From a virus: 23,045 nt of DNA. Of the stretch, positions 1 to 23,045 are shown piece after piece. The notes beneath the pieces were generated by a model that was not told the DNA's origin, searched no databases, and saw only the letters and a list, made by a program, of their open reading frames with translations. Every line of letters begins with the position of its first letter. The stretch's first letter is position 1. A program made the translations under genes and the position numbers. The stretch lies in IMG/VR virus record IMGVR_UViG_3300045999_002117, positions 1-23,045 of that record, one strand, 5' to 3'.

Positions 1-39
1 GGAAGGCAGCCAGGGTATGCAAGTATTTTTTACAACCAT
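1..39 (-). CDS. Possible 5' end of a gene running off the left edge
   Basis: An ATG at 39-37 opens a minus-strand frame of 13 codons that stays open to the window edge (MVVKNTCIPWLPS). There is no AGGAGG-type ribosome site, but a GGGTA box lies 5 nt upstream of the ATG, as at three other early starts here (1738, 2715, 4917). Too little sequence is visible to name a product; it may be only a chance open frame. Confidence 0.25.
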   Translation of the reverse strand, partial: MVVKNTCIPWLPS

Positions 40-64
40 GATTTTACCCGTACCCAGGGTATGC
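10..64. repeat. 11-bp direct repeat CCAGGGTATGC, two copies
   Basis: CCAGGGTATGC occurs at 10-20 and again at 54-64, 44 bp apart. An 8-bp core, GGGTATGC, recurs at 6181-6188. The pair lies between the HNH gene and the possible next start at 39. It could be an operator or a terminase-related site; the sequence alone does not decide. Confidence 0.4.
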
Positions 65-110
65 CAGGGACGGGGGCAGGTGTTTTCCCTTTATTTTATG
101 TTTATATTAA

Positions 111-401
111 TTAACCTTTAGAACTATTGCATTTCCTACATAATACAGAAATATTGTCTAAGGTATTTAGTCCTCCATTGGCAATTGAGAGTATATGATC
201 TGCCGTGAGGTCTTTATTTGTGCCGCATTTTGTACACCAAGGCTGTAATTCTCTAGCTAATCTTGATAACTTTTGCCATTCATAGTCATACTTATTATGT
301 CTTCTTCTAGGGTTCCTTGCTTGATGTAATCTTGTACACTGATTACACCTAGATGCCCTGACCAATATTCCACATGATGAACAAGGCTTTAGGAACTTCA
401 T
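111..401 (-). CDS. HNH endonuclease, small phage type
   Basis: A 96-residue protein of the small HNH nuclease family. It has two zinc-binding CxxC pairs near the N-terminus (CSSC, then CNQC), a further CTKC before the core, the catalytic DH in LTADHIL, and the typical ending (G-G-x-N-T-L-D-N, then CRKCNSSKG). Free-standing HNH proteins of this size often sit beside terminase genes and can act with terminase in DNA cleavage and packaging. Here it ends just before the left edge, so a terminase partner cannot be checked. The start at 401 has no clear ribosome site but lies 6 nt after the stop of the upstream gene, so coupled translation is likely. Confidence 0.85.
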   Translation of the reverse strand: MKFLKPCSSCGILVRASRCNQCTRLHQARNPRRRHNKYDYEWQKLSRLARELQPWCTKCGTNKDLTADHILSIANGGLNTLDNISVLCRKCNSSKG

Positions 402-407
402 ATGTAA

Positions 408-623
408 TTAATCTAATTCTTCATTGATATGATTGCATTCTTCACAGTCTACATCATTATCATAATTGTCATACTTGACTAGGCTAGCCATGTGGTGGTC
501 AAATAATATTATTGCTGTAGATCCAGCTCTATTTAATAATGAATCAATAGCATCAAATGATAGTCTCTCATCTGTATCTAATTGAACATTAACTGCTGCT
601 AGGGAAATAGATATATTAAACAT
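408..623 (-). CDS. Hypothetical acidic 71-residue protein
   Basis: I do not recognise this protein. It is acidic, especially at its C-terminus (NYDNDVDCEECNHINEELD), with one CxxC-type pair (CEEC) followed by a histidine. The start at 623 is supported by AGAGGA 8 nt upstream. It is the first gene behind the strong promoter at 712-739 and is followed after 6 nt by the HNH nuclease, so the two probably form one transcript. Function unknown. Confidence 0.6.
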   Translation of the reverse strand: MFNISISLAAVNVQLDTDERLSFDAIDSLLNRAGSTAIILFDHHMASLVKYDNYDNDVDCEECNHINEELD

Positions 624-711
624 TATATGTTCCTCTGTTAGTATTGTTACTACTACTTATGTCTCTATTGATCCCGTCCAGTTTTTGGGTAGGCTCCGCA
701 CAGTTATCTAT

Positions 712-739
712 AGTATACACTAATATTTAAATTAGTCAA
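712..739 (-). promoter_or_regulatory. Sigma-70-type promoter for the 623/401 gene pair
   Basis: On the minus strand TTGACT (739-734) is followed after 16 bp by TATACT (717-712), close to the housekeeping consensus. Predicted start near 705, giving a leader of about 80 nt before the ATG at 623. The -35 box overlaps the last codons of the upstream gene. Confidence 0.7.
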
Positions 740-1463
740 TTAGTCTTCTTGCTTTAGCAATAGCTGATATGTCATAGAGTCCATGCTTTGTAGGTATATT
801 GTGGTCTCTAACTATCTTATTAAGATCTACCTTAGTTAGGTTCATCCATAGACAAATAGCATCTATATCTAGCCAAAAGGTTCTATTAGGATTATTCATA
901 GCCAAGGCTAATAGTCTATATAGCGTCCAAGAGGTACGACATTTATGGCATGTTACACCTGCTAATAAATTCTCTATATCTATGACGATATGTGCTCTAC
1001 ATTCCTCAGTAGGACATGGGATCCTTCTTGGTTGTTCTATGAATCTCTTATTACAGGCCATGCCTTTACTGTGTAGTTCCTTTATCTGTCCCGCAAACTC
1101 TTCCACCCAATCCTGTTGGACTGTCCATTCAAGATGGGCTAAGTGGAATGAGACTGTTGCAGCAACCTCTAAATCCACTGTGGCTTCTCTCTTCAGTAAG
1201 GCTGGAGGAGTTAGCGACCTACATCTACGGATAAGGGCTTCATACTTATGCAGCAGCCCCAGAAGTTCCTTACCCATAGAATAATCAAGAGCATTCACAT
1301 TGAGTCCAATAGGTCTCTCTGTGCTTGGTGAGCCTGAACCAGACTTACCTGGAGTAACATATGAAGCAGCACCTTGTTGTAACTCAGGCAACTCAGTAAG
1401 ATTAGACTTAAGAGTACGATACTGACTCTTAGTCAACTTACCTTCATTCATATTGTTATCCAT
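732..1463 (-). CDS. Zinc-ribbon and helix-turn-helix protein, putative DNA-binding
   Basis: A 243-residue protein. The middle region (about 150-180) holds a four-cysteine zinc ribbon: CPTEEC, then after about 20 residues CHKC followed by TSW. The C-terminal 40 residues (LTKVDLNKIVRDHNIPTKHGLYDISAIAKA) look like a small helix-turn-helix of the excisionase/MerR kind, where a short helix pair is followed by a wing reading 'H-G-L-Y'. The N-terminus is polar and low in complexity (GKSGSGSPST). Proteins with this plan are common in actinobacterial phages but mostly uncharacterised. A DNA-binding or regulatory role in the early region is inference. The start has a weak AAAGG site and is 2 nt from the stop of the next gene. 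Confidence 0.6.
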   Translation of the reverse strand: MDNNMNEGKLTKSQYRTLKSNLTELPELQQGAASYVTPGKSGSGSPSTERPIGLNVNALDYSMGKELLGLLHKYEALIRRCRSLTPPALLKREATVDLEVAATVSFHLAHLEWTVQQDWVEEFAGQIKELHSKGMACNKRFIEQPRRIPCPTEECRAHIVIDIENLLAGVTCHKCRTSWTLYRLLALAMNNPNRTFWLDIDAICLWMNLTKVDLNKIVRDHNIPTKHGLYDISAIAKARRLID

Positions 1464-1465
1464 AG

Positions 1466-1738
1466 TTAACCTTTTGGTTTCTCTAATTGATTAAACAAAT
1501 CATCAACAGTCTTAATGTCTTTAAACTCTTTGTGAACTACTGCTTGCTCAACATGTTCCCTTGACCATTCTTCTACCTTGCGCTGTCTTGCTTCTATCTT
1601 CTTTTGATTAGCAGGAATTGCAATGCAAGCAATCAATGCTGCCCAACTAAATAGATACGACATAAGTGCCCAAAATATTACTCTCTTGCCTAAAGCAAAC
1701 GCTGACATTACTGTTAACATTATCCATAAGTATTTCAT
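1466..1738 (-). CDS. Small membrane protein with charged C-terminal tail
   Basis: A 90-residue protein of unknown function. Two hydrophobic segments (about residues 3-16 and 19-43) form a hairpin in the membrane. A highly charged, probably helical tail follows (KKIEARQRKVEEWSREH). The start has no normal ribosome site; the 15 bases before it carry AACGGGTAGCAA. The ATG overlaps the TGA of the preceding small zinc-ribbon gene (ATGA), so translation is probably coupled. The AACGGGTAGCAA stretch is perfectly complementary, over 12 nt, to the terminator loop of the small RNA at 4992-5084, so it may be under antisense control. Confidence 0.6.
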   Translation of the reverse strand: MKYLWIMLTVMSAFALGKRVIFWALMSYLFSWAALIACIAIPANQKKIEARQRKVEEWSREHVEQAVVHKEFKDIKTVDDLFNQLEKPKG

Positions 1739-1866
1739 TCTTTGCTACCCGTTTCTATTATCTCTACCCAACCTATTTTAAGTTGAGTTCTTCCACAGAC
1801 AAGACACTCTGTCTCATCTTTAACTGCTGCATTGCATGTACTGCAGTAGTATATATCATGTATCAA
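1735..1866 (-). CDS. 43-residue zinc-ribbon protein, TTG start
   Basis: A short frame not obvious at first sight, starting with TTG at 1866 and ending TGA at 1737-1735. It codes for a compact four-cysteine ribbon (CSTC at 8-11, CLVC at 21-24) followed by a strand-like stretch (QLKIGWVEIIET). AAAGG lies about 8 nt upstream of the TTG, overlapping the end of the endonuclease VII gene. It fills the gap between endonuclease VII and the membrane protein, and its stop overlaps the next ATG. Ribbons of this kind usually bind nucleic acid or stabilise partner proteins; the exact role is unknown. Confidence 0.5.
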   Translation of the reverse strand: MIHDIYYCSTCNAAVKDETECLVCGRTQLKIGWVEIIETGSKE

Positions 1867-1870
1867 TATA

Positions 1871-2542
1871 TCAGCCTTTTTTAGCTTTCTTTTTATCATG
1901 CTTAGCCAAGTACTTTGCTACCTTGTCGTACAAAGGATTATCAATTCTTATCGTTCCCTTTTCGTAATGAGCTATAAGAGTATTGCATTTGTTACATACA
2001 ACACCTCTAACACATTTGCCACATGTGCGACTATTTGATTCACAACATGCGTGGTCATGATCTACATGTAAGTTTCTTTCTGGCACATCATTACAGATCA
2101 TGCAACCATTCTTGCTCATCTTCTCAAATTGTTCTTTAGTTAAGTTAAATCTAAACATCAAATAGTCAGCCCTTGAGAACTTATTGACTTTGTTATATGT
2201 ATATTGTTTTCCAGATGCTGCAGTTATTGTAACCTTGTAAGGTCCATTGATTGCTACTTCATCAAAGTTATGAATGAATGTTGTAGTATCTGGACTTCCA
2301 GTTCTTTTTACTCTAGCATGATGTAGTCTGCAATATCCTTTTGCATAATGAGCTGACCCACAGTCATCAACAGAACATCTTCTATCTTTGAACTTATTGT
2401 TGTGTGACTTTATAGTTGAGCCATTGCGACAGAATTTGCAATAGTAATCTCTACCTCCTGAGTATTGAGATGACTTATAGAACTCTGTCATAGGTAGATC
2501 TTTGTTGCACTTAGTGCATTCCTTAGTATTTATCTTTGCCAT
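1871..2542 (-). CDS. Recombination endonuclease VII family protein
   Basis: A 223-residue protein in three zinc-binding parts. Residues 9-38 form a ribbon (CTKC ... CKFC). Residues 56-74 form a second small finger (C56, C61, C71, H74). Residues about 128-200 are the endonuclease VII core: CMIC at 147-150, the DHDH catalytic stretch at 161-164, CGKC at 174-177 and CNKCN at 183-187. T4 gp49, the type member, resolves branched DNA before packaging. Here the added N-terminal zinc modules probably help bind DNA. The first ribbon strongly resembles the two ribbons of the protein at 5749-6042. The start has a GGTGG site, and the first codons overlap the upstream small gene by 13 bp. Confidence 0.9.
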   Translation of the reverse strand: MAKINTKECTKCNKDLPMTEFYKSSQYSGGRDYYCKFCRNGSTIKSHNNKFKDRRCSVDDCGSAHYAKGYCRLHHARVKRTGSPDTTTFIHNFDEVAINGPYKVTITAASGKQYTYNKVNKFSRADYLMFRFNLTKEQFEKMSKNGCMICNDVPERNLHVDHDHACCESNSRTCGKCVRGVVCNKCNTLIAHYEKGTIRIDNPLYDKVAKYLAKHDKKKAKKG

Positions 2543-2715
2543 GATCCACCAAAATCTGCAAGGTAATCTGCTAATGTTGACATGGACTTGTATTCGTTAC
2601 AATCTGCACAGAACTGTGTCTGTGTGTAATCTACTTGCTCTGCAATAAACTTCTCACAATATACACACACAACATACTGTGCCTGCTCTTGCGTAATATT
2701 TTCTAGCGTAATCAT
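2530..2715 (-). CDS. Small zinc-ribbon protein
   Basis: A protein of 61 residues with CVYC and CADC separated by about 20 residues, a simple zinc ribbon, and an aromatic C-terminus (ADFGGSWQR). I do not recognise it further. An ATG also exists 12 nt upstream at 2727, but the purine run AAGGA directly abuts that codon. The ATG at 2715 has a GGGTA box 5 nt upstream, as at other early genes here, and is preferred. It heads the operon behind the consensus promoter at 2769-2797 and overlaps the endonuclease VII gene. Its leader pairs with the small RNA loop over 11 bp. Confidence 0.55.
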   Translation of the reverse strand: MITLENITQEQAQYVVCVYCEKFIAEQVDYTQTQFCADCNEYKSMSTLADYLADFGGSWQR

Positions 2716-2768
2716 ATTTATACCCATTCCTTATTTAATTTACAAGCATTTACTGCCTGTATAGTACT

Positions 2769-2797
2769 ATTGTAACACAGTGGTTTTACAATGTCAA
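2769..2797 (-). promoter_or_regulatory. Consensus sigma-70-type promoter
   Basis: TTGACA (2797-2792) and TACAAT (2774-2769) on the minus strand with 17 bp between them. Predicted start near 2762, giving a leader of about 47 nt before the ATG at 2715. It should drive the block 2715 to 1466, independent of the glycosyltransferase gene upstream. Confidence 0.75.
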
Positions 2798-2805
2798 ATA
2801 GCTTC

Positions 2806-3861
2806 TTATAGCTGATACCAACCTTGGTCATATTGATTTAATAGCCTTGTGAAGTATTTATCGTATTTATATCTAATTATATCCATTGAGTATTTTGAGT
2901 ATGCATCTGTGGCTATTGCTCTATAGTCTAATGTCCTTACCTGTTCCGCCGCCTTAATAAACTCAGCAAAAGAGTTGCAGCGATATCCATTAAAGCCATT
3001 CTTTACTGTCTCAGTAAATATGCCCAAATCCGTAGTCAGGACAGGCGTTCCAACTGCTAGAGCCTCAAGGTGTGAGTTGCATCCTGGTTCAAGGTATAGG
3101 GTGGGACTGAAGGCTCCTATGGCACCTCCTAGAAGGGCTGCTCTGTCTTCTGCTTTAACTTCTCCAATATAAGTTCCGTAGGCTGGTCTGTAATCTCCAC
3201 TGCCTCCAAGAATTAACTCAACACCAAGATACTCACATACTTGAGATGCAATATCAATTCCTTTGCGCTTTGTTAAACGACCTAAGTAGACATAATAGTC
3301 TTTTTTGTCCAACTGCATTGAAAACATCTTAGGATCAAAGTAAGGATTAATTACTTGGTCCATGAAATTAATATCTACAGATGCTGCATTCTTCCATTGC
3401 GAATAAACGGCTGATCTCCATGTGTTGCTTTCAAATACCTTGTAATTGCTAAATACTCCAGAGTAGCCGATTCCATACTCTACCGCAATGTTTTCTGGGA
3501 ATGCATCTGCTACTGGCTTTTGGGCTAGGCCTCCAATAATACAGATAAAGTCTTTTGGTTGTATTCTTTTGCTTATTTCTTTAATTGCATTACCGTTAAA
3601 AGTTGTCCAATGAGGTAATGTGTTATCAAATGAGGTACTTGTAAAGTGGTTGTTTCCAACTGCTTCAGCCCTTTGTTCTTCAGAGATACAAGTAATCAAT
3701 TCTGTTGGATCACATGTAGTTTCTTCTCCAGCATAAAGAAATACTTCGTGACCAAGAGAACGCATTTGGCGAACAAAGCCGTGAGTCTTATAGGAATATG
3801 CACAGCTAAAGTACTTTTCCGTAATTTGAGTATGGGGAAGTGCTAGAACATGAAATCTCAT
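2806..3861 (-). CDS. GT4-type glycosyltransferase (GT-B fold)
   Basis: A 351-residue glycosyltransferase. The N-terminal half begins with a first strand and glycine turn typical of GT-B enzymes (RFHVLALPH, with the acceptor-side helix GFVRQMRSLGHEVFLYAG). The C-terminal half starts at about 188 (YYVYLGRLTKRKGID) and contains the E(x7)E donor-binding motif at E258-E266, followed by GTPVLTTDLG. These are hallmarks of family GT4, which transfers a sugar from a nucleotide sugar. The substrate is unknown; phage-coded GT4 enzymes modify host surface glycans, virion proteins or hypermodified DNA. The ATG overlaps the previous stop (ATGA at 3861), so translation is coupled. Its place in the early block, away from the other modification genes, leaves DNA glycosylation possible. 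Confidence 0.8.
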   Translation of the reverse strand: MRFHVLALPHTQITEKYFSCAYSYKTHGFVRQMRSLGHEVFLYAGEETTCDPTELITCISEEQRAEAVGNNHFTSTSFDNTLPHWTTFNGNAIKEISKRIQPKDFICIIGGLAQKPVADAFPENIAVEYGIGYSGVFSNYKVFESNTWRSAVYSQWKNAASVDINFMDQVINPYFDPKMFSMQLDKKDYYVYLGRLTKRKGIDIASQVCEYLGVELILGGSGDYRPAYGTYIGEVKAEDRAALLGGAIGAFSPTLYLEPGCNSHLEALAVGTPVLTTDLGIFTETVKNGFNGYRCNSFAEFIKAAEQVRTLDYRAIATDAYSKYSMDIIRYKYDKYFTRLLNQYDQGWYQL

Positions 3862-3992
3862 GCCTTATCGCACTCACAATTAGCAGACATGTCAGCAATT
3901 ATCTGATCTAGCTTACTAATTGCTACCTGCAATGAGTTAATAATCTCTTGATTTGTTACTATCATTTCTCCTCTAGCTTCATTCATGTACAT
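3858..3992 (-). CDS. Small coiled-coil-like protein, 44 residues
   Basis: A short protein with a heptad-like helix (IINSLQVAISKLDQIIADM) and an acidic cysteine tail. The frame is open up to an ATG at 4052, but that codon has no ribosome site. The ATG at 3992 has a perfect AAGGAG (4004-3999) at 6 nt and is chosen as start. Initiation at 4052, 2 nt after the upstream stop, by re-initiation would give 64 residues and cannot be excluded. Function unknown. Confidence 0.5.
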   Translation of the reverse strand: MYMNEARGEMIVTNQEIINSLQVAISKLDQIIADMSANCECDKA

Positions 3993-4054
3993 ATTTCGCT
4001 CCTTGTTGTAGTGTTTATCATTCATATATCTATGAAAGTATCTTCTTGGCATTT

Positions 4055-4312
4055 CTATTTCTTTTTCTTATAAGTAATAATTACTGGAGATTTGTTTACA
4101 TCTGTTCTTTTGTTTCTTAGATCATTCATATTCATTTCGCTCCATGCTGGCAATGACTGTCCTTTATTTCTTTTTAAATATCTGTCAATATAGGTATCAA
4201 GGTACTGATCTACTAACTCCATAATTTCTTCATCTGTCATAGTCATCAGTTTACTAACTGGATGTTGCTTATAGAATCTAGACTGTAATCCGCATTCTTT
4301 TATTTCACTCAT
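4055..4312 (-). CDS. Hypothetical 85-residue basic protein
   Basis: Not recognised. A mostly helical protein (DEEIMELVDQYLDTYIDRYLKR) with a lysine-rich end (TYKKKK). An ATG at 4318 lies too close to the AGGAG site; the ATG at 4312 is 7 nt from it and overlaps the TGA of the upstream gene in an ATGA arrangement, so it is preferred. Tight coupling to the replication-type gene at 4309-4917 suggests a partner role in replication or its control, which is inference. Confidence 0.55.
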   Translation of the reverse strand: MSEIKECGLQSRFYKQHPVSKLMTMTDEEIMELVDQYLDTYIDRYLKRNKGQSLPAWSEMNMNDLRNKRTDVNKSPVIITYKKKK

Positions 4313-4917
4313 CGCCATTCTCCTGCCAATAATTCTTTCTGTTCCGCCGTCAAATTTTGCGGCGACGGGGCTATTGCTTTAACCTCAGCCAAAGATGGAT
4401 TGTCACTGATGGTGTCTTCCCATATTAATCCTTCTTGGATTTCTTTTATTTTAGACTTTACCAATAATTCCTTTTCAAAGGAATTATTAATCTTTTTATC
4501 TGTTATCTTATCTGTTAAGTTATCTGTTCTTTTACCTGTTAAGTTATCTGTTAGTTCTTCATTTTGAGACATTGAACCTCTCATATTGAGACTACCTAGT
4601 CTCATATTGAGACTACCTGGTATCACAGTGAGACTACCCATGTCTCTTTCTGAGACTGGAGGTATATGAACTGTATAGGTATTAGACTTGTTAAATCGTC
4701 TATTTGATACAAGGTATCCTTGTTCTATTAGTCTTAATTTAGCTCTATGGATTGTTGCTTTACTTAATCCGCTTTCCTTTGCAAGTGTAGCTATGCTTGG
4801 AAATGCCGCTTCTCCTGATGGCCATTTAACATGTGATCCAATTACTACAAAAAGCCATTTGCAGGTACTATCTAAATCTGAGGCCATCACTGCCCTTTGA
4901 AAATCAAACTGTTTCAT
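4309..4917 (-). CDS. Winged-helix replication-initiator-like protein
   Basis: A 202-residue protein. The N-terminal domain (about 1-85) is a winged helix: an initial helix 'MASDLDSTCKWLFVVIGSHV', then FPSIATLAKESGLSKATIHRAKLRL as helix-turn-helix, and a wing ending in NTYTVHIPP. Phage replication initiators of the lambda O and 'helix-turn-helix 36' kinds start this way. The middle (92-141) is repetitive at protein and DNA level (GSLNMRLGSLNMRG; LTDNLT..RTDNLTDKITDKK). The C-terminus is acidic and may contact a host helicase loader. The repeats and a palindrome inside the coding sequence look like an origin embedded in its own initiator gene. No normal ribosome site is present; GGGTA lies 3 nt before the ATG. 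A transcription-regulator role is the alternative. Confidence 0.65.
   Translation of the reverse strand: MKQFDFQRAVMASDLDSTCKWLFVVIGSHVKWPSGEAAFPSIATLAKESGLSKATIHRAKLRLIEQGYLVSNRRFNKSNTYTVHIPPVSERDMGSLTVIPGSLNMRLGSLNMRGSMSQNEELTDNLTGKRTDNLTDKITDKKINNSFEKELLVKSKIKEIQEGLIWEDTISDNPSLAEVKAIAPSPQNLTAEQKELLAGEWR
4463..4488. repeat. 26-bp palindrome inside the replication gene
   Basis: AATAATTCCTTT (4463-4474) and AAAGGAATTATT (4477-4488) are perfect 12-bp inverted arms with a 2-nt centre. It lies immediately downstream, in the coding direction, of the two tandem repeat groups. A protein-binding or origin element is likely; a chance palindrome of this length is improbable. Confidence 0.6.
4496..4555. 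repeat. Five 12-bp AT-rich tandem repeats (TTATCTGTTA + 2)
   Basis: Plus-strand copies start at 4496, 4508, 4520, 4532 and 4544, exactly 12 bp apart; three are TTATCTGTTA, one ends C and one reads TTACCTGTTA. They code for the TDNLT-like repeats. Their AT-richness and position beside the iterons fit a DNA-unwinding element. The stretch 4521-4533 matches 12 of 13 positions of the E. coli oriC 13-mer consensus as I remember it. Confidence 0.6.
4580..4641. repeat. Iteron-like 21-bp tandem repeats
   Basis: Two nearly identical 21-bp units (4580-4600 and 4601-4621) and a third diverged unit (4622-4641), each containing TGAGACTACC. Further TGAGAC hexamers flank them (4565-4570 and near 4651). Directly repeated initiator binding sites inside the initiator gene are the arrangement of phage lambda ori within gene O. 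Confidence 0.6.
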
Positions 4918-4964
4918 ATTTACCCATTCTTTAATAATTCTAGCAAAATCAATGCCAGTGCTCT

Positions 4965-4993
4965 ATAGTATCATATTGATATTTATAAAGCAA
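4965..4993 (-). promoter_or_regulatory. Extended -10 promoter for the replication block
   Basis: TTGCTT (4993-4988), 17 bp, then TACTAT (4970-4965) on the minus strand, with TG one base before the -10 box (TGATACTAT, extended -10). Predicted start near 4958, about 41 nt before the ATG at 4917. The -35 box directly follows the terminator of the small RNA gene. Confidence 0.65.
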
Positions 4994-5084
4994 GAAAAAG
5001 GACTCCAACAGGAACGGGTAGCAACCATTGGAGTCCTTCTGTCTATCGCACCAGAAAGGGAGCATATAATGCTATTGCGATAGA
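4992..5084 (-). ncRNA. Candidate phage small RNA of about 93 nt, two hairpins
   Basis: The unit is bounded by a consensus promoter (5118-5090, predicted start 5084-5083) and an intrinsic terminator. Hairpin 1 has 9-bp arms TCTATCGCA (5042-5050) and TGCGATAGA (5076-5084), enclosing an inner AGCAT/ATGCT stem (5061-5073). Its unpaired part reads CUCCCUUUCUGG, a C-rich anti-Shine-Dalgarno-like stretch. Hairpin 2 has 11-bp arms (4998-5008 and 5028-5038) and a 19-nt loop containing UUGCUACCCGUU, followed by a U run. There is no useful open frame. The loop of hairpin 2 is complementary to leaders of at least three early genes in the window. Alternatives: a plain terminator for the lysis operon, or an attenuator leader of the replication gene. 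Confidence 0.6.
4993..5038 (-). terminator. Intrinsic terminator between lysis and replication regions
   Basis: An 11-bp perfect stem AAGGACTCCAA/TTGGAGTCCTT with a 19-nt loop, followed on the minus strand by a T-rich run (CCTTTTTCTT). It ends the small RNA and probably also read-through from the lysis genes. The plus strand lacks a matching T run. Confidence 0.8.
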
Positions 5085-5089
5085 ATCCT

Positions 5090-5118
5090 ATTCTATAATA
5101 ACTATAACCTTATGTCAA
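5090..5118 (-). promoter_or_regulatory. Consensus promoter of the small RNA
   Basis: TTGACA (5118-5113), 17 bp, TAGAAT (5095-5090) on the minus strand. The predicted start falls at 5084-5083, precisely the first base of the outer stem of hairpin 1, so transcript and structure boundaries agree. Confidence 0.75.
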
Positions 5119-5135
5119 GATTAGATAATGTAAGC

Positions 5136-5237
5136 TTAGTACATCTTTACTTTTACTAGATTGCCTTCTTTATCATAGCTCCATGCTTCAATAGCCTTTG
5201 ACTCTAGATCTTCAATTAGTTTATTTAGTTCTTCCAT
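5136..5237 (-). CDS. Small acidic helical protein, 33 residues
   Basis: Starts at the ATG 1 nt after the transglycosylase stop (TAG G ATG), so it is translationally coupled. An N-terminal helix with heptad pattern (MEELNKLIEDLESKAIEAW) is followed by a short strand pair (YDKEGNLVKVKMY). A longer frame upstream would run inside the transglycosylase gene and lacks a ribosome site. Last gene of the lysis region; function unknown. Confidence 0.45.
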   Translation of the reverse strand: MEELNKLIEDLESKAIEAWSYDKEGNLVKVKMY

Positions 5238-5238
5238 C

Positions 5239-5702
5239 CTAGTACCAGCCTTTCTTCTGAAAATGTTTCCAGGCTCCACATGGAGTGGAATGCCTTCTTG
5301 AGATATAAGACAGCGTAGCAACCAATTGGGCTACTGCACTATCTGACTTCTTCATGCCAAGACTGCTTACTGTGCTGTCTAGCATCTGGCCTATGCCTGA
5401 AGCCGTGCTTGTTGGGTTTTGAGCCTCTGGCTTCCAGGCTGACTCTTTCCCTATTAATTTGGTTAAACATATAAATTGCTTGGGATCAAGCAATTCCTTT
5501 GCTATTTCTCTTGCAGATACCTGCTCTAACAATGGCCTTGGCTCATATATTATTGTTGGTTCTGATCCTGCTTTATCTGTTGTAATTCCTGCTTGAATAA
5601 AAATTGCTAACAAAGTTGCTATTAAAGCCCTTTGCCATAGCTTGTTGTTTTTTGTAATAATAAATCTCCTTTAGTAGTTGAATTGCCCCAACTATTTTTC
5701 AT
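5239..5702 (-). CDS. Lytic transglycosylase (SLT-like), likely made by frameshift
   Basis: The conserved domain (frame 5239-5658) shows the family signature: catalytic glutamate in GKESAW, then NPTSTASGIGQML, and the end SYISRRHSTPCGAWKHFQKKGWY. It cleaves peptidoglycan glycan strands, so it serves in lysis or entry. Upstream in the same frame lies KNNKLWQRALIATLLAIFIQAG, a signal peptide or membrane anchor, but no ATG or GTG. A short frame with an excellent AGGAGG site starts at 5702 (MKNSWGNSTTKGDLLLQK) and is one base out of phase. A -1 slip on the A6 run at 5653-5648 joins the two. Alternatives: an ATT start at 5658, 7 nt from AAAGGAG; a TTG at 5613 lacking a ribosome site; or one A missing from the run by sequencing error. 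Confidence 0.75.
5648..5653 (-). other. A6 run, putative -1 slip site in the transglycosylase gene
   Basis: On the minus strand the run reads CAAAAAAC in the reading TTA CAA AAA ACA. A one-base backward slip, or one extra A, fuses the well-started short frame (5702-5622, 26 codons) to the transglycosylase frame. Without it the short frame ends at TAA 5624-5622. Confidence 0.45.
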
Positions 5703-5748
5703 AGATTTATCCTCCTTTGGTTATTTATTGCTCATATAGTTTATCATA

Positions 5749-6042
5749 CTAGAGTCCATCTCGTATATTGATACTCCAGCATATCTTGCAATAGTCATTA
5801 CGACCATCAACATTCTTGATCTTTTTACCAAAATCTTTTATATCTTTCTTCTTGTTACACTTAATACAGACTTTGCTATCTCTTTGAATATGGTGCCTTA
5901 TGACTTCCGTCCGTTTTTTGTTAAAATAATAATGACTGGCACATGGCCTGCAATAGGATCCATATCCATCGCCATACTTCCTATTAGATTTACTAAAATC
6001 TTCGTAGGGCTTCTTAATGTTACAAATTGCACAATATTTCAT
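5749..6042 (-). CDS. Double zinc-ribbon protein, endonuclease VII-like N-domain
   Basis: A 97-residue protein made of two copies of one ribbon: CAIC ... YCRPC (first half) and CIKC ... YCKIC (second half), each with the K-x(4)-DF and Y-C-x-x-C spacing. The same module forms residues 9-38 of the endonuclease VII at 1871-2542, but the catalytic DHDH domain is absent here. It may bind DNA or RNA, or be a nuclease remnant. The ATG at 6042 has AGGA 4 nt upstream, and the promoter at 6069-6097 gives a leader of only about 20 nt. Confidence 0.65.
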   Translation of the reverse strand: MKYCAICNIKKPYEDFSKSNRKYGDGYGSYCRPCASHYYFNKKRTEVIRHHIQRDSKVCIKCNKKKDIKDFGKKIKNVDGRNDYCKICWSINIRDGL

Positions 6043-6214
6043 AATGTCCTAAATGTCCGTTTTGTACCATTGTACTTGAAGACTTCTACTTTTGCAATCT
6101 ATGACTGGCTCTACAATGCCTCAAACAGGGGTCTGTGGGCTCCATAGAGGCCCTTTCAGAGCTTCCTAGGGTAAAAGTATGGGTATGCACTTTCCAAAGG
6201 CTCCTAGAACGCTC
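6043..6214. other. 172-bp spacer with promoter and GC-richer repeats
   Basis: Between the genes at 5749-6042 and 6215-6484. It contains the promoter at 6069-6097, an imperfect hairpin GGGCTCCATAGAGGCCC, two GCTCCTA copies just after the 6215 stop, and GGGTATGC at 6181-6188. A minus-strand mini-frame (6145-6086, MEPTDPCLRHCRASHRLQK) has AAAGGG 5 nt before its ATG, but I cannot support it as a gene. Confidence 0.4.
6069..6097 (-). promoter_or_regulatory. Sigma-70-type promoter for the double zinc-ribbon gene
   Basis: TTGCAA (6097-6092), 17 bp, TACAAT (6074-6069) on the minus strand. Predicted start near 6062, 20 nt before the ATG at 6042. It probably also drives the transglycosylase downstream. 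Confidence 0.6.
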
Positions 6215-6484
6215 CTAAGCGTAAACTATTTTGAAATTCCACCTTGGGTCAGCATCGTCTCTTCTTTTATAAATAACGGCTCCATGATCATTAACTAATT
6301 TAATTAGATTAGCCTCTTCAGGAGTTATGCAGCGCCTGTCTTTACCAAAGGTTCCAACACGATGCTTATCCCCAGCCTCAGTTGTTGCAAAATTAATGTA
6401 GCAGCCAGAACAAACTTCTACTGACTGAGCAACTATCTCTCCTGTATGTGTATTTCTAAAATGCTTTCCTGGTAATGTATTCAT
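6215..6484 (-). CDS. Hypothetical 89-residue protein, leaderless
   Basis: Not recognised. A protein with a CSGC pair and strand-rich start (FRNTHTGEIVAQSVEVCSGCYINF), then KHRVGTFGKDRRCITPEEANLIKLV. The ATG is 7 nt after the last base of the TACAAT -10 box, so the predicted transcript begins at the start codon and there is no room for a ribosome site. Such leaderless messages are read efficiently in Actinobacteria. The gene stands alone, with a terminator upstream and another promoter downstream. Confidence 0.6.
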   Translation of the reverse strand: MNTLPGKHFRNTHTGEIVAQSVEVCSGCYINFATTEAGDKHRVGTFGKDRRCITPEEANLIKLVNDHGAVIYKRRDDADPRWNFKIVYA

Positions 6485-6490
6485 AAATCT

Positions 6491-6520
6491 ATTGTAAGCT
6501 ATTTAGGAAGATCTTGTCAA
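6491..6520 (-). promoter_or_regulatory. Consensus promoter giving a leaderless transcript
   Basis: TTGACA (6520-6515), 18 bp, TACAAT (6496-6491) on the minus strand; six bases then separate the -10 box from ATG 6484. It starts right after the terminator at 6525-6554. Confidence 0.75.
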
Positions 6521-6524
6521 GAAT

Positions 6525-6554
6525 AGGAAAAAGACCTCAGAACTTAATCTGAGG
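6525..6554 (-). terminator. Intrinsic terminator behind the holin-like genes
   Basis: CCTCAGA (6535-6541), a 6-nt loop, TCTGAGG (6548-6554), with TCTTTTTCC following on the minus strand. It ends the transcript that carries the two holin-like genes. Confidence 0.85.
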
Positions 6555-6627
6555 CCCTTCCTTGTAGATAAATGAACAGACAAATATTGGTGGTTCTGTA
6601 TTAAATCTACATAGCCCTATTCTACTC

Positions 6628-6855
6628 TTATTTCTTTGTTACGCCAAATTCTTTCTCATTAGGCTGTAGTGCCTTTACGAGAGGACCAACGAGCCCTGCC
6701 ACAAATGCGTTTGCTAGAACCTTTGGATCTGTAATTCCAGCCATGTACATAGCAAGTACGGCTGCTGCAGATGCTCTAAGATAAGAGGCTGCTGCTGCTA
6801 GTGCTTGATCTTTGACTGTCTTTTCTTTTAAGTATGCTACTTTTTTTGTTGCCAT
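6628..6855 (-). CDS. Holin-like small membrane protein
   Basis: A 75-residue protein with a basic start (MATKKVAYLKEK), an alanine-rich hydrophobic stretch of about 45 residues that could form one or two membrane helices (AAAASYLRASAAAVLAMY and VLANAFVAGLVGPLVKAL), and a polar charged end. Size, layout and the neighbouring transglycosylase fit a holin that opens the cell membrane for lysis. The start has AAAGGAG at 7 nt. A terminator follows 70 nt after the stop. The name rests on context and topology only. Confidence 0.55.
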   Translation of the reverse strand: MATKKVAYLKEKTVKDQALAAAASYLRASAAAVLAMYMAGITDPKVLANAFVAGLVGPLVKALQPNEKEFGVTKK

Positions 6856-6856
6856 T

Positions 6857-7090
6857 TTATTTCTCCTTTGGTGGTGCTTTTCTTTTAGGTTTTACACCTT
6901 CCGTCATTAAGATTAAGACTATTTGTTCAACCTGTGTCTCTAATCTATCAACGGAATCTCTGAGTGATGTGCCTCCATTTTTATGCAGTTCAGATAGATA
7001 GTGCTTGACTAGCCATCTAATTGATCCTACATAGGCAGTTACTATTGTTGTTACTGCTACTGCTAAGCCTGCCCATTCTACTGGTGTCAC
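6857..7090 (-). CDS. Membrane protein with coiled coil, second holin-like protein
   Basis: A 77-residue protein starting with GTG at 7090 (AGAGG 7 nt upstream, GTGA overlap with the preceding stop). Residues 3-30 form one membrane helix (EWAGLAVAVTTIVTAYVGSIRWLV), followed by a coiled-coil region (LRDSVDRLETQVEQIVLIL) and a basic tail (KPKRKAPPKEK). Single-helix proteins with a cytoplasmic coiled coil beside a holin are often lysis partners in actinobacteriophages. It precedes the other holin-like gene by 1 nt. Confidence 0.55.
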   Translation of the reverse strand: MTPVEWAGLAVAVTTIVTAYVGSIRWLVKHYLSELHKNGGTSLRDSVDRLETQVEQIVLILMTEGVKPKRKAPPKEK

Positions 7091-7791
7091 TCACTTACCT
7101 CTGATTCCCAGAGATGTTTCTCTGCTTGATATTTTTCTTCAAAGTTTAGAACACCACGATAGTCACAGCATTTACAGATTGGTCTGTTATTGCTGTAGTC
7201 TGGTTGTGACCAGTATCCCATCTTGGCTCTAAATTTAAAATCTGATTTCCATGAGTTGTTAGCATGTCCGTCTGGCGTGAAAGCCCAATGATCAGGCTCT
7301 GCAAATTGCATAAATAGTAAATGCACAAACTTGTCTTCATCTTCTGACGGAAACTCTGGTCTCCAGTGCATTGAGTCGTTGCCACAAAAGACAATACAGT
7401 CATTAGGTTGCTCATCATATAGAACATCATCTACTGCTAATTGCCAGTCAACATTTTTATCAATGCAAATGTCTAGAGAATACTGACATGCTGATTGATC
7501 ATAATGCTTCCATAGCTGTGGCTTAATACCATTTTGCTTTTGATATCTTCCAGTGTGGAATCCTGCTCTACGAATAGTGTCAGATCCAAATGTCTTCTTT
7601 GCTAGTTCTAAGAGTTCTGCTTCTGTCTCTGCATCAAAGTGTACTTCTTCTAGCCATCTGCCTGCAACTGTGTGATAGAAATGTGGTCCTTCTGGCCCCA
7701 AGTTCATAGCAAGTAGTTGCTGCTTAATTTTTTCAAACAGCTCAGCTGGTAGGAAGTTCTTGACTGATCTTGTATTTACTTCAGTTTTCAT
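7087..7791 (-). CDS. 2OG-Fe(II) oxygenase-like protein (first paralogue)
   Basis: A 234-residue protein with the double-stranded beta-helix iron site of 2-oxoglutarate-dependent dioxygenases: HYD at 96-98 and a distal H142 in MHWRP. It shares a long pattern with the protein at 10324-10914 (HYD..AC.Y..D.C, then W.L.V, F.G....HWR, EP.HW.F), so the two are paralogues. Phage enzymes of this kind may hydroxylate proteins, sugars or nucleobases; the substrate is unknown. The C-terminus holds CKCCDY, a possible extra metal site. AAAGGAG precedes the start, whose upstream region is shared with the divergent gene at 7828. Confidence 0.7.
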   Translation of the reverse strand: MKTEVNTRSVKNFLPAELFEKIKQQLLAMNLGPEGPHFYHTVAGRWLEEVHFDAETEAELLELAKKTFGSDTIRRAGFHTGRYQKQNGIKPQLWKHYDQSACQYSLDICIDKNVDWQLAVDDVLYDEQPNDCIVFCGNDSMHWRPEFPSEDEDKFVHLLFMQFAEPDHWAFTPDGHANNSWKSDFKFRAKMGYWSQPDYSNNRPICKCCDYRGVLNFEEKYQAEKHLWESEVSE

Positions 7792-7811
7792 GGTGCTCCT
7801 TTGTAAGTATT

Positions 7812-7826
7812 TGCTATACTAGTATA
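7812..7826. promoter_or_regulatory. Extended -10 with 12-bp palindrome, divergent promoter region
   Basis: Plus strand: TGCTATACT (7812-7820), an extended -10 box, ends 7 nt before the ATG at 7828. TATACTAGTATA (7815-7826) is a perfect palindrome, so a TATACT box also faces the minus-strand gene at 7791. No good -35 is visible on either strand. It may be a symmetrical bidirectional promoter or an operator. Confidence 0.6.
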
Positions 7827-7827
7827 C

Positions 7828-8505
7828 ATGTATAGCCAATTTTATTTCTTGCATCTAAATAAGACAATTAATACCTCTGTTGATCTTAATATTATGCATG
7901 GGCTTTATAGGGTTATGGACAGGCACGGCATAGATACTGCTCTTAATTTAAAGCATAACGACCATAATATGTGGCGTAATTTTGAAGATACGACCTATAT
8001 TTTTTCAGTTATTAGAAATCCAGTTGATAGGACTTTAGCTGATTTTACCTATTCTCACATCTTTGACGATTTTCATATAAGAAAAATTTCACCAAATGGA
8101 GTTCATGTTGATGATAATCTTATGCCCTCAATAGATGAATTTGAGAAATGGCTTCATACGATTCATACCCCAAACTATCAATCAAGGGCTCTTCACAATG
8201 GGCTGATGAATATATCACCTGAATTAATTTCAAACAGGGTAAAAAGAATTAATCTGTTGGTCAGAGATAATGCCTTTAATCAAGACAGCAAGCAAAAGCT
8301 ACTTGCCAATAAGATTTTATCTGATCTTAGAATTGAAGAAACTATAAAAACTCCATGGGTTCCAGAGCATTTGTTTGCACAAAGACACGCTGGAGCATTT
8401 TATTACAATAAAATTATTGGAACTTCTTTAGAGGAAGAGATAAAGAAACTTAATTGGTCTGATGTTGATTTATATGATAATGATTCTAACTTTCATCATT
8501 TATAG
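7828..8505 (+). CDS. Sulfotransferase-like protein, the only plus-strand gene
   Basis: A 225-residue protein resembling the Sulfotransfer_2 (carbohydrate sulfotransferase) group. FYFLHLNKTINTS at residues 5-17 corresponds to the 5'-phosphosulfate loop (F-x-H-x-x-K-T). VIRNPVDRTLADF at 61-73 corresponds to the 3'-phosphate motif (R-N/D-P-x-x-R-x-x-S), with the usual serine replaced by alanine. Such enzymes move sulfate from PAPS to sugars or proteins. The phosphosulfate loop begins at residue 5, so the start at 7828 is firm, yet no ribosome site exists and the -10 box ends 7 nt upstream: a leaderless message. The 3' end overlaps the convergent glycosyltransferase gene by 20 bp. Opposite orientation and own promoter suggest a moron acquired separately. 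Confidence 0.6.
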   Translation: MYSQFYFLHLNKTINTSVDLNIMHGLYRVMDRHGIDTALNLKHNDHNMWRNFEDTTYIFSVIRNPVDRTLADFTYSHIFDDFHIRKISPNGVHVDDNLMPSIDEFEKWLHTIHTPNYQSRALHNGLMNISPELISNRVKRINLLVRDNAFNQDSKQKLLANKILSDLRIEETIKTPWVPEHLFAQRHAGAFYYNKIIGTSLEEEIKKLNWSDVDLYDNDSNFHHL

Positions 8506-9460
8506 AGTTAAACACTAAATCATATATTTCCTCATATGACTTACAGTCCCAGGTATCTATATAGTTGTAAGATATATCTTCCAATGAGTTAACAATATCG
8601 TGCTCCCAGTCAAACATGTATACATTATTAGGTCTTACTGCATAAATCTTTGTGCCGTTTTGAGACCAGATTGCGTTATGGAATGAAGTTCCAGTTATTC
8701 CTGCCATATGAGTTGCATTGTGAGCAACCTTTATTTGGTCCTGCAAGAGCATTCCTGACCAAGTTACTATGTAGTATCCTTTATCAATAAAAGCCTGCTC
8801 TATAGCATCCTCTATCCATTCATCAAAATATCTCATTTTAAAATAATTATGAACATGTAGATTTTGCTTTTTTAGATCTTCGCTAACATTTTTCCTACTC
8901 ATGAATATCTTTTTAGGCATAGACTCATCTGTTACCTTGTATTCTCCAAAATATTTGGCTAAAGCCTTAGATACCTGTGGGCAATGATGTTCACTAAAAA
9001 ATGGAAACTGTAGATTAAATAGCAACTTCTGGTTATCCATCATAATTACAAGGTTCTCTATAAAGAAGCTTGTCTCATGTATTTCGTTTCCGTATAAATA
9101 TACTCTTTGATCTCCAAAGTCATTCATGATTTTTTCATTGCAGAAATTTATAATATGAGAGAGTGGATGAGATCCATACACATCTTTACCTGAATGAGGC
9201 TCTATAAAAAATGGCTTTAGGTCTTTAAATATTGATTGGCAATATACAAATCCACCTACATATTCTTTAAGATAATGTCCATATTGTCTACCACCATCTG
9301 AGATTCCCATCCAATATCCAGGCATCTCATAATGCTTTTTGTCTTTTAGATGTGGATTAATCCTTACATTTTTAAATACATAGATTGGAAGTCCTTCATT
9401 CTCTACTGTGGTGACTTCATCATAATATGTCTCATAGTTTAGTAATGGTACTTCAAGCAT
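8486..9460 (-). CDS. GT61-like glycosyltransferase
   Basis: A 324-residue protein of the GT61 (DUF563) type. The C-terminal half carries the pattern of this family: IFMSRKN at 185-191, a helix with GYYIVTWSGM, then QDQIKVAHNATHMAGITGTSFHNAIW (240-265) and the closing strand GTKIYAV. GT61 members add xylose, GlcNAc or other sugars to glycans. It overlaps the radical SAM gene upstream by 8 bp and belongs to the same transcript. The acceptor is unknown; a surface polysaccharide or tail protein is likely. Confidence 0.65.
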   Translation of the reverse strand: MLEVPLLNYETYYDEVTTVENEGLPIYVFKNVRINPHLKDKKHYEMPGYWMGISDGGRQYGHYLKEYVGGFVYCQSIFKDLKPFFIEPHSGKDVYGSHPLSHIINFCNEKIMNDFGDQRVYLYGNEIHETSFFIENLVIMMDNQKLLFNLQFPFFSEHHCPQVSKALAKYFGEYKVTDESMPKKIFMSRKNVSEDLKKQNLHVHNYFKMRYFDEWIEDAIEQAFIDKGYYIVTWSGMLLQDQIKVAHNATHMAGITGTSFHNAIWSQNGTKIYAVRPNNVYMFDWEHDIVNSLEDISYNYIDTWDCKSYEEIYDLVFNSINDES

Positions 9461-10388
9461 CTTTTTTCACCATAAAATTAATATCTATTTTGCATCCCGC
9501 ACAAATACCAGACTTAGGACCATCCTTCTCAAGATGATCTCTCCAAGGCTTATACTTTTCATTTCTGTAGATTTCCCACAATGGAGCATCATTTACATGA
9601 GCCATAATTCCGTTTTTATGCTCAGGAACATCTGATCTTGTGTTGCAACATACCATTACGCTTCCATTGTAATCTATATACATGTTCTTAAAAGGTTGTG
9701 TACATGCTTGTGTTCTTATATATTCTTCGTTGAATCCCGCAACTTTTTTAGTTCTAGTAGTTCCTTCTACGGCAAAGTTTCTTGCTCTCAAGTGTACGAT
9801 AATTCCTTCTATGTGTAGATCATATTCAATTCTTTGATTGTTTACATCAGAAATAACTGTGTATTCAACACCAAGACCTTTAATCTTTTCAAGCATACGC
9901 TTCTTCATCTTAGCGTGGTTATATTGCTCATTATTTGCCAGGTATTGTTGAATAAATAACTCATCAAGGCCTGCGTCTCTAAGGTCATGAATGTAGTCAA
10001 GGGTAACATAGTCACCGTTAGTGTTAGTCCTTAGTTTAGACTTTGGCAAGATTTCCCTTGCTTGAGAGATACGCTTTAGGATAATCTCTCTATAGGCTAA
10101 TGGCTCGTTATACCTACTGTAGGTAATTTCTTTATCGTAGTCTATTTCTGCTAGCTGATTAAGAATTGACAAATACATCTCTTCTGGCATAAGGTTATTA
10201 TCAGAGTGTCTATCTATTATAGAGTTAGGACAGAACCAACACTTCCTGTTACAGTAAGAATATACTTCTATTTCTATAAGTTTTAGCTGCCCTTTAAACC
10301 AGTCTTTTATCATGCATACTCTATTAAAGAGGTGCCATTCCTGTATTATTTGTTCTGTTATATGTATAACCTTTTGATCTGTAGTCAT
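9453..10388 (-). CDS. Radical SAM protein with SPASM-type C-terminus
   Basis: A 311-residue enzyme. CNRKCWFC (C46, C50, C53) is the CxxxCxxC site for the radical SAM [4Fe-4S] cluster, preceded by the first strand LIEIEVYSY. The C-terminal part has further cysteines in SPASM arrangement: C229, CC at 247-248 in the NGSVMVCCNT stretch, and C296 and C299. SPASM enzymes modify peptides, sugars or proteins. An ATG at 10313 (Met26), just after the upstream stop, avoids a 65-bp overlap with the upstream gene and keeps all motifs; neither start has a strong ribosome site. Lying between an oxygenase and a glycosyltransferase, it probably acts on the same product. Confidence 0.85.
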   Translation of the reverse strand: MTTDQKVIHITEQIIQEWHLFNRVCMIKDWFKGQLKLIEIEVYSYCNRKCWFCPNSIIDRHSDNNLMPEEMYLSILNQLAEIDYDKEITYSRYNEPLAYREIILKRISQAREILPKSKLRTNTNGDYVTLDYIHDLRDAGLDELFIQQYLANNEQYNHAKMKKRMLEKIKGLGVEYTVISDVNNQRIEYDLHIEGIIVHLRARNFAVEGTTRTKKVAGFNEEYIRTQACTQPFKNMYIDYNGSVMVCCNTRSDVPEHKNGIMAHVNDAPLWEIYRNEKYKPWRDHLEKDGPKSGICAGCKIDINFMVKKDA

Positions 10389-10914
10389 TTCTTACTTCTT
10401 CTACATAATCAGGACCTTCTGTAAAATACCAATGAGTAGGCTCTACATAATGGAAATAGGCAACACCAATTTTAATATTCTGTTCATTAAGAGTTTCACG
10501 CCAATGTTCCTGCTCTTCGCCAAAGAAACATACTGCTTCATTTTCATTATAATAAAATGGCGTCCCTTCTACAATTAATGGCCATGGATGGCTTTCGTAG
10601 AAACATAAATCTATTGTGTATGTGCAAGCATTTGCATCATAGTGATGATGTAGGCTAGATCCAGTTTTTGTATATTCAGCAAACAAAGCATTTGTTGGAA
10701 CAAGTGTCTCGCTCTTAAATACTTTTCTTGCTAAAGGAAGTAGCATTTCATGATATTTTTTAAGTGTCTCATCATTAGCATCACCAATTAACCATCTTCC
10801 ACATTCATCTATTTGACCATTTCGCATGGTAGGATGATTAAGAAAGTAATCTTTTGCAGCATTAAATTCTTCCTCTGGCAGTACATCAGATATTACAAAC
10901 GCTTCTCTATTCAT
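10324..10914 (-). CDS. 2OG-Fe(II) oxygenase-like protein (second paralogue)
   Basis: A 196-residue protein. The metal site is HYD at 91-93 within LHHHYDANAC and H137 in EEQEHWRE; the region between has the beta-helix pattern also present in the protein at 7087-7791. The N-terminus starts with a strand and helix typical of prolyl-hydroxylase-like folds (FVISDVLPEEEFNAAKDYF). Its substrate is unknown. It follows the DUF6171-like gene after 1 nt and precedes the radical SAM gene, so all are cotranscribed. Similar oxygenases are frequent accessory genes in aquatic phages. Confidence 0.7.
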   Translation of the reverse strand: MNREAFVISDVLPEEEFNAAKDYFLNHPTMRNGQIDECGRWLIGDANDETLKKYHEMLLPLARKVFKSETLVPTNALFAEYTKTGSSLHHHYDANACTYTIDLCFYESHPWPLIVEGTPFYYNENEAVCFFGEEQEHWRETLNEQNIKIGVAYFHYVEPTHWYFTEGPDYVEEVRNDYRSKGYTYNRTNNTGMAPL

Positions 10915-10915
10915 A

Positions 10916-11143
10916 TTACCACTTCCCTATTGGACATTTTGCTTCTTGTAGTTTTGTTTTAAATAACATGTTGCATCCACATTTTTTACATAAAGATGTT
11001 AATTTCATAAACTCTGGGCAGGCCCTACAAGTATTTAGTCTGTTATTAGAGTCTTGTTCAGAAGCAACTGGCGCAGATGGCCTAAGCAAGTCAAGAGGTG
11101 TTACTCCATTTTTTTCTTTATATTTTTTCCAAGGTGTTTCCAT
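10916..11143 (-). CDS. DUF6171-like zinc-ribbon protein
   Basis: A 75-residue protein with a conserved opening (WKKYKEKNGVTPLDLLRP), then C-x2-C (CRAC), PEFMKLTSLCKKCGC and the closing KTKLQEAKCPIGKW. This pattern is widespread in cyanophages and other aquatic phages, where it is annotated only as a conserved domain (DUF6171, from memory). Five to six cysteines make zinc binding likely. It lies at the head of the modification genes; no role has been assigned to the family. Confidence 0.75.
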   Translation of the reverse strand: METPWKKYKEKNGVTPLDLLRPSAPVASEQDSNNRLNTCRACPEFMKLTSLCKKCGCNMLFKTKLQEAKCPIGKW

Positions 11144-11160
11144 TTTCGCCCCTAATTGTT

Positions 11161-11502
11161 TTATTTTGTAAAGTTAGCGTGTCCAAAATATATATTTGGA
11201 TTACTTGCTAAAGCAGACCCAAACTCTGGTGTTGTTGTTAATTGCTCAATCTCTTCATCATTATAGTCAATAAATTTAACAATTGAGCAGTCTTCATTAA
11301 CACATTCAATTGTTTTTGTTTTATTAAATAAGTTCATAAACCAGTCATATGTTTGAATTTTCTTTATCCATTCAATATCACCATCTTCATTTTTTAAATT
11401 AAAGATAATTCCACGAATTCTGTAGGAATCTCCTTCAGCAACAGAGTCTATTAATGCTTGACGGTCTGTTTCTGAAAAGAATATATCATTATCTGTTAGC
11501 AT
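11161..11502 (-). CDS. Hypothetical acidic 113-residue protein
   Basis: Not recognised. Acidic, with several aromatic-rich segments (DIEWIKKIQTYDWFMNLFNKT) and a C-terminal LTTTPEFGSALASNPNIYFG. The start has AAGGAG 4 nt upstream. It is the first gene behind the extended -10 promoter at 11520-11528, hence first in the accessory cassette. It could be a tail accessory protein or a partner of the enzymes that follow; nothing in the sequence decides. Confidence 0.55.
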   Translation of the reverse strand: MLTDNDIFFSETDRQALIDSVAEGDSYRIRGIIFNLKNEDGDIEWIKKIQTYDWFMNLFNKTKTIECVNEDCSIVKFIDYNDEEIEQLTTTPEFGSALASNPNIYFGHANFTK

Positions 11503-11519
11503 AACGCTCCTTTTTTATA

Positions 11520-11528
11520 AGTATAACA
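11520..11528 (-). promoter_or_regulatory. Extended -10 promoter of the accessory cassette
   Basis: TGTTATACT on the minus strand (11528-11520) is a full extended -10 box; no -35 is needed and none is clear. Predicted start about 11 nt before the ATG's AAGGAG site region, so a short leader precedes 11502. It lies right behind the last structural gene. Confidence 0.55.
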
Positions 11529-11536
11529 TAAATCAA

Positions 11537-12073
11537 TTATGCACATGGTCCACAACCTGACGCTGGGGTTGTTCCTGGTCCATAACATAAACCAACTCCT
11601 GCACCATCACAAATAGCGTTTGCATTAGCAGAGGCTTCAGCAAAAGTAGCAAATGCATAACTATCGCAACCTTGTACGCAAGAGCAACATGCCCAGTAAT
11701 AAGTTGTTAATGGACTTACTGGTGGTGTAACTGGAGGTGTGACAGGAGGTACTACGGGTGGAGTTACTGGAGGAGTTACTGGTGGCACCACAGGTGGAGT
11801 TACTGGTGGTGGAGTTACTGGTGGTGTCACAGGTGGTGTGACAGGTGGAGTAACTGGTGGTGTCACAGGTGGAGGAGTTACTGGTGGTGTCACTGGAGGA
11901 ACTACTGGAGGTGTGACAGGAGGTACTACGGGTGGAGTTACTGGAGGAGTTACTGGTGGCACCACAGGTGGTGTTACAGGTGGAGTCACAGGAGGTGTAA
12001 CAGGTGGAGGTGTTGGTGCAATGTATCTTAATGTTACACCTATACCACTTGGGTTACGAAATAATGGACTCAC
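11537..12073 (-). CDS. Virion appendage protein with PPV(T/V) repeats
   Basis: A 178-residue protein starting with GTG (AAAGGAG 4 nt upstream). Residues about 20-120 are an uninterrupted proline-rich repeat of TPPV, VPPV and PPPV units, which should form a stiff polyproline-II rod. The last 60 residues are a compact cysteine-rich domain with eight cysteines (WACCSCVQGC ... GCGPC) and FATFAEASANANA, resembling small secreted or surface domains. Position after the tail-tip genes suggests a tail fibre or adhesin whose knob binds the host, but the family is not one I recognise. The repeat DNA contains a 68-bp perfect duplication. Confidence 0.55.
   Translation of the reverse strand: MSPLFRNPSGIGVTLRYIAPTPPPVTPPVTPPVTPPVVPPVTPPVTPPVVPPVTPPVVPPVTPPVTPPPVTPPVTPPVTPPVTPPVTPPPVTPPVVPPVTPPVTPPVVPPVTPPVTPPVSPLTTYYWACCSCVQGCDSYAFATFAEASANANAICDGAGVGLCYGPGTTPASGCGPCA
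11730..11971. repeat. 68-bp perfect direct repeat in the PPV gene
   Basis: Bases 11730-11797 and 11904-11971 are identical over 68 bp, offset 174 bp, which is exactly 58 codons. The surrounding GGT/GGA/ACT-rich units are shorter, diverged repeats. The perfect copy points to recent in-frame duplication or gene conversion; length variation between relatives is expected. Confidence 0.85.
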
Positions 12074-12094
12074 GATTCTCCTTTTAGATATTAA

Positions 12095-12811
12095 TTAAGC
12101 AAATTTATTTTGTGAAGCAAGAACAGTGTATGTTGATGCTGCTGTCTTTATAATTGTATAAACATACGAATCTATTGAGTTAATGTTTCCTGAAGAAGGT
12201 GCTGTTCCACCTAACCACTTAGGACTTACTGCTGACCCATCAATAGTAAAGCCTGTTGGGTAGTATGCTGTTCCAGTATTTGTATTAAGATATACAACAG
12301 AGATTTGTTCTCCAACTGCCATTGTTGAGTTAAGGGTTGCTGCACCACTTCCACGAACATTTAGTGTCCAGTTGGCTGTAGCAGCACCAGTATAATATTC
12401 AACAGATGCTGTTAAAGTATCAATATTAATAGTGCCTGTTGATCCAGCAGCAACAATTTCAACTGTTTCTTTTGGTGATGTTAAAGTTCCATTGGTTGAT
12501 AATGCAATTGTTGGAACAGGACCAGAAGCATTAGTAATTGTAATACCAGTGCCAGCAGTTAAGCCAGTAACATCTCCAGTACCAAATGACTGCCACGCAG
12601 CACCGTCATAGAAAACTGTTGTGTTGGTATCAGCAAGATAGGCAAACATACCTTCTTGCACAACACCTACTGTCAAGGCAGCGTCTCTTGCTGCAGCATT
12701 AGCAAAGAACATGATTGATTGATTCTGCAGGTTAAATTGAACCTGTGCTGCAGTTAGAACATCGCCTGTTGTAAATAAACGATATCCTGCGTTTGGACTA
12801 CCTATTGGCAT
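12095..12811 (-). CDS. Tail fibre/appendage-type structural protein
   Basis: A 238-residue protein rich in Thr, Ala, Gly, Ser and Asn. The N-terminal part (GYRLFTTGDVLTAAQVQFNLQNQSIMFFANAAARDAAL, then EGMFAYLADTNTTVFYDGAAWQSF) is a pattern seen repeatedly in phage tail fibre or tip proteins. The rest is strand-rich (GTGITITN, STYTVLASQN) and probably forms a trimeric beta structure. AAAGGAG lies 6 nt before the ATG. It sits between the tail-tip protein and the PPV-repeat protein, as fits a distal tail part. Confidence 0.65.
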   Translation of the reverse strand: MPIGSPNAGYRLFTTGDVLTAAQVQFNLQNQSIMFFANAAARDAALTVGVVQEGMFAYLADTNTTVFYDGAAWQSFGTGDVTGLTAGTGITITNASGPVPTIALSTNGTLTSPKETVEIVAAGSTGTINIDTLTASVEYYTGAATANWTLNVRGSGAATLNSTMAVGEQISVVYLNTNTGTAYYPTGFTIDGSAVSPKWLGGTAPSSGNINSIDSYVYTIIKTAASTYTVLASQNKFA

Positions 12812-12823
12812 TCTTTTTCTCCT

Positions 12824-14131
12824 TTAGTATGATAGTGCATTTGTATTAGGTGGATCTGTTAATGCTAGTATACCTTGATTTGGTGAATCAAGGATAAAAG
12901 CCTGGATAATTGGTTCTGCTGTGAGAAGCTTTGTATTCCAGATTCCTGGTCTCACATCGTGCTGGACTCCTTGTACGAATAACTCACGACTAATTGTAGA
13001 GCCACCAGCCATAGTCTTTGTAATATTTATAAGAGTATAAATATCCATAGAAACATTAACGAGTGTCTCAAATTCAGTTCCATCCAACAAGTTTAGACTC
13101 ATAGAGTCAATTCTTATTTGTGAGTCTTTACGGGCAGCAACAAGTGTATGTGCTTGATCACTTGCTTCTTGATCTGTCTGAACAAGAATACCAGTTCTTT
13201 GACCTGATTTAGTAAAATAAGTAGAAATACTTGCTGCATCTGTAACCGTTTGAGGTACTGGGTCAGGACCTATATTATCATCATATCTTGTAACTGTAAC
13301 ATCGTTCAGAATTAATTGATCATCAAAAGCAAAGTCAACATTTGTATATCTTAAATCTGTTGGGCCTGGAGAAACATCTGTATAGTTTCTTATGCTAGCA
13401 TCAGCCAACTCTGAAACATCTGTACGATCCAAAAATCTTGCTTCGCCTTGTCTTGATATAAAGAAAGCACCAAATTCTGATTGTTCAACGGTCTGAATAG
13501 CCTGCAGAATTCCTCTATTACCACCAGGATCTGCTTGCATTGTAGAGTCACCAACATCTATACTTCTTAAAGAATTTGGAAATCCTGAAAAATCAAGCAA
13601 AGCATTTACTCTTGTACCAGACAATTGTCCTGCTGTACATCCAGGGACTGGTGATACTCCAGTAGACACATTATTTAAAAGGCGGAATCCATCAGTACAC
13701 TGAAGAACTACTGTAGATGTAGCATCTGTTCCTTGATAAAAAGATGTATCAAATGAATTAATATATCCAGAAAACAGAGCAATTCTATATGTTGTTGGTC
13801 CTAGTGTTGTATCTGCCCATATTCTTATTTTGCGTAATGGCAGTAATTTACCATAATATGGTGATGCTGTATTCTGTGGATTAAAGTCTGAGTTAGGATC
13901 ATTTATTGTTACCGTCGCAGTTCCAGCCTCAAAGTTAGAAAGGATACGGTTACGGCCTCTACGAGTAGAAACTGCCAGTACTTGATCAGTGATATTAACA
14001 ATATCTGCAGGAGAGTCTGCCAAAATATTAGTATCAAGAATTCCATAATCTGGATCATCTAACAGAAACGGATATCCAAATGATGCTCCATTTGAGAAGT
14101 CAATCTCTACTCCAATTACTGGTGCTGTCAT
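12824..14131 (-). CDS. Minor tail / tail-tip hub protein
   Basis: A 435-residue protein directly after the tape measure gene (TAATG overlap), the usual place of distal tail or hub proteins in siphoviruses. It contains a recurring signature of such proteins: RNRILSNFEAGTATVTINDP followed by FNPQNTASPYYGKLLPLRKIRIW, and further on LFSGYIN and WNTKLLTAEP near the end. It is mostly beta. Probably forms the tail tip around the end of the tape measure. No enzymatic motif is visible. Confidence 0.75.
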   Translation of the reverse strand: MTAPVIGVEIDFSNGASFGYPFLLDDPDYGILDTNILADSPADIVNITDQVLAVSTRRGRNRILSNFEAGTATVTINDPNSDFNPQNTASPYYGKLLPLRKIRIWADTTLGPTTYRIALFSGYINSFDTSFYQGTDATSTVVLQCTDGFRLLNNVSTGVSPVPGCTAGQLSGTRVNALLDFSGFPNSLRSIDVGDSTMQADPGGNRGILQAIQTVEQSEFGAFFISRQGEARFLDRTDVSELADASIRNYTDVSPGPTDLRYTNVDFAFDDQLILNDVTVTRYDDNIGPDPVPQTVTDAASISTYFTKSGQRTGILVQTDQEASDQAHTLVAARKDSQIRIDSMSLNLLDGTEFETLVNVSMDIYTLINITKTMAGGSTISRELFVQGVQHDVRPGIWNTKLLTAEPIIQAFILDSPNQGILALTDPPNTNALSY

Positions 14132-16839
14132 TACACTGCCTGCAATGTTAAACCGTTACCGTTAGTCTGGGTAGCAAGCAATCCATTTCTTACTGCTGAA
14201 ACTAAGTCTTGTTCAGTAGATACAGATCCATTAACTACTAGATTAACTGTAACTGCTCCTGAAGAAGATGTTCCAGATACGCTTGATGCATTAGCCATAG
14301 TCATTGACCTAAATTTAGATCTTTCATCATAGTCTAGTTGTTTTGATAATGCTGTAGATGCTGCTAGATCTGCTGCTTCTTTTTCTCTAAACCTAGACAT
14401 TGCTGTGATATTGTCTTGTAGTGCTTGTGCTTGCTCTGCTGCTCTCAATTGTGCTGCTATAGATGCTGCACCTATTGCTCCAGATTCTTGTGATGCAAGG
14501 GCACTTGGATTAACTCCTGCTGCAGCGATTGCTGCTGCGTTCATGTCACCCTTTGCTTTTGCTGCTGCATACGCTGCTGCTGCTGCTTTAGAAGCATTTG
14601 CTGCTGCCGTTGCTGCTGCTGAGGCTGCAGAATCTGTTGTGCTTGCAGTGCTTGAAGAACTTGAAGAACTTGAAGAGGAACTTGAAGAACTAGATGAACT
14701 TGAAGAAGTTCCCTTTCCAAGGGCTGCTTGATAAGCAAGAAGTGCTGCTAAAGCATTCTTCCAACCTATTTCTGCTGCTTTGGCAGGATCAATAAGTGTA
14801 CCTGAATAAGAAACAGGGCTACCAATTTGCTTAATATATTCAACAACTTGGTCAGTGGTTAACTTCCACTTATCCTGAATTTTAATAATTTCAGCATCAG
14901 TTAGTTTACCGTCGTTTACTACACCAACAAAGTCAGCATACATTTTGACTTGTTGTTCAGTCATACCCCATCTGGTCTTTAACTTATCAATTTCTTGAGT
15001 ATCTAAAACACCATCATTTAGGGCTACAAAGAAATCAAGATACTTTGCTGCTTGTTCTTTAGTGCTTCCCCATGACTGAGCAAGTTTAATAATTTCATCA
15101 TCAGATATTGTTCCATCAGAAACAATCTGGAATTGAAGAATATAAGCTCTAACAGCCTCAGTTGTCGTTCCCCACTTTTGTGCAAGTACAGCAATTGCTC
15201 CTGGTAGTTTTTCATCTGACAAGGCTAAAACTTTAAGTATATCGTCATAACGCATTGCAAGGTCATTCTTGACCTTCATTAACAAGACTTCTTCTTTTAA
15301 TTTATCAAGAAGTTTTGCATTAACTGTATCTAACTTTGTTTGTCTAAGTAATAATGCTTCTGCAGCATTGATCTGAACCATTTTTTCTTCATCAGAATTT
15401 AAAAGTCTTACATTGTGATTTTTTGCAATACGATCATTTATCTTTGCATAGTCAGCCTCAAACTTTGCTCTTTTTCTTGCTGCTGCATCTGCTGCTTGTT
15501 GTGCTTTTAGATTTTTAAGAGTGTCTAATGTTCTTGCTTTTTCTGCATTTGCTGCTGCAGTTGCAACCTCAACTTGCTTAAATCCATTAAGAATTGATTC
15601 TTTTTGTTGTTTTGCTATTTGCTCATTTGTTAGAGTAGTCTTTTTTGCTGCTGAGTCAGATTTTCCAAGTGCCTTTGTAAACAAGGCAACTGCTCCTGCT
15701 CCAAGTACGAATAATCCTGTTGCAATTCTTACATATGGATTAAGCATCATGAATAATTGAACGGCACCCTTTAGAGCAGCCATAAATCCACCTGCTCTAA
15801 ATGCTGCAGTAACAAGTCCAACTGCGGTTGCAAATCCTCTAAATGCACCTACAATTTTACCTGATGCTACTGGGATTGCTTTAAGTCCATCAGCAACCAT
15901 TTTACCAAGTCCAACAATAATTGCCACTTGGCTTCCAAAAACACTTATAAGTGGAATGCTTGCCAAAACTATAAGTATTTCTTTATATCTTTCAAGGAAT
16001 CCAATTATTTTAACGATATTTATAGAAAGAGCATAAAGAGTGTTTATGACACCTTTAAAACTGTCCTGCAATTTAGTTTCATTGAGAGTAACCCATTCCT
16101 CAATATTAGGAATAACATCAGACATAAGATATGTTGCAAACTCTTCAATTGCTGGCATCAAGGCGTAGCCAATTCTATCTGCTACCTGTGCAAACTTTAA
16201 TCTTAGTGTTTCTAATTTACCTGCAAAAGTGTTTGCTGCTGCCTCTGCCTGTCCCTTACTTGTTTTGGCTAAGTCTTCTAAAAGTTTTTCTAAGTTTCCT
16301 GATTTAACTGCAGCAGCATCAAGTGGTAGTCCAAGTCTTGTTAATGCTGTAAAATTTCCGCCTACTGCTCTTGAGAGGGCTGTTGAGACTGTAGATAAAT
16401 CTTTTCCAGAGGCTGCTGCTACATCTGTTGCCAAAGATAGAAGTGCTTGTGCTTGTCCAAGATCTCCAGTTGCTGTTACTAATTTCTGAAGGGCAGGAAT
16501 TAACTGATTATTATCAATTGCAACTTGTAGTTCAAGACCATCTAAATATTCCTGGTTTGCTTGAATTGCAGCATCTGTAGCACCTGTAGTATTTCTTAAA
16601 GCAGTGGCTAATGCAGCCTGTTGCTTTTGATCTTCCATTGCTCCTTGTACAGCATTTTTACCAACTTGATATGCAAATACTCCAACTGCTGCTGCTGCAA
16701 CACCGTAAGCCTTTACAGTTCTTTTGCTCCAGTCATCAATCTTCTTGCCCATCTTGGCAATGTCTTTTTGAGCAGCCTTAGATCCTTTATCTGAGTATTG
16801 GGAAACAATTCTGGCTATTACTGCTCCTGATGTTGCCAT
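14131..16839 (-). CDS. Tape measure protein
   Basis: A 902-residue protein, the longest in the window, fixing tail length (a rough 0.15 nm per residue suggests about 135 nm). The N-terminal 250 residues are helical with the sequence style of tape measures (DQKQQAALATALRNTTGATDAAI ... LGLPLDAAAVKSGNLEKLL). Hydrophobic stretches at about 275-400 may cross the host membrane at DNA entry. Residues about 540-675 contain tandem repeats with 'W-G-T..Q-V..Y' and DG-x(I/L)-x-x-x-E-I units. A run of 19 serines lies at about 708-727, followed by an alanine-rich helix. GAGG lies 5 nt upstream of the ATG. It follows the chaperone and gp10-like genes. Confidence 0.93.
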   Translation of the reverse strand: MATSGAVIARIVSQYSDKGSKAAQKDIAKMGKKIDDWSKRTVKAYGVAAAAVGVFAYQVGKNAVQGAMEDQKQQAALATALRNTTGATDAAIQANQEYLDGLELQVAIDNNQLIPALQKLVTATGDLGQAQALLSLATDVAAASGKDLSTVSTALSRAVGGNFTALTRLGLPLDAAAVKSGNLEKLLEDLAKTSKGQAEAAANTFAGKLETLRLKFAQVADRIGYALMPAIEEFATYLMSDVIPNIEEWVTLNETKLQDSFKGVINTLYALSINIVKIIGFLERYKEILIVLASIPLISVFGSQVAIIVGLGKMVADGLKAIPVASGKIVGAFRGFATAVGLVTAAFRAGGFMAALKGAVQLFMMLNPYVRIATGLFVLGAGAVALFTKALGKSDSAAKKTTLTNEQIAKQQKESILNGFKQVEVATAAANAEKARTLDTLKNLKAQQAADAAARKRAKFEADYAKINDRIAKNHNVRLLNSDEEKMVQINAAEALLLRQTKLDTVNAKLLDKLKEEVLLMKVKNDLAMRYDDILKVLALSDEKLPGAIAVLAQKWGTTTEAVRAYILQFQIVSDGTISDDEIIKLAQSWGSTKEQAAKYLDFFVALNDGVLDTQEIDKLKTRWGMTEQQVKMYADFVGVVNDGKLTDAEIIKIQDKWKLTTDQVVEYIKQIGSPVSYSGTLIDPAKAAEIGWKNALAALLAYQAALGKGTSSSSSSSSSSSSSSSSSSSTASTTDSAASAAATAAANASKAAAAAYAAAKAKGDMNAAAIAAAGVNPSALASQESGAIGAASIAAQLRAAEQAQALQDNITAMSRFREKEAADLAASTALSKQLDYDERSKFRSMTMANASSVSGTSSSGAVTVNLVVNGSVSTEQDLVSAVRNGLLATQTNGNGLTLQAV

Positions 16840-16840
16840 G

Positions 16841-17374
16841 TTAACCTCTCCTCATATTTAAATTCTTTTGTAATGTTGATTTTGCTTTTTCTAAAGCATC
16901 AGAGACATTCTTTTCAATCCTGTCTTTGTTCTTATCTACTGATTTCCAGATAAGACGAGATGCACCACCAACAGCACCTTCTAAATTCTTAATAAATCTA
17001 CCAGTCTTGTTTGTTCTACCAGCCAATTCATAGATAACACCTGCTGCTGATCTATTCTTTAATGCTCCTGCTGATGTTGTGTAATCTTTTCTTACTTTAC
17101 CCTCAGCCTTTGTGGATGTTATTCCTGCCTTGATAATACTTTGGTCCCAAGCAGGCCATCCTGCTCCACCACGAGTACGAGGCTTAACTGCGGGAACGGT
17201 GTTCCACCCACTAAGAGGTGGTTCACCAGATACAAATCCTTGAGCGTCTTGTTTAGCAATTTTTAGTTCAGAATTAATAACCTTAGTGAATTCTTTAACT
17301 GCTTGCTTATCAAAAGACTCTAATGCTTTTAGTGTTTCTTTAACACCAGTTAACACTATTGCATTTCTGCTCAT
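16841..17374 (-). CDS. HK97 gp10-like tail protein (tentative)
   Basis: A 177-residue basic protein. Its start (LTGVKETLKALESFDKQAVKEFTKVINSELKIAKQDAQ) and the late helical end are in the style of the HK97 gp10 / tail completion family; the middle has GRTNKTGRFIKNLE. That family usually lies between the connector and tail terminator genes, but here the gene is between the chaperone and tape measure. The ATG overlaps the stop of the frameshifted chaperone frame (TAATG). It could be another tail component specific to this phage group. Confidence 0.5.
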   Translation of the reverse strand: MSRNAIVLTGVKETLKALESFDKQAVKEFTKVINSELKIAKQDAQGFVSGEPPLSGWNTVPAVKPRTRGGAGWPAWDQSIIKAGITSTKAEGKVRKDYTTSAGALKNRSAAGVIYELAGRTNKTGRFIKNLEGAVGGASRLIWKSVDKNKDRIEKNVSDALEKAKSTLQKNLNMRRG

Positions 17375-17532
17375 TATTTGCCCACATTCTTGTTTTTTTC
17401 TTTTATGTAAATAACGATTGCTTCAAGTACACCATCTGGTGCTTCAAGCAAATCAATTGGAGATATTCCCGTCTCCACAGAAATCATTGCTACCGTATAG
17501 GTTAGGCTGTCTCTGTGGATTCGGAATTTGGG
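17374..17532 (-). CDS. T part of the tail assembly chaperone (-1 frame)
   Basis: The -1 frame from the slip site continues as KFRIHRDSLTYTVAMISVETGISPIDLLEAPDGV and ends at TAA 17376-17374. ISVETGISPIDLL and the following 'D-G-V-L-E-A-I' helix are typical of the second part of siphovirus tail chaperones. It is therefore made only as the GT fusion with the upstream frame. An internal ATG (AMISV) has no ribosome site. Confidence 0.85.
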   Translation of the reverse strand, partial: PKFRIHRDSLTYTVAMISVETGISPIDLLEAPDGVLEAIVIYIKEKNKNVGK

Positions 17533-17780
17533 TCAGTCTCTAGTTCCACACTGTCAAGTGTGTCTAAGAAGGCTTCGCCAAAAGGCTTTACAACCTTACC
17601 TGAATCCTTCATTGCTGACCAAGCCAGGAAGTAGATATGCTCTAACTTCTGATCTTCTGTTAGCAACTTAGCAAAGCCTTTATTGTATTTGTTTTCAAAT
17701 GCAACAAGTGTCTTTGGACGAAGTGAATATACTCCTTCATCTCCGTCTGATGTTTTTACTTTTATTTTTAGTCCATCCAT
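17502..17780 (-). CDS. Tail assembly chaperone, G part
   Basis: A 92-residue protein before the tape measure gene. It opens with strand-rich IKVKTSDGDEGVYSL and continues with a helical domain (LVAFENKYNKGFAKLLTEDQKLEHIYFLAWSAMK) as in many siphovirus G-type chaperones, ending in an acidic, flexible tail (VELETDPNSESTETA). The chaperone coats the tape measure and recruits tail tube protein. A CCCAAAT heptamer 24 nt before the stop allows a fraction of ribosomes to continue into the T frame. Confidence 0.88.
   Translation of the reverse strand: MDGLKIKVKTSDGDEGVYSLRPKTLVAFENKYNKGFAKLLTEDQKLEHIYFLAWSAMKDSGKVVKPFGEAFLDTLDSVELETDPNSESTETA
17526..17532 (-). promoter_or_regulatory. Programmed -1 frameshift site CCCAAAT
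   Basis: In the G frame GAC CCA AAT, the heptamer C CCA AAT fits the X XXY YYZ slip rule exactly; after slipping both codons re-pair as CCC and AAA. It connects the G frame to the open -1 frame with the conserved T sequence, as GGGAAAG does in lambda. Confidence 0.85.
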
Positions 17781-17815
17781 TTTGTGCGCCCCTTTTCATT
17801 AGGTTATTGTTTATA

Positions 17816-18274
17816 CTACGGTGTAGTATCTTTTGTAATTGCTCCAGATATAGGCCAGTTAACAGTAATTGTACTTAGCCCACCAACAGCTGCGTTAAGT
17901 GGAGTCCACTCTGAAATCAACGCCTCAAATTGATACTCTGGATTTGTTGCTGAGATTGGTGCATTTAATGCTCTTACAGCACAGGAAACTTTTGTACCTA
18001 CTCTTGAAGGAACAGTTGAATATCCATTAAAGAATTCTTCAAGTGTTAAAGTTGTTCCTGTACCGTATTCAGTACTGAGGTCTTGGTAGAACTCAAAACT
18101 TACTGAGTTAGTCCCAACTCCAGCAATTACTTCCTTGTAGATTACTCCATCTTTAACTGGAGTAACATCAAGAACATCATGTACTGTTGAAATAGTTATG
18201 CTTGAAATTAAGTCGCTGAAATCATAGACTCCTTCAAATACAACTGTTGCATTAGTTAAGACTAGTTTTGACAT
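17816..18274 (-). CDS. Major tail protein-like, second paralogue
   Basis: A 152-residue strand-rich protein. It shares with its upstream neighbour a beginning LVLTN.(T/E)V, a middle N-S-V-(S/T)-(F/L)-E-F-(Y/H)-Q-D, and a strong C-terminal pattern (NPEYQF-x2-x-(I/V)-SEWTPLN-x-AVG-x-L then V-x-WPI-x-GAI). That size and position, just before the chaperone, mark a tail tube protein. It starts 1 nt after the stop of the neighbour with no clear ribosome site. Compared with the first copy it carries an insert of about 11 residues (TGTTLTLEEFFNGYSTVPSR). Confidence 0.7.
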   Translation of the reverse strand: MSKLVLTNATVVFEGVYDFSDLISSITISTVHDVLDVTPVKDGVIYKEVIAGVGTNSVSFEFYQDLSTEYGTGTTLTLEEFFNGYSTVPSRVGTKVSCAVRALNAPISATNPEYQFEALISEWTPLNAAVGGLSTITVNWPISGAITKDTTP

Positions 18275-18275
18275 A

Positions 18276-18701
18276 TTAAGGTGTTACATCCGCAACGATT
18301 GCTCCTGTGATTGGCCATGTAACTGATGCAGTGGCTAGTTCGCCTACAGCACCATTTAGAGGTGTCCACTCTGAAACTACTGCGTTAAACTGGTACTCAG
18401 GATTGGCTGCAGAAATTGCACCATTTACTGGTTGTACCCTAACTGCTACTTCTGTACCCAATAGTGGGTAGATTGTTGCATTGACTGAACCTGCTGCGAA
18501 ATCCTGGTGGAACTCAAGTGTTACTGAGTTGTCAACAAGTCCTGCAATACGAGTCTTTGCTGCTGCTGGAACATTTCCGCCTTTGAATGCAGTTGTTTCC
18601 AAAACATCATATGTGCTTCCAAGCGTTACTGATGCAATATGATCTGCGAGGCTTACGCCTCCTACTGTTACTTCAACATTGGTTAGTACTAATCTGGCCA
18701 T
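18276..18701 (-). CDS. Major tail protein-like, first paralogue
   Basis: A 141-residue protein with the same plan as the gene directly downstream; AAGGAG lies 10 nt before the ATG. Siphoviruses normally need one abundant tube protein, so one copy is probably the main tube subunit and the other either a minor tube, a tail-end ring or a second tube protein that assembles with it. This copy has the normal ribosome site and may be the main one; the sequence does not settle it. Confidence 0.7.
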   Translation of the reverse strand: MARLVLTNVEVTVGGVSLADHIASVTLGSTYDVLETTAFKGGNVPAAAKTRIAGLVDNSVTLEFHQDFAAGSVNATIYPLLGTEVAVRVQPVNGAISAANPEYQFNAVVSEWTPLNGAVGELATASVTWPITGAIVADVTP

Positions 18702-18703
18702 TG

Positions 18704-18934
18704 TTATTTATCTCCTTGTTCGTTATTTACTGAGTTAAAAGCAGAAACTTTTGGCTCCTGCTGTGTTGCTTGTGGTACTACTGGTGTTGCTTTTACTGCA
18801 TTTGCGGATGCGATATGGCCTGCTGCAAGAAGATGTTCAACACTTCCACCTGCACTAAGTATATCATCTTTGGTAAGTTTCTCATCTTTTACCTTACCGC
18901 AAACTGTTGTGTTTGAGATTACTGTATATTCCAT
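18704..18934 (-). CDS. Hypothetical 76-residue protein between tail genes
   Basis: Not recognised. The first half looks folded (YTVISNTTVCGKVKDEKLTKDDILSAGGSVEHLLAAGHI), reading like a small domain with 'L-T-x-D-D-I-L' helix; the second half is proline- and glutamine-rich and probably disordered (VVPQATQQEPK). AAGGAG lies 5 nt before the ATG. Small proteins of this kind commonly lie between tail terminator and tail tube genes in actinophages with no known role. Confidence 0.6.
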   Translation of the reverse strand: MEYTVISNTTVCGKVKDEKLTKDDILSAGGSVEHLLAAGHIASANAVKATPVVPQATQQEPKVSAFNSVNNEQGDK

Positions 18935-18943
18935 TGCTTCTCC

Positions 18944-19351
18944 TTAGCCCCATATTGTGAGGTTATAGCGATATGATAAGAAAGACTGCTCACCAGATGT
19001 ATATGTACCACTTTCTGCACTTATAACTCTGAGTGTATCAACAAGTCCACCTAACGATCTATCTGACTCTAAAGCAGTTTTGATTGAACCATTACCACTT
19101 CCAGCCAGGAAATTATCAAGTTTATCTTGTCCTGTTCTTTCTGATATTCTTTGAACAATCACAAATATATCAACAGATGCTTGGTCTAAGCCACGAGCAT
19201 TGTCAACATCAAATGTGAAATCTAATTGGCCAACTACGGCACATGGTGGAACAATAACATCTGGAATTAAATCATAAACTCTCAGGTTTGTTATTGTCTG
19301 TAGATTTGCTTTTAAAGCATCTCTCACACCATTAATATTGGAAATAGACAT
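18944..19351 (-). CDS. Tail terminator / tail completion-like protein
   Basis: A 135-residue protein after the connector gene (TAATG overlap). The N-terminal helix (INGVRDALKANLQTI) is followed by strands (LRVYDLIPDVIVPPCAVV) and the end has SAESGTYTSGEQSFLSYRYNLTIWG. This plan, one helix packed on a sheet, with 'Y-D-x-x-P' and a final 'Y-x-x-x-L-x-I' strand, fits tail terminator proteins that cap the tail tube. The assignment leans on position as much as on sequence. Confidence 0.6.
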   Translation of the reverse strand: MSISNINGVRDALKANLQTITNLRVYDLIPDVIVPPCAVVGQLDFTFDVDNARGLDQASVDIFVIVQRISERTGQDKLDNFLAGSGNGSIKTALESDRSLGGLVDTLRVISAESGTYTSGEQSFLSYRYNLTIWG

Positions 19352-19989
19352 TAGTATGCCAATCCAAAGTTTCTTCTAAATGTCTTTAGTAGCATCTCAA
19401 CATCTGGATCAAGGCGAGAATTAAGACGAACTGTTCCTAATTCTACAGAACCTGCAATACCAAATGGAGATTGCTTTCTAATAAATAATCTTGATGCCTG
19501 AATCTTGCAGGCTAATTCTACTTCATATGGAATTTCTTTCCAGCCCCAAACACCAGTTATCTTAACTGTCTGTGGAAAGAAGTAAGGAAACACATATGTC
19601 TGAATTGCTAATAGTCTGGTCACTGGCTTTCCAGTTTCTGGATTATTAATAGGTTCATACATAAGGTCTGTATCTAAATTCCAAACTTGTGTAAATGGTC
19701 CAGACTGATTTGCTCTTGATCTTACTTCTGTTGGCTCAATAAGGTCATCTATCTCTAGATACCACGGACTTACAGGTGTGTAATATTTGGTTACTGGAGC
19801 AGCAAGAGTTCCCTCTTGATAGAAAGATCTTTGGCAGTAGTCATCAATCATACGGCTTGCAGCAAGAATCGCTGCTTGGATATCATTATCATCCAGGCTG
19901 TCTTCAATCTGCAGTGCATTTCTCACATCTGCTAAAGTCGTATAGACATTATTAGGCTGTGAACTCTGTGCAAGCGTAGGTCTGCTCAT
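19351..19989 (-). CDS. Head-tail connector (HK97 gp6-like adaptor)
   Basis: A 212-residue protein. The N-terminal part (YTTLADVRNALQIEDSLDDNDIQAAILAASRMIDDYCQRSF) is the helical pattern of gp6/gp15-type adaptors that dock below the portal. Further on come strand-rich EIDDLIEPTEVR and a tryptophan-rich patch (GVWGWKEIP), then a C-terminal helix (VELACKIQASRLFIRKQSPFG). Its ATG overlaps the TGA of the small basic gene (ATGA), so the two are translated together. Position between capsid and tail genes agrees. Confidence 0.8.
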   Translation of the reverse strand: MSRPTLAQSSQPNNVYTTLADVRNALQIEDSLDDNDIQAAILAASRMIDDYCQRSFYQEGTLAAPVTKYYTPVSPWYLEIDDLIEPTEVRSRANQSGPFTQVWNLDTDLMYEPINNPETGKPVTRLLAIQTYVFPYFFPQTVKITGVWGWKEIPYEVELACKIQASRLFIRKQSPFGIAGSVELGTVRLNSRLDPDVEMLLKTFRRNFGLAY

Positions 19990-20090
19990 TTGATCCTCTT
20001 CTCCAATTTAGGCAACATTGCTTTTTCCGTTTTAGGTAAAGCAGTTGCTGTTTCTTTCTTAATTCTAAAAATCTTTTTAATTCTCTTCAT
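19986..20090 (-). CDS. Tiny lysine-rich peptide, 34 residues
   Basis: ATG at 20090 with AAGGA 3 nt upstream; TGA overlaps the next ATG. The peptide begins MKRIKKIFRIKKETATAL and stays very basic, with about half its residues Lys or Arg in the first part. Nothing names it. It could bind DNA or RNA in the head, or serve only to couple translation of the connector to the upstream message. Confidence 0.5.
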   Translation of the reverse strand: MKRIKKIFRIKKETATALPKTEKAMLPKLEKRIK

Positions 20091-20109
20091 AATTCCTTCT
20101 TAAGGTAAA

Positions 20110-20210
20110 GGCAGATGGACCTGATATGCGGGGCGGCCAACAAATCCACCTGCCACCCTAGGATATTTTCCTGGGTATCCCAGTAAGGCTAAGCGAACCT
20201 AGCCCTACTG
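20110..20210 (-). other. Structured spacer behind the capsid gene: three hairpins
   Basis: Between the capsid stop (20226) and the small basic gene (ATG 20090). In the minus-strand RNA, hairpin 1 (20210-20181) has 13 pairs including two G-U and a UUCG loop. Hairpin 2 (20180-20161) has arms GGATA/TATCC. Hairpin 3 has 10-bp arms (20154-20145 and 20119-20110) with one G-U, around a GC-richer loop. None is followed by a U run, so this is not a plain terminator. Possible roles: mRNA stabiliser or processing site that keeps capsid message abundant, or a regulatory RNA. Confidence 0.6.
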
Positions 20211-20225
20211 AGAATACTTTTTAGA

Positions 20226-21578
20226 TTAGAATGTTGGTGCTACTAGACCAGTTCCTGAAATCTTGGAAACTGCTCCTGGATAACGACCAGCAGTGAATGC
20301 TCCGTATCCGTAGACTACAGACTTGATTGTGAGTGAGCCTGCACCTGTTGCATCAAAGTTCAATGCGAATGGTGATCCTGCTTGCTCCCAAAGGTGCATT
20401 TCATTTGCATTTACGCAATAGATCTGATCCTCGTTAGTACCAGCACCTGATGTTGTTGTAACATTTGCATCTGCGATGATAGGTAGACCAAGCATTGAGT
20501 AACCTGAGTTACCGTAGACTGCTGGTCCTGTACCTGTTGCAATTGCGTTCATTGGTCCGTTTAGTGTTGGAACTACTAGTGGGCGTTGTGAACCATCAAC
20601 TGCTGCAAGCAAGAATGCTAGACGGCGTGGATGCATAATCCAGTGTGTTGGATTCTGGAATACATTTGTCTGTACTTTCTGGTAAGCATCTGCCAACTTT
20701 GGATACAGATCTGCAACTGAAGGTGTAGCATCTGTGTATACAACATCATTGATGCCAGGTGTTTGACGAATACCAAGCATTGCGCCTGATGTACCATCAC
20801 CATTGATGATCTGGTCGTCAAGTGTTGTGTGCCATCCACGGATAAGATCCTGGATGATGAACTGGTCAATACCTGTTCCACGCTCAATTGCCTGCTTTGA
20901 GATATCCTGTTGACCTGCGATTGTGCGAACATTCACAGTCAATAGTGTATCGTCAGCATTTGTATTTGAGATAGCATCATTTTCTGCAGCCTGAATTGCT
21001 GTTGATGTACCTGTTGTCATGCGTGAGATATTTAGTGTCATACCTGCTGCTGGCAATACCATCTTGTTTGTTGCGAAGTCTGCAAATGGGCGACCTGCAC
21101 GAGCAAATGGTGCTGCTAGATCAACAAGGTACTGAGGAATTACGAGACCAGCAAAGTTGCCAGTTCCTACTGAGCGACGCTCAATTTCCTCTTCACGAGT
21201 GTGACGAGCAAGACGCTCTTGTGCTGCATAGTCATTGCTGAACTTAGCAGTAAATGCATCCTTAACGAATGAAACATCTGCATTGTCAGGTGAGTATGTA
21301 CGATTCTCACGAGTTACCTTTGTTCCGCCAATCTTTGGCATTGCAACTTCAGCAACTGATGATCGTGCTTCTGCAGCCTTAGCATCTGCTGATGCTTGTG
21401 CAGTTAACTTTTCAATCTTTGAATCTAGTGAGCGTGACTCTTCAACCAAGGTATCAACCTTTGCTGATTCATCTTCTGTAAGGTCTGTACGGTTCTCTGC
21501 GGCAACTGCCTCAAGAACTTCGTCCAACTCTGCCTTAACTGCATCACGGCGTTCAATTACTTTGTCTAAATAAGACAT
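20226..21578 (-). CDS. Major capsid protein, HK97 fold
   Basis: A 450-residue protein. Residues 1-75 are a coiled-coil scaffolding arm (LDKVIERRDAVKAELDEVLEAVAAENR ... SRSLDSKIEKL), as in HK97 gp5, probably removed by the protease. The shell domain begins at about 135 (GTGNFAGLVIPQYL) with the usual signals: AGQQDISKQAIER, DDQIINGDGTSGAMLGIRQTPG, PTHWIMHPRRLAFL and GLPIIAD near the end. AAAGGAG lies 8 nt before the ATG. It directly follows the prohead protease gene after a 113-bp spacer. Confidence 0.95.
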   Translation of the reverse strand: MSYLDKVIERRDAVKAELDEVLEAVAAENRTDLTEDESAKVDTLVEESRSLDSKIEKLTAQASADAKAAEARSSVAEVAMPKIGGTKVTRENRTYSPDNADVSFVKDAFTAKFSNDYAAQERLARHTREEEIERRSVGTGNFAGLVIPQYLVDLAAPFARAGRPFADFATNKMVLPAAGMTLNISRMTTGTSTAIQAAENDAISNTNADDTLLTVNVRTIAGQQDISKQAIERGTGIDQFIIQDLIRGWHTTLDDQIINGDGTSGAMLGIRQTPGINDVVYTDATPSVADLYPKLADAYQKVQTNVFQNPTHWIMHPRRLAFLLAAVDGSQRPLVVPTLNGPMNAIATGTGPAVYGNSGYSMLGLPIIADANVTTTSGAGTNEDQIYCVNANEMHLWEQAGSPFALNFDATGAGSLTIKSVVYGYGAFTAGRYPGAVSKISGTGLVAPTF

Positions 21579-21691
21579 TTATTGTTCTCCTTTGTGAGTA
21601 TTTTTAAGTTTGAGGTGGTGGTTACGGGTTTCACGACGCTTACGGGTGTGAGCCTAACTCCGACTTCAGTCCTATCTTTTGGATAGGAATA
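21579..21691 (-). promoter_or_regulatory. 113-bp leader of the capsid gene
   Basis: It holds a 7-bp hairpin (TCCTATC 21670-21676, GATAGGA 21682-21688) directly after the protease stop and two copies of TTACGGGT (plus strand, 21622-21629 and 21640-21647) 18 bp apart. No T run follows the hairpin on the minus strand and no clear promoter is visible. A processing or translation-control role is possible. Confidence 0.4.
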
Positions 21692-23045
21692 TTATTTTAT
21701 TGTGTTTCTCTTTGCTTGTGCTAAGCGTAGAGACATTGATCTTGGCATGTTATCTGGAAGGAAGTTTAGAACTGATGGGAAATCTCCAACAATCTTTCCA
21801 CCTTGACCAGGAACATCTACTACATCTATAACATTAGCAGCCTCTTCTTGTGCTTCTGGAAGTGGATCAATGTATGTTAGTTCAGACATTTTGTGTCCAA
21901 CAAGAGTATCAGTTGCTACCCAACCATCTTCTACTTCTTTATATACACGAATAAGAACTGCTGGATCTCCTTCTTCTGCTGTTATACTGAAATCTGAGTC
22001 AGGAACATTAATAGATCCTTCTGTTTTGATTTCTTCAATACGGCCTCTTGCAATGCCACCAGATGAGTTCCAACGAACAAAATCTCCAACTTCTTCACGC
22101 TTGGACATTTCATAATCTTCGTCTAGTTCAACTTCTTCTAATGGAGACATAGAGTCGTCTTCCATCTCGCCATCATCAAATAGCATAGACATTACTTCTA
22201 CTGCCTTCATGATGTAGTCGTGACCTTCAGATAAGTCTCCAAAGATTTGCTTTAATACTAATAGCGATTCGCCTGTTATTTCTCTACCTGCCTTGATTTC
22301 ATTCATGGCTCTCTTAATTAATTCTCTAGCTTCTACAGAAGTTGCAGTATATGCAGGATATGTGACGATTGATACATCTCCATCAGAAAGGCTTACCTCT
22401 GTAAGAGTTCTTTCTGAACGGTCTTTGCTCCAATTTTGACGGATAACTCTAAATGCAAACGACATTTGATCAACATCACCACGCTCAACAAGTGTATATA
22501 GGTCTCTTGCTTCTTGTGTGTTTGCTAGTTCTGCTTCAAAGAATAGTCCTTTTTCATCTTCAGATAATCTCATGGTACCGTTTTTGGTTCTGGCCATAGG
22601 TAATCCTTCGTGGTTAACCAATAGACGAACATCTGGTGTCTCAGATAGTGTCTTTCTGAATGCTCCTGGAGCAATCTTCTCAATAAAAGGTAGTGGCACA
22701 GATGGCTCGTTGAATACTGCAGCATAGCCTGCCATACGCATAGTACCGTCATCTGCCTGTCTTGTTTCTATGTTTCTGACCGTAAAGGTACGGCGTTCAG
22801 TCTTCTTCATCTTGCTCCTTGCTTTATCTTCATTATTTAAGTTATCAATTTGGCGTTGTGCCCAGTTTTGAGCAGCATCATCAAAGTCTGCATTTCCACC
22901 CCAAAGCAACCAAGCAACTAAACCTGCTCCTGGATATTCTGGATCTGATGAGTCACTATTCTTTGGTGCTTGCCCATCTGCTTTGTGACGAGCAAACCAG
23001 GGAGCCATCTTTCTTACTTTATTATCAGAGATACGACCTGCTGCT
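21692..23045 (-). CDS. Prohead protease with extra N- and C-domains, partial at right edge
   Basis: The frame is open from the right edge to 21692; the first in-frame ATG (23008) is probably not the start, as the 12 codons before it (AGRISDNKVRKM) continue the same conserved-looking domain. Counting from that Met, residues 1-66 form a domain with APWFARHKAD, PGAGLVAWLLWGG and WAQRQI. Residues 70-225 are a HK97 gp4-type (U35) serine protease with likely catalytic H133 (VNHEGLP) and S183 (VDQMSFAF). The C-terminal part (about 305-390) is a Tudor/SH3-like barrel (VGDFVRWNSSGGIARGRIEEI ... WVATDTLVGH). AAGGAG stands 4 nt before an in-frame ATG at 22810 (MKKTERRTF), so a shorter protease may also be made. 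Confidence 0.88.
   Translation of the reverse strand, partial: AAGRISDNKVRKMAPWFARHKADGQAPKNSDSSDPEYPGAGLVAWLLWGGNADFDDAAQNWAQRQIDNLNNEDKARSKMKKTERRTFTVRNIETRQADDGTMRMAGYAAVFNEPSVPLPFIEKIAPGAFRKTLSETPDVRLLVNHEGLPMARTKNGTMRLSEDEKGLFFEAELANTQEARDLYTLVERGDVDQMSFAFRVIRQNWSKDRSERTLTEVSLSDGDVSIVTYPAYTATSVEARELIKRAMNEIKAGREITGESLLVLKQIFGDLSEGHDYIMKAVEVMSMLFDDGEMEDDSMSPLEEVELDEDYEMSKREEVGDFVRWNSSGGIARGRIEEIKTEGSINVPDSDFSITAEEGDPAVLIRVYKEVEDGWVATDTLVGHKMSELTYIDPLPEAQEEAANVIDVVDVPGQGGKIVGDFPSVLNFLPDNMPRSMSLRLAQAKRNTIK

Follow-up and report, generated by a model that had tools for sequence, protein, structure and literature searches.

Organization of the locus

The window, that is, the whole stretch of 23,045 nucleotides analysed here (IMG/VR record IMGVR_UViG_3300045999_002117), carries a short intergenic module on its minus strand, located between a lysis gene (5239-5613) and a gene for replication initiation (4309-4917). 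The features of this module and its upstream neighbour are as follows.

5613-5239, minus: lytic transglycosylase (lysis) gene, upstream neighbour of the small RNA (sRNA) and query used to find relatives
5118-5090, minus: sRNA promoter, with -35 TTGACA (5118-5113), a 17-bp spacer and -10 TAGAAT (5095-5090)
5084-4995, minus: predicted small RNA of about 90 nt, probably starting at 5084 or slightly (a few bases) upstream and ending in the U run 4999-4995
5084-5042, minus: hairpin 1, with a 9-bp outer stem (5084-5076 with 5050-5042) and the C-rich loop CUCCCUUUCU at 5062-5053
5038-4998, minus: hairpin 2, an intrinsic terminator with the 11-bp stem AAGGACUCCAA/UUGGAGUCCUU (5038-5028 with 5008-4998)
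5024-5010, minus: loop 2, UUGCUACCCGUUCCU, the putative targeting loop; in the predicted fold its final C and U form weak pairs
4993-4965, minus: second promoter P2 (TTGCTT-17-TACTAT), directly 3' of the terminator, predicted to drive the early genes and with counterparts in the relatives

A preliminary description had pointed to a small RNA gene, equipped with a promoter and a terminator, at this position between lysis and replication genes, and it was correct throughout, in all checkable details. The consensus promoter that it reported (TTGACA, 17 bp, TAGAAT) matches sigma-70 at 11 of 12 positions and is one of the two best matches found in a promoter scan of positions 3000-8000, and the 9-bp outer stem, the C-rich stretch within a nested hairpin and the 11-bp terminator hairpin, this one terminating in UUUUU, were all located. 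Hairpin 2 was omitted by a terminator scan because its loop is longer than the 8-nt limit of that scan. The sRNA segment has a minimum free energy of -37.6 kcal/mol vs -18.6 ± 3.0 kcal/mol for its shuffled versions (z = -6.4), with none of 200 shuffles equally stable. As also described, no long open frame was found in the segment; the short ATG frames vary among the copies of the relatives (MLITSK, MLSPPSNS and MSSPP, each ending at a stop codon), and thus a peptide encoded within the sRNA was rejected and the RNA is regarded as non-coding.

Conservation of the module among related phages

A protein search with the transglycosylase recovered 35 IMG/VR contigs, and alignment of the transglycosylase yielded 80 loci. 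In about 40 related phage contigs of IMG/VR, the sRNA module follows the transglycosylase gene, most loci sharing the same layout: a TTGACA-N17/18-TAYAAT promoter, hairpin 1 with CACCUCC or CCUCC, a terminator hairpin whose loop is rich in C, and a second promoter for the early genes. TTGACA was present in 26 of 27 modules, and TANNNT in all 27. The covariance search that the preliminary description had proposed also succeeded: a model built from 16 relatives, with the window excluded, gave a single match in the window, at 5089-4993 (20.2 bits, E-value 0.0029).

The conserved or compensated stems that had been named as a further check were found too, the hairpin plan being kept while the stem sequences differ. 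The last pair of the common 6-bp outer stem of hairpin 1 is G-C in the relatives, A-U in G017 and C-G in the window, and the terminator stems, compared singly, are wholly different in sequence between types with pairing retained. RNAalifold on a MAFFT alignment recovered hairpin 1 only, because the hairpin-2 sequences are too divergent to be aligned. The loop of hairpin 1 contains CACCUCC or CCUCC in the relatives; the window copy, CUCCCUUUCU, has CUCCC and lacks CCUCC, and is therefore a divergent relative rather than a typical member of the family.

This conservation bears on the simplest reading of the locus, in which a terminator of the lysis transcript stands beside a promoter and the loop sequence is incidental, without any regulatory RNA. 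A terminator is indeed expected between lysis and early genes, and P2 follows directly after it. However, we consider this reading improbable, as it leaves unexplained the promoter located 5' of the hairpins, the conserved hairpin 1 and the co-variation of loop and targets described below.

No Rfam family scored above threshold in the relatives or in the window, where the 6C model (even at a relaxed E-value) and the c4 model gave no match. The hit to ctRNA_p42d (19.9 bits vs a gathering score of 50) was discarded as a chance match of the terminator hairpin. Neither the initiator protein nor an exact 20-mer of the RNA retrieved any relatives, and the window DNA had no match among cultured phages. 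A simple search did not find the module in the distant transglycosylase relatives L227 and L229-L255. In the more distant loci L204, L217-L221, L224, and L228, the sRNA carries an extra 5' hairpin, mostly with the loop UUGCCAU; the complement of AUGGC is included in this loop, and pairing with the regions of start codons is conceivable.

Complementarity of loop 2 to ribosome binding sites

The preliminary description proposed no function for the RNA. In addition to what it reported, loop 2 was found to be complementary to the ribosome binding sites (RBSs) of early genes. In the window, the sites and the genes that they precede are the following.

4929-4921, minus: target site (i), GAAUGGGUA, RBS of the replication initiator gene; 9 bp with loop 2
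4917-4309, minus: target gene (i), replication initiation protein, O-like / HTH_36, 202 aa
2731-2721, minus: target site (ii), AGGAAUGGGUA, preceding the CxxC gene; 11 bp with loop 2
2715-2530, minus: target gene (ii), CxxC protein of 61 aa, zinc-ribbon-like by eye; start taken at the second ATG, as in relatives
1753-1742, minus: target site (iii), AACGGGUAGCAA; 12 bp with loop 2, all Watson-Crick
1738-1466, minus: target gene (iii), small protein of 90 aa with a hydrophobic N-terminus (membrane protein by eye)

At gene (iii), the part of loop 2 complementary to AACGGGUAGCAA is UUGCUACCCGUU. Considering the window alone, the energy of the top three RBSs had p = 0.0005 vs shuffled loops. The sRNA and its three targets all lie on the minus strand at separate places, with sites up to about 3.2 kb away, so the RNA is not transcribed opposite its targets in the manner of cis-encoded antisense RNAs of the OOP type. 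The position of the RNA on the same strand as the early operon and immediately 5' of it would also suit a leader or attenuator, in which the early operon mRNA would begin with this RNA and read-through into the replication genes would be governed by it in cis. Against this, a separate promoter, P2, follows the terminator both in the window and in the relatives, and attenuation in cis needs no complementary sites at three genes as far as about 3.2 kb off, which makes such a leader quite unlikely.

The same complementarity was enriched across the phage group. When the own loop 2 of each phage was compared with 642 RBS windows from 23 contigs, 27 contiguous helices of ≤ -16 kcal/mol were counted, vs 6.6 ± 2.6 for shuffled loops (maximum 12 in 50 shuffles) and 10.8 for loops swapped between phages at the same threshold. 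In a search of whole contigs, 25 of the 96 sites ranked among the top four per contig fell in RBSs, which make up 3.6% of the sequence; shuffled loops placed 8.8 ± 2.9 there (maximum 15 in 100 shuffles), and the antisense strand none. Duplex energies that tolerate bulges, computed over all RBSs, did not separate own from shuffled loops (226 vs 220.6), the discriminating measures being contiguous helices, loops swapped between phages, and orthologous targets. No significant match of loop 2 was obtained for 371 late-gene RBSs (p = 0.28) or for control gene families, among them the glycosyltransferase gene (p = 0.99). One further gene family, with proteins starting MGG, gave p = 0.03 and may represent a fourth target. 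The gene starts used in these analyses came from a simple script.

Loop 1 was also considered as the main targeting loop, and it was rejected for lack of specific enrichment among phage RBSs. The conservation of CACCUCC, the core of the 16S anti-Shine-Dalgarno, in hairpin 1 of most relatives, the distant ones included, suggests another role for it, namely a general interference with translation in which CCUCC or CUCCC would imitate the 16S rRNA 3' end and sequester strong Shine-Dalgarno (SD) sequences, mainly those of the host. The partners of loop 1 among phage RBSs were, however, not enriched at the stringent threshold (12 at ≤ -14 vs 10.9 expected), the window copy is devoid of CCUCC, and the covariation of loop 2 would be left without explanation; as the principal function of the RNA, such interference thus appears very improbable. 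The C-rich loop of hairpin 1 may nevertheless add some general anti-SD pairing to the action of loop 2.

Joint variation of loop 2 and its target sites

The same three orthologous positions were matched in different phages, with site and loop varying jointly. In group A, loop UUGCUCCC corresponds to sites GGGAGCAA; in group C, loop UCCCAUUCU to AGAAUGGGA; in group D, loop UUCCCAGUUU to ACUGGGA-type sites at gene (iii); and in group H, loop UCUCAUUCUC to GAGAAUGAGA. Permutation of loop types at the level of groups gave p = 0.0002 for target (i), 0.00015 for target (ii) and 0.008 for target (iii), and none of 20,000 permutations was as good for the three combined. As the phages are related, the units permuted were loop types and not single sequences.

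For gene (ii), the analysis was carried out with 20 loop types and 28 targets, yielding z = -5.7/-6.6, with no label permutation out of 20,000 as good. The pattern had first been noticed in the contigs used for the first test, so that the loci added later provide a cleaner, out-of-sample test, although they belong to the same phage group as the first set and some of their loops are related; these newly fetched phages alone gave p = 0.0018/0.0003 at gene (ii). Among them, the loop UCUCAAUUUCC of L217 pairs with GGAAAUUGAGA, and the loop UCUCAUUUCUC of L206 with GAGAAAUGAGA, in both cases before gene (ii).

The correspondence has exceptions. Two contigs of group B (G011 and G015) show just 5 bp at gene (ii), where group D also misfits; the site is absent from gene (iii) of G001, G002, G005, G019, and G026; and no significant match was found in the new loci L204, L211, L218, L221, and L224. 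In three further cases (G023, L201, and L212), the complementarity at gene (ii) is to loop 1 (CUCCUAAGU with ACUUAGGAG, including one G-U pair in L201) instead of loop 2. To our knowledge, covariation in trans between the loop of an sRNA and its mRNA targets has seldom been seen. It is this loop-target covariation, and not the evidence from the stems, that indicates the function.

Proposed function

The reading that we favour, with a probability of a little over three-quarters, is that the module encodes a trans-acting antisense sRNA of the phage, whose loop 2 would pair with the RBSs of three or more early genes of the same phage, most likely blocking their translation. At the sequence level, it is supported by the conservation of the gene layout, by the structure, and by a complementarity that has co-evolved with the targets. 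The RNA has what is generally expected of this class: promoter and terminator bound a short structured RNA, which exposes an RBS-complementary seed with covariation. That the gene is transcribed, that pairing occurs in the cell, and that the outcome is repression rather than activation is what we infer from these data.

According to this proposal, the housekeeping-type promoter and the intrinsic terminator would produce a free-standing sRNA, and the loop of its terminator hairpin, 13-19 nt long, would base-pair in trans with the RBSs of the first gene of the early operon (the replication initiator in the window), the CxxC protein and the small membrane protein. The pairing would cover the Shine-Dalgarno and translation of these early genes would be blocked. 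Because the promoter resembles a strong host promoter and each copy of the phage genome would give rise to more RNA, a brake on the early genes linked to copy number is plausible, with a negative feedback growing as phage copies accumulate.

Pairing per se is silent on direction, and the same RNA with the same pairing might instead activate the early genes or stabilise their mRNAs. Nevertheless, the sites lie over the SD region just 5' of the start codon, and pairing over this region normally blocks initiation; repression is thus the natural reading, and activation seems quite unlikely.

It is also conceivable, though we regard it as doubtful, that the loop types constitute a code of compatibility or superinfection immunity among lytic phages, in which the RNA of the first phage would repress the early genes of a co-infecting relative of the same type, escape requiring a joint change of loop and targets. 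If true, this would explain the coexistence of about 20 loop variants, and also why hairpin-2 types are combined with differing types of hairpin 1, as in G012 and G016.

Comparison with known regulatory RNAs

Most phage sRNAs that have been studied in depth belong to temperate phages whose hosts possess Hfq, and a single phage target is frequent among them. In the c4 antisense RNA of P1 and P7, sequences placed in loops pair with the RBS regions of phage mRNA and block translation, and loop specificity varies between phages and underlies heteroimmunity (PMC12197685). The proposed RNA resembles c4 in opposing a loop to the RBS of phage genes with a specificity that varies among phages, the pairing here being deduced from sequence alone. 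In contrast to c4, which controls ant in temperate phages, it is an independent gene, having a promoter and a terminator of its own and sites at three distant early genes, has no Rfam c4 match, and comes from contigs in which no integrase was seen.

The mycobacterial 6C / B11 sRNA has two C-rich hairpin loops capable of binding several mRNAs at G-rich 5' UTR/SD sites (PMC10470900, which also refers to Mai et al. 2019 for binding independent of chaperones). C-rich loops directed at several mRNAs in an actinobacterial setting are common to both, whereas the RNA described here is encoded by a phage, has phage early genes as putative targets, has a loop tuned in each phage and does not match the Rfam 6C model.

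P22 sar and lambda OOP are short phage antisense RNAs that lower the expression of a phage regulator (PMC12197685). They act on single targets (ant and cII, respectively), OOP being encoded opposite its own, whereas the RNA of the window matches several non-overlapping genes on the same strand. VpdS of VP882 and PreS of lambda are trans-acting phage sRNAs active in infection (PMC12197685); they differ in being Hfq-dependent and from Gram-negative hosts, and PreS acts on the host dnaN. Finally, intergenic ncRNAs of unknown function are strongly transcribed in infection by the actinophages WC1, D29, and Kampy (PMC10986025), which the present RNA resembles, by description, as an intergenic ncRNA of actinophages.

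The module thus represents a putative family of multi-target sRNAs directed at the phage's own genes in uncultivated actinophages, which would work most like c4 and 6C/B11 yet matches neither Rfam family, and which seems to act on several early genes simultaneously. Compensatory changes between the loop of an sRNA and its mRNA targets are recorded naturally in this family, so that the interaction lends itself to direct testing. The family also hints at what the strongly expressed ncRNAs of cultured actinophages may do.

Phage group and other features of the contigs

The capsid and transglycosylase proteins have their nearest counterparts, at about 38% identity, in Mycobacterium and Streptomyces phages, so the group was assigned to the actinobacteriophages. 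It is an abundant, uncultivated freshwater group, with 323 capsid relatives in IMG/VR. No tyrosine or serine integrase was found in 14 contigs, all of them possibly fragments, and a host search in genome contigs through the transglycosylase and the capsid gave no match. In contigs G000-G027, the non-canonical RBS AAGGGG/AGGGGC, beside AAGGAG, was about 300-fold enriched over the coding background.

Between P2 and the first early gene, a conserved leader of about 190 nt (ACTTCAGAGCGTTTAGAGATCACATCAATGTTGGTTCTGAAGGGACTACGGGCAG...) was present in L010 (4690-4960), G007, G009, G010, G012, G017, G019, G021, G023, and G027; it looks structured and has no Rfam match. A different leader (CACTGCGAAGTTTTACGGTACCTCTCCAGTG...) occupies the same place in G003, G008, G013, G014, G016, and G018, and the window has no leader.

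Elsewhere on the minus strand of the window, a second TTGACA-18-TACAAT promoter (6520-6491) was located 3' of a terminator (6561-6528), at such a short distance from the ATG at 6484 that the mRNA of the zinc-binding-like gene 6215-6484 would be leaderless. Beside the tail genes, positions 11537-12073 of the same strand encode a protein with proline-threonine-valine repeats (PPVTPPVTPP...), with a long frame also on the opposite strand. Finally, the only sizeable gene on the plus strand (7828-8505, 225 aa) sits among proteins that by eye are radical-SAM-like, glycosyltransferase-like, and hydroxylase-like.
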